Assembly (NCBI RefSeq): GCF_003570925.1
Contig: NZ_QXIS01000001.1
Span: 1 to 64,000 of the forward strand
Direction: 5' to 3'
DNA: 64,000 nucleotides
DNA from: Candidatus Cryosericum terrychapinii
Lineage (GTDB): Bacteria; Caldisericota; Caldisericia; Cryosericales; Cryosericaceae
Shown here: positions 1-64,000 of the stretch, one piece after another
Layout of the letters: each line of letters opens with the position of its first letter
How positions within the stretch are numbered: position 1 is the stretch's first letter
The notes under the pieces: generated by a model
What the model saw: only the letters and a program-made list of their open reading frames with translations
Databases searched by the model: none
Told to the model about the DNA's origin: nothing
Position numbers and translations under genes: made by a program

Positions 1-36
1 GTAGGTCGCTGCCAGGGTCATGTTGTTTCCATATCC

Positions 37-68
37 CCCCCGAGCACTTTTTCTCAATGCGAGGGGCG
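37..68 (+). repeat. Short repeat, family 2, copy 1
   Basis: This 32-bp stretch matches 54715-54746 closely: an identical 14-mer CCCCCGAGCACTTT, a variable six bases, then identical ATGCGAGGGG. Both copies are intergenic and GC-rich. Function unknown; a scattered intergenic repeat or a shared transcript-end structure are both possible. Confidence 0.5.
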
Positions 69-71
69 TTT

Positions 72-90
72 CCCCCTCACGGGGGTTTTT
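72..90 (+). terminator. Rho-independent terminator of an upstream gene
   Basis: A CCCCC/GGGGG stem with a four-base loop is followed directly by TTTTT. The gene it serves lies before the window. The rest of 1-219 holds repeat fragments, including GCGGGAACCCAGTCCTG at 108-124, which recurs with two changes at 49009-49025, but no gene. Confidence 0.6.
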
Positions 91-162
91 CCATATCTGG
101 GGGGCACGCGGGAACCCAGTCCTGCGCAATCCAACACCTCACCTGAAATACCTCGACTGCTC

Positions 163-191
163 TTGACATGTGGGGATTGTGGGCCATTCTT
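163..191 (+). promoter_or_regulatory. Candidate promoter of the giant surface protein
   Basis: A perfect TTGACA at 163-168 lies 17 bases before a poor -10 (ATTCTT, 186-191). The -35 is convincing and the -10 is not, so the exact start site is uncertain. Confidence 0.35.
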
Positions 192-219
192 CACTTAGCT
201 TGCACATTCAGGGGGAGAG

Positions 220-3200
220 ATGACATCAGGAAGAGTAGTGAAGCGGTTGTTTGGCAAAGCGATCGTTGCACTTCTGGCCATGCTGCTGTGCAGCGCTTCA
301 CTAGCGGCGCCGGTCAGTGCAGTGACGGCAGCCAATGATGCATATACCACCAATGAGGATATTGCCGTCAACTGCACCGTTCTCACGAACGATAGTGGTA
401 CCGGACTCAGAGTTGACTCAACCGGGACTCCTGGGCATGGCACTGCGAACATCGTGTCTGGGGGAGGGAGCATCACCTACACCCCCAATGCCAACTGGAA
501 TGGGACGGACTCGTTCACGTATACTGTCCTCCAGAGCGCTAACCCATATTACTCTGGAACCAGTCACTACTACGAGTTCGTCTCAGTGCCCGGTGGAATA
601 ACGTGGAGCGCCGCACAGACAGCTGCTGCAGGCAAGCATTTATACGGACTGCAGGGATACCTTGTGACGATAACATCGGACGGAGAACAGAACTTCGTGA
701 ATACCAAGCTGAACGGCACTACTGCCTGGATGGGAGCTAGCGATGTTTCATCCGAAGGAACGTGGTGCTGGGTCACAGGCCCGGAAGCAAGTACGCAGTT
801 CTGCACCGAGACAGGCGGTGGTGGGTACGGCAACTCTACGGGAGGCTATACCGCCGTCGGTAGCCGCTACAACAATTGGAATGGCGGCGAGCCCAATAAC
901 AGCGGCGGTGACGAAGACTATGGTCAGTTCCTTGGCGGCAGTACAGGACTGTGGAACGATCTTTCGTCCACTGCTACTGTTGCAGGCTATGTTGTCGAGT
1001 ACGGTGGCATGGCTGGTGATCCTGCAGCCCCGGTAGAAGTCCTGACTGCTACTGTCACCGTCACGGTGAATGCCGTTAACGATGCTCCCGTGAATACAGC
1101 GCTTCCTACCGTCTCTGGCACCATGAACGTCGGTGATACATTGACGGCCACCTCTGGCACCTGGAACGACAATCTGGACATGGTGCCTGGCACGTTGAGC
1201 TATGAGTATGTGTGGCAGCGAGCAGATTCTACCGCTGGTGCGAACCTGACAGTCATCCCGGGAGCAAACTCCTCGACATACGTTATCGGCACCGGAAGTG
1301 CACACAAGTATATTCGGATCTCTGTGAACTGCACCGATACTGGCGAGGGCCTTCCTTCGTCTCAGAGCACGTTCGCATACTCCGCGTGGTCGTCTCAGGT
1401 TGCAAACAGCCTCCCTATCATCACCGAAGGCGCATCGACGTCAGTCACCATGAGCGAGGACGGAAGCCCCACGGCGTTCAGCCTCACGCTTCACGCGACG
1501 GACGTCGACGGCGACACCCTCACGTGGAGTATCTCGTCAGCTGCTTCCCACGGCACGGCCACGGCAAGTGGCACCGGCGCAAGCAAGAGCATCGGATATG
1601 CTGTCGCCGCCAACTATAACGGCTCGGACTCGTTCGTTGTGCGTGTCAGCGACACGTATGGCGGCACCGATGACATCACCGTAAACGTTACGATCACCGC
1701 CGTCAATGACGCTCCCAGCTTCACGAAGGGCGGAGACCAGACAGCCTTCGAGGATACTGGCCTACACACGGTCGTCGGGTGGGCAAGCGCCATGAGCGCC
1801 GGTCCTGCAGACGAATCCAGCCAGACCCTGGCGTTCAACGTCACCAATGACAACAATGCACTGTTCAGTGTCCAGCCAGCCATCAACTCTGGTACTGGCA
1901 CGCTGACGTACACGCTGGCCGCCGATGCGAACGGCCCTACGACCGTGACCGTGACCCTCGGCGACAACGGCGGAACCGCGAACGGTGGCGTCAACACCTC
2001 GCCTCCCCAGACGTTCACCATCACCGTCACTCCCGTCAACGACATGCCCTCCTTCACCAAGGGCGCCGACCAGACAGTCCTCGAGGATTGCGGTGCGCAG
2101 ACGGTGAACCCGTGGGCGACGGCCATCAGTGTCGGTCCAGCCAACGAGATTCCGCAGGTTCTGACGTTCATCGCCACCAACAACAATAACGGACTCTTCA
2201 GCGTTCAGCCGGCCGTCGATCCTGCTACCGGTATCCTGACGTATACCCCGGCTGCCAACATGAACGGCGTGGCGACGGTGTCGCTCACGCTCACGGACGA
2301 CGCCACGAGGGGCGGTGCCGCTCTCACGACCGCTGCACAGACCTTCAACATCACCGTCACTCCCGTGAATGACCCGCCAGTGAATACGGCGGTCCCTGTC
2401 ATTTCAGGAATTCCGCATGTTGGCCGCACCCTAGCCACGACGGATGGTGTCTGGAATGATCTCATGGACACGAGCGTTTCCGGCACGTCGGCCCTGTCCT
2501 ATGCTTATCAATGGCAGCGTAGCACGGACGGGGGGACGATATTTGCCGACATCCCCGGTGCCGTCGGTCCGACATATATATTGACCCTTGCCGACAACCT
2601 TCAACCGGTCCGGTCCAAAGTCACGTGCACCGACGACGGCGTCGGACTCCCTCTGCACCAGACGACGTCGGAGCTGTCGACACCCGTATCGGTAACCATC
2701 CTCAACGCTGCACCGGTCATCACCGAAGGGGCCTCAGTATCTACAGCCTGCGACGAGGATAAGTCGCCGGTTGCCTTCACGTTCACGCTCCATGCAACAG
2801 ACTCGGATGCTGTCGACACACTGACATGGCACATCCTCGCGTCTCCTGCACACGGTACGCTGACACTTCCTGCCCCATCAGTTGGGATGTCGATAGTTCC
2901 GTCGTTCTACCATCCTGCATCCAACTGGAACGGCGTGGACTCCTTCACCCTTCAGGTCGATGACGGTCTGACGGGTACCGCCACCATCACTGTGACGGTC
3001 ACCGTGAACCCCCGCAACGACGCTCCTGTTAGCACAGTGCACCCCGGCATCGCCGGCAGCCTGTTCGTGAACTACGAGGTGCGCTCCGTGGTCGGCAGCT
3101 GGAACGATGCGATCGACACGGACGTTTCCGGCACTTCGGTGCTTTCCTACACGTACCAGTGGCTGCGGGCACGCGACGCTGCAGGGACGGGCCTCGTGCT

Positions 3201-4338
3201 CATCCCCGGCGCGACAGCTTCGACCTATGTGGTTTCTCCCATCGACGGAGGGATGTATCTCGCGGTCCGTGTTACCTGTACGGACAATGGCGTAGGACTC
3301 CCTGCGACCATGAGCACGACCGTGGACAGTGCGTTCCTCTCTGCCAGGTCCCTCGATATGGTCCTTCCGACCATCGATCTTCCTGACTTCTTCTCCTGGC
3401 CCGGTGTGACCAGCTGGTCCGGTGCACCCGTTCAGACCTTTGTCGTGAACAGCTCTCCGTTCTCGCTCCAGTTCACACTGGAAGACAACAGCGGATCTGC
3501 GAAATGGACGATCAAGGTGAACGGCGTGGTCATTGTCGACCCCGTCGGGGCCGGCGTCATCACCTATCCCGTGCCGCTCTCAGAAGGTCGCAATGACGTC
3601 GAAATCAGTGCTTCCGATGCTTCAGGCAATACCGCCAGCGTGAAGCTGGCCATCTACCTGGACACCATGGGCCCGGTGCTGACCGTTGAACCTGCGCTTC
3701 CCTCCTCTGTCACGACCTCCCGGTTGACGATCGCCGGCAGCGTCGGGGATGCCGTTGCGGGTCTGAAGTGGGTGAGCATCAACGGAACAGCAGTGATACC
3801 TTACCTGGATGGTTCTTTCCAGGAGACGCTTACCCTCACGAGGGGAATCAACAGAATCCTCATCGAAGCCGAGGACAAGGCCGGACACACGGCAACAGCC
3901 ACCTACACGGTGACGTATGCCACGACCGCCCAGCCCCTGCCCGCTGCTACTGTCATCACGCTTACCATCGGCAGGACAAAGATGGATGTGAGCGGCAGGA
4001 CGGTTGCTCTTGATACGGCACCGGTCATCAAGGAGAGCAGGACCCTCCTGCCTCTGCGGGCACTTGTGCACGAACTGGGCGGCTCCATTGCCTGGAATGC
4101 CAAGACCCGTCAGGTCACAGTCAAAGCGCGTGGGGTCACCATGGTGCTGACCATCGGCAAGAACACGGCCACCGTGAGTGGCAAGAGCATCCTCATCGAT
4201 CCTGCCAACAGCAAGGTCGTCCCCATCATCCTTGGGGGCAGGACCTTCCTGCCCGTGCGGTTCATCGCCGAGCAGCTTGGTCTGGAGATCGGCTGGTATC
4301 CTCCCACGCGGACGATCACCATCACCTGGGAACCCTGA
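220..4338 (+). CDS. Giant secreted cadherin-like protein with C-type lectin and PF07833 stalk domains
   Basis: A 1372-residue exported protein. Residues 1-34 form a signal peptide (basic start, hydrophobic core, ASLAAPVSA). A cadherin-like unit begins near residue 37 and is interrupted by a C-type-lectin-like domain (about 115-263) with EPN (224-226) and WND (245-247), the residue pattern of sugar/calcium sites. Further Ig/cadherin-type repeats follow, joined by AVNDAP-type linkers. The last 130 residues hold two PF07833 stalk units (RTLLPLRALV and RTFLPVRFIAE). The final 330 residues closely match the end of the protein at 13982-17440. ATG 220 follows GGGGGAGAG; GTG 238 after AGGAAGAG is an in-frame alternative. 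Likely role: cell-surface adhesion or glycan binding; the ligand is unknown. Confidence 0.85.
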   Translation: MTSGRVVKRLFGKAIVALLAMLLCSASLAAPVSAVTAANDAYTTNEDIAVNCTVLTNDSGTGLRVDSTGTPGHGTANIVSGGGSITYTPNANWNGTDSFTYTVLQSANPYYSGTSHYYEFVSVPGGITWSAAQTAAAGKHLYGLQGYLVTITSDGEQNFVNTKLNGTTAWMGASDVSSEGTWCWVTGPEASTQFCTETGGGGYGNSTGGYTAVGSRYNNWNGGEPNNSGGDEDYGQFLGGSTGLWNDLSSTATVAGYVVEYGGMAGDPAAPVEVLTATVTVTVNAVNDAPVNTALPTVSGTMNVGDTLTATSGTWNDNLDMVPGTLSYEYVWQRADSTAGANLTVIPGANSSTYVIGTGSAHKYIRISVNCTDTGEGLPSSQSTFAYSAWSSQVANSLPIITEGASTSVTMSEDGSPTAFSLTLHATDVDGDTLTWSISSAASHGTATASGTGASKSIGYAVAANYNGSDSFVVRVSDTYGGTDDITVNVTITAVNDAPSFTKGGDQTAFEDTGLHTVVGWASAMSAGPADESSQTLAFNVTNDNNALFSVQPAINSGTGTLTYTLAADANGPTTVTVTLGDNGGTANGGVNTSPPQTFTITVTPVNDMPSFTKGADQTVLEDCGAQTVNPWATAISVGPANEIPQVLTFIATNNNNGLFSVQPAVDPATGILTYTPAANMNGVATVSLTLTDDATRGGAALTTAAQTFNITVTPVNDPPVNTAVPVISGIPHVGRTLATTDGVWNDLMDTSVSGTSALSYAYQWQRSTDGGTIFADIPGAVGPTYILTLADNLQPVRSKVTCTDDGVGLPLHQTTSELSTPVSVTILNAAPVITEGASVSTACDEDKSPVAFTFTLHATDSDAVDTLTWHILASPAHGTLTLPAPSVGMSIVPSFYHPASNWNGVDSFTLQVDDGLTGTATITVTVTVNPRNDAPVSTVHPGIAGSLFVNYEVRSVVGSWNDAIDTDVSGTSVLSYTYQWLRARDAAGTGLVLIPGATASTYVVSPIDGGMYLAVRVTCTDNGVGLPATMSTTVDSAFLSARSLDMVLPTIDLPDFFSWPGVTSWSGAPVQTFVVNSSPFSLQFTLEDNSGSAKWTIKVNGVVIVDPVGAGVITYPVPLSEGRNDVEISASDASGNTASVKLAIYLDTMGPVLTVEPALPSSVTTSRLTIAGSVGDAVAGLKWVSINGTAVIPYLDGSFQETLTLTRGINRILIEAEDKAGHTATATYTVTYATTAQPLPAATVITLTIGRTKMDVSGRTVALDTAPVIKESRTLLPLRALVHELGGSIAWNAKTRQVTVKARGVTMVLTIGKNTATVSGKSILIDPANSKVVPIILGGRTFLPVRFIAEQLGLEIGWYPPTRTITITWEP

Positions 4339-4364
4339 CATCCTTCTCGTCTCCTGAATGACTT

Positions 4365-4391
4365 GGGCCCGCCATTACTGGCGGGCCCTTT
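4365..4391 (+). terminator. Rho-independent terminator
   Basis: A perfect 9-bp stem GGGCCCGCC/GGCGGGCCC with loop ATTACT is followed by TTTGCAT. It ends the giant surface protein gene, and shows that the reading frame extending upstream of the EamA gene through this hairpin is not real. Confidence 0.85.
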
Positions 4392-4445
4392 GCATGCACA
4401 GATGCTGTCAGCTTGCTACGAAATGTCTGTGTTCCCTGTTGGTGG

Positions 4446-4509
4446 AAGTGTTACAACAAACACGTCTGTCCCCTGTTACAGAAACGGAACCGTCCCGAGA
4501 GTGTTACAG
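4446..4509 (+). repeat. Short interspersed repeat, family 1, locus A
   Basis: TGTTACA occurs at 4449, 4474 and 4502, spaced 25-28 bases, with GGAACCGTCCCGAGAG between the last two. The same unit occurs at four other loci in the window. This copy lies just upstream of the EamA gene. Confidence 0.8.
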
Positions 4510-4541
4510 TCTCCGATGCTCTCGTCAGAGTGGAGTGTGAC

Positions 4542-4547
4542 TATACT
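4542..4547 (+). promoter_or_regulatory. -10 box TATACT very close to the EamA start
   Basis: TATACT lies only seven bases before ATG 4555, which would put the transcript start at or next to the start codon. No Shine-Dalgarno sequence precedes the ATG and no good -35 is visible. A leaderless transcript is the simplest reading. Confidence 0.4.
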
Positions 4548-4554
4548 GTACGGC

Positions 4555-5556
4555 ATGAGAGCAGCAGCGCGGCAGAAGAGTGGGGGTCGACCCGACATCC
4601 GGGCCTGGGCAGGGCTGATCCTGGCCGTGCTGGGCGTCTCTGGCACGTCGACGTATATGAAGCTGGCGGGAACCGATCCTCTTGTGACGGCGTTCTGGCG
4701 CTTAGCGCTGTCGACGCTCCTCCTGCTTCCGCTCCAAGTGTGGCGCAGGCGCAACACGCTCGCCAGGAATGGACCTGTCCCGAAGTGTAACACTGTTACA
4801 GAAACGGAACCCCCCAAGCCTTTCTGTTCAAGACGAGGGGTGGTTGTGTCCCGAAGCGTTACAATGCTGGCGGGCGCGTTCCTGGCTGTGCATTTCGCTC
4901 TGTGGGTGACGTCGCTGTCGATGACCTCCGTGTTGTCCTCGCTGGTATTCGTCACCATGACCCCGTTGTTTGTGGCTGTCCTGGACCTCGTCCTGTTTCG
5001 GGGACGTACCAGCCCTCTGCTGTGGGTGGCTGTCGGGGTCGTGACCGCGGGCGGTGTGTTCATTGGGCTGCGGTCCGGCACGGGCGCCAACCTCGGAAAC
5101 CTGCTGGCGCTCGGTGGGGCGCTGGCGTCGTCGCTGTATCTTATCGTCGGGCGCAGGGCGTCCCGGGAGATGGACCCTGTTTCCTACAATGTGGGCACGT
5201 TCGGTTGGGCCGCTGTCCTGACGGGGGTCGTGTGCGTTGTAGCTGGAAGGCCGCTCCTGGCGCTGTCGGGCACGTCGTTTCTGTGGCTCGCGGTGACCGC
5301 CGTCCTGGGACAAACCGTCGGCCACGGCCTCATCAATGCTTCGCTCAAGTCGTTTCAGCCGCAGTTCGTGGCGCTCATGCTGTTGTGGGAGCCAATTCTG
5401 GGCAGCCTGCTGGCGTTCCTGGTGCTGGGTGATCGGCCGGGTCCGGCCGAGCTTGTGGGAGGCGCCATCATTCTGGCCGGGCTGGCAGTGGGGATCGTTG
5501 TCAGCCGCCGCTCTGCTGCGGAAGGACCTGGGGGCGCTGAGGGTCAGCCACTGTAA
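4555..5556 (+). CDS. EamA/DMT-family transporter with an in-frame repeat insertion
   Basis: A 333-residue membrane protein with about ten hydrophobic segments, of the EamA drug/metabolite transporter family (usually near 300 residues, two five-helix halves). Residues 72-86 (reading GPVPKCNTVTETEP), between helix 2 and helix 3, are encoded by the family 1 repeat at 4771-4811, and residues 98-104 by a degenerate half copy. The insert adds polar residues to a loop and keeps the frame open, so the protein may still work. ATG 4555 is chosen because the longer frame runs through a terminator and a repeat. The gene overlaps the convergent psuK by 13 bp. Substrate unknown. Confidence 0.85.
   Translation: MRAAARQKSGGRPDIRAWAGLILAVLGVSGTSTYMKLAGTDPLVTAFWRLALSTLLLLPLQVWRRRNTLARNGPVPKCNTVTETEPPKPFCSRRGVVVSRSVTMLAGAFLAVHFALWVTSLSMTSVLSSLVFVTMTPLFVAVLDLVLFRGRTSPLLWVAVGVVTAGGVFIGLRSGTGANLGNLLALGGALASSLYLIVGRRASREMDPVSYNVGTFGWAAVLTGVVCVVAGRPLLALSGTSFLWLAVTAVLGQTVGHGLINASLKSFQPQFVALMLLWEPILGSLLAFLVLGDRPGPAELVGGAIILAGLAVGIVVSRRSAAEGPGGAEGQPL
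4771..4811 (+). repeat. Family 1 repeat inside the EamA coding region, locus B
   Basis: Reads GGACCTGTCCCGAAG, then TGTAACACTGTTACA, then GAAACGGAACC, the same parts as locus A plus an inverted TGTAACA/TGTTACA pair. A degenerate half copy (GTCCCGAAGCGTTACA) follows at about 4848-4863. Both lie in the gene without breaking its frame. Confidence 0.8.
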
Positions 5557-6449
5557 CCCAGGAGCTCCAGAGGTTGTGTTCCTGCCAGCTGCACCTTGGC
5601 GGCGCTGAAGCGCACGGCGGCTGTCAGCGCAATCGCGGGGTCTGACTTCGAGGCAAGCGCAGACAAAAAGGCGGCCGCGAAGGAGTCTCCCGCCCCAGTC
5701 ACGTCGACGGGCGTAAGGGCAACGCCAGGTGCCGTGATGATGCTCTGGTCACTGCAGAGGAGGGCACCTCGTGCGCCGAGCTTGACAACGATGGTTGCCC
5801 CAATCGATCGGTGGAGTGCTCTGGCTGCCTCCATCGCATCTGTCTCCTGTGTGAGCCAGCAGGCTTCCTCTTCGTTGGGCAACAGGTAGTCGCAGCATCG
5901 TGCCGCTGCAAGGACTGCGTCGCGGCCCATGGAGTTCATGGCGTCGATGCTGGCGGGATCCATGACGACGACCGGTCGTGTGGGGGCCGAACTTGTCAGC
6001 ACCGCCCCGAGTGCTGTTCGGCAACCCTCATCAAGCAGGCTGTACCCTGAGACGAACAGGAAGTCTCCAGCGGTCTTGCGCGCGCTGCGTACGAAGCGTA
6101 CGAATGCGGCTGGATCCACCGCTGCGTTGGCGCCTCGCTGACGGTACATGTGATAGGAGCCAGCCTCCTGGACGACGCTGACCATGCCTGTCGGAGTGTC
6201 GACGCGGTCTCCCGCGTATGCGATGCCGAGGCGCGCCAGGCGCACAGCATACAGGTCTCCTGCGACATCGGTCCCCAAGGTACCGAACAGTTGTACCGGC
6301 CGGCCCTGGCATCGCAGGAAGAAGGCGACATTGCCTCCCTGCCCCCCGCAGGACAACATAATGTCCGCCTGCGCTTCCTTTCCGGAAGGCGACAGGGCAG
6401 GCGCTACTGTCGTGGTGTCGATGTTGAGGTCACCCGTGACAAAGAACAT
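5544..6449 (-). CDS. psuK: PfkB-family sugar kinase, probably pseudouridine kinase
   Basis: A 301-residue ribokinase-fold protein. The N-terminal MFFVTGDLNID, the GGQGGN glycine motif near residue 35 and the catalytic DVTGAGDSFAAAF motif near residue 250 define the PfkB family. The neighbour 11 bp upstream is pseudouridine-5'-phosphate glycosidase, so the likely reaction is ATP-dependent phosphorylation of pseudouridine to pseudouridine 5'-phosphate, feeding the glycosidase. The family alone does not fix the substrate; ribokinase or another nucleoside kinase is possible. Last gene of a three-gene minus-strand operon. Confidence 0.8.
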   Translation of the reverse strand: MFFVTGDLNIDTTTVAPALSPSGKEAQADIMLSCGGQGGNVAFFLRCQGRPVQLFGTLGTDVAGDLYAVRLARLGIAYAGDRVDTPTGMVSVVQEAGSYHMYRQRGANAAVDPAAFVRFVRSARKTAGDFLFVSGYSLLDEGCRTALGAVLTSSAPTRPVVVMDPASIDAMNSMGRDAVLAAARCCDYLLPNEEEACWLTQETDAMEAARALHRSIGATIVVKLGARGALLCSDQSIITAPGVALTPVDVTGAGDSFAAAFLSALASKSDPAIALTAAVRFSAAKVQLAGTQPLELLGYSG

Positions 6450-6460
6450 GGGACCAGCGA

Positions 6461-7474
6461 TCAGCGGAGCTTCAGCAGGGTGGCGATCTGTGTCCCCAGC
6501 GCGACGTTGCTCTTGATCAGGGCGATGTTGGCCTCAATGACGCCGGGCAGGTTCTTCTGCATGTAGGCCAGGATGTATGGCGTCATCGCCTTGCCCTCGA
6601 CGCCCTCTTCCGCAGCCTTCTTGAGCGCTGCCTGAAGGACCTTCTCGTGCTTTGCCGGGTCGACCTGGTCACTCTCGGCGATCGGGTTGGTGACGAGGAT
6701 CCCGGTGTCGAGCTTCAGACGGTCGCGTGCCTCCACGATGGCTGCGATGTCCGATGCGCTCTCGACGCGGTGCTCGAGCGGGATGCCGGAATCGCGTACG
6801 TAGAAGGCGGGCAGGGTGTCGGTCTGGTAGCCCAGGACGAGGATGGACATCGTCTCGAGGTACTCCAGCGTATTCCTCAGATCCAGGATGGACTTGGCAC
6901 CTGCACACACGGTGATGCAGCGAGCTCGCCCGATCACGGGCAGGTCCTGTGAGATGTCGAGGACCTCGCTCACGCCGCGGTGCACGCCGCCGATGCCACC
7001 GGTGACAAAGACGCGAATGCCTGCCGCGTCGGCGATGTGCAACGACGCAGCGACGGTCGTGCCTCCGCTGAATCCCATGGCAACGGCGACGGGGATGTCG
7101 CGGGGTCCGATCTTCTTGACCCACTTGGCCCGAGCGAGCATCTCGAGTTCAGACCTGGAGAGGCCCACGCGGATCTTGCCCGAAACCAGGGCAGTCGTGG
7201 CCGGGATTCCTCCGCCCTTGCGGACGATGCCCTCGAGCTCCTGTGCCAGTTCGAGGTTGATCGGGTACGGCATGCCATGGGTGATGATGGCAGACTCGAG
7301 GGCGACGACGGGCGTTCCCTTGCGGAGAGCCTCCTGGACTTCCTCGGCGATGACGAACTCTTCCAGATAGGTCTCGCCGCGCCTGGCTCCCTCGGCGAAC
7401 CCCTTGGTGACGCTGCTGCCGGTCTTGTGCCCGGTCAGCTGATCATGTTCGCTGCGCTGTGCTCTTCTCGCCAT
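6461..7474 (-). CDS. psuG: Pseudouridine-5'-phosphate glycosidase
   Basis: A 337-residue cytoplasmic enzyme of the PsuG family, which cleaves the C-C glycosidic bond of pseudouridine 5'-phosphate to uracil and ribose 5-phosphate. Conserved stretches include [14 protein letters not shown], the [11 protein letters not shown] segment and [12 protein letters not shown]. The family is usually just over 300 residues; a short charged N-terminal tail precedes the conserved part here. ATG 7474 is chosen because GGAG stands ten bases upstream; the longer frame would extend far into the HD-GYP gene. Its start overlaps the end of the HD-GYP gene by 32 bp, suggesting translational coupling. Together with the PfkB kinase it makes a complete pseudouridine breakdown route. 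Confidence 0.93.
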
Positions 7475-8078
7475 GATGGGCTCCACTGAAGTGTGTTGTG
7501 GCCAGAAAGGCTTCCACGACAACCGGGTCGAACTGCGATCCGGCGCACCGCGCCACTTCCGCGGCAGCCATGTCGGGCTGTGCGCCATGCCGATACACGC
7601 GCGCAGTCACCATGGCATCGAACGAGTCAGCCACCGCGAGGATGCGTCCACCCAACGGGATGGCCGTGCCGGCCGTTCCATGAGGATAGCCTGCACCGTC
7701 GTATCGTTCATGATGGGACTCGATGATGTCACAGACGTCAGAGAAGCCGGGGACCCGCCCGATGACGGCAGAACCGTACTCGGCGTGCTTGCGCATGATG
7801 GCAAATTCCTCTTCGGTGAGGAAGTCCTGTTTGAGCAGGATCTGTGCGGGAATGAAGGCTTTGCCCAGATCATGAAGCAACGCCGCGACGCGGAGGGTTT
7901 CGAGGTTGTCCTCGGACAGGTGAAGGGCGACCCCCATGGGGACGGCAAGTTGGGCAACACGATAGGAATGCGTGAGCGTAAAGTTATCGGTACGCTCGAG
8001 CACCTCCAGCAGCGCTCCCACAACGCCTTCTCTCATGCCCCCGCTGAGTGTCTGTTCGAGCAGGAGTTCAGGGCTCAT
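7443..8078 (-). CDS. HD-GYP domain phosphodiesterase
   Basis: A 211-residue protein consisting almost wholly of an HD-GYP domain: [12 protein letters not shown] carries the HD metal ligands and [12 protein letters not shown] the second His pair and the GYP signature. HD-GYP proteins usually hydrolyse cyclic di-GMP. There is no receiver, PAS or membrane segment, so the input signal is not visible. ATG 8078 is preferred; a TTG at 8162 in the same frame would add 28 unlikely residues but sits beside the predicted transcript start. It heads the operon with psuG and psuK, an unusual partnership. Confidence 0.85.
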
Positions 8079-8171
8079 TTCCGTGCTACCGTCAGGAGAA
8101 CGAACAAGGTCGACCCTCCCGTATGTCAGTCCTGGACGAGCTCCGTGCTCTTGGCACGGCAATGCTTCTTC

Positions 8172-8199
8172 ATCATATGGGTGCTTGGCATTTTTTCAA
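8172..8199 (-). promoter_or_regulatory. Promoter of the HD-GYP/psuG/psuK operon
   Basis: On the minus strand TTGAAA (8199-8194) is followed after 16 bases by TATGAT (8177-8172). It overlaps the divergent clpB promoter, with the two -35 boxes four bases apart, so polymerase binding at one should hinder the other. Confidence 0.6.
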
Positions 8200-8213
8200 G
8201 CCCACCGTATACT
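8185..8213 (+). promoter_or_regulatory. clpB promoter
   Basis: TTGGCA at 8185-8190 and TATACT at 8208-8213 with an ideal 17-base spacer. The expected transcript start is near 8220, giving a leader of about 60 bases. No CIRCE (TTAGCACTC/GAGTGCTAA) element is visible. Confidence 0.75.
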
Positions 8214-8282
8214 GTGACGGTCTCAGATCGGCACAAACGTGCTCTGCATACGGGAGGTGGTGACGCCCCAAGGGCGGACGAT

Positions 8283-10895
<2,613 letters not shown>

Positions 10896-10900
10896 CCCAC

Positions 10901-10945
10901 AAATGTGAATGCCCTTGGTGCCTCGCACCAAGGGAATTCACAATT
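10901..10945 (+). terminator. Long hairpin between clpB and uvrA
   Basis: Two 21-base arms (10901-10921 and 10925-10945) pair with two mismatches around a three-base CTC loop. The arms are A-rich on the left and T-rich on the right, so it could terminate either strand. It starts five bases after the clpB stop and ends 19 bases before uvrA; a processing or attenuation role is also possible. Confidence 0.65.
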
Positions 10946-10964
10946 CGAAGTGAGAGGTCGATGA

Positions 10965-13811
10965 ATGGCTGAAGAAAGCATTTTCATCAAGGGTGCGCGC
11001 GTCCATAACCTGAAAGACGTGAGCGTGCGTCTCCCGCGCAACAAGATCATCGTCATCACCGGTGTCTCCGGCTCGGGCAAGTCGTCGCTGGCGTTCGACA
11101 CCCTGTACGCCGAGGGGCAGCGCCGGTATGTCGAATCTCTCTCCGCCTATGCCCGGCAATTCATCGGCCTGATGCAGAAGCCGGACGTCGACCTCATCGA
11201 AGGGCTGTCGCCCGCCATCGCCATCGACCAGCGGTCAGCCAGCAAGAACCCCCGGTCCACGGTCGGCACGCTGACCGAGATCTATGATTACCTGCGCCTG
11301 CTGTTTGCACGCGCCGGCGTTCCGTACTGTCCCAACCACGATATCCCCATCACGAAGCAGTCGCCCCAGGAGATCGTCGAGCACGTGCTGGCGGGCTACA
11401 CTGGGCGCACCGTTGCTCTGCTGGCGCCTGCGGTGGAGGGGCGTAAGGGCGAGTACCGCAAGCTCATCGAAGACGTCCAGCGCAAGGGGTTCGAGAATTA
11501 CCGTGTCGATGGCACCGAGTACAGCGTCGACGACCCGGTCCCGGGCATCGACAAGAAGCGTAAGCACACGATCGAGCTCATCGTCGATAAGCTGCTGGTC
11601 ACCGCGGACGAACGCACGCGCCTGTTCGACTCGGTGGAACTGGCGCTCAAGGAAGGGGACAGCGTGCTCAAGGTTCTGGACTTGGCGACGGGCAAGCTCG
11701 ACTTCTTCTCGAGCACTTTCGCATGTCCCATCTGCGGCTACAGCATCCAGGAGATTGAGCCGCGCCTGTTCTCGTTCAACTCGCCCTACGGCGCGTGCCC
11801 GACGTGCACGGGTCTCGGCTTCCAACTGGAGCCGGACATCGACATGATCGTCGACCGCGACAAGTCGCTGCCTGAGGGGGCCATCCAGATCCCCGGCTTC
11901 CTTGCCGCGTCCACCTTCAGCAAGGACTTCGTCGTGCAAGCGCTCCGCTTCCGCGGATATGACCCGGACCGGAAGGTGCGGGACCTGCCTCCGGGCGCTA
12001 TGGACATTGTCCTGCATGGCGACAAGGAACGCATCCCGGTCCACTGGGAGGACGGCGCAGGGCTCGACCACGTCTACAAGTTCCACTGGGAAGGGCTCAT
12101 CAACCTCCTGGCACGCCGGTATGAAGAGACGACCTCGGAAGCAATGAAAGAGGAGTACGAGCGCTTCATGGTGCAGAAGGACTGCCCGACCTGTCACGGC
12201 AGGCGCCTGAAGCCCGAGGCGCTGGCTGTCAAGCTGGCTGGTCTCAATATCAGTGAGGTCACCGACATGTCGGTCGACCAGGCGTCGCAGTATGTTGCGC
12301 AGTTGCCGGGAACCATGACGGAGACGCAGCGCACGATTGCCAAGCAGGTCCTGCGCGAGATCAACGAACGGCTGAAGTTCATCCTGGACGTCGGCCTCGG
12401 GTACCTGACGCTGTCGCGCGCGTCGGCGACACTCGCCGGCGGTGAAGCGCAGCGACTGCGCCTCGCGACGCAGGTGGGTAGCAAGCTGGTGGGCGTCCTC
12501 TACGTGCTGGACGAACCGTCCATCGGCCTGCATCCGCGGGACAACGAGCGCCTCCTGAGTACCCTGCGGGAACTGCGCGACCTGGGCAACACGCTGGTTA
12601 TCGTGGAACACGACGAGGAGACCATCCGTACGGCGGACTACCTGGTCGACGTGGGCCCGGGGGCCGGCGAACACGGCGGACGCATCGTGGCTGCAGGTAG
12701 CCTAGCAGACATCATCGCCGAGCCGACGTCGCTGACGGGGCAGTACCTGACGGGCAAGCTGTCCGTCCCTCTGCCGGCAACCAGGCGCACACCCAACGGC
12801 GAACACCTGCTTATCACGGGCGCGACGGAGCACAACCTCAAGAACATCGACGCGGACATCCCCCTGCACATGTTCACCTGCATCACCGGCGTCTCCGGCT
12901 CGGGCAAGTCCACGCTGATCAACGACTGCCTGTACAAGGGGCTGGCGCGCGAGCTGTACCATGCCAAGGATCAGCCCGGCCACTACGAGAAGCTGACGGG
13001 TGTCGCATACATCGACCGCGTCATCGTGGTCGACCAGGCGCCTATTGGGCGCACGCCGCGCAGCAACCCCGCTACGTATACAGGGTTGTTCACGCCCATC
13101 CGCGAGGTCTACGCTCGCATGCCGGAGGCGAAGGTGCGCGGGTACCAGCCCGGCCGGTTCAGTTTCAACGTGAAGGGCGGCCGCTGCGAGGCCTGCGAAG
13201 GCAACGGGTTCACCAAGGTCGAGATGCAGTTTCTGCCCGACGTCTATGTTCCCTGCGAAGTGTGCCACGGGGCGCGCTTCAACTCCGAGACGCTCGAGGT
13301 CCGCTACAAGGGCAAATCCATCGCTGACGTGCTGGAGATGTCGGTCGAGGAGGCCCTGCACTTTTTCGAGGCGCACGCACGTCTCAAGCACATGCTGAAG
13401 CTGCTGGACGCCGTCGGGCTTGGCTACATCCGTCTTGGGCAGAGTGCCGTGACCCTGTCGGGCGGTGAGGCCCAGCGCATCAAGCTGGCAGCCGAACTGG
13501 GCAAGCGGACGGCAGGAAGGACCCTGTACATCCTCGACGAGCCGACGACCGGCCTGCACTTCGCTGACGTCGAGAAGCTCGTGGGTGTCCTCCAGGAGCT
13601 GACCAACAAAGGCAACACGGTCATCGTCATCGAGCACAACCTGGACGTCATCAAGAACGCCGACTGGGTCATCGACTTGGGCCCCGAGGGCGGCGACAAG
13701 GGTGGCCGCATCATCGCCACGGGCACGCCGGAGCAGATCGCCCGCAACCCTGATTCTCTGACGGGGCAGTTCCTCAAGGACAAGGTGTCGACACGGACTG
13801 CTGAGTCGTAG
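10965..13811 (+). CDS. uvrA: Excinuclease ABC subunit A
   Basis: A 948-residue protein, typical for UvrA, the ATPase that recognises DNA damage and loads UvrB in nucleotide excision repair. Two ABC modules each carry Walker A GVSGSGKS (near residues 33 and 645) and ABC signatures ([24 protein letters not shown]). Zinc fingers are visible at CPIC...CPTC (about 252-284) and CEAC...CEVC (about 743-770). ATG 10965 follows GAGAGG by seven bases; an overlapping out-of-frame ATG lies at 10961. uvrB and uvrC are not in the window. Confidence 0.97.
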
Positions 13812-13917
13812 CAGAGATCAGTGCACTTGGCTGTGTGGCACCGCCCCAGATTGTCCCATGGTGCTCCCGCCGGTCTCTGCACTGTCATGTCCACCTGATC
13901 GAGTCGATGCGCAGCCC

Positions 13918-13944
13918 TTGACAACGGCGGCGAGCCCATATAAT
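13918..13944 (+). promoter_or_regulatory. Promoter of the surface protein gene at 13982
   Basis: Perfect TTGACA (13918-13923) and TATAAT (13939-13944) boxes with a 15-base spacer. The spacer is shorter than the usual 17, which could make the promoter depend on an activator. The rest of 13812-13981 holds no gene. Confidence 0.6.
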
Positions 13945-13981
13945 TGGAGGCAGTGGTTCATCCTAGGTGATGGGAGAAAAC

Positions 13982-16900
13982 ATGACGAATCGATGGGGTT
14001 CCAAAGAAGGCGCGCAAACGGTATGTCGATCAATGCGAAGAAGCTTGGCGGCTCTGGTCGCACTCACCATGTTTGCAGGCTTGTGGATCCAACCGGGCGG
14101 ATTGCCGTCTGCCATGAGTGTGACGCCGGTTCCCGAAATCGAGGTTACCATTGCGGCCGATCCTGTCAGCAACAACCTGGACTTAACCGGGTTCGCCGAC
14201 TTGCTCAAAGCCAAGCTCAACGCGACGTGCGGCATTCCGACAGACAAGGTACACGTCAACGCCGTGCAGTCAGCGGCCGTCTCAGGCAGCTTCAACTGGT
14301 ACCGGTTCGACCACACGAACAACGTCAGCTTGGCCGAGAGCACCTCGACGAGTCTGGTGACGTACTACAACGAGAATTACTCAAACCTGTGTCACGACTA
14401 TCACATCATTAGCTCTGGCTCTGGTAGTCAAATCGACTTCTACGGATATGGGGCGCCGGCCTACAAGGACTTCCTGTTCGCCCCAAATGGGACCGCTAAC
14501 AACAAGATCTTCCAGTTCACTATCGATGAGGCGAACACGTCGTATCATAGTGGTGAGGGCGCCGGGTTCCTGTTCAATACAAAGTACACGTACGTCGGCC
14601 CCTCGGACCGAAGGTTGACAGGGTACCTGGTTCTGTTGACACAGTTCAACGTCCGCCTGTACCGGCTGGACAACGTCGAGATTGGCGGGTTGTCCGGTGG
14701 GTCCTACAGTGGCGTCACGCTTCTGCAGCAGACTGCCAAGCCGGGAACGTCCAGTGGTACGCTGAGGTACCTGAAGCTCGTGGCATCACCGACGACCGTC
14801 TCCTTCTACCAGTTCACCAGCAGCACCTATAGCACGGTACAGACGAAGATGATCGACAACTACACACTGCCCGCCGTCTTCAACGACTTCGGATTCGGCC
14901 CCTTTGCATCGTACCTTTCACATAGCTGCTCGCAGGACACGCGGTTCACCTTCAGCAACATCAGCATGTCTGAAGACACATCAGTCAGCTTCACGGACCT
15001 CGTCAAGAGCACGAACTGGAACTACCCGGGGTCACTGCGCATCATCGCAAACTTGGACAACGACGGGGTCCCGGATTTTGGCGTAACCTCGAGCCTGAGC
15101 ACTATTCTCTATTACGTGATGCAGAACAACGCCCACTACGTCGGATGGGGCATCAACAATACGATCAGCATCGGCGGATACACCTCCGTCATGGACCAGG
15201 CCAACGGGTTCATCGCACGCAACAGCGGCAAGGGCACGTTCATCAACCGGAGCGATGCCGCGCTGTTCACACTGGACCAGGGCACGACCGCCCTGGCAGC
15301 TTACATCTGTGGGCAACGTTCCCTGATGGCCGGCATCGACAAGCCGATCATCAACACGCAGTTCCCGGGTGGTGGGATCGTCACGTTCCTGACGCCCGAC
15401 ACTCACACGTCGCTGGGCAATCTCATCAGTCTCTACCAATGGAAGCATATGGACGTCGCCACCGGTACATGGGTCGACGAGCCTGGCTCGACGAGCTCGA
15501 AGAGTTTCACGTTTGGGGCCGGCACCTACAATTTTGTGTCGTTGAGGATACAGGATTCGGTCACGCTCCAGTGGAGCGACTATGCCATCGGCTATGCGGC
15601 CAATGACACCAATGCCCCGCCGATCGCGCAGTTCTCGCTGGACACCAACGAACTGATGCCCGATACGGCTGTCATCAGTCTCCGTACGGGTACGGCCGTG
15701 ACCGCCACCGACACCTCTTACCATCCGGCGGGCGAAGCGCTGACCGACTGGGAATGGAAGGTGTACAACGCAACACTGGTCGAGCAGGTGGGTCTTGCGA
15801 AGACGTACACCGACTCCACGAAGCCGGCAGTGCTGATATTCGACTTCGCCGGCATGCCAGGCGGTCTGTATACCATCAAGCTCCGAGTCCGGAAGGGCGA
15901 GGGCGAGTGGTCTGCACGTTTTAGCCAGACCGTCACGGTCTACAAGGAGGGCAATACCATCACCATCACTCCCGTGCTTGGCACCATCGTCTATGAAGGC
16001 ATGGCCCCGCTTACGTTCAACATCGTTTCGACCACGAACAACATCGCAGCGTACAGAATCATCAAGTCGCCCCTTGGTGGTGGGGACAACGTCGTCGGTG
16101 ACTGGACCGGGACTGCTGCGGTGAACATTGACGGCACGGGTTCTGTCTCTGGCGGCTCGTTTGATGTCTTCGTCCAAGCCCGGGATACGGCAGGTAGCAG
16201 CAAAACGCAGCTTATCGGGCGGTACACTCTGGCGTATGGCTCCATGGTCACAGTGAATGCTGGACCCCATGGGACCGTAACCCCTGGAACGGGGATGCTG
16301 CCGTACAACACTGCACAAACCTACATCATCAAGCCTGAGGCGGGATACCTCATCGAAGCCATCGTCCTCGACGGGGCACAGATCGTCGAGGCGTCGAACA
16401 AACTCGGCTTCACGCTCACGTTGACGAGTGTTACTGCTCCACACGCTATCACCGCGACGTTCTCGCGACAGGCTGACGTGCTGCCCCCGACCATCACCCT
16501 GCCGAAATTCGGGACTGAGAGAGGGGTCATGTTATGGATCGATGGACCAGTGCAGACGTTCACCGTCTGTACGTCGCCATTTCCACTTCAGTTCACGCTT
16601 GAAGATGATGGCGGATATGCCAAGTGGACGATCAAGGTCAATGGCACAGTCGTCGTCGACCCAGTGGGCATCGGCCTCATCACGTATATGCTTTCGTTGA
16701 CCGAGGGCCGAAACGACGTCGAGATCATCGCAACCGACGGAGCGGGCAACTGGGCAAACCAGAAGCTCACTATCTACCTGGATAGCATGATGCCGGCTCT
16801 CTCGGTCGATGCCCTTCCCTTTCCTATTTCCTCCTCAGTGCTTTCCATCACTGGGTCCGCAGTGGATGCAGGCTCCGGCCTCAAGTCTCTTACGATCAAC

Positions 16901-17440
16901 GGGATCCCCGTCGTTCCCTTCCTGGACGGTTCCTTCAGTGAGAAGCTGGCACTCGTACGGGGTGCCAACAGTATTCTTGTCGAAGCGACAGACAAGGCGG
17001 GCAACACCAGTTCCCAGACCTTTACAGTAACCTATGGCACCTCTTCCACGACAGCTCCTTCCTCCCTCTACGTCGTCCTCACCATCGGCAGCGCAGACAT
17101 GCAGGTGAACGGCATGACCCAGAAGATGGACGCCGCTCCATTCATCAAGGACAGTCGCACGCTGCTTCCCATCCGTGCTCTCATCGAAGCACTTGGTGGT
17201 TCCGTGGAGTGGAATGCTTCCACGAAGACTGCCACGGTCATGCTGGGCAGTCGGACGGTTGCTCTGACCATCGGCAGCAAGACTGCTCTCGTAGACGGCA
17301 AGCCTGTTGCCCTGGACGTCGCCCCCATGATCGTCAAGGGTCGTACCTTCCTTCCACTGCGGGCTGTCGCCGAGAACCTGGGCCTCGACCTTGCCTGGGA
17401 ACCCATCTCCAGGACCATCTCCCTGACCTACTGGCCGTAG
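13982..17440 (+). CDS. Secreted surface protein with C-terminal PF07833 stalk domains
   Basis: About 1152 residues. The signal peptide is a basic stretch, then LAALVALTMFAGLWIQ. The first two thirds match no family I recognise; a segment from about residue 150 to 340 has the Tyr/Gly-rich strand pattern of a beta-sandwich lectin, followed by Ig-like stretches (about 520-660) and a glycine-rich segment resembling a bacterial repeat (about 750-830). The last 330 residues match the end of the giant protein at 220-4338, including two PF07833 units (RTLLPIRALI, RTFLPLRAVAE). ATG 13982 is chosen for the upstream GGGAGAA; ATG 13967 is in frame. The extracellular role is not clear. Confidence 0.8.
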   Translation: MTNRWGSKEGAQTVCRSMRRSLAALVALTMFAGLWIQPGGLPSAMSVTPVPEIEVTIAADPVSNNLDLTGFADLLKAKLNATCGIPTDKVHVNAVQSAAVSGSFNWYRFDHTNNVSLAESTSTSLVTYYNENYSNLCHDYHIISSGSGSQIDFYGYGAPAYKDFLFAPNGTANNKIFQFTIDEANTSYHSGEGAGFLFNTKYTYVGPSDRRLTGYLVLLTQFNVRLYRLDNVEIGGLSGGSYSGVTLLQQTAKPGTSSGTLRYLKLVASPTTVSFYQFTSSTYSTVQTKMIDNYTLPAVFNDFGFGPFASYLSHSCSQDTRFTFSNISMSEDTSVSFTDLVKSTNWNYPGSLRIIANLDNDGVPDFGVTSSLSTILYYVMQNNAHYVGWGINNTISIGGYTSVMDQANGFIARNSGKGTFINRSDAALFTLDQGTTALAAYICGQRSLMAGIDKPIINTQFPGGGIVTFLTPDTHTSLGNLISLYQWKHMDVATGTWVDEPGSTSSKSFTFGAGTYNFVSLRIQDSVTLQWSDYAIGYAANDTNAPPIAQFSLDTNELMPDTAVISLRTGTAVTATDTSYHPAGEALTDWEWKVYNATLVEQVGLAKTYTDSTKPAVLIFDFAGMPGGLYTIKLRVRKGEGEWSARFSQTVTVYKEGNTITITPVLGTIVYEGMAPLTFNIVSTTNNIAAYRIIKSPLGGGDNVVGDWTGTAAVNIDGTGSVSGGSFDVFVQARDTAGSSKTQLIGRYTLAYGSMVTVNAGPHGTVTPGTGMLPYNTAQTYIIKPEAGYLIEAIVLDGAQIVEASNKLGFTLTLTSVTAPHAITATFSRQADVLPPTITLPKFGTERGVMLWIDGPVQTFTVCTSPFPLQFTLEDDGGYAKWTIKVNGTVVVDPVGIGLITYMLSLTEGRNDVEIIATDGAGNWANQKLTIYLDSMMPALSVDALPFPISSSVLSITGSAVDAGSGLKSLTINGIPVVPFLDGSFSEKLALVRGANSILVEATDKAGNTSSQTFTVTYGTSSTTAPSSLYVVLTIGSADMQVNGMTQKMDAAPFIKDSRTLLPIRALIEALGGSVEWNASTKTATVMLGSRTVALTIGSKTALVDGKPVALDVAPMIVKGRTFLPLRAVAENLGLDLAWEPISRTISLTYWP

Positions 17441-17469
17441 CTCTTCCAATTTACGTAGTGCACAACGTC

Positions 17470-17494
17470 CGCCCCCGGCCCATCCCCGGGGGCG
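17470..17494. terminator. Hairpin between convergent surface protein genes
   Basis: CGCCCCCGG (17470-17478) pairs with CCGGGGGCG (17486-17494) around a seven-base loop. No T run follows, but its position 30 bp after the stop and beside a second perfect hairpin suggests termination. Confidence 0.55.
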
Positions 17495-17510
17495 GCTCTC
17501 GTATGTACGA

Positions 17511-17544
17511 AGAAGCCCCTCGCCTGCTACGGCGAGGGGCTTCT
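17511..17544. terminator. Perfect hairpin between convergent genes
   Basis: A perfect 14-bp stem AGAAGCCCCTCGCC/GGCGAGGGGCTTCT with loop TGCTAC lies between the genes ending at 17440 and 17575. It can serve both strands. Confidence 0.7.
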
Positions 17545-17574
17545 GACTGCAAACCTGCTTGCAGCGAGAGCGCG

Positions 17575-20169
17575 CTAGGGTGCTGTTGTGAAGTGCATGA
17601 ATGATGGAGTGGCGATATCCTCGCCTGCACCCGCAAGCACACGCCAATAGTAGGTGGAGCCTGCCTCCAGCGTGCCGGCGGGGAGCGTGAACTGCTGCAT
17701 GTCGCCAGCTTTCGGGTCGAGGACTCTGTTCAGGACCTGGACGAGACTCGACTCACTGGTTCCCTTGCCGATGTAGATGCGGTACCACGTCGCTCCCTGC
17801 ACGGAGGTCCATTGCAGTGTCGGTGTGAGGGTTGTGACGGCAGCGCCGTCCGCAGGGGCAATGAGCATGGGTGGAAGCACGTCGATGACTGCGGACAGAT
17901 TGATCGTGAAGGTACGGCCGATGGACCAGTTCCAGGTGTCGCCCGTCTTGCTCCAGCCGTCAGGTGTTCCAGCAATGACGGTCCACCAGTAGGCGACGCC
18001 AGGTTCGAGGCTGCCGGCGGGTATCGTGGCAGTCGTCCCCATGACAGTCACTTCGTAGACCTTGCTGTCAGTCGTGCCCTTGTCGATCCAGACGTCGTAG
18101 CGGGTGGCCCCAGGAACAGCTTGCCATGTGAGCGTCGGGTTCAGAAATGGCAGTAGTGCCTTTGGTGCCGGGCTCACGAGGGCGGGGACGCCGATACCCG
18201 CCGGAATGGCAACGGTAAACTTCGGATGTGGCTGGGCCCATAGACTGCTCACGCCCGAGCTGTTCTCGACACGCACGCTCCACAAGTAGGTTTTCCCGGA
18301 TGTGAGTGTCCCTGAGGGAATCGTGACCGAGGTGTTCGTCGTGGATGTCTCGTAGAGCCTATCTTCCTCCGACTGGCCGATCCAGACGTAGTACCGGCTT
18401 GCGTTGGCGACAGGACTCCAGAAGAGAATGGGTTCGACCGACTTGACCACGAAGAGATCAAGGGGTTCCAGGATAGCTGGCGCCGGTGGCTGAACAATGG
18501 AGCTGCTGGTCGCGAATATGCGGTCTGGAGACCAGGGACCCCAGCCGTTGTCGTTGCCGGCCCTGACGGCCCACGTGTAGGTCGTTCCAGGTTTCAGCAC
18601 GCCAGGGAGGATGGCGGGGTCGGTGTAGGTGATAACCGTGCTCACCAGGCCTGTTCCCGACGCATTGCGCCCCTCGCCGACCCAGAACTGATACCGGTTA
18701 GCGCCCGGCACTGTATTCCAGTGGAATTGCGGAGTCAGCGATCCAATGACTGCCTCGCCGGCAGGTGCCGCGAGGAGTGGGGCATCAAGAGCCTGCAGGC
18801 CCGTACCTTCACGCTCTGTGACTTCACGGATGGTCCAGTCGCCCGTGCGCGACACGCCGCGAATCGTAGCGGCCGAGGCGGCGGGGAAGGCTCCGGTGGC
18901 AGGTTGGATGTCAGTGGTCACCATCCCGATGACGTCGCCAAACTCGTCGAGTACTGGACTGCCCTCGACCGCGCTGTCGGCATCACCACGGACCGTGAAG
19001 CCAGTGGAAGTGAGACCATTCACGACACCTGCGACCGTAAACTGGGGTATGCCAGTGACGACGGGGCCGACCATGACCGCTTCCTGGTTGACTTGAGCAG
19101 TCGAGCCAGTTGCCAGACTAAGCGCAGGAAGGGGTTTGCCGGCAGGCGTCGTGAGAATCGCGATGTCGGCAGACGGGGCGTATCCCACGACACGCACTGA
19201 CGTCAATTTGCTGCCGTCTGCAAGGACGAGCGATCCGCTGACGGCGCCCTTGATGACCTCGTAGGTGGTAACGAACATGCCCGAAGGGTCGATGAAGAAT
19301 GCTGCTGCTACGCCGAGACTGCCGTCGGCATACTCGACCATAATCTCAGCGACCGATGGCGTCGCCTTCTTGACGAGGTCGGCGGCGGACATTGGCAGCT
19401 GGACCGTGAACCGACGTGGCAACGAGGCAGGGCCGGTCATCGCTCCTCGCACGGCTGTGACGGCCCACGAGTACTGTCCGGCCGTCAAGACACTGCTGGA
19501 CGGGGTGAATGAGTTCGATGTGCTCGTACCGCGGTACACCTCTGCACCTCCCGTGCTTACCGAGAGGCTATAGGACGTCGCGCCCTCGACGGGGGTCCAC
19601 CGGAACGCAACCGTCGTCGAGGTGAAGAGTGCACCCTCTGTTGGCTCCAGCAGGCTGGGGGCCGTCAGTGGAGCGGGGGCGACGAACGTGAGTGTTGCGG
19701 TCCTGGTTGTCGCACTCCATTCGACCGTACCTCCCAACTGCTCACCGACAAACCGGACCGGCAGCATGGTGCGTCCGCCTACGATCAGTGGGACGACAGT
19801 GGCGTTGGTGGAATCGATGGGAAGTATGGTGCCATTGACTGTTGCCATGCGGTTGCCGATTGTCAGGCCCATGGTCACCGCACCAGCGACAATGGTGACC
19901 GTCCGTGTCGTGGCGTCCCATTCGATGGTGCCGCCGATTGCCTCGACGACTGCTCGAATCGGCAGGAGTGTACGACCAGCGACAATCACCGGAGTCGTGC
20001 CGCTGGAGTCGATGGGGCGCGGCGTGCCATTCACGGTGATATTGGGGTTACCGATTGTCAACGTGATGACCGTCGTCTCGGCAGCCGCAGGCCGTATGCG
20101 GCTTGCGGGACAGAAGGCCAGGCCGAGCGTCATAATGACTGTCAGCAGAACACGGATGCTTCCCTTCAT
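17575..20169 (-). CDS. Surface protein: N-terminal PF07833 pair, FN3-like repeats, inactive HtrA-like protease domain
   Basis: An 864-residue exported protein. Signal peptide 1-30; two PF07833 units at about 34-162 (RTLLPIRAVVE, RTMLPVRFVGE), here at the N-terminus instead of the usual C-terminus. An FN3-like unit (170-257) precedes a trypsin-fold domain (about 264-420) resembling HtrA: the HtrA histidine segment is VTTYEVIKG with Glu304 where His stands, Asp335 is kept in SADIAIL, and VEGSPVLDE has Glu402 where the GNSGGP serine stands. Four more FN3-like units follow (each with a W..V.GA.RY.VWIG pattern). ATG 20169 follows GGGGGTAG. The domain probably binds rather than cuts peptides. Confidence 0.85.
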   Translation of the reverse strand: MKGSIRVLLTVIMTLGLAFCPASRIRPAAAETTVITLTIGNPNITVNGTPRPIDSSGTTPVIVAGRTLLPIRAVVEAIGGTIEWDATTRTVTIVAGAVTMGLTIGNRMATVNGTILPIDSTNATVVPLIVGGRTMLPVRFVGEQLGGTVEWSATTRTATLTFVAPAPLTAPSLLEPTEGALFTSTTVAFRWTPVEGATSYSLSVSTGGAEVYRGTSTSNSFTPSSSVLTAGQYSWAVTAVRGAMTGPASLPRRFTVQLPMSAADLVKKATPSVAEIMVEYADGSLGVAAAFFIDPSGMFVTTYEVIKGAVSGSLVLADGSKLTSVRVVGYAPSADIAILTTPAGKPLPALSLATGSTAQVNQEAVMVGPVVTGIPQFTVAGVVNGLTSTGFTVRGDADSAVEGSPVLDEFGDVIGMVTTDIQPATGAFPAASAATIRGVSRTGDWTIREVTEREGTGLQALDAPLLAAPAGEAVIGSLTPQFHWNTVPGANRYQFWVGEGRNASGTGLVSTVITYTDPAILPGVLKPGTTYTWAVRAGNDNGWGPWSPDRIFATSSSIVQPPAPAILEPLDLFVVKSVEPILFWSPVANASRYYVWIGQSEEDRLYETSTTNTSVTIPSGTLTSGKTYLWSVRVENSSGVSSLWAQPHPKFTVAIPAGIGVPALVSPAPKALLPFLNPTLTWQAVPGATRYDVWIDKGTTDSKVYEVTVMGTTATIPAGSLEPGVAYWWTVIAGTPDGWSKTGDTWNWSIGRTFTINLSAVIDVLPPMLIAPADGAAVTTLTPTLQWTSVQGATWYRIYIGKGTSESSLVQVLNRVLDPKAGDMQQFTLPAGTLEAGSTYYWRVLAGAGEDIATPSFMHFTTAP

Positions 20170-20292
20170 AGTCTACCCCCATACCGGTTTACGAGATGTA
20201 CTACAAGTATTCTACTACGGGACCGTGTGTCGTGCAACTGGGCGGTGCAGAGCGCGAGAGCCGCTGTCTGTCGGCTGTGAGGCGTGTCTTCC

Positions 20293-20321
20293 TTGCGCAC
20301 GGGCGCAGGTGGGGCTATACT
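20293..20321 (+). promoter_or_regulatory. Promoter of the ftcD-hutI cluster
   Basis: TTGCGC (20293-20298), a 17-base spacer and TATACT (20316-20321), 36 bases before the GTG start of ftcD. The region 20170-20292 otherwise holds only the leader of the divergent surface protein gene. Confidence 0.55.
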
Positions 20322-20356
20322 ATCAATCGTTCATCGGGTGTACTTCAGGAGGCGGC

Positions 20357-21250
20357 GTGAGAAAGGTTATAGAGTGTGTTCCCAACATCAGCGAAGGCCG
20401 GAACGCTGACAAGGTGGGCGCCATCGCGGGCGTCATCGAACGATCGGGAGCGAAACTGCTGGACCTGTCGTCCGACCCCAATCACAACCGGACCGTCATT
20501 ACGTACGCAGGTGAGCCCCAGGCTGTCGCCGAAGCAGCATTCGACGTGGCCAAGGCGGCAATCGCAAGCATCGATCTGACGCAGCATCACGGCGAACACC
20601 CTCGTATGGGCGCCGTGGACGTTATCCCGTTCATTCCTGTCGGTGGCGTGACGATGGCGGAATGCTGCGAGATTGCGGAGCAGGTTGGCAAGCGTATCGG
20701 TCAGGAGCTGAACGTGCCCGTGTACCTGTATGCCGAGTCTGCCAGGGTACCACAGCGCCGCAAGCTGCCCACCATCCGTGAAGGGGAGTTCGAGGGCTTC
20801 GCCGAGAAGATCAAGGACCCAGCATGGCAGCCGGACTTTGGCCCCGCGGAACGTCATCCGACTGCGGGATGTGTCGCCGTGGGCGCGCGCAACTTTCTGA
20901 TTGCGTACAACATCGACTTGGACACCAGCGATGTCACCATCGCCAACCGTATTGCCAAGAGCATGCGCGAGTCGTCGGGCGGTCTCATGAACGTGCAGGC
21001 CAGGGGCATCTTCCTCGAAGACAAGCAGAGGGCGCAGGTGTCGATGAACATCCTCAACTTCGCCACGACACCACTGTGCCGCGTGTTCGAGCTGGTCAAG
21101 ATGGAGGCCGCGCGCTACGGCGTCGGCATCGTCGAGAGCGAACTTATCGGCCTGGCTCCGGCACAGGCGTTCATGGACGTGGCATCCTATTATCTTCAGT
21201 TGCCGGGGCTGAGCAGGGACGCTCTGGTCGAAACACGAATCTACGAGTAG
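20357..21250 (+). CDS. ftcD: Glutamate formimidoyltransferase
   Basis: A 297-residue enzyme that moves the formimino group from formiminoglutamate, the histidine breakdown product, to tetrahydrofolate. The N-terminus VRKVIECVPNISEGRN and the HHGEHPRMGAVDVIPF segment are diagnostic. Only the transferase domain is present; the cyclodeaminase domain of the fused animal enzyme is absent. GTG 20357 follows CAGGAGG by four bases; the in-frame extension upstream is antisense to the surface protein gene and is rejected. hutI follows after 26 bp, but histidase and urocanase are not in the window. Confidence 0.95.
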   Translation: MRKVIECVPNISEGRNADKVGAIAGVIERSGAKLLDLSSDPNHNRTVITYAGEPQAVAEAAFDVAKAAIASIDLTQHHGEHPRMGAVDVIPFIPVGGVTMAECCEIAEQVGKRIGQELNVPVYLYAESARVPQRRKLPTIREGEFEGFAEKIKDPAWQPDFGPAERHPTAGCVAVGARNFLIAYNIDLDTSDVTIANRIAKSMRESSGGLMNVQARGIFLEDKQRAQVSMNILNFATTPLCRVFELVKMEAARYGVGIVESELIGLAPAQAFMDVASYYLQLPGLSRDALVETRIYE

Positions 21251-21276
21251 TGTCGAAAACACGGGAGGAGAACGTC

Positions 21277-22575
21277 ATGGCACAGCCGGTCATTGCAGAC
21301 CTAGTCATCCGGAATATTGGTGAGCTGCTTACGATGAAGGGGGTGGACGATCCGGTCGTTGCACCCACCGTTGGGGACCTGGGTATCATCAAGCGTGGCG
21401 AGGTCGCCGTCAAGGACAGGAAGATCCTCTACGTGGGGACCAAGGACGGTGGTTCCTACGTCGTGGGTCCGCAGACGATGATCATCGACGCCGAGAACAA
21501 GGTCGTGTGTCCAGGGTTCGTCGACTCCCACACCCACGCCATCTTTGCCGGCACGCGCGAGGATGAGTTCCTCATGCGTCAGCAGGGCAAGTCCTATGCC
21601 GAGATTCAGGCAGTGGGCGGTGGCATCGTGAAGACCGTCCGGGCAACGCGCATGGCCAGCGAAGAGAAGCTGCGGGACTCGCTCAAGCGGAACATCTTCA
21701 AGCTGTCGCGCTATGGGTCGACCACGGCGGAGATCAAGAGCGGTTATGGCCTGAACACCGAGGAGGAGATCAAACTCCTGCGCGTCATCAAGGAAGTCGC
21801 GCTGGAAACGGACATCCTCATCGTCCCGACCTTGCTGGGGGCGCATGTCGTCCCTCCCGAATACGTCGCCAGGCGTCACAAGTACGTGGAACTCGTCGCG
21901 AGGGACATGATTCCCATGGTGCACGAGAACCATTTGGCGATCTTCGTCGACGTGTATGTAGACGAGGGAGCATTCACGATCGAAGAGGCTCGCGGCATCC
22001 TGACGGCCGCCCGTGACCATGACATGCCACGCAAGCTCCATGCCGACGAGATGGCGGATGACCACTGCGCCGAACTGGCAGCCGAGATGGGATGTGTCAG
22101 TGCCGATCACCTCATCTGGACCAGCGAGAAGGGGATGAAAGCCATGGCGAAGGAGGGTGTTGTCGCGACACTCATGCCGGGCGCCGTCCTTTCGCTGGGA
22201 CGGACGAAGTTCGCGGATGCACGCGCGTTCATCGAGCATGGCGTTCCAGTCGCTCTTGCAACGGACTACAATCCGGGGACCTGCATGTGTCCCAACATGC
22301 TGCTCATCATGGCGCTGGGATGCCTGCACATGAAGATGACCGCCGAGGAAGTCATCGTCGCGGCGACCATCAACGGCGCCGCCGCCGTGGGTCGCGGCAC
22401 GCAGACCGGTTCGCTGCGCGAGGGCAAGGACGCTGACCTGCTCGTCCTCGACATCGATACCTACAAGGAGATCCCCTATCGTTTCGGGGAGAACTTCGTC
22501 CGGTACGTCGTAGCTGGGGGAGGCGTCATCAAGGCTCCCAAGGTCTTCAAGAAGAAGTATTTCCAGGAGAGTTAG
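21277..22575 (+). CDS. hutI: Imidazolonepropionase
   Basis: A 432-residue metal-dependent amidohydrolase that opens the ring of imidazolonepropionate to formiminoglutamate, the substrate of the upstream enzyme. Seen: the metal motif GFVDSHTHAIFAGTR, the family stretch EIKSGYGLN, the KLHADE segment and ATDYNPGT near the C-terminus. ATG 21277 follows GGGAGGAG by six bases. The gene order is the reverse of the reaction order, which is common in histidine utilisation operons. Confidence 0.95.
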   Translation: MAQPVIADLVIRNIGELLTMKGVDDPVVAPTVGDLGIIKRGEVAVKDRKILYVGTKDGGSYVVGPQTMIIDAENKVVCPGFVDSHTHAIFAGTREDEFLMRQQGKSYAEIQAVGGGIVKTVRATRMASEEKLRDSLKRNIFKLSRYGSTTAEIKSGYGLNTEEEIKLLRVIKEVALETDILIVPTLLGAHVVPPEYVARRHKYVELVARDMIPMVHENHLAIFVDVYVDEGAFTIEEARGILTAARDHDMPRKLHADEMADDHCAELAAEMGCVSADHLIWTSEKGMKAMAKEGVVATLMPGAVLSLGRTKFADARAFIEHGVPVALATDYNPGTCMCPNMLLIMALGCLHMKMTAEEVIVAATINGAAAVGRGTQTGSLREGKDADLLVLDIDTYKEIPYRFGENFVRYVVAGGGVIKAPKVFKKKYFQES

Positions 22576-22645
22576 CGCGTACCATCCGGGACAGACCCGT
22601 CAGAGGGCGCCTGCACCCCATTGAATCGAAGCAGAGGAGAAGAAC

Positions 22646-23767
22646 ATGGCAAACGTGTTGCGTACGCCGCTGTACGACGAGCATGTGAAGCTCGGTGCAA
22701 CGATGGTCGAGTTTGCGGGCTATGAGATGCCGATTCAATACACGAGCATCATCGAAGAGCACAAGGCCTGCCGCACGGCCGCGGGACTGTTTGACGTCTC
22801 GCACATGGGCGAGATCGAGGTCGAGGGACCGGATGCCGAGCAATTCGTGAGCTACATCTCCACGTGGAATGCAGCCCTGCTCGAGCCGTACGAGATCAAG
22901 TACGCCGAGTTTCTGTATCCGGAAGGGACGGTCGTCGATGACTTCTTTATCTACAAGTACAGTGCGACGAAGTTCCTGCTGGTCGTCAACGCCGGCAACT
23001 ACGACAAAGACCTCGCATGGATCCTGGACCACAAACAGGGCGACATTACCATCACCGGAGCGACGGCCACGTATGCCGAAATAGCCCTCCAGGGGCCGAA
23101 GGCCGAGGACATCCTGAAAGGCATGACCCCTGCGGACATCGTGAACCTGAAGTACTTCCAGTTCCTGGAGACCACTGTTGCTGGACGCAAGTGCATCGTG
23201 TCGCGTACCGGCTACACGGGCGAGGACGGGTACGAGATCTACTTCGGTCCTGCAGAGGCATCATATCTGTGGAACACCATCCTGGAAGCCGGCAGGCCGT
23301 TCGGCCTCGTCCCCAACGGACTGGGTGCGCGTGATACGTTGCGCTTCGAGGTGTGCTACTGGTTGTATGGCCATGACCTTGACAACACCATAGCGCCGCT
23401 CGAATCCGGACAGAACTTCGTGATCAGCTGGGACCACGACTTTGTGGGCAAGTCCGCACTGTTGGCCATGAAAGAGAAGGGTGTCCCACGCAAGTGGATT
23501 GGCGTGAAGATGAACAGCAGGGCCATCCCGCGCAACGGGTTCGATTGCCTGGCAGGTGATGCGGCAGCGCCCGTCAAGATCGGCTACGTGACCAGTGGCA
23601 ACTACTGTCCGACCCTGGGTGGCTCCTATGCCTTGTGCATGGTCGCAAAGGACGCGGTGAAGGTTGGCGATACGGTGTATATCTCGATTCGCGGAAAGGC
23701 CGAGGCAGGCATCGTGGTCAAGCGGCCGTTCATGCAGCCCAACGCCGGACACAAACACGACAGGTAG
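22646..23767 (+). CDS. gcvT: Aminomethyltransferase (glycine cleavage T protein)
   Basis: A 373-residue protein of the GcvT family, which passes the aminomethyl group of glycine from the lipoyl H protein to tetrahydrofolate, giving methylene-THF and ammonia. The opening (RTPLYDEHVKLGATMVEFAG) and the DVSHMGEI and SRTGYTGEDGYEIY stretches are characteristic, and the length is normal. gcvH and gcvP are not nearby, so a stand-alone folate role cannot be excluded. ATG 22646 has AGAGGAG upstream. The location after ftcD and hutI groups folate one-carbon genes together. Confidence 0.92.
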   Translation: MANVLRTPLYDEHVKLGATMVEFAGYEMPIQYTSIIEEHKACRTAAGLFDVSHMGEIEVEGPDAEQFVSYISTWNAALLEPYEIKYAEFLYPEGTVVDDFFIYKYSATKFLLVVNAGNYDKDLAWILDHKQGDITITGATATYAEIALQGPKAEDILKGMTPADIVNLKYFQFLETTVAGRKCIVSRTGYTGEDGYEIYFGPAEASYLWNTILEAGRPFGLVPNGLGARDTLRFEVCYWLYGHDLDNTIAPLESGQNFVISWDHDFVGKSALLAMKEKGVPRKWIGVKMNSRAIPRNGFDCLAGDAAAPVKIGYVTSGNYCPTLGGSYALCMVAKDAVKVGDTVYISIRGKAEAGIVVKRPFMQPNAGHKHDR

Positions 23768-23820
23768 ACAGGCGCACCATCGCGCGTGAGCGCTGAATTA
23801 TCTGGAGGGAGGTACAGGAC

Positions 23821-24990
23821 ATGCTGAACGTAACGAAACGCGTGCAGAGGGCCGGCGGCGAGGGAGCCTTCCTCGTCATGGCCAAGGCGCAGGAACTGGA
23901 ACGCCAGGGCAAGAGCATGATCTATATGCAGATCGGCGAACCCGACTTCAATACCCCCGAGAACATCAAGCAGGCCGGCATCCGGGCGATCGAGGAGAAC
24001 TACACGCACTACTCGTCCACCATGGGACGTATGGACTTCCGCAAGGCGATCGCGGAGTACATCAGCAGGACCCGTGGCGTCCCAGTCACGGCTGAAGAGG
24101 TGCTGGTCAGCCCCGGCGCCAAGGATGTCCTCTACTCGGCGTGCATGACCCTGCTCGAGGACGGCGATGAGGCCATCTACCCCAATCCCTCGTATCCCAT
24201 CTACGAGTCGATCATCAACATTTCCGGCGCCAAGTCTGTGCCTCTCCCCATCCTCGAGGAGAAGGACTTCGGCTTTGACCGCGACACCTTCGTCAAGCTG
24301 GTCTCGCCGCGCACCAAGCTTGTCGTCATCAACTCTCCAGCCAACCCCACCGGTGGCATCATCGCGCGCGAGGACCTGGAGCTGGTCGCCGAGATGGCCA
24401 AGAAGTATGACTTCTATGTTCTGTCGGACGAGATCTACTCGCGTCTGGTCTTCGAAGGTGAGCACTTTTCCATCGCGTCGCTCCCCGGGATGAAGGAACG
24501 CACGATCATCGTGGACGGCATGTCCAAGACCTACGCCATGACCGGGTGGCGCCTTGGCTATGCAGCCGGGCCGCGCGAGCTCATCGAGTGGATGTCCAAG
24601 ATCATCGCCAATACGGCGTCCTGCACCGCCACGTTCACACAGATTGCCGGCATCGAAGCGTTGACCGGCCCGCAGGATGATGTGGAGACGATGCGACAGG
24701 AGTTCCTGGCTCGCCGCGAGATCATTGTCGAGGGACTCGACGCCATCCCCGGTGTCACCTGCCGCAAACCGCACGGCGCCTTTTATGTCTTCCCCAACGT
24801 CAAGAGCTTTGGCCGCTCATCCCAGGAGATCGCCGACCACTTGCTGTACAACGCCGGCGTAGCTTGCCTGGCGGGGCGTAGCTTCGGCTCGTTTGGCGAA
24901 GGCTATCTCCGCTTTTCCTACGCCACGTCACGCGAGAACATTGCCCTGGCGCTCGGGCGGATTCGCACGGCCTTGGCTGAACTGAAGTAG
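23821..24990 (+). CDS. PLP-dependent class I aminotransferase
   Basis: A 389-residue fold-type I aminotransferase. The PLP lysine is Lys236 in SKTYAMTGWRLGYAAGP; NSPANPTGGI and SDEIYSRLVFEG carry the cofactor-binding Asn, Asp and Tyr; a C-terminal LRFSYATS holds the carboxylate-binding Arg. This is the aspartate aminotransferase subgroup, which also covers aromatic and other amino acids, so the substrate is not fixed. Strong ribosome site GGAGGGAGG before ATG 23821. It lies 53 bp after gcvT and 16 bp before transketolase, probably one transcript. Confidence 0.9.
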   Translation: MLNVTKRVQRAGGEGAFLVMAKAQELERQGKSMIYMQIGEPDFNTPENIKQAGIRAIEENYTHYSSTMGRMDFRKAIAEYISRTRGVPVTAEEVLVSPGAKDVLYSACMTLLEDGDEAIYPNPSYPIYESIINISGAKSVPLPILEEKDFGFDRDTFVKLVSPRTKLVVINSPANPTGGIIAREDLELVAEMAKKYDFYVLSDEIYSRLVFEGEHFSIASLPGMKERTIIVDGMSKTYAMTGWRLGYAAGPRELIEWMSKIIANTASCTATFTQIAGIEALTGPQDDVETMRQEFLARREIIVEGLDAIPGVTCRKPHGAFYVFPNVKSFGRSSQEIADHLLYNAGVACLAGRSFGSFGEGYLRFSYATSRENIALALGRIRTALAELK

Positions 24991-25006
24991 GAGCGAGCAA
25001 CCAATC

Positions 25007-25837
25007 ATGGATCCAATGCTGACGATCCAGGAACTGAAGCACCTTGCGACCGAGATCCGCAAGGACACGCTGCGCTCCATCACGGCGGCCGGTTCAGGGC
25101 ATCCGGGTGGTTCGCTGTCGGCTGCCGACATTATGACGGCCCTCTACTTCCGGGCCGCCAACCTGAACAGCCCTACCGACCCCGACCGTGACCGCATCTT
25201 CTGGTCCAAGGGGCACATCGTGCCCCTGCTGTACACCCTACTTGCCTACAAGGGTTTCTTCCCAAAGGAAGAGCTCACAACATTGCGCAAGTTCGGCTCA
25301 CGTCTCCAGGGACACCCCAAGAAGGATAGTCCTCCGGGCGTGGAGACGTCGGGCGGCTCGCTTGGCCAGGGGCTCTCCATCGCCGTGGGTGCAGCCTATG
25401 CTGCCCGGTACGACCATCTGCCGGTCCGTTCCTGGTGTCTCACTGGTGACGGAGAGATCCAGGAGGGCCAGATCTGGGAGGCACTGATGGCAGGTGCACA
25501 CTTCAAGCTGGACAACCTGTGTGCCATCATCGACAACAACGGCTTGCAGATCGACGGCAAATGTTCCGACATCATGTGCATCGACGACGTTGCCGCCAAA
25601 CTGCGCGCGTTCAACTGGCACGTCATCAGCATCGACGGCAACGATATGGAGCAGTGCGTGAACGCGCTGGACGAGGCGAAAACGGTCAAGGGACAGCCTA
25701 CCGCCATCGTTGCGCATACCATCAAGGGCAAGGGCGTCTCGTTCATGGAGAACGTTGTCGGCTGGCATGGCAAGGCGCCGTCCCAGGATGAGCTGACTCA
25801 GGCCATCCGCGAGCTGGACGCACAGGAGTGTGAGTGA
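25007..25837 (+). CDS. Transketolase, N-terminal subunit
   Basis: A 276-residue protein equal to the thiamine-diphosphate-binding half of transketolase. The TPP motif is GDGEIQEGQIWEA followed by IDNNGLQIDG; GHPGGSLS and SKGHIVPLLY are conserved substrate and cofactor residues. Split transketolases of this size are normal in archaea and many anaerobes. It interconverts ketose and aldose phosphates in the non-oxidative pentose pathway. Its stop codon ends one base before the start of the C-terminal subunit gene. Confidence 0.95.
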   Translation: MDPMLTIQELKHLATEIRKDTLRSITAAGSGHPGGSLSAADIMTALYFRAANLNSPTDPDRDRIFWSKGHIVPLLYTLLAYKGFFPKEELTTLRKFGSRLQGHPKKDSPPGVETSGGSLGQGLSIAVGAAYAARYDHLPVRSWCLTGDGEIQEGQIWEALMAGAHFKLDNLCAIIDNNGLQIDGKCSDIMCIDDVAAKLRAFNWHVISIDGNDMEQCVNALDEAKTVKGQPTAIVAHTIKGKGVSFMENVVGWHGKAPSQDELTQAIRELDAQECE

Positions 25838-25838
25838 C

Positions 25839-26813
25839 ATGGCGACTGCACACAAGGACGTTTGCGGCACCCTCGAAGGCAAGGCGACTCGCTTCGGCTA
25901 CTCCGATGGCCTGCTGATCCTGGGTACGACAGACCCGCGCGTGTTCGTGCTCGACGCCGACCTCGCCAAGTCGACCACGAGTGAACGTTTCAAGAAAGAG
26001 TTCCCCGACCGGTTCATCGACTGCGGCATCGCCGAGGCGAACATGGTCGGCATTGCCGCTGGGTTGTCGCTGATGGGCAAGGTCCCGTTCACGTCGACCT
26101 ACGGCACGTTCATGGTTGATCGGGCGCTCGACCAGATACGGGTCACCGTCGCCTATGGCGAGCTGAACGTGAAGATCGTCGGCGCACACGGCGGCATCAG
26201 CGTCGGCCCTGACGGCGCCACGCACCAGGCCCTGGAAGATCTGGGCACTATGAGGATGCTGCCGCATATGACCGTCATCAACCCGTGTGACGTGAATGAA
26301 GCCCGCAAGGCCACGCTGGCGGTTGCCGCCATGCAGGGCCCGGTGTTCATCCGGCTTGGCCGTGAGTCGGTGCCTATCCTCACCGACGATGCTACGCCGT
26401 TCGAAATCGGCAAGGGCATCACGTTTGAGGACGGCGATGACGTCACCATCACCGCGACCGGCTACATGGTGTACGAGGCGCTGCTGGCGCACGAGGAACT
26501 GAAGAAGCAGGGCATCCATGCCCGCGTCCTGAACATCCATACCATCAAACCCATCGACCGGGAATTGCTCGTGAAGGCTGCTCGTGAGACGGGTGCTGTC
26601 GTCACCGCAGAGGAGCACCAGGTCATGGGAGGGTTCGGTTCCGCCGTGGCCGAGGTGCTGGTCCAGGATTGCCCGGTGCCTATGGAATTCGTGGGCATCA
26701 AGGACCGCTTCGGCGAATCCGGCACGCCTGACGAACTGCTCACGGCCTTCGGCTGCAGGGCGGCCAACATTGAACAAGCCGTGAAGGCAGTGCTTGCGCG
26801 TCGCAAGCGATAG
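25839..26813 (+). CDS. Transketolase, C-terminal subunit
   Basis: A 324-residue protein holding the pyrimidine-binding domain and C-terminal domain of transketolase. FIDCGIAEANMVGIAAGLS contains the catalytic Glu that activates TPP; THQALEDLGTMRMLPHM is typical. ATG 25839 is preferred, 11 bases after AGGAG; a GTG at 25830 is in frame but too close to the ribosome site. Works as a heteromer with the subunit encoded directly upstream and supplies ribose and erythrose phosphates. Confidence 0.95.
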   Translation: MATAHKDVCGTLEGKATRFGYSDGLLILGTTDPRVFVLDADLAKSTTSERFKKEFPDRFIDCGIAEANMVGIAAGLSLMGKVPFTSTYGTFMVDRALDQIRVTVAYGELNVKIVGAHGGISVGPDGATHQALEDLGTMRMLPHMTVINPCDVNEARKATLAVAAMQGPVFIRLGRESVPILTDDATPFEIGKGITFEDGDDVTITATGYMVYEALLAHEELKKQGIHARVLNIHTIKPIDRELLVKAARETGAVVTAEEHQVMGGFGSAVAEVLVQDCPVPMEFVGIKDRFGESGTPDELLTAFGCRAANIEQAVKAVLARRKR

Positions 26814-26835
26814 CGCGAGTCCAGCTGTGAACATT

Positions 26836-26880
26836 CCGGCCTCCGCAGGCGTTTGACGCTTCTGTGGAGGCCGGTACACT
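26836..26880 (+). promoter_or_regulatory. Hairpin with a promoter built into it
   Basis: CCGGCCTCCGCAG (26836-26848) pairs with CTGTGGAGGCCGG (26862-26874) as a 13-bp stem with one G-U pair. Inside it TTGACG (26853-26858) lies 16 bases before TACACT (26875-26880). The hairpin can end the transketolase transcript while the same DNA starts the next operon. Confidence 0.55.
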
Positions 26881-26918
26881 GTCCTGATAACCGAAAACCA
26901 TTCGTGCAAGGAGTCCAT

Positions 26919-27968
26919 ATGGGAGATATGCAAGGGAAACAGCGTGAATTGAAGCATCGCTCGCCCCTAGTGTGGGTGTTGGGAGCCGTCATCGTCGCAG
27001 CAGTCGTGTGGGGTGGATCGGCAGTGGTGACGCGTGGCAAGGTCAGCCCGACATCATGCCTGACCTCGCTGGCCCCCGGCAGCACTGTCTCACAGGCCGA
27101 TAGCCTTCCAAGCGCCACCGAGGGACAGGAACCGTACGTGGTATGGAGCGCGTCGACAGAGGAACAGGGGTCTGTATCGACCCTGTACACTGCACGCATC
27201 CCCAATCCGGTTCAGTCATCCGGTCTGGCACGCGTCTTGCTTGCGCCGTCCTCGGTGTCGGTCGGCATAGTAGTTGATGAAAGCACGACTATCCAGGAAG
27301 TGCGCATCCTTGACCCTCGGATCCTGGTTGGCGCCCCCGGCACCTTGGCTTCGTTTCTGGAGGGGTTCAAGGGGATGTCCTTCTTTCAGGTTCTGACCGC
27401 GGCCGATGGGTTTGCCCCGGCGGGTGGAGGGGCACTGACCGCTCCAGTGTCGGCGCTGGTCAAGGACCTTGCGACGTCTGCGTACCTGCGTGATATGGGG
27501 AAAGAGGGCTTCGACCGCTTCATGGCCCAGGTCAACTCCCCGGGGCTGCGTCTCGATTTCCCGTTTCCGTACTTTGCGGCGACAACGTGGCAGGGAGATG
27601 CCTTCAACCTGGGCCAGCTGAACGGCAAGAAGGTGCTGGTAGCCTTCACTCAGCCAACCTGTGGCTCGTGTTTCGAAGCGACCATGACCCTGTTGAACAC
27701 GCTTGTCGTGCGCAAGTTCGACGTCACGCCGGTTGTCTTCATTTTTGGTGACCCCCAGTTGGAGCCGGTTCAGCGGTTTGCGAAAGATGCTCCGGCGGGT
27801 ACCATCCTCATCTCTGATCCCAACCTGGATCTGGCCCGGTCTGTCCATCAGACGCTGGCACCGTATGCTGTGATCCTGGACGAGCAGCACATCATTCGCT
27901 ACAGCGGCAGTTCCGACGAGGGCAGCATGGTGTACCAGTACCTGGAACAGCTCGCAGGTGCCCAATGA
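26919..27968 (+). CDS. Membrane-anchored thioredoxin-fold protein
   Basis: A 349-residue protein. One N-terminal membrane segment (about 17-37) leaves the rest outside. Residues about 105-205 resemble an FMN-binding-type fold (VSVGIVVDESTTIQEVRIL), weakly. A TlpA/peroxiredoxin-like thioredoxin domain follows with Cys248-Gly-Ser-Cys251 in VAFTQPTCGSCFEATM. Likely role: thiol-disulfide exchange on extracytoplasmic proteins, with electrons from the CcdA-like protein encoded next, whose start overlaps this stop (ATGA). ATG 26919 follows AAGGAG by five bases. Substrates are unknown. Confidence 0.8.
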   Translation: MGDMQGKQRELKHRSPLVWVLGAVIVAAVVWGGSAVVTRGKVSPTSCLTSLAPGSTVSQADSLPSATEGQEPYVVWSASTEEQGSVSTLYTARIPNPVQSSGLARVLLAPSSVSVGIVVDESTTIQEVRILDPRILVGAPGTLASFLEGFKGMSFFQVLTAADGFAPAGGGALTAPVSALVKDLATSAYLRDMGKEGFDRFMAQVNSPGLRLDFPFPYFAATTWQGDAFNLGQLNGKKVLVAFTQPTCGSCFEATMTLLNTLVVRKFDVTPVVFIFGDPQLEPVQRFAKDAPAGTILISDPNLDLARSVHQTLAPYAVILDEQHIIRYSGSSDEGSMVYQYLEQLAGAQ

Positions 27969-29179
27969 ATCGGTCCCGCTTCCTGAAGGGTCTGACCGGT
28001 GCCATGCTCGTGGTGCTGGTATGCGGCGTGTGGGGAGCACCCTTTGCGCATGCTGCCGTGCCTGCCACACCCCTGCACGTGGACAGTACCCCAGTCATCT
28101 ACTACTACACCGAAGGGTGCAGCGAGTGCCAGGCAGTCGAGCAGTATCTGGACACGCTCTCTGCGAAATATGACTTCTACGTGTACAAGGAGGTGGATTC
28201 ACTGGATGCCGCGGGCGCCAAGGTACGCTCAGCGCTCGATACCTCCTATGGCGTGCCTGACGCGCAGCGGGGGATCGCGCCGACGATCTTTGTTGGCGAC
28301 AAGGTGTTCCTCAGGGAGCCCGCCATCAAGACTGGACTGGAACAGGCGCTGAAGTCGTCCACGCCTGCACTTCGTCAGCACTTGCTGGATGCTGAAGCAG
28401 CGGCTGAGAAAGGTGGTGGCAGCGAGCCCACGGATCTGTTCAAGACGTTCAGTGTCCTGACCGTCATCGGCGCAGGACTCCTGGATGGCATCAACCCCTG
28501 TGCGTTCGCAACCCTCATCTTCTTCATCAGCTACCTCATCATGCGGTCCAAATCCAGGCGCGACATCCTGTTCGTTGGGATGGCGTTTGCGGCAGGCGTC
28601 TTCCTGGCATATCTTGCCGCGGGCATGGGGCTGTACCAGGTCGTCTCCCGTGTGCCGTGGTTCTTCGCCCTCAGCAAATGGTTCTACCTCGTCATCGGCA
28701 TCTTCGCCGCTGTGATTGCCGTGCTGTCGGTGCGCGACGCATGGCGCGCCCGGCATGGCGACCTGGGCGACATGACGCTGCAACTGCCGGAACGGAACAA
28801 GGGGATGATCCACAGACTCATCCGCAGTCAGGCACGCACCGGGTTCGTTGCCATCAGCGCCTTCCTTGTCGCGTTCCCTGTCTCGCTGTTCGAGTTCATG
28901 TGTACCGGGCAGACGTACCTGCCGACCATCGTGCTCATCTTCAGCCAGAACGTCCTCAAGCAGAGAGCCGCGCTGTTCCTGGTCATCTACAACTTGTTGT
29001 TCATTCTGCCGCTTGTCCTCATCACCGTCATTGCATATCTTGGCGTCACCAGTGACCATCTGGTCACGTGGCTCAAGAGGAATGCGGCGCCGGTCAAGGC
29101 GGCTACGGCCGTCCTCTTTGTTGCCCTCGCGGCGTTCCTCATCGTGCGGGCACTGACATTGTTTGGGGTGATACGATGA
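27965..29179 (+). CDS. CcdA/DsbD-like thiol transporter with N-terminal thioredoxin domain
   Basis: A 404-residue protein: signal peptide or first helix (1-31), a glutaredoxin/thioredoxin-like domain with Cys52-Ser-Glu-Cys55 in YYTEGCSECQ, then about six membrane helices from residue 160 of the CcdA/DsbD type. The helix cysteines are visible as GINPC179 and FMC313TGQTY. DsbD-type proteins carry reducing equivalents from cytoplasmic thioredoxin across the membrane to outside thiols. The natural partner is the CGSC protein encoded upstream. The downstream surface protein gene overlaps it by 4 bp, so all three genes are coupled. Confidence 0.87.
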   Translation: MNRSRFLKGLTGAMLVVLVCGVWGAPFAHAAVPATPLHVDSTPVIYYYTEGCSECQAVEQYLDTLSAKYDFYVYKEVDSLDAAGAKVRSALDTSYGVPDAQRGIAPTIFVGDKVFLREPAIKTGLEQALKSSTPALRQHLLDAEAAAEKGGGSEPTDLFKTFSVLTVIGAGLLDGINPCAFATLIFFISYLIMRSKSRRDILFVGMAFAAGVFLAYLAAGMGLYQVVSRVPWFFALSKWFYLVIGIFAAVIAVLSVRDAWRARHGDLGDMTLQLPERNKGMIHRLIRSQARTGFVAISAFLVAFPVSLFEFMCTGQTYLPTIVLIFSQNVLKQRAALFLVIYNLLFILPLVLITVIAYLGVTSDHLVTWLKRNAAPVKAATAVLFVALAAFLIVRALTLFGVIR

Positions 29180-30846
29180 GAAGAAGCTACTCCTGTGGTA
29201 TCCTGCGCCTTGTTGTTTTTCTGACCACCTGCACCATGATTGCGGCCGGTATTGCTGCGCCTGCAGCGAGCGCGCAGTCCAGCGCCGGGTTCGTCACGCT
29301 CAAGACCTTTCCTGCTGCCGTGACCGCCATCGGCACGCTGGGCGGGGCGACGCCGACGATCGTCGTGGCGACGCAAAACGCCGGCATCTACAGCATGTCG
29401 GGCACGTCGACGGTCTTCCGCAAACTGCCTGCCCAGCTGGACCTGATGAGAATCACCAGCATCGCCGTTCTCGATCCAGACCAGTGGCTCGTCGGCACCG
29501 ATGGTGAGGGCCTGTGGCTCGTGAAAGGCGAAGGGATGTCGTTTGACCGCGTCACGACCCTGGATTGCACGCGCGTTGCGCGTATCGTGCCGGACCCCCG
29601 CGATCCTGATGCGCTGTTCATCCCGTCGCTTTGTACGGGCCTGCATTACTCGACGGACCGTGGTGTGACGTGGGAGACGGTAGGCAAGGGAATTACGTCG
29701 TTTCTCGTGACTGACGTCGTGCGTCTGGACGGCGATCGCATCGCCGTCGCCACCCAGGACGCAGGTGTGTTTGTGTCCGCCGACAACGGGACCTCGTATA
29801 CCAAGACGCTCTGTCCTATCAAGAATGTGTCGTCGCTTGCCTGGGGTGCCACCACCAGGACGTTGTTCGCAGCAGGAGGAACGTTTATCGCGATGACCAC
29901 GGACGCGGGGGCTCACTGGACGAGCCTGCCCAGTCCCGGCACAGTGACGTCGCTGGCGGCTCTGCCATTGGGTGCTGTTCTAGCTGGTACTGCCCAGCGT
30001 GGAGTGCTTCGCTGGGACGCCACGGCCAAGGGATGGCGCGACGTTGCCCAGGGTGCCGGCGTCACGTCGGCATTAGTCATGACCTGTACTACGACGACTC
30101 TGCTGATAGGTGGGTCCACGGGCGCTCTTGTACGTGCCGACCTCAGCACGCCTGTCGCAGCGCTAGCGCCGTCAGCGCTGGACCTTGGCAGCATCCCGGT
30201 CAACCAGGCACGCTCGGTGACGTTCGCTATCACCAACTTGAGTGTAGGCGCCCTGGACTGGCGCATCGAGAACGTTCCCGGCTATGTCACGGTGACGCCT
30301 CAGACAGGCAAGGGCAACGCGACCGTGATCGTCCGCATCGAAGGCGACAGCTTGGGCAAGGGGCCGTACCAGAGCTTGCTCAAAGTCGTGACGAACGGCG
30401 GTGACCAGGCGCTGACACTACGTTTTAGCGTTGCCGATGCCGCCTCGGTGCATATCGGGCTGACGGTCGGGAAGGCGACGGCAACGGTGGGTGACGGGGC
30501 GGTTACGCTGGATGCTGCGCCCTACATCGACAAGGCCAGCGGCCGTACTATGGTGCCGATGAGGTTCATCGGTGAGGCGTTTGGCGCCACGGTCACGTGG
30601 GACGCACCATCGCGCCGCGTGTTTGTCGAGACGAAGGGGTCGCTGAACCACAAGCCCCTGCTTATGATCATGACCATCAGTTCGAAGAAAGCAACGGTGA
30701 ACGGCAAGGCAATGACCCTGGATGTCGCCCCTGCGATTGTCGCTGGTCGAACCTTCGTCCCTCTGCGGGTCATCTCCGAGGCGTTGGGCGCGGCTGTTAC
30801 CTGGCATGCGGACACGCGCGCGGTGAGCATCGAGTACATGCCATAG
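29176..30846 (+). CDS. Surface protein: beta-propeller-like domain with C-terminal PF07833 pair
   Basis: A 556-residue exported protein with signal peptide ending near ASAQS (about 34). Residues 40-315 contain repeats of the sialidase/YCF48 type (GTDGEGLWLV, GLHYSTDRGVTWETV, GVFVSADNGTSYTK, MTTDAGAHWTSL), predicted to form a propeller. An Ig-like segment (about 325-420, IPVNQARSVTFAITNLS) precedes two PF07833 units (RTMVPMRFIGEAFG, RTFVPLRVISEALG). It starts within the stop of the thiol transporter gene (ATGA), so it belongs to that operon and may be a client of it. No catalytic residues for a sialidase can be assigned. Confidence 0.83.
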   Translation: MRRSYSCGILRLVVFLTTCTMIAAGIAAPAASAQSSAGFVTLKTFPAAVTAIGTLGGATPTIVVATQNAGIYSMSGTSTVFRKLPAQLDLMRITSIAVLDPDQWLVGTDGEGLWLVKGEGMSFDRVTTLDCTRVARIVPDPRDPDALFIPSLCTGLHYSTDRGVTWETVGKGITSFLVTDVVRLDGDRIAVATQDAGVFVSADNGTSYTKTLCPIKNVSSLAWGATTRTLFAAGGTFIAMTTDAGAHWTSLPSPGTVTSLAALPLGAVLAGTAQRGVLRWDATAKGWRDVAQGAGVTSALVMTCTTTTLLIGGSTGALVRADLSTPVAALAPSALDLGSIPVNQARSVTFAITNLSVGALDWRIENVPGYVTVTPQTGKGNATVIVRIEGDSLGKGPYQSLLKVVTNGGDQALTLRFSVADAASVHIGLTVGKATATVGDGAVTLDAAPYIDKASGRTMVPMRFIGEAFGATVTWDAPSRRVFVETKGSLNHKPLLMIMTISSKKATVNGKAMTLDVAPAIVAGRTFVPLRVISEALGAAVTWHADTRAVSIEYMP

Positions 30847-30852
30847 CTGGCC

Positions 30853-30930
30853 AGTGTGCCGTGTGGGTACACCTGTGTGTACATACGGCACACTAGCGTG
30901 GGGTCGGACGGCCCGGTCAGGGGTCCGACC
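30853..30930 (+). terminator. Two hairpins after the thiol-redox operon
   Basis: AGTGTGCCGT (30853-30862) pairs with ACGGCACACT (30885-30894), with an inner GTACAC/GTGTAC stem. A second stem GGTCGGAC/GTCCGACC (30902-30909 with 30923-30930) follows and runs into TTCCTCC. The pair probably ends the operon. Confidence 0.6.
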
Positions 30931-31612
30931 TTCCTCCTGGATGATTCTCGCAGTCGTTGGAACGCACTGTTGAAAATCCTTCGTCGCTCGTCCGTCATCA
31001 CTTGGCATACATTGTGCATCCACCAAGACGGAAGAAGTCTGTCTTCGTTGTGTCTTCTCTTCTTCCGGCAGCCCGCAAGGGCAGCCGACGGTGAGCCAGA
31101 AGTGGCACCACCAGCGCCTTGACAACTGAATCGCACGCAAGATCTACTTCTACTATCGTTGTTCCACACGACCTGCCGTCCCAGTCTGGGTCGATAGGAA
31201 GCTTGCAGTCTGTACCAGGCGCTCGTGATTCATGAAGCGTCCACCGAGCGTCGTCAAGCTGGAGCGCGCCGTTTCCTTCCAGGAGAGCGTTCTGGGATTC
31301 GTCAGCTGGACCACCGAAGTCGCGCATGGATCAAAGGATGAGACACCACAGGATGTGGCAGCTTCTTAGCTACACAACGCGGGCTCCTGAGCAGTCTATT
31401 CGCAGATGACTGCCACACGACGTGGCATGTCGCGGCGTTCCGGTCGTGAAGCGTTCCAGGGCAACCCAGTCGGGGAAGGGATATGCCCGTTTACTGTTTC
31501 ACTCAAACCGGTCGCACGATGGCGGGACTCCCGCGGCGCGCACACGCGCCAAATGGTCGTACACAACCAACAACTTCCTTCACACGACATCTCACACTCT
31601 AAAGGAGAGACA
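30931..31612 (+). other. Long gene-free leader of the S-layer-like gene
   Basis: No convincing gene is seen in these 680 bases. Hairpin potential is present (for example GGAAGAAG/CTTCTTCC around 31030-31070). The end resembles the leader at 49904-50071: both contain GGTCGTA followed shortly by ACAACC and then AAAGGAG before an MKKFLS start. I could not match it to a known riboswitch class and found no clear promoter. Confidence 0.4.
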
Positions 31613-34600
31613 ATGAAGAAGTTCCTGTCTATTTTCGTAGCGCTCGCAATGGTCTTCTCGCTCTTCGCGGGGACCTTTGCGCCGCGCGCGTCCGCCGCTG
31701 TCGGTCTGACGATCGACGCAACGAAGGACGTAGCCAAGATTACGACCTCGACCAACATCCAGTCGTACTTCACGAGTTTCCCGTCGCCACTTGTCTCAGC
31801 TGACATGCTGGCAGGCACGTATGTCTACAAGATGGGCGACACCATCCACGCCAACGTCGTGTTCGACACGACGACAGTGGGAGGGCAGTACCAGCTTGAC
31901 CTGCTTGCCTGGAACGGAGCAGCCTATGCTACTATCGTTGACTCCGTTACGGCGTTCCAGACCACAGTTCAGTTGGCTGGTGCCGCTGAAGCCCTGAAGA
32001 CGTATCCAGTGCAGATCGGCACGGGCAACGTCTCGTTCGACGGCCCCTACGTTCTGAGAGTAACAGAGACCGGCGGGGATGCCGAAGTCATTACCCTCCT
32101 TGCCCCTGTTTTCATTCAGTACAACCTGACCTGGAAGACCAGCACCATCAAGAGCTGCGCCCAGTTCAACACCATCGAGGGTTGGATCACCCGCGGCAAC
32201 GGCCAGACGGTTCTGTCTCCCGTTATCGTCGGCATCACGTATCCGAATAGCACGATCGCTGCCTACTACACGGTAGCCAAGAACTCCTCTGGCCAGTTCT
32301 CGTTGACCTTCCCGGTCGACGGAACGACCCAGATCGGCGACTTCGCTCTTTTTGTTCGCGACTCCTATCCGACCAATCCATATGTCGTCCCTGCGGCCAT
32401 AGCTCCTGACGTCACAAACGACACCGCTATGGATCCTGACAACGACGCGATGATCTATGACTACCTGACGAACGCGCCTGACATCTCGCTGACGGCCTCA
32501 ACGTACTACAGCCCCGTGCTGCTGTACAAGAACCTCGCCAACCAGCCGCTCACCCTGCAGCTCGTCGACCAGAACGGCGCGTACGTTACCGGCGCCCTTC
32601 CGACCGGTGTGGACAACACTGGAACAAACGTCGTCACCAGCTTCCTTGAGGTTGCCCCTGGCTTCTATCGGTTCATTCTCCACACTTCGGCCACCGCGGT
32701 CGACGCCCGGTTTACGTTCACCAAGACCATCTATGGGTCCCCTGAGACCTCCAACATGGTCGTCATCAACCTGCGCGACCTCGGCCCATTCAACCCCTTC
32801 GTGGACGTGAACGCGACGGCCAGCCATACACCAGTCCTTGACTGTGAAACCGGCCGCTATGTCTACGACAAGCTGCCCTGCACCATCGGCAACGGCCTGG
32901 AAATCGCCGCCGGCATGTGGCAGGTTGCTGACACGGACAACTGGTACATCTACAATACCAACATCGACTCTTCTGACATCTGGGCTCCCAACGGCCCCGT
33001 CCGCCAGATTGGAACCTACACTCCTGAGTACACGGCCACCAAGCTCAAGGCCGCGCAGTACATCATCGAGCAGTCCGGCAAGATCACCGTCTCCGTGACT
33101 GCCACCATCTGGGAGCGTATCGACCACACATGCCCCGCCGGCGGATGGTATGGTGAGGGTTACATCGCTTCAGCCGACATGGCTACGAACGCCTGCTGCC
33201 ACACGTATGAGAAGACGTTCGACATTTGCGAGGTCAAGTCCTGCACGCTCACCAGCGTCACGCTGGAGAACGGCGCACAGATCGACCCCACCAACATCAC
33301 CGTGGGCAGCAAGGCCGACCTCGTGGTCAACGTGAGCGGCGCCAATGCTCCCGCCGGCCTGTCCTGCGGCTGCAATACGAAGCTCGTTCACATCTACATG
33401 GTCAAGCAGTGCTCGGGCCAGGTTGCTGCGGCCAAGCTCGACGACGCCTTCACGCTCGACACCTATGGTGGCGGCACGACGGACGTCACCGACCTCTGGT
33501 ACAACGGCATCGCCGGCTCTGCGCTCAAGTACACTCCTGACGCGACATGGAGCCCCGACAAGTATGATACCACCGGCCTGAACATCAATCCGCCGGACGA
33601 TGGTACTGTCCAGCTCCAAGTGACGACCCCGGGCGCTATCGTTATCGACAACTGCGAGAAGCTGACCTTCAAGGGCGTTACCTTCAACTATGGCAACGAT
33701 CAGGATGCTCCATGCGGCTACCAGCTCGTCGTCGAAGTCTTCGGCCTTGACCGGTCGTTTGACGCCTGTGGCAACATGTTCGTCAGCTACCCGTTCATTA
33801 GCGAGACGCTGAACGACATCAGCATCAACCCGACTGTCACTACCCTGAGCTCCACGGCTACCATCATCGAAGCCGGCATCGACCCCACCGACATCCTCGC
33901 CGGCGTCCCTGCTCTCGTCGAGATCACCAGCCCGAGCTTCACCGTCGACACCCCCAGCTCCAGCTGGTCCGCCATTGACTGGACGATCACGCTTGGTGGC
34001 TCCGACATTACCGCCTATGGCATTTCCTTCACGGCCACCAAGATCGACACCGGGTATCGGTTCATCTTCAGCTGCCCGATGTGGAAAGCCGGCGATCTGG
34101 TCATCACCGGTACGAGCTACAAGACCTCCACTGGCTGTGACATCAAGCAGATCGTCACCGTCACGGAGAAAGTCGTCCTGCCCGCCTTCGACGTCAAGAT
34201 CGGTCTTGCCGACGGCTCCATCATCGACAACGACCACATCATCACCGAAGGGCTCGTCGAGGACATCTACGTCGTCCCGACCGACCCGCGCGCTGACGGA
34301 CATCACGACTTCACCACTGACCCGAACTGGAACCTCGCGGTAGTAGCCGTCAAGAATGCTTGCGGTCTGCCTACCTCCAAGGTTTGCGGCAGCACTCCTT
34401 CCGGCTGCACGACCCCCTCGCCCATCAGCGTCTACGGCCGTGACAACCCGCACATCGAGGACACGCCTCAGTTCATGCTTTACATGTCGTATGGTACCTG
34501 CTCCAACATGGTTACCATTGACACCTTCTCGCTCGTTGAGCCGACCGTCACCGTGTCGCCCACCGAGATTCCGTTCACGATTCCCGCCTCGGCCACGCAC

Positions 34601-35545
34601 CTCGTCTTCACGGTCAAGGATGCTCATGCTCATGGCGCCCCTGGCGTCACGGTCACGATCTTCGGTACCACCAACCTTATCGGCGCGGGCGCATCCGGTT
34701 ACTCCTACACTGCCGGCAGCGCTACCACTGACAAGAACGGCGAAGCTGACTGGGCGTTTGTTCCTCCGTACAGCGGAGACTATTCAGTCGGCATTTCCAT
34801 GAATCCTCCGACCTGCTTCGTTCTTCCGTGCGGCTGGGCTGGGTTCGGTGCCAGCAAGACCATCAGTGCCAAGTACCAGGCTCCTGTCGTGGACACCACC
34901 GCTCCTGTGGTGACCCTCGCCACCGGTCTTGACGGTTCCACGGTTTCCTCCTCAACGCTCAACCTCACCGGCAAGGTCACCGACAATGTCGGCGTGACTC
35001 AACTCTTTGTCGGCTTCAACAAGGTTGATGTCCTTCCCGACGGTTCCTTCATGGTTGCTCTCAAGCTCGTCGAGGGCGAGAACACCATCACCGTCGTCGC
35101 TTATGACGCAGCCGGCAACAAGGGTACGACGACCGCCAAGGTCACCTACACGCCAGCCGTCAACACCAGTACAGTCCTCGTCCTGACCATCGGCGCGGAC
35201 ATCGTGTCTGTCAACGGCAAGGCTACGTCCATCGACGCCGCCCCTGAAATCGTCGCCAGCCGCACGTTCGTCCCGATCCGCTTCATCTCTGAGGCTTTTG
35301 GTGCCACCGTCGAGTGGCTGCCCGAGACCCAGGGCATCACCATCACGCTGGGCGACCATACCATCGGTCTCCAGATTGGGAACTCCACGGCAGTCATCGA
35401 TGGTTCCATCATCTCCCTGCCTGCTGCTCCGTACATCAAGAACGGCCGCACCATGGTTCCCCTGAGAGTCATCTCCGAGTCCTTCGGTGGCGACGTTGTC
35501 TGGGATCCAGCCGCTCGTACCATCACGATCACCTACACTCCGTAA
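31613..35545 (+). CDS. S-layer-like cysteine-containing surface protein with PF07833 pair
   Basis: A 1310-residue exported protein; signal peptide MKKFLSIFVALAMVFSLFAG with cleavage near ASA, almost the same as the protein at 50072. The body is Thr/Asp-rich with 22 cysteines, most in pairs or clusters (NACCHTYEKTFDIC, SCGCN, VCGSTPSGC), unlike the other surface proteins here, which have very few. An Ig-like domain (about 1100-1185, LDGSTVSSSTLNLTG) is followed by two PF07833 units (RTFVPIRFISEAFG, RTMVPLRVISESFG). Its size, long leader, own terminator and AAAGGAGA site suggest a highly made layer protein. Disulfides would fit the upstream redox operon. Confidence 0.83.
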   Translation: MKKFLSIFVALAMVFSLFAGTFAPRASAAVGLTIDATKDVAKITTSTNIQSYFTSFPSPLVSADMLAGTYVYKMGDTIHANVVFDTTTVGGQYQLDLLAWNGAAYATIVDSVTAFQTTVQLAGAAEALKTYPVQIGTGNVSFDGPYVLRVTETGGDAEVITLLAPVFIQYNLTWKTSTIKSCAQFNTIEGWITRGNGQTVLSPVIVGITYPNSTIAAYYTVAKNSSGQFSLTFPVDGTTQIGDFALFVRDSYPTNPYVVPAAIAPDVTNDTAMDPDNDAMIYDYLTNAPDISLTASTYYSPVLLYKNLANQPLTLQLVDQNGAYVTGALPTGVDNTGTNVVTSFLEVAPGFYRFILHTSATAVDARFTFTKTIYGSPETSNMVVINLRDLGPFNPFVDVNATASHTPVLDCETGRYVYDKLPCTIGNGLEIAAGMWQVADTDNWYIYNTNIDSSDIWAPNGPVRQIGTYTPEYTATKLKAAQYIIEQSGKITVSVTATIWERIDHTCPAGGWYGEGYIASADMATNACCHTYEKTFDICEVKSCTLTSVTLENGAQIDPTNITVGSKADLVVNVSGANAPAGLSCGCNTKLVHIYMVKQCSGQVAAAKLDDAFTLDTYGGGTTDVTDLWYNGIAGSALKYTPDATWSPDKYDTTGLNINPPDDGTVQLQVTTPGAIVIDNCEKLTFKGVTFNYGNDQDAPCGYQLVVEVFGLDRSFDACGNMFVSYPFISETLNDISINPTVTTLSSTATIIEAGIDPTDILAGVPALVEITSPSFTVDTPSSSWSAIDWTITLGGSDITAYGISFTATKIDTGYRFIFSCPMWKAGDLVITGTSYKTSTGCDIKQIVTVTEKVVLPAFDVKIGLADGSIIDNDHIITEGLVEDIYVVPTDPRADGHHDFTTDPNWNLAVVAVKNACGLPTSKVCGSTPSGCTTPSPISVYGRDNPHIEDTPQFMLYMSYGTCSNMVTIDTFSLVEPTVTVSPTEIPFTIPASATHLVFTVKDAHAHGAPGVTVTIFGTTNLIGAGASGYSYTAGSATTDKNGEADWAFVPPYSGDYSVGISMNPPTCFVLPCGWAGFGASKTISAKYQAPVVDTTAPVVTLATGLDGSTVSSSTLNLTGKVTDNVGVTQLFVGFNKVDVLPDGSFMVALKLVEGENTITVVAYDAAGNKGTTTAKVTYTPAVNTSTVLVLTIGADIVSVNGKATSIDAAPEIVASRTFVPIRFISEAFGATVEWLPETQGITITLGDHTIGLQIGNSTAVIDGSIISLPAAPYIKNGRTMVPLRVISESFGGDVVWDPAARTITITYTP

Positions 35546-35576
35546 CGGATCGTAGCTGAGCAACACCCGTACGACG

Positions 35577-35604
35577 AGGCCCCTGCGCAAGCAGGGGCCT
35601 TTTG
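35577..35604 (+). terminator. Rho-independent terminator
   Basis: AGGCCCCTGC/GCAGGGGCCT, a perfect 10-bp stem with GCAA loop, followed by TTTTGCATTT. Ends the S-layer-like gene. The same TTTTGCATTT tail follows the terminator at 52505. Confidence 0.9.
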
Positions 35605-35640
35605 CATTTCTGGACCTGTTGTTTGAGCCTGTCACCATAG

Positions 35641-35668
35641 TTGAAAATCACATTCCTGCCTGTATACT
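35641..35668 (+). promoter_or_regulatory. Promoter of the triple surface-protein operon
   Basis: TTGAAA (35641-35646) and TATACT (35663-35668) separated by 16 bases, about 57 bases before the GTG start at 35725. Confidence 0.6.
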
Positions 35669-35724
35669 GACTGCTGACACAACGTGTCGTCTTTGTTCGA
35701 ATCGAACGTTTGGGAGGTACAATA

Positions 35725-38553
35725 GTGAATCACCGTACCGCACGAAAACTTGTCGGCCTTCTCGTGGCCGTTGCCTTGTATAGTACTGTCATCGTTGCGC
35801 CTGTGCGCGCAGGGACAGTCTCGAATATCACGATCAACTCATCCAATACTGCGGCTGGAGCCGCGAACGTTCAGTACACGTTCAGTTTCACTCTCCCGGG
35901 TGGTCTCGCAGCCAACCAGGAAGTGGCTCTGACGTTTGCCTCTGGCTTCGACGTCAGTCACGTAACGCAGAGCGCCGTTACCTATGCTTATATTGATGGC
36001 GGGAGTGTCGACAGCTTCAGGATCGACGGGCAGAAAGTGATTATTAGCCCTTCAGTCGGATTCGCCCCGGGTGGACCGGTCATCATCACGGTTGGTCTGA
36101 TCACCAACCCCGCGATTCCGAGTGTTTACTCGCTGTCAGTGTCGAGCCCTCTCGATAGTGGTTCTGCGTCGGTCACGATCGGTGCGGGGAATGGCTCGGG
36201 TGGACAGACCGGCACGGGTGGGGTCACGGGCGTGTCAGTCATCATCGACACATCCAATGCCGGCAAAGCGCTGAGCGGCACGGTAAGCTTTCAGACAGGA
36301 TCGGACGGTACGCTTATCGGACCGACCGACTACGTTGACGTGCAGTTTCCCGCGGGAACGACGGTACCAGCAGCGATCCCCGCGAATTCCATCCTGCTGA
36401 ACCTTGCCTCTGTCACAAGTATCCAGGTGTCGGGAACGCGTCTTCGGCTGGGGGTCCCCGAGTCCCGATTCATAGCCGGCGGTGCACCGTGCACCATCAT
36501 CATCCCCCAGTCTGCCGGTATCCTGCAGCCTGAACTGCCGGGCACCTACGTTGTTCAGGTGGCGACCAGCAAGCAGTCCAACTACTCGTCGTCCAACGGT
36601 TACCTCGTCGTTGGCACGGCCATCCTCAATCCGTCGATAGTGGTAAGTCCCGCTCGCCAGGGCATGGCGGCGCAGTACCAGCTGACCTTCACGTCGTCTA
36701 CGTCAGGTGTTCTCAGCGCGGGCACGGGACGCATCACCGTCGAGTTCCCTTCCGGAACGACGATCCCCTCGTCATTGCCTGCCAACAGCATCCGCGTCAA
36801 CGACGTAGCCGCCCTGGGTGTGCAGGCTGTCGGGGCAAACAAGGTCGCCGTCACCGTGCCCACGGCCATCACAGGCGGGTCGACTATTCGTGTCACCTTT
36901 GGCATCGAACTGGGCATTCGAAACCCGTCAGTCGTCGGGACGTATCAGCTGGGCATCAACACGTCCGGCGATGCAACACCCGTCGCCGTCTCGTACAGCG
37001 TCAGTTCTTCTGAAATCGGCTCCGTGAGTACCCAGGTCAGCAACGGGTCAGCGGGGCAGGTGGCCGCCTACAGCATATCGTTGACGACAGGCCCGGGCGG
37101 TGCCTTGGCCGCAGGCATCGACCGCATCAATGTGGAGTTCCCCGCCGGGACGACGATTCCGGCCTCACTCGCGACTTCATCAGTCACTGTGAACGGGTCC
37201 CCGTCCATGCTGGTCACCACGGCGGGTATGATCCTGAGCGCCACGGTTCCTGCTTCGATCGGAGCGAACACGTCCGTCAGCCTTGTCGTCGCCGAGACGG
37301 CGGGCGTCATGAACCCAGTCACGGGTGGCACGTACACCCTTCGGGTCAGTACGAGTCGAGAGACGATTGCCGTGACCAGCACAGGATACACTGTCTCATC
37401 CTTGCCCCTCGTGCGGGCTATTGTGGCCCCCTCGGCGCCAGACGGTCAGCACGGCTACTACCGCACCAAGCCCAGCATCACGCTCACTGCGCAGAGTGCC
37501 GCTGACGCGCAGCCAGTCATCTCATATCACTTCGACAGCAACCCTGACAGCGTGTACGGCGGGCAGCCGCTCGTAGCACTGGAGGGGACACATACGCTCA
37601 GCTTCTACGCGACGGACCGCTTTGGCAATCGTTCCGAGATAGGCACGCTGGTTGTCGCGGTCGATTCGATTGCGCCGATCATCTCTCTGACTTCACCCAA
37701 GGATGGAGAGACGTTGAACAGCACGTCTCTTGTCGTGCAGGGGACTGCAGATGTGGGGAGCACGGTCCAGGTCAACGGCCAGAACGCCACCGTCGATGCG
37801 ACAGGTGCGTTCTTAGCTCCTGTGACCATTCAGGGGACGTCGGCAACGGTGGTCGTTGATGCGACTGACATTGCGGGCAACATCGCACACAAGACGGTGT
37901 CGGTCAGTGTCGACAGGAAGCCGCCGGCTCTGACTGTATCCCAGCCGGTCAACTTCCAGAAGATCCAGCGCTTGCCGATTGTCGTTGCAGGCAAGACTGA
38001 GGTCGGCGCCAACCTGACAGTTCAGGGTGCCGTGGCGACAGTGCTGGCGGACGGATCGTTCGAGTATTCGATCGCCAGTGCCACTGATGGCCCGCTGACG
38101 ATCACGGTCGTGGCGAGCGATGCGGCCGGGAACACGACGACGCGCGCGGTTGCCGTGAGCGTCCTGAGCACCAAGCTGATCCAGATGCAGGTGGGCGCCA
38201 AGTCCGCGCTAGTCAACGGGCAGGCCGTCTCCCTTCAGAGCGCGCCTGTCATCAGGAATGGGGCAACGCTGGTGCCCCTGCGCTTCGTCGCTGAGACATT
38301 TGGCATTACTCCCATATGGGATGGCGTATTCCAGATTGTCGACCTGCCCCTTGGCACGCGCACGGTCCGCCTGCAGGTGGGCCAGCGGTTTGCGGCGGTC
38401 GATGGAAAGCGGGTGAGTCTGGATGTCGCCCCGGTCATCCTGAATGGAGTTACGATGGTCCCCCTGCGGTTTATCGCTGACACGCTGGGAGCCGACACAC
38501 AGTGGGAAGCCGCCACGCGAACGATCATTATCGTCTATCCGAGGGCATCGTAG
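35725..38553 (+). CDS. Surface protein, paralogue 1 of 3, PF07833 C-terminus
   Basis: A 942-residue exported protein (signal peptide to about residue 28). Three or four repeats of some 130 residues carry a FPAGTTIP core followed by a short NSI.VN strand. Then come a chitobiase C-like segment (about 580-650, YYRTKPSITLTAQ), two Ig-like domains (about 655-820, DGSFEYSIAS), and two PF07833 units (ATLVPLRFVAETFG, VTMVPLRFIADTLG). GTG 35725 follows GGGAGG by seven bases; a TTG further upstream is unlikely. First gene of a tight operon with its two paralogues (27- and 14-bp gaps). Extracellular, possibly structural; no enzyme motif found. Confidence 0.82.
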   Translation: MNHRTARKLVGLLVAVALYSTVIVAPVRAGTVSNITINSSNTAAGAANVQYTFSFTLPGGLAANQEVALTFASGFDVSHVTQSAVTYAYIDGGSVDSFRIDGQKVIISPSVGFAPGGPVIITVGLITNPAIPSVYSLSVSSPLDSGSASVTIGAGNGSGGQTGTGGVTGVSVIIDTSNAGKALSGTVSFQTGSDGTLIGPTDYVDVQFPAGTTVPAAIPANSILLNLASVTSIQVSGTRLRLGVPESRFIAGGAPCTIIIPQSAGILQPELPGTYVVQVATSKQSNYSSSNGYLVVGTAILNPSIVVSPARQGMAAQYQLTFTSSTSGVLSAGTGRITVEFPSGTTIPSSLPANSIRVNDVAALGVQAVGANKVAVTVPTAITGGSTIRVTFGIELGIRNPSVVGTYQLGINTSGDATPVAVSYSVSSSEIGSVSTQVSNGSAGQVAAYSISLTTGPGGALAAGIDRINVEFPAGTTIPASLATSSVTVNGSPSMLVTTAGMILSATVPASIGANTSVSLVVAETAGVMNPVTGGTYTLRVSTSRETIAVTSTGYTVSSLPLVRAIVAPSAPDGQHGYYRTKPSITLTAQSAADAQPVISYHFDSNPDSVYGGQPLVALEGTHTLSFYATDRFGNRSEIGTLVVAVDSIAPIISLTSPKDGETLNSTSLVVQGTADVGSTVQVNGQNATVDATGAFLAPVTIQGTSATVVVDATDIAGNIAHKTVSVSVDRKPPALTVSQPVNFQKIQRLPIVVAGKTEVGANLTVQGAVATVLADGSFEYSIASATDGPLTITVVASDAAGNTTTRAVAVSVLSTKLIQMQVGAKSALVNGQAVSLQSAPVIRNGATLVPLRFVAETFGITPIWDGVFQIVDLPLGTRTVRLQVGQRFAAVDGKRVSLDVAPVILNGVTMVPLRFIADTLGADTQWEAATRTIIIVYPRAS

Positions 38554-38580
38554 TGTGAGATGCGCTGACAAGGAGTCCCG

Positions 38581-41397
38581 ATGAACAGACCCTACTGGTT
38601 GCGCCAAATGGTATGTATAGTGCTGATTGCCGCGTTTGTGCTTGCCGGTACGGCGTCTGCCCGAGCAGTGAGTGTCCTGTGCTCGGTGACCCCTGCGCCC
38701 GCTACCGCGAGCACCCCAGCCGCATACACCCTGCGCGTCTCGACCAACCCATATGATCGCGTCGATCAGCTGCGCATCAAGTTCCCCTTCGATACCGAGT
38801 TTACGGCGGGGAGTTTCGCCCCACCGATGGTCGTCGTCAACGGTGTCCAGAGCCGTGGAGGTCAGATTCAGAAGGTTGCCACGACCAACTGGATTCAGAT
38901 GGACATTCTGTTGTCGGAACGCCTGTCTGCGGGTACTCCGCTGACCATCGTCATCGCTCGCGAAGCCGGCATCCTGAACCCACTGTCACCGCGCTCGTGT
39001 TACCGGCTCATCGTCAGTTTCTTCCGCGACGGCAGCGAGATCAACTGGGTCGAATCCGACCTCTATGCGATTACGCCCTCGGCGATCTCGAATGTCAATG
39101 CTGCGATTGACCCGGCGGTGGCAGGGGCAGCGGCTGACGTCCAGGTGAGCTTCCAGACGGGCTCCAACGGACGGCTGAAGACGGGTCAGGACAGCGTCAA
39201 TATTGCTTTTCCTTCGGGCTTCAGCATTCCGCAAGCGCTCAACTTGGGTGGCGTGACGCTGAACGGCGTGTCGTGTGAGGGCGGAGTGTTCCGCGACAAT
39301 ACCAGCACAAACACCGTCTTGGTATATGTGCCGGTCGACATTCCGGCGGGGTCGCTCGTTGTCGTTCGCATCCCCGCCAAGGTTGGCTTCAAGAGCCCGG
39401 CCGTCGCGGGCCCCGTCATCCTGACTGTCCACACAACTACCGAGGTCACTCCTGTCGATGCTCCTGCTGTGCAGATACGCGGACGTGAGGTGAGCGGGCT
39501 GACGGTTCAGTTGACGGTCCCGGTCGCCGGTTCGCGGACGGGCTTGGAGCTGCACTTTGGACTATCGGCCGTTGGTCGCCTGACACAGGGCCAGCTCGTT
39601 CACGTCCGCCTGCCGATCGGCTATGCAGCTCCAGTCTTGTCAGGCATGGCGTCTGCGACAGTCAACGGAACGGCTACCTCAGCGATCACTACGGCGGGAG
39701 TCATTGATGCCGTCGTGCCAACATACCTGCCGGATAGGGCCGCCGTGGATCTGGTGTTCCCCGTCGACTTCGGAATTGTGAACCCAGTGGTGCCGACAGG
39801 GTATGCCTGGACGGTCTGGACCGACAGTGACACGGCGCCGATAGTGTCCATGGCACTAGTACAGGCACCGTCTGCATCTGGGGCCGCTTTTGCGTCATCG
39901 ACGCGTGCCATTGGGCGTGATGCTGCGTGGACGGTCACATTTACTCCCAGTTCGCCGTCGACATTCCCGAGTGCGGGAGAGGTTGTCACGATCACGTTCG
40001 ACGAGGCCATTCTCGTACCTGCGCAACTGGGAGCCGGCAGCGTGATGATCAACGATGTGCCAGCTGGTGCGGCAGCTCAGGGGACGGCCGTTGTGGTGAC
40101 TATGCCGGCGGGGGTTGCTTCTACCGGGATCGTCACGGTCAAGATGAGCGAGCAGGCAGGTATCCGAACGCCGGCAGTGCCGATATCCGCGAGCGCTCGC
40201 GTTGCGACGACCCGTGACAGCACTCCAGCTTCTACGAATGAACTTGCGTTCAAGGCAATGCCTGTCGTCACGATGATCGTGACGCCGGATGTGCCGAACG
40301 GGCTCAGCGGACGGTATATTGTTAACAAGCCTGTTGTCCAGTTGGTCAGCGACAACGCGTCCATCTTCTACCGCATCGATGATACAAGCTACCTGCGTTA
40401 CGAGTCAGGCATACAGGTAAGCATTCCTGAGGGCTCACACACTCTTGCAGCCTATGCCGTGGCATCCGACGGCACTGAGGGCGAACCGGTGATGCGGTCC
40501 TTTGTGGTCGACCTGACACGGCCGACGATGAGCCTCGACGGCTACACGGGCGACATCCTGGTCCGGTCCCCTCAGGTAACGCTCACGGGTACCGTCTCTG
40601 AGCCAGTCGAGCTCGTGCAGGTCAACGGCGTTCCAGCATCGGTCGCCCAGGACAACAGGTTCAGCGTCACCGTTTCTGTGGGTGACGGCCAGGCGCTTGT
40701 GTGCTACACCCGCGACCTTGCCGGCAACGTCACCAACTTCGTTCGCACGGTGCGCCTCGACAGCGTCCCGCCCGTCATCACGAAGGCCGGGCCATCCATG
40801 ACCTCGTCGACAGTGCATGCTGAGCAGTATGAGGTACGCGTGACCGTCAACGAGGCATCCACGGTCACCGTCAATGGACAGCCGATGACACAGGCGAGCC
40901 CCGAGTACGTTGCCACCATTGCGCTGCAGAAGGGTGTCAACGAGGTGACAGTGCGGGCAGTCGACGCTGCAGGTAACGAGGGCCTGCTGTCTTGGAGCAT
41001 TACATGGACCGACACGCTGACGATTAGCCTGACGGCGAACACAACGACAGCTATGGTGGGCAACGAACAGCGCTCGCTGGATGCTCCGCCCATTATCGTG
41101 AACGGTGTCACATTCGTCCCCTTGCGGTTCATCGGCGAGGCTCTGGGCGCCGAAGTGACATGGAGTCCAGCTCTCCAGGTCGTCTTCCTTGTCAAAAGCA
41201 GCTCTCGGGTCCAGCTGAGCGTGGGATCCAAGCTCGCCATCATCGACGGGAGGATCACACAGCTGCTGGAGGCGCCACGCATCCAGAACGGACGCACCAT
41301 GGTCCCCCTGCGGTTCATCAGCGAAGCATTTGGAGCCGACGTCACCTGGGACCAGGCAACGAAGGCAGTCACCGTGTCCCTTGCGGACGCAACATAG
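38581..41397 (+). CDS. Surface protein, paralogue 2 of 3, PF07833 C-terminus
   Basis: A 938-residue protein with the same layout as the gene upstream: signal peptide (to about ASARA), repeats with FP.G..IP cores (for example FPSGFSIPQ), a chitobiase C-like segment (YIVNKPVVQLVSDN), Ig-like domains with DLAGN turns, and two PF07833 units (VTFVPLRFIGEALG, RTMVPLRFISEAFG). Sequence identity to its neighbours is low outside the PF07833 units, so the duplication is old. ATG 38581 is preceded by AAGGAG. Translated within the same operon. Confidence 0.82.
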   Translation: MNRPYWLRQMVCIVLIAAFVLAGTASARAVSVLCSVTPAPATASTPAAYTLRVSTNPYDRVDQLRIKFPFDTEFTAGSFAPPMVVVNGVQSRGGQIQKVATTNWIQMDILLSERLSAGTPLTIVIAREAGILNPLSPRSCYRLIVSFFRDGSEINWVESDLYAITPSAISNVNAAIDPAVAGAAADVQVSFQTGSNGRLKTGQDSVNIAFPSGFSIPQALNLGGVTLNGVSCEGGVFRDNTSTNTVLVYVPVDIPAGSLVVVRIPAKVGFKSPAVAGPVILTVHTTTEVTPVDAPAVQIRGREVSGLTVQLTVPVAGSRTGLELHFGLSAVGRLTQGQLVHVRLPIGYAAPVLSGMASATVNGTATSAITTAGVIDAVVPTYLPDRAAVDLVFPVDFGIVNPVVPTGYAWTVWTDSDTAPIVSMALVQAPSASGAAFASSTRAIGRDAAWTVTFTPSSPSTFPSAGEVVTITFDEAILVPAQLGAGSVMINDVPAGAAAQGTAVVVTMPAGVASTGIVTVKMSEQAGIRTPAVPISASARVATTRDSTPASTNELAFKAMPVVTMIVTPDVPNGLSGRYIVNKPVVQLVSDNASIFYRIDDTSYLRYESGIQVSIPEGSHTLAAYAVASDGTEGEPVMRSFVVDLTRPTMSLDGYTGDILVRSPQVTLTGTVSEPVELVQVNGVPASVAQDNRFSVTVSVGDGQALVCYTRDLAGNVTNFVRTVRLDSVPPVITKAGPSMTSSTVHAEQYEVRVTVNEASTVTVNGQPMTQASPEYVATIALQKGVNEVTVRAVDAAGNEGLLSWSITWTDTLTISLTANTTTAMVGNEQRSLDAPPIIVNGVTFVPLRFIGEALGAEVTWSPALQVVFLVKSSSRVQLSVGSKLAIIDGRITQLLEAPRIQNGRTMVPLRFISEAFGADVTWDQATKAVTVSLADAT

Positions 41398-41411
41398 AAA
41401 GGATGGAAGAG

Positions 41412-43505
41412 ATGAAACGGACGATCGGTTGCTCACGGTTCAAACGGCTCATTGGCGTTCTGATTGCGTGTGCGTTGTTGACTGGATATAGTGCCCCAGA
41501 GGCACGTGCAGCCATCAGCACTGTCGAAGTGCAAGTTGTGCCCAACGTGGCCAAGGTGTCCGCGCGCTACACGGTCTCGTTTGTTACTGGTGTAGGGCTT
41601 GCTGCTGGTGATGCGGTATTGTTGCAGTTCCCGCAGGGGACGACGCTTCCGTGTTCCCCTTGTAACCCGCTCGTATACGCTGACGAAGTGACAGTCAACG
41701 ATCTCCACCCAAAGCAGCCGGCCTTTGGCAATCCGAGCGCTGGCACGTTGAAGGTGTTCGTGCCTGAGGCCATCGCTGCCGGCGGTGCGGTGCGTATCGT
41801 TATCAGCACACTGGTACCGCGCGTGGGCAACCCGGACATCGGGACCTATCGCATTCGTGTGTCCACTGACCACGAGCCCTCGGTAGAATCGGCACCGTAC
41901 ACCATTGGCACCAGCCAGATCATGGCACCCACGGTTCACCTGGAGTCCACCATCGCAAACGTTGGATCGGGCTACAGTATCACTTTTGTCACTGGCGTGA
42001 CTGGACAGCTTGTCCAGGGCAGCAGCGTGATTACAATAACCTACGCAGCAGGCGGGTTTCCCGCGGCGCCCGTCAACGGCGCGGTCACGGTGAACGGCCT
42101 GGCTTCGGAGCGCATCCTGACCAACCCGGTCAAGCACACGATGGAGATCTTGTCGCCACTTACCGTAGATACGCGGTCTGCGGTGACGATTGCCATCGGA
42201 GCAGGCTACGGACTGACAAACCCTGTCAAGGCGGGCAACTACGTGCTGTACGTGCACACGTCGGCCGAGCCGGGAGACGTCGCTTCCGAGCCGTTTCAGA
42301 TCAAGGATTTGCCCATGGTTTCCACGACCATCTACGTGGGTCCTGGCACACCTGACGGGCAGAACGGATGGTACGTCAGTGAGCCCATGGTGACGCTGGC
42401 CGCCGCCTCAAACGTCGAGGGACGGCTTGAACTGCACTACGGCATCGACAGCGAACCGACGACACTCTACACAGTTCCGTTCCAGATTCCATCTGGCGTG
42501 CATACGCTGAAGTACCGCGCCCGCAACGTGGATGCCGACATCGACGAGGAATCGGTCAAGACCGCTGAGTTCCGTGTGGCCACGACAGGCCCTGTCCTCA
42601 CCATCGATGGCACCGAGCAGCGCCTCGTCACTTCCTCCTCCTTCACGCTGACGGGATCGGTCGCGCCGTCTCCGGCGCCTGTTACGACCGTGGATATACT
42701 GGGCAGGGAGACACATATCATTGCGGGGGGGACCTTCTCTGAGCCGTTGACCCTCTTCGAGGGGGCTAATGAACTACGTGTCACGGCGACAGACGAGAGC
42801 GGCCGCACGACCTCTGCCACGGTGAGTGTGACAGTCGACACCGTACCGCCGAGGATGACGGTTTCTGCGCCGGTCAACTGGCAGGAGATCCATGCCGAGA
42901 AGGTCATGGTGCGCGGGAACGTCGAGTCCGGGGCGGTGCTTCAGGTCAACGGCACGACCGTGCCAAATGCCATGCCTGACGGATCGTTTGCGCACGAAGT
43001 CGCGCTGACAATCGGTACGAACACGATCAGCGTGACAGCCCAGGATGCGGCAGGGAATGTCCGCAAGGTGGCTGTTCTGGTGACCCGCGTTCCGGCGAAC
43101 GAATCAACGATCGTCCTGACGATCGGTAACAAGTACATGACCATCAATGGTACCAAACGGGAGATTGACCCGGGGCGCAGCACGGTGCCGGTCATTCAGA
43201 ATGGCCGCACGCTCGTTCCGATCGCTGCCATCATCGAGGCATTGGGCGGCAAGGTGACCTGGGCAGCCTCAGCGCGGACTGCGACCGTTACGCTGGGCGA
43301 TACCGAGCTTGTACTCGCCATCGGTGGACCGACTGCATATGTGAACGGCAAGTCCACGCCCATCGACACGGATACCAAGGTGACGCCAGTCATCGTCAAC
43401 GACCGTACTATGCTTCCATTCCGCTTTGTCGCGGAGCAGTTGGGAGGCACCGTGCAGTGGAACGCGGCCACGAGGACGGTCGTCCTGCACTTCAACGTAT
43501 CCTAG
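41412..43505 (+). CDS. Surface protein, paralogue 3 of 3, PF07833 C-terminus
   Basis: A 697-residue shorter member of the series: signal peptide (to about ARAAI), two repeats of the FP-type, a chitobiase C-like segment (WYVSEPMVTLAAAS), Ig-like domains (DGSFAHEVAL) and two PF07833 units; the first is divergent at its core (RTLVPIAAIIEALG), the second normal (RTMLPFRFVAEQLG). ATG 41412, nine bases after GAAAGG, is preferred to ATG 41403. The next gene starts 12 bp later, so transcription may continue into the DUF4446 gene. Confidence 0.82.
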   Translation: MKRTIGCSRFKRLIGVLIACALLTGYSAPEARAAISTVEVQVVPNVAKVSARYTVSFVTGVGLAAGDAVLLQFPQGTTLPCSPCNPLVYADEVTVNDLHPKQPAFGNPSAGTLKVFVPEAIAAGGAVRIVISTLVPRVGNPDIGTYRIRVSTDHEPSVESAPYTIGTSQIMAPTVHLESTIANVGSGYSITFVTGVTGQLVQGSSVITITYAAGGFPAAPVNGAVTVNGLASERILTNPVKHTMEILSPLTVDTRSAVTIAIGAGYGLTNPVKAGNYVLYVHTSAEPGDVASEPFQIKDLPMVSTTIYVGPGTPDGQNGWYVSEPMVTLAAASNVEGRLELHYGIDSEPTTLYTVPFQIPSGVHTLKYRARNVDADIDEESVKTAEFRVATTGPVLTIDGTEQRLVTSSSFTLTGSVAPSPAPVTTVDILGRETHIIAGGTFSEPLTLFEGANELRVTATDESGRTTSATVSVTVDTVPPRMTVSAPVNWQEIHAEKVMVRGNVESGAVLQVNGTTVPNAMPDGSFAHEVALTIGTNTISVTAQDAAGNVRKVAVLVTRVPANESTIVLTIGNKYMTINGTKREIDPGRSTVPVIQNGRTLVPIAAIIEALGGKVTWAASARTATVTLGDTELVLAIGGPTAYVNGKSTPIDTDTKVTPVIVNDRTMLPFRFVAEQLGGTVQWNAATRTVVLHFNVS

Positions 43506-43517
43506 CCGAACACGTTG

Positions 43518-44009
43518 ATGGAATTCCTGCAACAGCTGTACATGACGGACGGCGGTCGTATCGGTATTGCCGCCGCCGTTCTTATTGCGTTTGGCGTCGG
43601 CATGGCAGGCCTGGCTACTGCTGCCGGCAACCGGCGTCTGCTGAGGCGCATCTTTGGGGAGGCACAGGGACAGCAGTTTCACGAACGCCTCGCCGCAATC
43701 CTGCGGACCTTCGAGGACCATACGGCGATGGAGCGCGAGCTGCGGGAGTCCCTGACTAGCTTGGAGCAAACGAGCCACAGCTTCTTCGACACCGTGGACA
43801 TTGAGCATTATGACGCGTTTCAGGGACAGGCGGGCAAGTTCAGCTTTTCGCTGCTCATGCTCAATCGCAATGAATCAGGAATCATCCTGACGTCACTCAC
43901 TAATACCCAGGGCAGCAAGGTGTACGTGAAGCGGATCGAGAACGGGAAGAATGATACGGCGCTGAGTCGCGAAGAGCAGGATTTGCTGAGTAGACACGCA
44001 CGGGCTTGA
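43518..44009 (+). CDS. DUF4446-family membrane-anchored protein
   Basis: A 163-residue protein with one N-terminal membrane segment (about 14-36), a coiled-coil-prone middle (residues 45-90) and a small conserved C-terminal domain (YDAFQGQAGKFSFSLLMLN ... GSKVYVKRIENG) that matches my recollection of DUF4446 (PF14584), a Firmicutes family of unknown role often placed near chromosome-partition or wall genes. ATG 43518 lacks a clear ribosome site, which fits reading by coupling with the gene upstream. Confidence 0.75.
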   Translation: MEFLQQLYMTDGGRIGIAAAVLIAFGVGMAGLATAAGNRRLLRRIFGEAQGQQFHERLAAILRTFEDHTAMERELRESLTSLEQTSHSFFDTVDIEHYDAFQGQAGKFSFSLLMLNRNESGIILTSLTNTQGSKVYVKRIENGKNDTALSREEQDLLSRHARA

Positions 44010-44016
44010 CATGGGG

Positions 44017-44043
44017 TTGCATTTTGTACCACGTTCCTATACT
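44017..44043 (+). promoter_or_regulatory. Promoter of the M23 peptidase-bactofilin pair
   Basis: TTGCAT (44017-44022) and TATACT (44038-44043) with a 15-base spacer; a perfect TTGACA at 44006 is too far. The 13-mer GGGTTGCATTTTG here recurs exactly at 47401-47413 before the S1 protein gene. Confidence 0.5.
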
Positions 44044-44115
44044 GTGTACTTATGTGCGTCACCCGTGGGCAAACTTTACCCGCTGGGGCGCAATTCTGGG
44101 GAAGTGAGGCGATAG

Positions 44116-45066
44116 ATGGCGAAAAAGGCATCAGTCGAGAACAAGAGCAAGCGCACCGGCTACTCAGTCGTTATCGTTCCACTGTACGAAGGATGTGCGC
44201 GTCAGTTCAAGATCTCCCGCTTCGCCATCTACAGTGTCATCACCGCATTCGTCCTCTTTGTCTCAAGCTTCGTCTATGTGTTCGTGCAGAACACGCGCCT
44301 CAAGAACACCGTCGCCCAGTACAACGGCATGGGCCTGGACCAGGTGATTCGCCTGCAGGCGACTCAACTTGATGCCGCCAACGAGGCCATCAGCAAGAGC
44401 AACACGGAACTGGATGCACTCAAGACGTATGTCGTATATCTGGGTACCCTTGATGCCAAGGTCCGCAAGACACTTGGCTTCGCCGCGAATAACGTCTCTC
44501 TGGCGTCCATCCTCAAATCGACGGCCACGCCGACTCTTTCTGTCAGCCGTGGCCTGGCCGCAGGCGCGACACAGCTGTCGACGTCGACTGCTGTCGTGCA
44601 ACAAGAAGCCGAAGCTCGTGAGAAGAACCTTATCGTCCTGCAGGACGCGGCCTCCAAGTACAACAGCTTACTTGCGCAGACTCCTTCCATCTGGCCGCTC
44701 TACGGTCTTATTACGTCAGAGTATGGCTGGCGCTCCAACCCGTTCGGTGGCAGCAGCGGCGAATACCATGACGGTGTCGACATTGCAGCTCCGTATGGCA
44801 CAGCGATCCGCGCGACGGCTGACGGCAAGGTGGAGCAGTCCGGGTGGAACGGGAGCTACGGCATTTCGGTGACGCTGTACCATCGGGACGGCATCGAGAC
44901 TCTGTACGGCCACATGAGCCGCACAGCCGTGTCCGCAGGCCAGACCGTCAAGAAGGGCCAGGTCATCGGCTTTGAGGGGTCGACTGGTCGCGCTACTGGT
45001 GCGCATTGCCATTATGAAGTCATGATCAACGGTGACGCGGTCAACCCGATGACATATCTCAACTAG
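44116..45066 (+). CDS. M23 family (LytM-type) peptidase, membrane-anchored
   Basis: A 316-residue protein. One membrane segment (about 36-56), a coiled-coil stretch (about 60-190) and a C-terminal M23 domain (about 200-316). The zinc motifs are visible: H..GVD in EYHDGVDIA and H.H in GAHCHYEV, so an active endopeptidase cutting peptidoglycan cross-links is expected. It may also work as a wall-remodelling partner of the bactofilin encoded 17 bp downstream, a pairing well known from other bacteria. Confidence 0.93.
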   Translation: MAKKASVENKSKRTGYSVVIVPLYEGCARQFKISRFAIYSVITAFVLFVSSFVYVFVQNTRLKNTVAQYNGMGLDQVIRLQATQLDAANEAISKSNTELDALKTYVVYLGTLDAKVRKTLGFAANNVSLASILKSTATPTLSVSRGLAAGATQLSTSTAVVQQEAEAREKNLIVLQDAASKYNSLLAQTPSIWPLYGLITSEYGWRSNPFGGSSGEYHDGVDIAAPYGTAIRATADGKVEQSGWNGSYGISVTLYHRDGIETLYGHMSRTAVSAGQTVKKGQVIGFEGSTGRATGAHCHYEVMINGDAVNPMTYLN

Positions 45067-45083
45067 GTGCGGAGGAGACAGAC

Positions 45084-45476
45084 ATGGCATTTGGTCCATC
45101 CAAGACTTCCACAGAGAGCAAGACGGCATCTGTGTTTGCCCACGACCTCGCAGTGAAGGGTGACGTCGAGAATCAGGGGGATCTGCGTATCGAGGGTCAG
45201 CTGCATGGCAATGTTGCCGGCCATGGGACGATCACGATCGCCGAACAGGGCGAGGTCCATGGCAATGTCGAAGGGCGTCAGGTCGTCGTGATGGGACGTG
45301 TTGAAGGGAACGTCAAGGGCACGGAGAAGGTTGAGGTCCTGGAGAAGTCGACCGTCAAGGGTGACGTCACGAGTGCGCGCATCTCCGTCGAGGAGGGTGC
45401 ATCAGTGTCCGGCAAGTTTGACACGACTCCCCGAGAGGCCGCGCCTGTAGGCGAGATGAAACTGCCCAAGGGATAG
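45084..45476 (+). CDS. Bactofilin
   Basis: A 130-residue polymer-forming cytoskeletal protein. The central part (about 20-110) shows the regular right-handed beta-helix pattern, GDVENQGDLRIEGQLHGNV and repeats of V.GNV.G, with short disordered ends. Bactofilins assemble without nucleotides at the membrane and place wall enzymes. Co-transcribed with the M23 peptidase. GGAGGAG site before ATG 45084. Confidence 0.93.
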   Translation: MAFGPSKTSTESKTASVFAHDLAVKGDVENQGDLRIEGQLHGNVAGHGTITIAEQGEVHGNVEGRQVVVMGRVEGNVKGTEKVEVLEKSTVKGDVTSARISVEEGASVSGKFDTTPREAAPVGEMKLPKG

Positions 45477-45502
45477 ACTGCGCATTCTGAGAGGGTGACC
45501 AC

Positions 45503-45531
45503 ACCGGCGCTTTATTGATGGCGCCGGTTTG
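45503..45531 (+). terminator. Terminator after bactofilin
   Basis: ACCGGCGC/GCGCCGGT (45503-45510 with 45521-45528), 10-base loop, followed by TTTG. Confidence 0.65.
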
Positions 45532-45616
45532 CCATATCGATATGGGGTCAGCTGGTAATTGCCCACTTGGTGGTACATGCTCCGAGTCGACTGTTTGCCG
45601 ATGTCTTTCCTTCTTT

Positions 45617-45684
45617 GTCGTTCCTGCGAAGGCGGGAACCCATCGCTTCACGCAAAGCTGGATTATCGCATGTGCGGGAATGAC
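45617..45684. repeat. Palindromic intergenic repeat (dRS3-like ends)
   Basis: A roughly 68-bp imperfect palindrome: starts GTCGTTCC and ends GGGAATGAC, with an inner TTCCTGCGAAGGCGGGAA hairpin. This style of mobile intergenic palindrome is seen in many bacteria. Lies in the 327-bp space between bactofilin and the PATAN-like gene, which otherwise holds only a terminator and a promoter. Confidence 0.5.
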
Positions 45685-45712
45685 AAACCAGAGGCGACAC
45701 ACCATGATCCTC

Positions 45713-45739
45713 TTGCACCGGATTTTCCCGTGCTATACT
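45713..45739 (+). promoter_or_regulatory. Promoter of the PATAN-like/divIC operon
   Basis: TTGCAC (45713-45718) and TATACT (45734-45739), 15-base spacer, about 60 bases before ATG 45804. Confidence 0.5.
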
Positions 45740-45803
45740 TTGAATCGCGAGGTGGTCTGGCTCGAGTGACGGTGACCTGAGAGGAGTCTGCTGGAGGGAG
45801 AGG

Positions 45804-46769
45804 ATGGGCGAAGGCAAACTGGCCGAGTTTCCAGCTCGTACGATTCTCGAAGTGCTGTTCACCAAGGATCCGAGCGCACTTCTGTCTGTCACGACGAAGG
45901 CTGCCCGGTACGACGTTGTCGTTGGCCACAGTGGTATTCGCTACGCGAGCCGGGGGCAGCTGAGCGGCGAGACCGCCGTATTCCTGCTGCTGATGGAGAT
46001 CGAGGGCACATTCGCGCTGGGCCCCGCCACCTCGGACTATGCATCCAACTGCGTTTTCCAGAGTCTGAGCGACGTCGATGCCAGGTTCGCAGCGTGGAAG
46101 AAACGCTTGACCGGTTCCGATCTCCGATTCCTGGATCCCGGACGCCTATATTGGTGGCGCAGCAAGCTCAGCAAGGACGTGCAGCAGCTGGCCGCGCCGG
46201 AATATGAGATTGCGCAACTGACCAGAGACCGCGCGCAGACGATCGATTCGCTGGCGTCAGTCCTGGGACAGGATGTGCTTGACGTCGCCAAGACGCTGAG
46301 CCGGATGACGCGTCAGGAGTCCTTTGAGATCGTGCCGTTCGTCCGCCCGCCACGTCAGGGGACGTACCGATGTGTCGTGGCCTCACGCGACGCACTGTTG
46401 GCCAATGCTTTCTGGCAGAAGGTTTGTGGCGGGGAGATGCCGCTGCAGTGGGACAGCCGTGAGCTGCTCTACCGGCGGACTGTCTCCCATCCTGCGTACG
46501 ACCTGTCGACGGTGTTCATCATGCAGGTGCTGGACGACACGATGAAAGACATGGTCCGGCTTGCTGAGGTTCTCTTCTTCCTCCTGTCGGATCTGCCCTC
46601 CGATGAGGAGAAGTATCTTGCGGAATTGCATGCTCTCAACCCGACGATGTCCATGTTCTTCTGGGGTTCCAGGCGACGGAGATGGGTGCGTCGCGTGTCG
46701 CAGTCCGTCCACTTCACGACCCCAATGGAGCGCGAGTTCGTCCTGCAGTCTCTAGACGTGTTTCTATAG
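45804..46769 (+). CDS. PATAN/DUF4388-like N-terminal protein of unknown function
   Basis: A 321-residue soluble protein. The first 75 residues (ILEVLFTKDPSALLSV ... GIRYASRGQLSGETAVFLLL...GTFAL) have the pattern of the PATAN/DUF4388 domain found in bacterial signalling proteins. The middle is helical and the C-terminal part (about 180-321) matches nothing I know, ending in a basic segment SRRRRWVRRVSQ. Good ribosome site (GGAGGGAG) before ATG 45804. First gene of a run leading to the divIC-like gene; a regulatory role is possible but unproved. Confidence 0.7.
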   Translation: MGEGKLAEFPARTILEVLFTKDPSALLSVTTKAARYDVVVGHSGIRYASRGQLSGETAVFLLLMEIEGTFALGPATSDYASNCVFQSLSDVDARFAAWKKRLTGSDLRFLDPGRLYWWRSKLSKDVQQLAAPEYEIAQLTRDRAQTIDSLASVLGQDVLDVAKTLSRMTRQESFEIVPFVRPPRQGTYRCVVASRDALLANAFWQKVCGGEMPLQWDSRELLYRRTVSHPAYDLSTVFIMQVLDDTMKDMVRLAEVLFFLLSDLPSDEEKYLAELHALNPTMSMFFWGSRRRRWVRRVSQSVHFTTPMEREFVLQSLDVFL

Positions 46770-46804
46770 GTGGAGACATTAGTTCGTTTGGGGAGGTACG
46801 TGAA

Positions 46805-47008
46805 ATGAGCGGAGGATACTGGAATCGCGCCCTTGTTGTCGATCTGGAAGAGGGAACGTCATGTGACGAGGTGCTTGACGCGAGCGTGTCGAATGAGTAC
46901 CATGACCTCAGGGACTTGGGGGATCGTCTGGGCATTCCGACGATCGAAACGGCGAGACGGTTGAGAATCGACCAGTTGAGCACCGGGGGTTCGGCGCCTG
47001 AGGGGTGA
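46805..47008 (+). CDS. Small protein of unknown function
   Basis: 67 residues, acidic, no membrane segment. It is likely real: GGGAGG stands eight bases before ATG 46805, and its stop overlaps the next start in a GTGA (47005-47008). The opening GGYWNRALVVDLEEGT faintly recalls the first strands of aldehyde ferredoxin oxidoreductases, but the rest of that enzyme is missing and the likeness may be chance. Confidence 0.6.
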   Translation: MSGGYWNRALVVDLEEGTSCDEVLDASVSNEYHDLRDLGDRLGIPTIETARRLRIDQLSTGGSAPEG

Positions 47009-47400
47009 GACTTGTGTTGAGACAACGGAAGCGTGGACATAGATTAAATATGCGCAAGGCTCTGGCACTCGTGGCCTGTTTCGTCATCGGCTATCTCATC
47101 TGGAGTACGGTCGCCGCGCTCGTCTATCTGGGCAAGGCGGACAGGGAGACGACACGCACGTTTGCCGAACTGCAACGGGTCAGCGCGCAGACGCTCGAAC
47201 AGCAGAAGGCCATGGAGTATCATGCGACGAAAGCCTACATCGAGAAGGTCGCGCGCGAGGACATGCTCATGAGCGACAAGGGTGACACTGTCATCCTCTT
47301 CCCTATGAGCCGCACAGTCCTAGAGCCGGTTCCTCCTGCGCCCACACTTCTCCCTCGCGTGCTGAGTCAACTCATTACATGGGTCAAGGGATGGTTCTAG
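47005..47400 (+). CDS. DivIC/FtsB-like septum protein
   Basis: A 131-residue bitopic protein: basic start, one membrane helix (about 20-43), a coiled-coil stretch (about 48-80) and the conserved tail EKVAREDMLMSDKGDTVILFP typical of the FtsB/DivIC family, which bridges FtsL and FtsQ/DivIB at the division septum. GTG 47005 is chosen for its GTGA overlap with the upstream stop; ATG 47050 directly before the helix is an alternative. The next gene is an S1 protein, the same order as divIC-yabR in Bacillus. Confidence 0.82.
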   Translation: MRLVLRQRKRGHRLNMRKALALVACFVIGYLIWSTVAALVYLGKADRETTRTFAELQRVSAQTLEQQKAMEYHATKAYIEKVAREDMLMSDKGDTVILFPMSRTVLEPVPPAPTLLPRVLSQLITWVKGWF

Positions 47401-47402
47401 GG

Positions 47403-47430
47403 TTGCATTTTGGCTTGGGCACTGTATGCT
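47403..47430 (+). promoter_or_regulatory. Promoter of the S1-domain gene
   Basis: TTGCAT (47403-47408) and TATGCT (47425-47430), 16-base spacer. Shares the 13-mer GGGTTGCATTTTG with the M23 peptidase promoter. Confidence 0.5.
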
Positions 47431-47491
47431 GTTTTATTGGAGCCTGCCACGTCGGCAGAGCTATCCCCCACAGAGGTGAGTGATTACTTTA

Positions 47492-47953
47492 ATGGCTGAA
47501 GAGCACCGCATCAAGCTGACCGAAGGCATCGTCATCAAAATCGTTCCGTTCGGAGCGTTTGTCAAGACAGACACCAATGAAGTAGGTCTGGTCCATATCT
47601 CAGAAATCAGCGACACCTATGTCAAGGACGTCAACCAGTTCCTCAAGGAAGGGGACAAGGTCATCGTTCGCGTCATTGGCCGCAACAAGGACGGGAAACT
47701 GAACCTCTCCATCAAGGCTGCAAAGGCTGCCGGTGGTGCCGAGGCAACGCCTGCCGCTCCCGCCACGGAAGGCAGTCCCCCCATCCAGGTTTCTGGGCCA
47801 GGTGCGCCGCCTGCCCGTCCCTCGTACAGCGCGCGCCCGTTCCGCGAAAAGCCCCTGCTGAGCCCCTTCGACATGATGATGAAGCGGTATCTGCAGGACT
47901 CACAGGAGTGGCAGGTCGACAAAAAGAAGCGGACAGAGCGCAAGCGCGGATAG
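47492..47953 (+). CDS. S1 RNA-binding domain protein (YabR-like)
   Basis: 153 residues. Residues 5-75 form one S1 domain (GIVIKIVPFGAFVKTD ... GLVHISEISDTYVKDVNQFLKEGDKV ... KLNLSIKAA). The rest is a Pro/Ala-rich linker and a basic tail (DKKKRTERKRG) suited to RNA binding. In Bacillus the gene after divIC is yabR, a protein of the same design. ATG 47492 is preferred over GTG 47480, which sits on its own ribosome site. Likely binds RNA or ribosomes; exact job unknown. Confidence 0.88.
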   Translation: MAEEHRIKLTEGIVIKIVPFGAFVKTDTNEVGLVHISEISDTYVKDVNQFLKEGDKVIVRVIGRNKDGKLNLSIKAAKAAGGAEATPAAPATEGSPPIQVSGPGAPPARPSYSARPFREKPLLSPFDMMMKRYLQDSQEWQVDKKKRTERKRG

Positions 47954-47971
47954 CGTCTCGCTTTTCCTGAC

Positions 47972-48000
47972 TTGACAGAGGCTGTCGCCTCTGCTACTAT
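47972..48000 (+). promoter_or_regulatory. tRNA-Met promoter
   Basis: TTGACA (47972-47977) and TACTAT (47995-48000) with a 17-base spacer, 23 bases before the mature tRNA. Confidence 0.75.
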
Positions 48001-48023
48001 GTTCCAGTTTTCCAGCGCCCTGT

Positions 48024-48100
48024 GGCGGCGTAGCTCAGTTGGTTAGAGCATTCGGCTCATACCCGGAGTGTCGAGGGTTCGAATCCCCCCGCCGCCACCA
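48024..48100 (+). tRNA. tRNA-Met (anticodon CAT)
   Basis: A 77-base gene with encoded CCA. Acceptor GGCGGCG/CGCCGCC pairs fully, so it is not the initiator type, which has a mismatched first pair. The anticodon stem TTCGG/CCGGA frames loop CTCATAC, anticodon CAT at 58-60. The T stem GAGGG/CCCCC has one A-C mismatch. CAT could also mark a lysidine-modified tRNA-Ile; the elongator Met reading is preferred. Confidence 0.92.
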
Positions 48101-48152
48101 CTGTAACACTCTCGGGACGGTTCCATAACTGTAACACTCTCGGGACGGTTCC
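48101..48152 (-). repeat. Family 1 repeat, locus C, two tandem units abutting tRNA-Met
   Basis: Two identical 24-base units (48101-48124 and 48129-48152), on the minus strand reading GGAACCGTCCCGAGAG then TGTTACAG, 28 bases apart. The first begins at the very base after the tRNA CCA end, as expected if this was a target or junction. Confidence 0.85.
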
Positions 48153-48983
48153 AAACTTCGACTTCCCTGCCGTGACCCCTCTGGGGAAGACGAACTCTTG
48201 CAAGTACTGTCTAGTAGTCAGGTTCGATTCTTCCCAGAACGATCCCAAGTCTCCCAGGATTTCGAAACCTCGCTTGAGAACCTCAGGTGTATCGAGAGCT
48301 GAATCTGCCACCAGAGCAAGCTGGCATTTGAGGACTTCTTCCTCCGCTGAAGCCTTCTCAAGCCATTCTTTCACCATCGCGTCTGGAATTACGTGATGGA
48401 TGCTCTTCTGGATGATTGTTTCATTCTCCTGCTTCAAAAACACGATCCTGCTTTTCACCCTGTTTCTCTCGTCTCTAACCCATTTCCGGTGCAGCTTGGA
48501 CTGGACTCGGTAGAAGACGTCGTCAGAGACGATCGGATCGAAATCACCTCGTACGGCTCGTGCGAACGACACGACGTAGTCGACATAGACCTTGTTCATC
48601 AGCATCGACCGGAAGGTGTTGCGGCTCAGTTCGTGCCCGGTACGACACGTAAGGCCCTCACTCCTGATCTGCTGGAGTGCTTTGGTGACCGTGAGCCCGG
48701 CGTCGATCAACCCAAACGATCTCTGAATCAGCGAAACAGTACGTGACTCGTCCAATTCAAGGCTCCGAATGCCCTTCACTCTGCCATTCACATATCGCAG
48801 GGAAGCTAGCCAGATGTAGCGACCCGCTTCCACGGTCGCAATCATGCCCTCCGTGCAGTTGTCGATGCGCTTCTCGTTGTCGCATTGAGCTTCGGTGGCA
48901 ACCAGGTGTCGAGAGATATCCTTGTCCTGGAGCCGAACTAGTACGCACGCAAACGGGGGCACCTGCATGGCAAGAATTCCCAT
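48153..48983 (-). pseudogene. Truncated large serine recombinase
   Basis: About 277 residues survive. Near the start is the hinge after the catalytic domain (EKRIDNCTEGMIATVEAGRY), then the recombinase domain (ELSRNTFRSMLMNKVYVDYV ... FDPIVSDDVFYRVQSKL) and a coiled-coil tail. The resolvase catalytic domain (about 130-150 residues with the active serine) is missing: the frame is cut off near 48983 where a short repeat fragment begins. At the other end there is no proper stop; the frame runs through the repeats into the antisense of tRNA-Met. It is therefore a dead remnant of an integrated element next to a tRNA gene. Confidence 0.75.
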
Positions 48984-49008
48984 CCTCTACTCCGTTACTC
49001 CGGCGCAT

Positions 49009-49025
49009 GCGGGAATCCAGTTCTG
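49009..49025 (+). repeat. Short repeat fragment at the recombinase break
   Basis: GCGGGAATCCAGTTCTG, 15 of 17 bases as at 108-124, within a larger GCGGGAATCC context like the palindrome at 45617. It marks where the recombinase gene is truncated. 49026-49281 shows no gene I can support. Confidence 0.4.
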
Positions 49026-49281
49026 TCTGACCCCGGGTTGCCGCGTTTGAGGGACGACGGAACCGTGTGCGTTCCGCACCACATTGCATTCTCCCAGCCG
49101 GTCAGACGGCATGGAACGGAGGAATCACCCGGCGAGATTCGTTGGTGTGCCGTCGTGCGGTACTATGGGACATCACCAAGCCCCGATCAGGTAGTCGGGG
49201 TCGTTGTTCGTCCGGTTGAGTTCCTGCTTCCCGATGATGTAGACTCCCTGCGAGGGTGACAGGACAACGCCGGTGACGTGA

Positions 49282-49601
49282 GCGGACCAGGAAACGCTGA
49301 GAGTTTGTCCTGTACGGTGCAGACAGTATCCTCACGGATGCGACCAAAGGCACGGACTATGTCATCAGATCATGCGACAGATGCTACATGAGGATGCTTC
49401 TGCAGTTAGCGTCGATTAGTCTGAAAATGTTGCCAACCCCAGCTCGCACGACGAGACAGCAGCCCCGGGATTCTCAGAGACGTTCCCGATGTGACTCATG
49501 TTGTAGCCTGCATGGGAACGAGCGGTACGCTCATCGGGCTGGCACATTTCATGCGCCAAAAGGCACCGCAAGTGCAGGTCGCGGGTGTCGAACCAATCTG
49601 A
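49282..49601 (+). pseudogene. Relic of a cysteine synthase-family gene
   Basis: Translated pieces in shifting frames line up with the middle of the O-acetylserine sulfhydrylase (CysK/CysM) family: LYGADSILTDATKGTDYVI (frame from 49301), RQMLHEDAS and ENVANPSSHDETAAPGF (frame from 49372), then VPDVTHVVACMGTSGTLIG and APQVQVAGVEPI (frame from 49479). The GTSGT phosphate loop is recognisable. At least three frameshifts and an in-frame TAG (49417-49419) break it, and both ends are lost, including the PLP lysine region. Not in any long open frame. Confidence 0.7.
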
Positions 49602-50071
49602 AACGTTGATCAGAATGGGATGCGTAGTGAAGTGGGGGAGGAAAGCAATGGAACGGGAGGGGGTTCTGTTTCTTGGGGTGCATCGTTCTTCTGCCGAACG
49701 ATGCCCAATACTCCAGAGTGAAGAATGTTATTCCGATTGTTTCAACAGTTCTCCCGATTCTGACCATTCTGGGTGCAATCCCCTCACCTATTCTTTGCAT
49801 GTGCCTGAACGTTGGAACTTACAGCGAAGTCTCTCCATAGTAAGAATAGACTATGAACAACTGCCGTGAACAATATCGGGGATCTTTGTCTAATGGGTAG
49901 GAGGTGATGAAAATGCATTCGCTGTGGCGCTATCTAGACTCATCGGGCAGAGGCAGCTCGGACACATCCGAGAGACGGCCCGCTCTAGCGGCTCCTCCGG
50001 GGCACGGTCTGTGTGCCAATCGGTCGTATTCCACAACCTTCATCCAACCAATCTCGAAAGGAGATCAAACA
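49602..50071 (+). other. Gene-poor stretch and leader of the second S-layer-like gene
   Basis: AT-richer than its surroundings. A frame ending at TAG near 49840 would encode a hydrophobic peptide (VLPILTILGAIPSPILCMCL) without a visible start or relative; it may be another gene relic. From about 49904 the sequence is the leader of the gene at 50072, with small hairpins (CTCGGA/TCCGAG) and the GGTCGTA...ACAACC segment shared with the leader before 31613. Confidence 0.35.
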
Positions 50072-52465
50072 ATGAAGAAATTCCTATCTTTGTTTGTAGC
50101 CCTTGCCATGGTGCTTAGCCTGTTCGCAGGCGTCGGCACCCGTACGGCGAAGGCAGCTGCAACCCTGACGGCCACACCCTCCGGTGCGACGTTCACGGGT
50201 GGCGCAGATATTGTCACTGGTGTTCACGGTCTCGCTACAGTAACTCTTCTCTCACCTCTCACGGTGACCATCGACACACCTGCCGTGGAAACCTTTTCTG
50301 GGATGAACGTAAGTATCCAGACACGTACGGCTGCGGCACTCGCGGCGACAACTGATACTGGATTCGCGGGTACAGATGGCTCGACAGCAGTTGTGATCGT
50401 TAGCAGCACTGCCAACGTGTTCGTTGGCGATGTCATTAGGACAGACGCCGCCACCAACGGGTTGTTTACAGTCGCCAGTATTATCGATGCGACAACGATG
50501 AGTATTGCCATTACTCATCATGCTGTTGGCACAATTACTGGAATCTTTCTGGATGCGACTGAGCCTAATTACGCGGCTACCACTGCTGATCCTAACTTCA
50601 AGGCTACAGGCAGCCAGACCGTCACGTTGAGCTCTCCCACTGGAAATCTTCATGTGGGCGATCAGGTGAAGGTTACGATGGTTAATACACCCGCCGTCTC
50701 GGCTACCGCTTCTGTTGCCATTGGAGGCACCGTCACTGCTGGCAATGTAGTCACGGTTACCGTCGGGGCAACAGCATACCCCTATACGGCTCTCAGCACG
50801 TCTACGACAGCTACCATTGCCTCCGCGCTTGCGGCTTTGATTAACGGCACTACCTATGGCGCGACAGCGACTGGCTCTGTGACCACTATCACAGTGACAA
50901 CGCCTGGCGTTGCCGGCAATGCGACCACTCTTGCTGCGACCGTCGCAGAGGGTGTCACTACTGCCCTGACGATTCATACGCTTGGTGGACTGACTTCACC
51001 AGCCTATGTTGAAAACAGCAAGACTATTCAGCTGGTCGCAGTCGATCGGACTGGTGCGGTTGTCAGTCCTGTATGGACGTTTAGCGGCTCGTCAGTCACG
51101 GGCGTTGCTGGTGGACTGGTGACAGCGCATGCCGCCGCCACAGGTCCCTCTGTGGTCGCTGCCACACTTAGTGGTATCAGTGCTCAGTTTGTGGTGAATG
51201 TCATTCCTGCAGGGACAATCACCAGCCTTGCGGTTACTCCAGCCACTGCCAACCTGGCCGTGTCTTCTTCTGGAATGCAGCAGTTCAGTGCTATTGCTGT
51301 GAGTGCAGCGTACAGTGCGTTGGATTATACAACGCAGGTAACCTGGTTAGACGACCTTGGTGTTGCTAGTGTTTCTAACGCTGCACCTACGCAGGGTCTT
51401 CTGACATACTCATCGGCTGAATCTGGCCACGTTTATGCTCTTTTTATCCCTAGTGGTTTCTTTGGCATGGCCACCGTCACCATCGGTACGGCAGGCTCTG
51501 TTTCCCCCACCACCGGAGCTGTCACGAGTGTGACGTCGACCGGTGCGACACTGCATGGTACGACTGGCACTTCCGCTCCTACAGCTAGCTTCTTCCAGTA
51601 TGGGACGACGTCTGTCGGCCCCTGGACTCTAGCTACAGCGGATCCAGCTGTCGCCACTGCCAATACTGCATTTACTGCTACACTCACCGGCCTTACGGCT
51701 GGTCAGCTTTACTACTTCAGGGCAGCGAACACGGTTGCAGGCGTGGACACTTTTGGCAGCGTCCTGACCTTCACGACAACGGCAGGCTCTGTTTCCCCGA
51801 CCACCGGAGCTGTCACGAGTGTGACATCGACTGGTGCGACACTGAATGGTACGACTGGCACTCCCGCTCCTACGGAGAGTTTCTTCCAGTATGGAACGAC
51901 GTCTGTCGGCCCCTGGACCAAAGTTACAGCAAGTCCAGCTGTTATCACTGCCAATACTGCATTCACTGCTACACTCACCGGCCTTACGGCTGGTCAGCCT
52001 TACTACGTCAGGGCAGCGAACACGGTTGCAGGCGTGGACACTTTTGGCAGCGTCCTGACCTTCACGACAACGGCAGCTGCAGCTGCGGTCAAGATAGTCA
52101 TCGTCCTGACCATTCGTATCAACATTGTGACCGTTGACGGCAAGGCTACCTCTATTGATGCTGCTCCTGAAATCGTCAACGGCAGCACCTTCGTTCCGAT
52201 TCGCTTCATCGCTGAGACCTTTGGCTCTACGGTTGAGTGGCTCCCTGAGAGCCGGGGCATCACCCTTGGCCACCCCACCATTGGCCTTCAGATCGGCAAG
52301 GCAACCGTAGTCATCAATGGCAACACCATCGCTCTGGAGGCTGCTCCGTACATCAAGAACAGTCGCACGATGGTTCCTCTCCGCGTCATCTCCGAGTCAT
52401 TCGGCGGCGATGTGGTCTGGGATGCTACTGTCGGCACCATCACCATCTCCTACATGCTCCCGTAG
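50072..52465 (+). CDS. Second S-layer-like surface protein with PF07833 pair
   Basis: A 797-residue exported protein, signal peptide MKKFLSLFVALAMVLSLFAG nearly identical to that at 31613. The Ala/Thr/Val-rich body has no cysteine clusters. Residues about 475-668 are two almost identical 97-residue FN3-like units (SPTTGAVTSVTSTGATL ... SFFQYGTTSVGPW) in tandem. The end carries two PF07833 units (STFVPIRFIAETFG, RTMVPLRVISESFG), closest to those of the 31613 protein; the first lacks a few residues before LGHPTIGLQIG. Third codon positions hold more T than in neighbours. ATG 50072 follows AAAGGAG. It lies inside the region that breaks an old gene order, so it may be a later arrival. Confidence 0.82.
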   Translation: MKKFLSLFVALAMVLSLFAGVGTRTAKAAATLTATPSGATFTGGADIVTGVHGLATVTLLSPLTVTIDTPAVETFSGMNVSIQTRTAAALAATTDTGFAGTDGSTAVVIVSSTANVFVGDVIRTDAATNGLFTVASIIDATTMSIAITHHAVGTITGIFLDATEPNYAATTADPNFKATGSQTVTLSSPTGNLHVGDQVKVTMVNTPAVSATASVAIGGTVTAGNVVTVTVGATAYPYTALSTSTTATIASALAALINGTTYGATATGSVTTITVTTPGVAGNATTLAATVAEGVTTALTIHTLGGLTSPAYVENSKTIQLVAVDRTGAVVSPVWTFSGSSVTGVAGGLVTAHAAATGPSVVAATLSGISAQFVVNVIPAGTITSLAVTPATANLAVSSSGMQQFSAIAVSAAYSALDYTTQVTWLDDLGVASVSNAAPTQGLLTYSSAESGHVYALFIPSGFFGMATVTIGTAGSVSPTTGAVTSVTSTGATLHGTTGTSAPTASFFQYGTTSVGPWTLATADPAVATANTAFTATLTGLTAGQLYYFRAANTVAGVDTFGSVLTFTTTAGSVSPTTGAVTSVTSTGATLNGTTGTPAPTESFFQYGTTSVGPWTKVTASPAVITANTAFTATLTGLTAGQPYYVRAANTVAGVDTFGSVLTFTTTAAAAAVKIVIVLTIRINIVTVDGKATSIDAAPEIVNGSTFVPIRFIAETFGSTVEWLPESRGITLGHPTIGLQIGKATVVINGNTIALEAAPYIKNSRTMVPLRVISESFGGDVVWDATVGTITISYMLP
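51494..52075 (+). repeat. Tandem duplication of a 291-bp FN3-like unit
   Basis: Two copies, 51494-51784 and 51785-52075, nearly identical at DNA level including silent positions, coding for 97 residues each. The near identity points to recent duplication or gene conversion. Confidence 0.85.
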
Positions 52466-52504
52466 TCTCGCGACTACTCAGACTGTAGAAGCCAATCAGT
52501 AACG

Positions 52505-52532
52505 AAGGCCCCCGGGAGACTGGGGGCCTTTT
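52505..52532 (+). terminator. Rho-independent terminator
   Basis: AAGGCCCCC/GGGGGCCTT, eight-base loop, running into TTTTGCATTT. Ends the gene at 50072. Confidence 0.88.
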
Positions 52533-52692
52533 GCATTTCCGTGCCAATGCCTTCTGTACGCCATCGGCCTTTTGCGCTTTGCCGCCAACACCGTCGGCAA
52601 CATCGAGTGCATGGAATCTGCTGCCGGAACACTCACTCACCGATTTGTGGCCGGGCACCAGGAGCAAGGGCTAGCTCAGCCGTTATTGGAGA

Positions 52693-52763
52693 CTGTTACA
52701 CTAATGGAACCGTCCCGAAGTGTAACAGTGTTACAGTTTGGAACCGTCCCGAGAATGTTACAC
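52693..52763 (+). repeat. Family 1 repeat, locus D, two units with inverted centre
   Basis: TGTTACA (52694), GGAACCGTCCCGAAG, TGTAACA (52721), TGTTACA (52729), GGAACCGTCCCGAGAA, TGTTACA (52756). The inverted TGTAACA/TGTTACA centre also occurs at locus B. Lies downstream of pepF; a CACCCCGG/CCGGGGTG hairpin (52761-52793) separates it from the pepF stop. Confidence 0.85.
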
Positions 52764-52802
52764 CCCGGCGTCATCGTCATCGACACCGGGGTGGTTGTCG
52801 TA

Positions 52803-54608
52803 CTACTTGCGGTCGGCCGCGAGCTTTTCGAGAGGTTCGACCCAGCGGGTGCGCATGAAGTCGAAACCCTTCTGCCAGAAAGTTTTGTCGCGCGGGTCAA
52901 TGCCTGCGAGACCGAGGATCTCGGCGGGAGTCATGGCGCTGCCTGTCTCAAGGATGCGGTAGTAGACGGGCTTGAACTTCTCGCCCTCCTCCAGGTATTT
53001 CTGGTACAGCGACAGGACGACGAGTTGCGCGAAGTTGTAGGCGTAGACGTAGAAGGGCCACAAGAACATGTGCTGGACAATCGCCCATTCCATGTCGTAG
53101 TGTGCGGGGATGGTGACGGAATCACCAAACATGTTGACCAGCTCCTCGTGATAGATGGAGCGGAGCTCATCGGTGGACAGCTGATGGTCGGCGATGAGGC
53201 TGTGGGTACGGGTCTCGAAGCGGTGGAACATGTTTTGACGGAATGTCGTGGCAAAGGCCGACTCCAGCTTGGAGCAGTAGAGCGCGATCTTTTCCTCAGG
53301 GTCCTTCATGCGGCCCAGCAGGTAGTCGGTGACAAGCATTTCCCCAAAGACAGAGGCCACTTCGGCGAGGGGCAGGATGGCGTCGCGGTTGACCGCAGTC
53401 TGCTTGGCGGACAGGATACCGTGCATGCCGTGTCCCAGTTCGTGCGCCATCGTCTCCACGTCGCGGCTGGTCCCGGTGAAGTTGAGCATGACCCACGGAT
53501 GTGCGCCGGGGAGATTGAAGGTGCAGAAGGCTCCACCCGTCTTGTTGGGCAGGGTGCGGCCGTCGATCCAGTTCTTGTCGAAGAACTGCTGGATGATGTC
53601 GTGCGCGCGCTGATCGAACTTGGCGTACGCGTCCAGGACGATGGTTTTGGAGTCGTTCCACGTGTATCTGTGGGGCTTGGCGCAGATGGGAGCATAGATG
53701 TCCGCCAGCGACAGCTTCTTGCTGTTCAGCAGGCGCGCCTTGAGGGTGTAGTAGCGCTCGACGATGTCAGTGTTGTCCCTGGTGACGTCGGACAGCGTGT
53801 TGACGATCTCCGCGTCCAGTTCGTTCTCCAGGTTTCGCATGCCCATCGGTTCGTCGACGTGGCGCAGCTCGCATTCGATCTGGTGGTCCTTGAGCAAGGT
53901 GTCGAAGACGTTGGTAATGACGAGGGTGTTCTCGGCGTACTTGCCAAAGTACTGTTTCATGGCACGTGCGCGCAGACGCGAGTCGGTGCTTTCCCGCAGC
54001 GAGCGTATCTGCGCACCGTTCATGACCTTGCGCTCGCCCTTGACGGTGACTGTGAACTTGAACGAACTCGTGAGCTCCTGGTAGATACGCTGTATGGCTA
54101 GCTTGCCCGTCAGGTCACGCTTGCTGAGCAGCATCTCTTCTTTCTCACTGAGGAGATGTTCTCTCTGCTTGCGCAGGAACAGCAGGTAGTGGCGGTAGTT
54201 GTCCAGTGCCTTGTCGGCGACCAGGCGCGTAAAGAGGGCCTCGTCCATCTGACCCAGTTCGATGGGGAAGAAGACGAGTGTGTTGGAGATGTCACTGCCC
54301 AGTTCCTGCATTTTCATCACCAGGCTCTTGGCGCCCTCGTCCAGGTTGTCTGTCGTGAGCATGAGCTCTGCATACTCACCGAGGCGGCCGGTCGCGGAGC
54401 TGATGCGTTCTTCTTCGACCATGAACTTCCTGAGCTCGGCGGGGGAAATCTTGCCGGCTGCAACCCTGCCGCGGTACTCTGCAGCGAGAGCGGCGGCGTC
54501 CCGTCGCACCGCTTTCATGTCGCGTGCGATGCGCGGATCGTCAAGGCTTGCATACAGGGCGCTCAGATCCCATATGACATTTTCTGACCCCAGTTTTGCT
54601 GCTTTCAT
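52803..54608 (-). CDS. pepF: Oligoendopeptidase F (M3 family)
   Basis: A 601-residue cytoplasmic zinc peptidase of the PepF/M3B group that trims oligopeptides. The zinc site is HELGHGMH starting at His389, with the third ligand in the following Glu-rich helix (EVASVFGEML). An N-terminal helical oligoendopeptidase F domain (about 115-185) precedes the catalytic domain. Length is standard. ATG 54608 follows AGGAGGAATCG, much better than the TTG/GTG choices upstream. Single gene with its own promoter, transcribed towards repeat locus D. Confidence 0.95.
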   Translation of the reverse strand: MKAAKLGSENVIWDLSALYASLDDPRIARDMKAVRRDAAALAAEYRGRVAAGKISPAELRKFMVEEERISSATGRLGEYAELMLTTDNLDEGAKSLVMKMQELGSDISNTLVFFPIELGQMDEALFTRLVADKALDNYRHYLLFLRKQREHLLSEKEEMLLSKRDLTGKLAIQRIYQELTSSFKFTVTVKGERKVMNGAQIRSLRESTDSRLRARAMKQYFGKYAENTLVITNVFDTLLKDHQIECELRHVDEPMGMRNLENELDAEIVNTLSDVTRDNTDIVERYYTLKARLLNSKKLSLADIYAPICAKPHRYTWNDSKTIVLDAYAKFDQRAHDIIQQFFDKNWIDGRTLPNKTGGAFCTFNLPGAHPWVMLNFTGTSRDVETMAHELGHGMHGILSAKQTAVNRDAILPLAEVASVFGEMLVTDYLLGRMKDPEEKIALYCSKLESAFATTFRQNMFHRFETRTHSLIADHQLSTDELRSIYHEELVNMFGDSVTIPAHYDMEWAIVQHMFLWPFYVYAYNFAQLVVLSLYQKYLEEGEKFKPVYYRILETGSAMTPAEILGLAGIDPRDKTFWQKGFDFMRTRWVEPLEKLAADRK

Positions 54609-54645
54609 CGATTCCTCCTCAAGAGCATGGTTGTTCGGACACCTT

Positions 54646-54673
54646 ATGATACCACACAACACCGGGGTCTCAA
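54646..54673 (-). promoter_or_regulatory. pepF promoter
   Basis: On the minus strand TTGAGA (54673-54668), 16-base spacer, TATCAT (54651-54646), about 38 bases before the start codon. Confidence 0.6.
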
Positions 54674-54714
54674 CTGCGGCAATCGGTCATCCCTCCGAGC
54701 CCTTTTGTCCAAGG

Positions 54715-54746
54715 CCCCCGAGCACTTTACTCCCATGCGAGGGGTG
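54715..54746 (+). repeat. Short repeat, family 2, copy 2
   Basis: Second copy of the element at 37-68, with identical CCCCCGAGCACTTT and ATGCGAGGGG blocks. Lies between pepF and murJ, 33 bases from a family 1 repeat. Confidence 0.5.
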
Positions 54747-54778
54747 CTTCTGAGGGGCGCTTCTCCGCGCGCCCCCTC

Positions 54779-54820
54779 GAGAGTGTTACAGATTTGGAAC
54801 CGTCCCGAGAGTGTTACACT
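54779..54820 (+). repeat. Family 1 repeat, locus E
   Basis: TGTTACA (54784), GGAACCGTCCCGAGAG, TGTTACA (54812), 28 bases apart. Lies 160 bp upstream of murJ. Confidence 0.85.
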
Positions 54821-54924
54821 CCCCCGCGGATGGGGGTACCAGATCAACCTGACTCGACGCATGTACCACTGGTTACCAATTTACCAGTTGACCCCGTATC
54901 GGTGGCGGTGGGGCACAACGCGGC

Positions 54925-54930
54925 TATACT
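54925..54930 (+). promoter_or_regulatory. -10 box of murJ
   Basis: TATACT 53 bases before the GTG start. No clear -35 at the right distance. Confidence 0.4.
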
Positions 54931-54982
54931 GGTACAACGCACGCAGACTGGGCGCAGGCCTCAACCAAAGGAAGTGTTGACT

Positions 54983-56545
54983 GTGGAAAAGGAAGCTGAA
55001 ACAATCGCAAGGGTCGCCCTGAGGCGGCCCGAGAATACCCCGCGTCAGGCTGCATTCTGGAAAGTGTCGGGCTCATTCCTCTCGAAGCTGCTGGGGTTTG
55101 TACGGGACGTCCTTATGGCGAAGATCTTTGGCGCCACGTACATCGTGGACGTTGCCCAGCTCGTCGAGAGTGTCCTCCTGAACATCGTCAGCTTCGTCAC
55201 GTCTCCTATCTCGATTCCACTCGTCCCCGAGCTGACGCGCGCTCGATTGGAGAGTGAACGCGACTACCGTGGTCTCCTGAGCTCCGTGTTCGGCCTGTTT
55301 TCGATTGTCGGCCTGGTCCTCTTCACGGCAGTCGCCGTCTTCCCGCGCACATTCGTGACGCTGTTCAGTGGCGGGTTCAAGGGTGCCGCCCTCGCGTACG
55401 CCGAATACACGTACCGGTGGATGGCCGCTCTGTCCGTGATTATTGTCATTTCGGCGACCATCAAGACGGCACTGGCCGTCAAGAAGGACTTCATCCTTCT
55501 GTCGTTCAGCGACCTCCTCATGAACCTCGTCGTCATCAGTGGACTGTTGTTTGGGGCACGCCAGATGGAACTGCCCATCCTCAAGACCGGAGCGCAGCTT
55601 GTATCGGCACTTGCGCTGTGGGTGTACTTTGCGATTCGCGAGAAGTGGTTCATCTTGCCGCGGTACGGTCACTGGGACCCCCGGGTGAAGTCGCTGCTCA
55701 AACAAGCTGGCCCTCTGTTCATCGGCTCGGCGACGGACATGCTGCTGATACTGATCGACCGGACCATGGCTTCTTTCCTCCCGGAAGGGTCGATAGCTTC
55801 ACTGGCGTATGCTCAGAAAATCTTCGGGCTGCCACTTGGCGTCTGGGCGGTCCAGATCTCGGAGTCGTCCTATCCCTACATCGTCTCCGCGTTTGCCACG
55901 AGCGACATCGGGAAAGGGTATCGACTGGCTCGTGGCGCCATCCAGCGTATCCTGTTCTTCATCGTGCCCGCGGCGGCCGGCCTGCTGCTGCTTGCTCCGT
56001 CCATTGTCCGCATCATCTACCAGCGGGGAGCCTTCACCGAGGCCAACACGACTCTGGTGGCGCGTGTCCTTCAGGGGTACATGGGTTTGCTGCTGTTCAG
56101 CTCGGTCCAGTACATCGAGACCAGGCTCTTCTACGCAAGGCGCAATACCATGACTCCCATGTTCGTCTGTGTCGCCGGTCTGGGGATGAACGTCGCCCTC
56201 AACTACCTGTTTGGCTTCGTGTTCCATCTTGGCGCCTTCGGGCTTGCGATCGCCTCGTCTGTCGCCGCCTTCGTGAGCATGACGCTCATGTACCTTGTGT
56301 ACCGGCGCATGTACGGGGCAGTCGACTATGTCCTGATTTTCCGGGACGTCCTGAAGATCGGCGGAGGCACACTGGTCATGGCTGTGGTCATTGTCGGCCT
56401 GCAGGCCCGGGTCCACATCCTGCCACTCATCGCGGTGGGGTTCGCTTCGTACATGATCGCCACGGCGCTGCTTCGGGAAGACGAGGCCATGGGATACCTG
56501 AGGATTGGCCGCAGGCTTCTGTCTCGAGTCTCCAGAAAGAGCTGA
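54983..56545 (+). CDS. murJ: Lipid II flippase MurJ
   Basis: A 520-residue polytopic membrane protein of the MviN/MurJ (MOP superfamily) type with about 14 helices. Seen: the N-terminal KVSGSFLSKLLGFVRDVLMAKIFGA (conserved Arg of helix 1), the SPISIPLVPEL segment, and IIYQRGAFTEANTTLVARVL in the second half. It flips the wall precursor lipid II to the outer face of the membrane. GTG 54983 lies eight bases after AAAGGAAG; TTG 54977 is too close, and the longer frame runs through repeat E. A hairpin at 56584-56606 may end the transcript. Confidence 0.93.
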   Translation: MEKEAETIARVALRRPENTPRQAAFWKVSGSFLSKLLGFVRDVLMAKIFGATYIVDVAQLVESVLLNIVSFVTSPISIPLVPELTRARLESERDYRGLLSSVFGLFSIVGLVLFTAVAVFPRTFVTLFSGGFKGAALAYAEYTYRWMAALSVIIVISATIKTALAVKKDFILLSFSDLLMNLVVISGLLFGARQMELPILKTGAQLVSALALWVYFAIREKWFILPRYGHWDPRVKSLLKQAGPLFIGSATDMLLILIDRTMASFLPEGSIASLAYAQKIFGLPLGVWAVQISESSYPYIVSAFATSDIGKGYRLARGAIQRILFFIVPAAAGLLLLAPSIVRIIYQRGAFTEANTTLVARVLQGYMGLLLFSSVQYIETRLFYARRNTMTPMFVCVAGLGMNVALNYLFGFVFHLGAFGLAIASSVAAFVSMTLMYLVYRRMYGAVDYVLIFRDVLKIGGGTLVMAVVIVGLQARVHILPLIAVGFASYMIATALLREDEAMGYLRIGRRLLSRVSRKS

Positions 56546-56663
56546 TGTGTTTGTCATGAACACCGTATGGATGCACATGCCAGCCCCTGTGGCAGGCACG
56601 CAGGGGTCGCGTTCCTGCCGAGACGCCTGCAGGTCGGCGTGCTGACTGCCATTGTGGCGGCCT

Positions 56664-56690
56664 TTGTGAGTTATGTTTTTTCGCTACACT
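56664..56690 (+). promoter_or_regulatory. Candidate promoter of the TPR-tilS-hpt-ftsH run
   Basis: TTGTGA (56664-56669) and TACACT (56685-56690), 15-base spacer, about 107 bases before ATG 56798. Confidence 0.4.
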
Positions 56691-56797
56691 ACTAAGTGAT
56701 AGCGAAGCGGTCGGCTACCGCAATCTGATCCTGCGGGCGCTTCAGAGACTGACGCACTCTCGTCAGAGGAACGGCGGAGAGGGAGAGGGAGGTTGAA

Positions 56798-57526
56798 ATG
56801 GCACGAAGACCACGAGCTGCTGAACCAGAGGTGATCGACGAGCCCAGGGAGAACGAGGATGCCCGTCACTGTGCTTCGTTGAACGCGTACGGCAGTTACC
56901 TCTACGGCCAGGGCAGATGGGAAGAAGCACGTGCTGTCTTCGTCAAAGCCTCGAAGATCCTGCCCGACGACGACGTGACGCGCAAGAACCTTGCGGTTGC
57001 CTCGAGTGCATGTGGCTTGAACGATGAGGCCATCGAGATCTTTGCCGATCTGACTGCGAAGCTCCCGAACGACGCATCCCTCCACAACAGTTACGGCTTG
57101 GTGCTGCACCATGCCGGTCGCCTCGAGCAGGCCGGGATCGAGTTTGCCCAGGCAGCCGAGCTTGCCCCAGCTGAGTACATGTACTGGCACCACAAGGGGA
57201 CGAATGCTCTTGCCCAGAACAAGACGTCTGCCGCGATCGCGGCGCTGGCCCGTGCCATCGCTCTCCCAGGTGCCGCCCCTGTCTGCTACTACAATTTGGC
57301 CATGGCTCTGGGTGCGGCTGGCGAGACGGAACGTGCCACGATGTTCTTGCAGAAGGCGATTGCGCTGCGACCGGATGATCCTGGACTCCTTGTGCGCTCA
57401 GTGAGCATCATGAACGGCTGGGGGAGACGTGTCACGGCCACCGAATGCTTGCGGGCGTTCGCCCGTTCGGGCAGGCGAAGTCACGACGTCGAGGTGCTGC
57501 TCAGCGAACTGCTTGCTGACAGCTGA
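56798..57526 (+). CDS. TPR-repeat protein
   Basis: A 242-residue soluble protein made of about five tetratricopeptide repeats (for example YGSYLYGQGRWEEARAVFVKA, NSYGLVLHHAGRLEQAGIEF, YYNLAMALGAAGETERATMF). Such repeats bind partner proteins; no enzyme domain, signal peptide or membrane segment. GGGAGAGGGAGG precedes ATG 56798. tilS begins eight bases later, so it probably shares its transcript. Confidence 0.85.
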   Translation: MARRPRAAEPEVIDEPRENEDARHCASLNAYGSYLYGQGRWEEARAVFVKASKILPDDDVTRKNLAVASSACGLNDEAIEIFADLTAKLPNDASLHNSYGLVLHHAGRLEQAGIEFAQAAELAPAEYMYWHHKGTNALAQNKTSAAIAALARAIALPGAAPVCYYNLAMALGAAGETERATMFLQKAIALRPDDPGLLVRSVSIMNGWGRRVTATECLRAFARSGRRSHDVEVLLSELLADS

Positions 57527-57534
57527 TCAGGCTC

Positions 57535-58932
57535 ATGCTCCAGGACGACATCTGGTCATACTGCAGCTCCCTTGAGCTGCTGGTTCCCGGTACCCGGGTG
57601 GTCGTCGCCGTTTCGGGCGGGTCGGACTCGGTCGCGCTGCTACGCCTCCTCTGCTCACTTCGGGAAAACTGTCATCTGGACGTGGTCTGCGCCCATTTCA
57701 ACCATCAACTCCGCGGTGCCGAAAGTGATGCGGACGAGGCGTTTGTTCGGGAACTGGCAGGTTCACTGGACGTGTCCTGCGAAACAGGATCCGACGATGT
57801 GGGCGCGTACGCCTCTGGTCACCATCTCAGCCGCGAAGAAGCAGCCCGGGAACTGCGGCTTCGCTTTCTTCGCATGACGGCGCTCAAGACAGGAGCTGCG
57901 TGCATCGCAACGGCTCACACGCGGGATGATCAGGCGGAGACGGTCCTGTTCCGACTTCTCAAGGGGACAGGTTTGCGGGGGATGTCCGGCATGGCGCCGC
58001 GGACGGGGATGTTCATCCATCCGCTGCTCGCAGTATCAAAGGAACAGCTTCAGGGCTGGCTGCGGGCGCAGGGTTTCGTCTGGCGGGAGGATCTGTCCAA
58101 TACGAACGAACGGTACGAGAGGAACTTCATCCGTACGAGCGTGTTCCCGCTGATCGAGAGTCGGTTTCCTGCCGCGAAGACGGCCATCGCGCGAACGGCG
58201 AACATGGCACGTGCCGCATGTGAGTTGTTCGAGCGGCAGACCGAGCAGGTGACTGACAACATCGAGATCCTGGAAGCGGGCGATGGAAGGCATCCCGGAG
58301 CGTTGCGCCTTGCCAAAGGGGCACTTGCGAGTCTGCCTGACCCCCTGCTGCAATATGCACTTGAGGAGATTTTCGTCACGTCGGGCGTCGGTCCCAGCTT
58401 TGAGCGGTTGACGCGGAGTACCCAGGCCATACGGAACGGCAGGACGGGCATCCGCGTCACGCTGGATGACCGCGTGACCCTCGAGGTGGGCTACCAGCAC
58501 GTCTATGTCTATGGCGCCGCGTTCACCGGCCGTGTCCAGGACCCTCAGGAGACAGCAAAGTTTCCTGCAACAGTCGACTGGTTCCGGAGACGCCTGACCT
58601 TCGAGGAGAAGACGCCTGCGGACGTTCCGTCAGACCTCCGGGGCGTCGGGCCGAAGGAAGCGTGGTTCGACTTGGACGCCTTGCGGTTGCCGCTGACGAT
58701 ACGCCACGCACGGCCTGGTGACCGCATGACGACGTTTGGGGGGCATCAACACAAGCTGCAGGACCTGTATGTCGACGCAAAGGTAGACCGGGTGCTCCGG
58801 GCGCGGAGGCCGGTGGTGTGCGATGTAGATGGCATCATCTGGGTGCCCGCTCTCGCTCGCAGCGCCGCAGGTGTGGTCACAGCAGAGTCGCACCGCTTCC
58901 TGCGCATTGTATACTATGGTTCACAGTGCTAA
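57535..58932 (+). CDS. tilS: tRNA(Ile) lysidine synthase
   Basis: A 465-residue enzyme, usual bacterial length. The PP-loop SGGSDSVALL near residue 28 adenylates C34 of the CAT tRNA-Ile before lysine attachment; HLSREEAAREL and IATAHTRDDQAET are family motifs, followed by the TilS middle domain and C-terminal barrel (RHARPGDRMTTFGG). Start ATG 57535 has little ribosome site, suggesting coupling with the gene upstream. The order tilS-hpt-ftsH is widely conserved in Firmicutes. Confidence 0.95.
   Translation: MLQDDIWSYCSSLELLVPGTRVVVAVSGGSDSVALLRLLCSLRENCHLDVVCAHFNHQLRGAESDADEAFVRELAGSLDVSCETGSDDVGAYASGHHLSREEAARELRLRFLRMTALKTGAACIATAHTRDDQAETVLFRLLKGTGLRGMSGMAPRTGMFIHPLLAVSKEQLQGWLRAQGFVWREDLSNTNERYERNFIRTSVFPLIESRFPAAKTAIARTANMARAACELFERQTEQVTDNIEILEAGDGRHPGALRLAKGALASLPDPLLQYALEEIFVTSGVGPSFERLTRSTQAIRNGRTGIRVTLDDRVTLEVGYQHVYVYGAAFTGRVQDPQETAKFPATVDWFRRRLTFEEKTPADVPSDLRGVGPKEAWFDLDALRLPLTIRHARPGDRMTTFGGHQHKLQDLYVDAKVDRVLRARRPVVCDVDGIIWVPALARSAAGVVTAESHRFLRIVYYGSQC
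58910..58915 (+). promoter_or_regulatory. -10 box before hpt, inside the tilS end
   Basis: TATACT about 50 bases before the hpt start, near the tilS stop. No strong -35; may add internal transcription for hpt and ftsH. Confidence 0.35.
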
Positions 58933-58963
58933 GTTGTCTCACAGTGGGAGCGGGGTAAAATAC

Positions 58964-59530
58964 ATGGACATGAGAGATGAAATACTCGAGATTCTGGTCT
59001 CGACCGAAGAAATCCAGAAACGCACAACCGAGCTGGGACAGCAGATAGGACATGATTACGACGGTAGGAACCCGCTGATGATCTGCATTCTGCGGGGCGC
59101 CGTCGTGTTCCTTTCGGACCTGATTCGCTCGGTGCCGATTCACGTGATGGTGGACTTCATGGGTGTGAGCAGCTATGGCGGCACCAACTTGGATAGCACG
59201 GGCGTCATCAAGATCACGCGTGACGTCGACGCCAACGTGGCGCACCGCGACATCATCATCGTCGAGGATATCGTCGACACAGGCCTTACGATGAAGGCTC
59301 TGGTCGATCTCATGAAGACGAGGGGCCCCGGCAGTATCGAGATCTGCACGTTCCTCTCCAAACCGCAGCGTCGCAAGGTGGACGTGGACATCAAGTATTG
59401 CGGGTTTGAGATTCCCAATAAGTTCGTCATCGGTTACGGGCTGGATTACGACGAGAACTACCGGAACCTGCCATTCGTCGGCGTTCTGAAACCCGAGGTC
59501 TACGAGAAGAGAAAAGAGGAGAAAGGATAA
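58964..59530 (+). CDS. hpt: Hypoxanthine phosphoribosyltransferase
   Basis: A 188-residue type I phosphoribosyltransferase converting hypoxanthine or guanine with PRPP to IMP or GMP. The PRPP loop IIIVEDIVDTGLTM, the flexible-loop segment MGVSSYGGTNLDSTGV and the base-binding KFVIGYGLDYDENYRNLPFVGVL are all present. ATG 58964 or ATG 58970 could serve; GGGGT lies just before. It could use the hypoxanthine made by adenine deaminase, whose gene is at the window end. Confidence 0.95.
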   Translation: MDMRDEILEILVSTEEIQKRTTELGQQIGHDYDGRNPLMICILRGAVVFLSDLIRSVPIHVMVDFMGVSSYGGTNLDSTGVIKITRDVDANVAHRDIIIVEDIVDTGLTMKALVDLMKTRGPGSIEICTFLSKPQRRKVDVDIKYCGFEIPNKFVIGYGLDYDENYRNLPFVGVLKPEVYEKRKEEKG

Positions 59531-61444
59531 GTGGCCAACCAGAAGAAGAACGGAGGCTCGAACCCGAATCTGCTGAAAGAGCTCATCGGATGGGCGCTTC
59601 TCTTTGCCATACTATGGGGTGCCTATCAGCTGTTCTTCAGCCAGCCTGCGGCCCAGCCGGCGCAACTTACATATACCGATTTCGTGACCAAGGTTCAGGC
59701 TGGAGAGGTCAAGGATGTCAAGTTCGCGATTGCTGACGTCATCCAGACCGGTACGGGAACACTGAAGGACGGCACGAAATTCACGACCATCGCTCCCCTG
59801 TATGACGCCAGCCTGTATCCGCTGCTGATCGCAAAGGGGGTGGAGGGGGATTTCAACAAGGTTCAGACGAGCATCTGGCTGACGCTGCTGGAAAGTGTCT
59901 TGCCTTACGTGCTTCTGATCGGACTCTGGCTCTTCATGATGCAGCGCATGCAGGGTGGCCAGAACAACCAGGTGTTCGGGTTCGGCAAGAGCAAGGCCAA
60001 GCTGTTCATGGACAACCGCCCGCGTGTGACGTTCAAGGATGTTGCGGGTCTGGACGAGGCCAAGGAAGAGACGGGCGAACTGATCGACTACCTCAAGAAC
60101 CCCAAGAAGTTCTCGACGATGGGTGCCAAGATCCCCAAAGGCGCGTTGCTGGTCGGACCTCCCGGTTGTGGAAAGACACTGCTTGCGCGTGCAATCTCGG
60201 GCGAGGCCAAGGTGCCGTTCTTCAACGTGTCGGGTTCAGAGTTCGTCGAGATGTTCGTCGGCGTCGGCGCGAGCCGCGTCAGGGACCTGTTCGCACAAGC
60301 GAAGCAATACGCTCCATGCATCGTGTTCATCGATGAAATCGATGCCGTGGGGCGCCATCGCGGCGCAGGCATCGGCGGCGGCAACGACGAACGTGAGCAG
60401 ACCTTGAACCAGCTGCTCGTCGAGATGGACGGCTTTGACGCGAACAAGGGTATTATCATCCTTGCGGCGACGAACCGGCCTGACGTTCTGGACCCGGCTC
60501 TGCTGCGTCCGGGCCGCTTCGATCGACGCGTTGTCGTCGACCTGCCGGATGCCAAGGGACGGGAGGAGATCCTCAAGGTGCACGCTTCGGACAAGCCGTT
60601 TGCGGCTGACGTCCTTTTTGTCACGATCGCCAAGGAGACTGCCGGTTTCACAGGAGCGGACCTGGAGAACCTGCTGAACGAGAGCGCACTGCTTGCCGTT
60701 CGCCGGGGCAGGACAGATATCACGATGGAAGAAGTCGAGGAAGCCATTGACAAGGTCATCGCTGGACCACAGAAGAAGTCCAGAGTCATCAGCGACGACG
60801 AGCGCCGGCGTATCGCCTACCATGAATCCGGACATGCCGTTGTCGGCAAGGCTCTGGCCGCACGTGAAGAAGTCCACCGCATCAGTATCGTGTCACGCGG
60901 TATGGCCCTCGGGTTCACGTTGCAGCTCCCCACAGAAGACCGGTATATGCGCACGAGCGAGGAGCTCCTCAGGGAAGTTGCCGGCCTGCTTGGCGGAAGT
61001 GCTTCCGAGAAACTCTTCCTGGGAAGCATCTCGACCGGACCTTCGAATGATCTCGAGCGGGCCACGGACGTCGTCCACCGCATGATCCGTGCGTATGGCA
61101 TGAGTGAGAAACTCGGTCCCCTTACCTACGGCAAGACCAGTGACCTGGTGTTCCTCGGGAAGGAACTCAGTGAGGAGCGCAACTACAGTGAGGAGACCGC
61201 CCAGACCATTGACGCTGAGGCCAGGCGCCTGGTCGAAGAGCAGTACCGCCGCGCGACCGAAGTCCTGGAGATGAACCGTGTCGTGTTGGAGAATCTGGTG
61301 ACCGTGCTGCTGGACAAGGAGACGTTGCAGGGGCCGGAACTCGAAGAGGCTCTCAGGGGCGTCATCGACCTGACGGCGAGCACTGTCCACATTCAGGCAC
61401 CCGCTTCGCAGTCTGGTTCGTCGGTGAGCACGCAGCCTGCCTGA
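59531..61444 (+). CDS. ftsH: ATP-dependent zinc metalloprotease FtsH
   Basis: A 637-residue membrane protease. Two membrane helices (about 19-36 and 118-137) flank a small outside domain; then the AAA module with Walker A GPPGCGKT (209-216), Walker B ([14 protein letters not shown]), second region of homology ([17 protein letters not shown]) and the zinc site HESGH (431-435). Degrades membrane and short-lived cytoplasmic proteins. GTG 59531 comes right after the hpt stop, with AGGAGAAAGG before it. A strong bidirectional terminator follows. Confidence 0.97.
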
Positions 61445-61468
61445 TAGTCCGGACAAAGAGATATCGAG

Positions 61469-61500
61469 AAAAGCCCCCAGCCGTCAGGCTGGGGGCTTTT
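61469..61500. terminator. Bidirectional terminator between ftsH and the aldolase gene
   Basis: Perfect 14-bp stem AAAAGCCCCCAGCC/GGCTGGGGGCTTTT with a GTCA loop. A tracts on one side and T tracts on the other let it serve both convergent genes. Confidence 0.93.
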
Positions 61501-61526
61501 GAATGTCATGGACGCCAGTAATGTTC

Positions 61527-62381
61527 TCAGGCGCGATTGGCAGTGCCGAACAGTTCGATCTTGCCACGCACGCCGTCCGCGATGGCCTGTACCTGTGGTT
61601 TTGCAAGGTCCCGGAACCCAATGGCGTCCGGGTTCTGCTCGAACATCGCCTTGACGGCGAGGGCGGCCTTTTTCTGCAGGAAGGTCGCAATATTGATCTT
61701 GGTGATGCCCAGCCGGATGACCTGCCTGACATCCTCATCCACTGCGCCGGAGGCGCCGTGCATGACAAGCGGAACGGTCGGCATGGCTTCGTGCAGCTTG
61801 CGGCAGAGTGCGATGTCGAGATGGGCCGCCTGGATGGCCATGGCGTGGACTGTTCCAATGGACACGGCCAGAGCGTCGACGTGCGTGTCGCCAACAAAGC
61901 GAACCGCCTCGTCGACCGTGGTGTAGTGCATATCCTCGGCCTCGGTGCTCGCGCCATCCTCGGACTTGCCAACCTTGCCAATCTCCGCTTCGACAGCCAC
62001 GCCTACCTGGTGGGCGGCTTCGACGACCTGACGCGTGATGGCGACGTTTTCGGCGTATGGCAGCGAGGAACCGTCAAACATGACGGAGCTGAACCCGGCA
62101 CGCAATCCTTCGACGCAGCGCAGGAAGCTCTTGCCGTGATCGAGGTGCACGACGACGGGAATGGCATACTTGGCAGCGTAGTGACGGGCGATCATGCACA
62201 GTTCTTCGAGCCCCGCAAAATCAGAGCTACCCTGCGAGATCTGGAGGATGACGGGCGCCTTCATCTCATACGAGGTTTCGACAACAGCCTTGGCATATTC
62301 CAGGTTGTGGATGTTGAACGCACCAACCGCGTAGTGGTTCCTGAGTGCGTCCTGTGTGACTTCTTTCAACGTTACCAGCAT
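61527..62381 (-). CDS. Class II fructose-bisphosphate aldolase family protein
   Basis: A 284-residue zinc aldolase. Zinc and substrate residues are visible in VVHLDHGKS, in EAEIGKVGKSEDG and in PLVMHGASGAVDED. The fold-wide class includes fructose-1,6-bisphosphate and tagatose- or ketose-bisphosphate aldolases; fructose-bisphosphate is the default. Length is typical of the FbaA/GatY branch. The minus-strand neighbour allantoinase-like gene ends 18 bp upstream, so the three genes at the window end form one run. Confidence 0.9.
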   Translation of the reverse strand: MLVTLKEVTQDALRNHYAVGAFNIHNLEYAKAVVETSYEMKAPVILQISQGSSDFAGLEELCMIARHYAAKYAIPVVVHLDHGKSFLRCVEGLRAGFSSVMFDGSSLPYAENVAITRQVVEAAHQVGVAVEAEIGKVGKSEDGASTEAEDMHYTTVDEAVRFVGDTHVDALAVSIGTVHAMAIQAAHLDIALCRKLHEAMPTVPLVMHGASGAVDEDVRQVIRLGITKINIATFLQKKAALAVKAMFEQNPDAIGFRDLAKPQVQAIADGVRGKIELFGTANRA

Positions 62382-62399
62382 TGTGCCACCTCCACGTGG

Positions 62400-63779
62400 T
62401 TAGACAGCCTTGATGAATTTTCCGTAGCCGGCTCCTGCAGGGAACTTCCCCGAACTATCGTAGACCTGATTGCCGCGCACATACGTCTGGCGGACCGCGC
62501 CTCGCAACTCCCGCCCTTCAAAGGGCGTGTACTTGTTCTTGGCGTAGAGGTCTTCGGCGTGCACGGTCATTGGCGCCTTTGGGTCGATGCACGCGAAATC
62601 GGCATCAGAACCGACTGCAAGCATACCTTTCCGTGGGAATAGGCCAAGACGCTTCGCCGGGTTGGTACTCATGATTTCGCCAAAACGGTACAGGTTCATG
62701 CCACGGACCGTGCAGGCTTCGTGGAGCATTAGCGAGACACGGAGCTGAACGCCGGGCATGCCTGCATAGGCATTCCAGATGTTGTCGGTGACCTTCTCCC
62801 GGGGGTAGATGCCGGCCGCATGGTCGGTCGCTACGTAGTCGATGGTCCCGTCCAGGAGGCCTGCCCAGAGAACCTCATTGTCGTAGCGGTCGCGCAAAGG
62901 TGGCGTGCACTTGGCGAGGCTGCCCAGGCGCACAAAGTCCTCCCGGTTGAGCAACAGGTAGTGCGGGCAGGTTTCGGCCGTGGCGTCGATGCCCTGGCCC
63001 TTGGCTTGCCGGACAAGGTCGACTCCTGCGGATGTCGACATGTGGACGATGTGGACGCGCGTATGCTCGCGCCGGGCGAGAGCAAGGACTGTGGAGACGG
63101 CGAGGGGTTCTGCATCGTAGGTACGGCCGTCCTTGTACGCCAGAGGGTCCGAACGGCCCTCCCGAATGATCTTGTCGGTGTAGTACGTAGCAAGGAAGTA
63201 GTCTTCGGCGTGCACCGCCACCAGCATGTTGAAGTCGCGTGCAGCCTCGAAGAGCATCACCATCTGGCGCGTATCGAGACGTGGATAGGTCTGCATGCCC
63301 GAGATGGTATAGGCCTTGATGCCGACGACGCCTAGCTCCTTGAGTTCCGGCAGCAGTCGACGGAAGGCGCCGCTGTCGATGAAGGTTGGGGTCGTTCCGC
63401 CCCAGAACGCATAATCGACGTATGCCTTGGACTCCACAGCCTTCATTTTTGTCTTGAAGTTGTCGGGCGTGGTCACCGGTGGAAGTGATGTGCACGGCAT
63501 GTCGACGATGGTGGTGACACCGCCTGCAGCGGCCCCCATCGTTCCGGTGCCGAAGTCCTCACGTTCCGTGAAGCCGGGATCGTCGAAGTGGACATGTCCA
63601 TCGACCCCGCCCGGCATGACAAAGAGTCCATGCAGGTCGGTGGCGACGACTCCCGCCGGGGCAGGCTCACCGCGTGCGGGAGAGAACTTCTCGATGATGC
63701 CGTCGGTAACCAGAATGTCGACTGCCAGGAGTGTGCCGTCAGGTTGTGCTATCTGAGCGTTCTGGAAGAGCTGTTGCAT
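62400..63779 (-). CDS. Cyclic amidohydrolase, allantoinase/dihydroorotase type
   Basis: A 459-residue metal amidohydrolase. MPGGVDGHVHFDDPG carries the first metal ligands, VVGIKAYTISG the lysine usually carboxylated, and CPHYLLLN, AKCTPPLRD and YVATDHAAG the rest of the active site. Over its length it resembles bacterial allantoinase more than dihydropyrimidinase (spacing of AETCPHY and KYTPFEGREL). Opens a cyclic ureide or hydantoin ring; exact substrate uncertain. No other allantoin genes are present, but adenine deaminase lies upstream, so a purine or pyrimidine breakdown role is likely. Confidence 0.82.
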   Translation of the reverse strand: MQQLFQNAQIAQPDGTLLAVDILVTDGIIEKFSPARGEPAPAGVVATDLHGLFVMPGGVDGHVHFDDPGFTEREDFGTGTMGAAAGGVTTIVDMPCTSLPPVTTPDNFKTKMKAVESKAYVDYAFWGGTTPTFIDSGAFRRLLPELKELGVVGIKAYTISGMQTYPRLDTRQMVMLFEAARDFNMLVAVHAEDYFLATYYTDKIIREGRSDPLAYKDGRTYDAEPLAVSTVLALARREHTRVHIVHMSTSAGVDLVRQAKGQGIDATAETCPHYLLLNREDFVRLGSLAKCTPPLRDRYDNEVLWAGLLDGTIDYVATDHAAGIYPREKVTDNIWNAYAGMPGVQLRVSLMLHEACTVRGMNLYRFGEIMSTNPAKRLGLFPRKGMLAVGSDADFACIDPKAPMTVHAEDLYAKNKYTPFEGRELRGAVRQTYVRGNQVYDSSGKFPAGAGYGKFIKAV

Positions 63780-63791
63780 GGCAAACCTCCC

Positions 63792-64000
63792 TTAGATGAA
63801 CAGACTAACGACTTTGAATTTCTCAACGTCGATCAGGCCGAAATCCGTGATCTTGAGTTTTGGAATGACCGGAAGAGCCATAAACGCGAGTGTCATGAAC
63901 GGATCGTCCAGCGGGCAGCCTGTTGTGTCGCGCATGACCTTTCCCAGATCGTCCAGGCGTGCCGCGACCTGAGGAATGGACAGGTCGGACATGAGACCCC
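63792..64000 (-). CDS. Adenine deaminase, C-terminal part (runs off the window)
   Basis: The last 69 residues or so of a larger protein. The end (GCPLDDPFMTLAFMALPVIPKLKITDFGLIDVEKFKVVSLF) matches the C-terminus of bacterial adenine deaminase (AdeC/Ade), which converts adenine to hypoxanthine and ammonia. The metal-binding domain is outside the window. It would lead the minus-strand run with the amidohydrolase 12 bp downstream; hpt nearby can use its product. Confidence 0.8.
   Translation of the reverse strand, partial: GLMSDLSIPQVAARLDDLGKVMRDTTGCPLDDPFMTLAFMALPVIPKLKITDFGLIDVEKFKVVSLFI

Follow-up and report, generated by a model that had tools for sequence, protein, structure and literature searches.

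The stretch of DNA analysed here, referred to as the window, comprises 64,000 nt of Candidatus Cryosericum terrychapinii and contains at 4555-5556, on the forward strand, a gene of the EamA/DMT transporter family encoding 333 amino acids, with the start codon placed by ortholog alignment and the product assigned to the EamA domain PF00892 (Pfam, 91 bits, E 8.5e-26). The low-confidence predicted model of this protein matches by Foldseek the DMT structures, including YddG (5i20), with which the transporter would share the ten-helix DMT fold besides the Pfam family; unlike in other EamA/DMT transporters, its TM2-TM3 loop is enlarged by an in-frame insert of 117 nt, or 39 codons (4750-4866, forward strand; residues 66-104). 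The insert holds the left part of a repeat designated family 1, GGACCTGTCCCGAAGTGTAACACTGTTACAGAAACGGAACC (4771-4811, forward), recognised by BLAST and as a weak profile hit, then a family-2 palindrome of exactly 36 nt (4812-4847, forward), nested within family 1 between GGAACC and GTCCCGA, and then the right remnant of family 1, GTCCCGAAGCGTTACAATG (4848-4866, forward), delimited from the sequence and the ortholog alignment and carrying an in-frame ATG at 4864. In BLAST against the own genome the segment 4771-4866 matched contig C10 at 5214 (E 2e-8) and the window at 52706 (E 1e-5), and 48 of 49 bases of the EamA family-1/family-2 composite are identical to a composite elsewhere in C. hinesii. 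The in-frame insertion of repeat DNA in the Cryosericum EamA is, on the strength of these sequence matches, genuine, and the initial annotation, which had placed a repeat in frame between TM2 and TM3, is borne out by BLAST, Pfam and the model; its figure of about 15 added residues was too low, the insert having 39 residues with family 2 nested inside. In the model (pLDDT 56, seven sequences, low confidence) helices were predicted at residues 42-71 and 100-123 with nothing structured between them, the insert being modelled as unstructured.

The comparison covered the own genome (G000, a MAG of 1.49 Mb in 37 contigs, 81% complete) and, as close relatives, C. hinesii, C. odellii, C. septentrionale and 14 genus genomes, the genus data being incomplete MAGs. 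Six EamA orthologs were compared, namely those of the own genome, C. hinesii, C. odellii, C. septentrionale, the genome G013 and a Lac Pavin MAG (L054), and repeat-derived DNA was found at the TM2-TM3 site in all six, with the insert lengths of 81, 117, 150, 150, 165 and 81 nt in the ortholog alignment, all multiples of three. Cryosericum proteins have 41-69 residues from the conserved TM2 proline to the TM3 histidine (41 in C. septentrionale, 53 in the own protein, 64 in C. hinesii and C. odellii, 69 in G013), and the corresponding stretch measures 25-31 residues in 18 class-level homologs. An alignment of relatives over the loop at residues 72-104 had been proposed as a check on the repeat, and the segment proved to be absent from 18 of the 18 homologs of the same class. 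Since no empty allele occurs among the six genus orthologs, the original insertion event is visible only against distant relatives. In the G013 gene (L025), a third repeat, read as VIPAQAGIHP, stands in place of family 2.

The coding frame of the insert is free of stops in all six orthologs; however, one reverse frame is likewise open in the six species, so that openness alone proves little, and it was rejected as proof of coding. The dN/dS values of the EamA orthologs were 0.05-0.20 on the 5' side of the insert and 0.06-0.23 on the 3' side, where the downstream-frameshifted Pavin gene gives only 22 codons to the comparison, and the low values on both sides indicate that both ends of one EamA protein are kept. 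Substitutions within the insert were about 2 synonymous and 8 nonsynonymous, those of the flanks 100 and 39 (Fisher p 0.0016; the counts, taken from two pairs, are small and rounded). What is conserved of the EamA insert is its frame and not its sequence, and purifying selection acts on the flanks only. In the Pavin gene (L054:2733-3622) about 73 nt are missing 3' of the insert and the frame is shifted; it is either a pseudogene or an assembly error. The C-part of the own gene is nearest to that of C. septentrionale (dS 0.18), yet the own insert resembles that of C. hinesii, a mismatch in affinity that suggests recombination, or loss in one lineage.

The core of family 1, GGAACCGTCCCGA, occurs in 16 exact copies in the own genome and in about 18 copies by profile, in scans that left out about 4.7 kb of contig ends; the other genus genomes contain 0-16 exact copies, and a single stray match was found among 34 other genomes of the class. 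In the window, profile hits of family 1 lie upstream of the EamA start (4472-4510, forward, E 2.4e-11), in two copies flanked by a tRNA gene and a recombinase remnant (48100-48166, reverse; Pfam Recombinase in the ORF), in two intergenic copies (52685-52763, forward) and upstream of murJ (54775-54819, forward, E 1.3e-14). It had been supposed that open frames read through the copies at the last-named gene and at the recombinase remnant, but the latter copy forms merely the C-terminal tail of a degenerate ORF beside the tRNA gene, and the codon usage upstream of murJ is non-coding. On contig C10 of the own genome, the copies at 4232 and 4295 (reverse) are followed by a REP-associated tyrosine transposase (RAYT) gene at 4428-4748 and by the copies at 5214 and 5249 (forward), and a RAYT stands between inverted family-1 copies in five genomes (G000, G003, G007, G008 and G011). 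The flanked transposase passes the NCBIfam model REP_Tyr_transpos NF047646 with 83.8 bits at the cut-off of 80 and carries the HYH motif, as expected for HUH enzymes. From the inverted flanking copies and the NCBIfam assignment, family 1 is classed as a RAYT-linked REP, the movement of which would be driven by the RAYT.

In the REPtron arrangement, the gene of a Y1 HUH transposase is flanked by inverted REPs whose copies are dispersed in the genome (PMC2817692, PMC8266576), and family 1 is similar in its inverted copies around the RAYT and in the further dispersed ones. It differs from the REPtron by the low copy number, about 16-18 in the own genome, which falls short of the more than 100 copies per genome that count as high abundance, by a hairpin that may be weak (z -2.23 and -0.80 in the two copies folded), and by the absence of the GTAG tetranucleotide from the copies flanking the own RAYT and from 16 aligned family-1 copies. 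Among 115 family-1 clusters of the genus, collected as all the exact-core copies plus profile hits, with a bias to the exact core, EamA was the sole clear gene insertion, with the coding signal on both sides and in one frame. Two higher-scoring spanning frames were rejected, one lying opposite better-scoring ORFs on the other strand (G000, contig C34) and the other in the homologous place (L198).

Family 2 was found by profile scan at 13 loci of the own genome, five of them in genes, the EamA copy making six, and outside this genome a sample of 30 loci was taken; it is absent from the 34 other class genomes. The window contains, besides the EamA copy, the profile hits at 37-72 (forward, intergenic) and 54715-54750 (forward, upstream of murJ, with non-coding codon usage around); the comparison of the intergenic murJ region among genomes met too much rearrangement for clean empty sites. 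In eight of the nine family-1/family-2 composites, three of which are EamA orthologs, exactly 36 nt of family 2 lie between GGAACC and GTCCCGA with the same junctions. Units of 36 nt nested in family 1 occur outside genes too, by which the length seems intrinsic to the element and not only the outcome of selection on genes, while the intergenic arrays include partial copies and the unit is not always intact. Family 2 is nested also in the third, REP-like repeat CATTCCC...GCGGGAATCC (L169, L051, L052, L072 and L369), and palindromes may thus be preferred targets for it. The unit corresponds to 12 codons, with most of its six frames open, so the preservation of frame may be largely due to the element length. 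Family 2 was not assigned to a RAYT, a nearby copy being found at only one RAYT locus (L089).

Beyond EamA, family 2 was found in three protein families, namely the MtaB-like methylthiotransferases, the Bax-inhibitor-like membrane protein Bax1-I and the hybrid histidine kinases. The genic loci of the own genome besides EamA are four hybrid histidine kinases, with the element in the last hairpin of the ATPase domain (C4:47432-47538, C27:31530-31587, C35:47082-47115 and C36:12782-12811), and one MtaB-like gene containing it in frame (C1:102364-102453, L317); L337 and L338 belong with this locus to the MtaB-like and Bax1-I insertions, Bax1-I having come from the sample of 30 loci of other genomes. 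The MtaB-like protein scores below the NCBIfam equivalog cut-off for MtaB and above that of the MiaB/RimO subfamily, and its insert measures 0 nt in seven genomes, 36 nt in three, and 108 nt in the own genome and G003, whereas Bax1-I has 72 nt in G013 and G007 and is empty in eight others. In the kinases the empty hairpin is 37 residues long, the 12 filled ones have 49, 61 or 73, in each case 37 plus a multiple of 12, and one divergent sequence has 41; these kinases mix paralogs with orthologs, so that not all the empty members are strict empty sites. In the C35 kinase and its G008 homolog the element has the opposite orientation, and some kinase copies have tryptophan where the same frame of other copies has TGA. 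Inheritance of the kinase insert lengths along the gene tree was not supported. Peptide is thus predicted to be added to a transporter, sensor kinases, a tRNA-modifying enzyme and a membrane protein, often in 12-residue steps. Repeat copies inside further coding genes, which the initial annotation proposed to count, were found for family 2 and not for family 1, where EamA is the only clear case; the proposed likeness to the Rickettsia palindromic elements was upheld by family 2, which is inserted without a frame change in three protein families unrelated to one another, two of which have empty alleles in siblings.

With a probability of about 0.85, the EamA insert would consist of stacked, non-autonomous palindromic elements of small size, acquired in the Cryosericum ancestor, translated and near-neutral. 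Palindromic elements would have entered the gene in the ancestor of these species, family 1 being presumably mobilised by its RAYT, and family 2 may enter family 1 (GGAACC^GTCCCGA), the third REP-like repeat, or genes directly. Because of the 12-codon unit and the mostly open frames, an insertion or an added copy would tend to keep the frame, and insertions into genes may persist in exposed loops or hairpins that can accommodate additional residues. The inserted peptide is probably near-neutral ballast and not a part conserved for its function, as the substitution pattern suggests from small counts. More tentatively, with something short of an even chance, family 2 may be a natural in-frame peptide-insertion agent of fixed 36 nt, reshaping the loops of several proteins genus-wide in single-unit steps.

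The opposite idea, that the segment belongs to the ordinary coding sequence of the ancestor and resembles the repeat by chance, could appeal to the profile E-value of the EamA family-1 copy, which by itself reaches only 0.018, but it can practically be discarded in view of the BLAST matches to other copies and the 48 of 49 bases shared with another composite; an ancestral or chance loop is refuted by the class-level alignment, the segment being absent in 18 relatives. Very improbable is also a split gene, with TM1-TM2 separate or dead and translation re-initiated at the ATG of 4864-4866 to give an eight-helix protein, for the purifying selection on TM1-TM2 is as strong as on the rest and the frame is held across 81-165 nt, which re-initiation does not need; the in-frame ATG that closes the insert in the own gene, C. 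hinesii, C. odellii and G013, as the split would have it, is missing there in C. septentrionale and the Pavin MAG. Retention in six of six orthologs with no empty genus allele would agree with co-option of the insert, either as a loop peptide or as an encoded RNA structure with a selected function; however, its length and sequence vary widely among the species, the changes are mostly nonsynonymous, and the insert DNA folds no better than shuffles (z -0.21), which makes such a function unlikely.

As to the manner in which the in-gene arrays have grown, it is possible, with the odds leaning against it, that slippage, recombination or gene conversion were mainly responsible and not a fresh transposition for every unit. 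The tandem 36-nt units in MtaB and in one kinase, the variation of kinase insert lengths inside a well supported clade, and the own EamA with its C-part nearest C. septentrionale and its insert like that of C. hinesii are in line with such growth, while the opposite orientation of the element in one kinase and the recurrence of nested insertion at one exact site in separate loci speak against it.

Intragenic REPs of the GTAG/CGTC type were described in O. terrae, Thauera, Thioalkalivibrio, R. conorii and others, encoding about 20-80 residues and occurring single, grouped or, commonly, as dimers, with the listed gene being in some species the only REP-bearing coding sequence (PMC3733652). The Cryosericum repeats, lying wholly inside real genes with the frame open in EamA and, for family 2, in MtaB, Bax1-I and histidine kinases, are similar to them as short palindromes mostly intergenic and in some cases in frame within unrelated genes. 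They differ by the family 1 without GTAG, the 36-nt quantised inserts, the different phylum, the nesting of families in a gene, and the presence of both filled and empty alleles among sibling species. The Rickettsia palindromic elements (RPEs), of about 150 bp and several families (Ogata 2000, 2002, reviewed in PMC10969869), are likewise repeats inserted in frame into a number of protein genes that are not related, the orthologs being either empty or filled, and Cryosericum has four protein families with in-frame inserts, both repeat families counted. The 36-nt family 2 and the RAYT-linked family 1 are unlike the elements of about 150 bp in that account, the likeness being one of behaviour. 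As read from the genomes, Cryosericum thus shows, in a phylum unrelated to Rickettsia, a phenomenon like that of the RPEs. Already known are the intragenic REPs and RPEs; Cryosericum adds a new lineage, inserts quantised at 36 nt, the in-gene nesting and the allele series, and of the 12 Cryosericum papers listed by the literature search none is, judged by its subject, about repeats.

Rickettsia and a small number of genomes rich in REPs have supplied most examples of selfish palindromes translated within proteins, and Cryosericum adds an unrelated, uncultured permafrost lineage. Here one and the same gene may be empty, partly filled or filled in close relatives, and the 36-nt unit gives a simple arithmetic reason helping the frame survive. 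The alleles of the tRNA enzyme, the membrane protein and the kinase hairpin allow a test of the old question if inserts of this kind are passengers of no effect or material from which new protein parts are made.

Elsewhere in the window, 51488-52069 is occupied by two tandem direct repeats of 291 nt, 92% identical. The 3' end of the EamA gene is overlapped by 13 bases by a PfkB-family kinase gene within 5544-7588 on the opposite strand, after which a gene read from its sequence as a likely pseudouridine-5'-phosphate glycosidase is situated, and the cargo of the EamA transporter might be a nucleoside.
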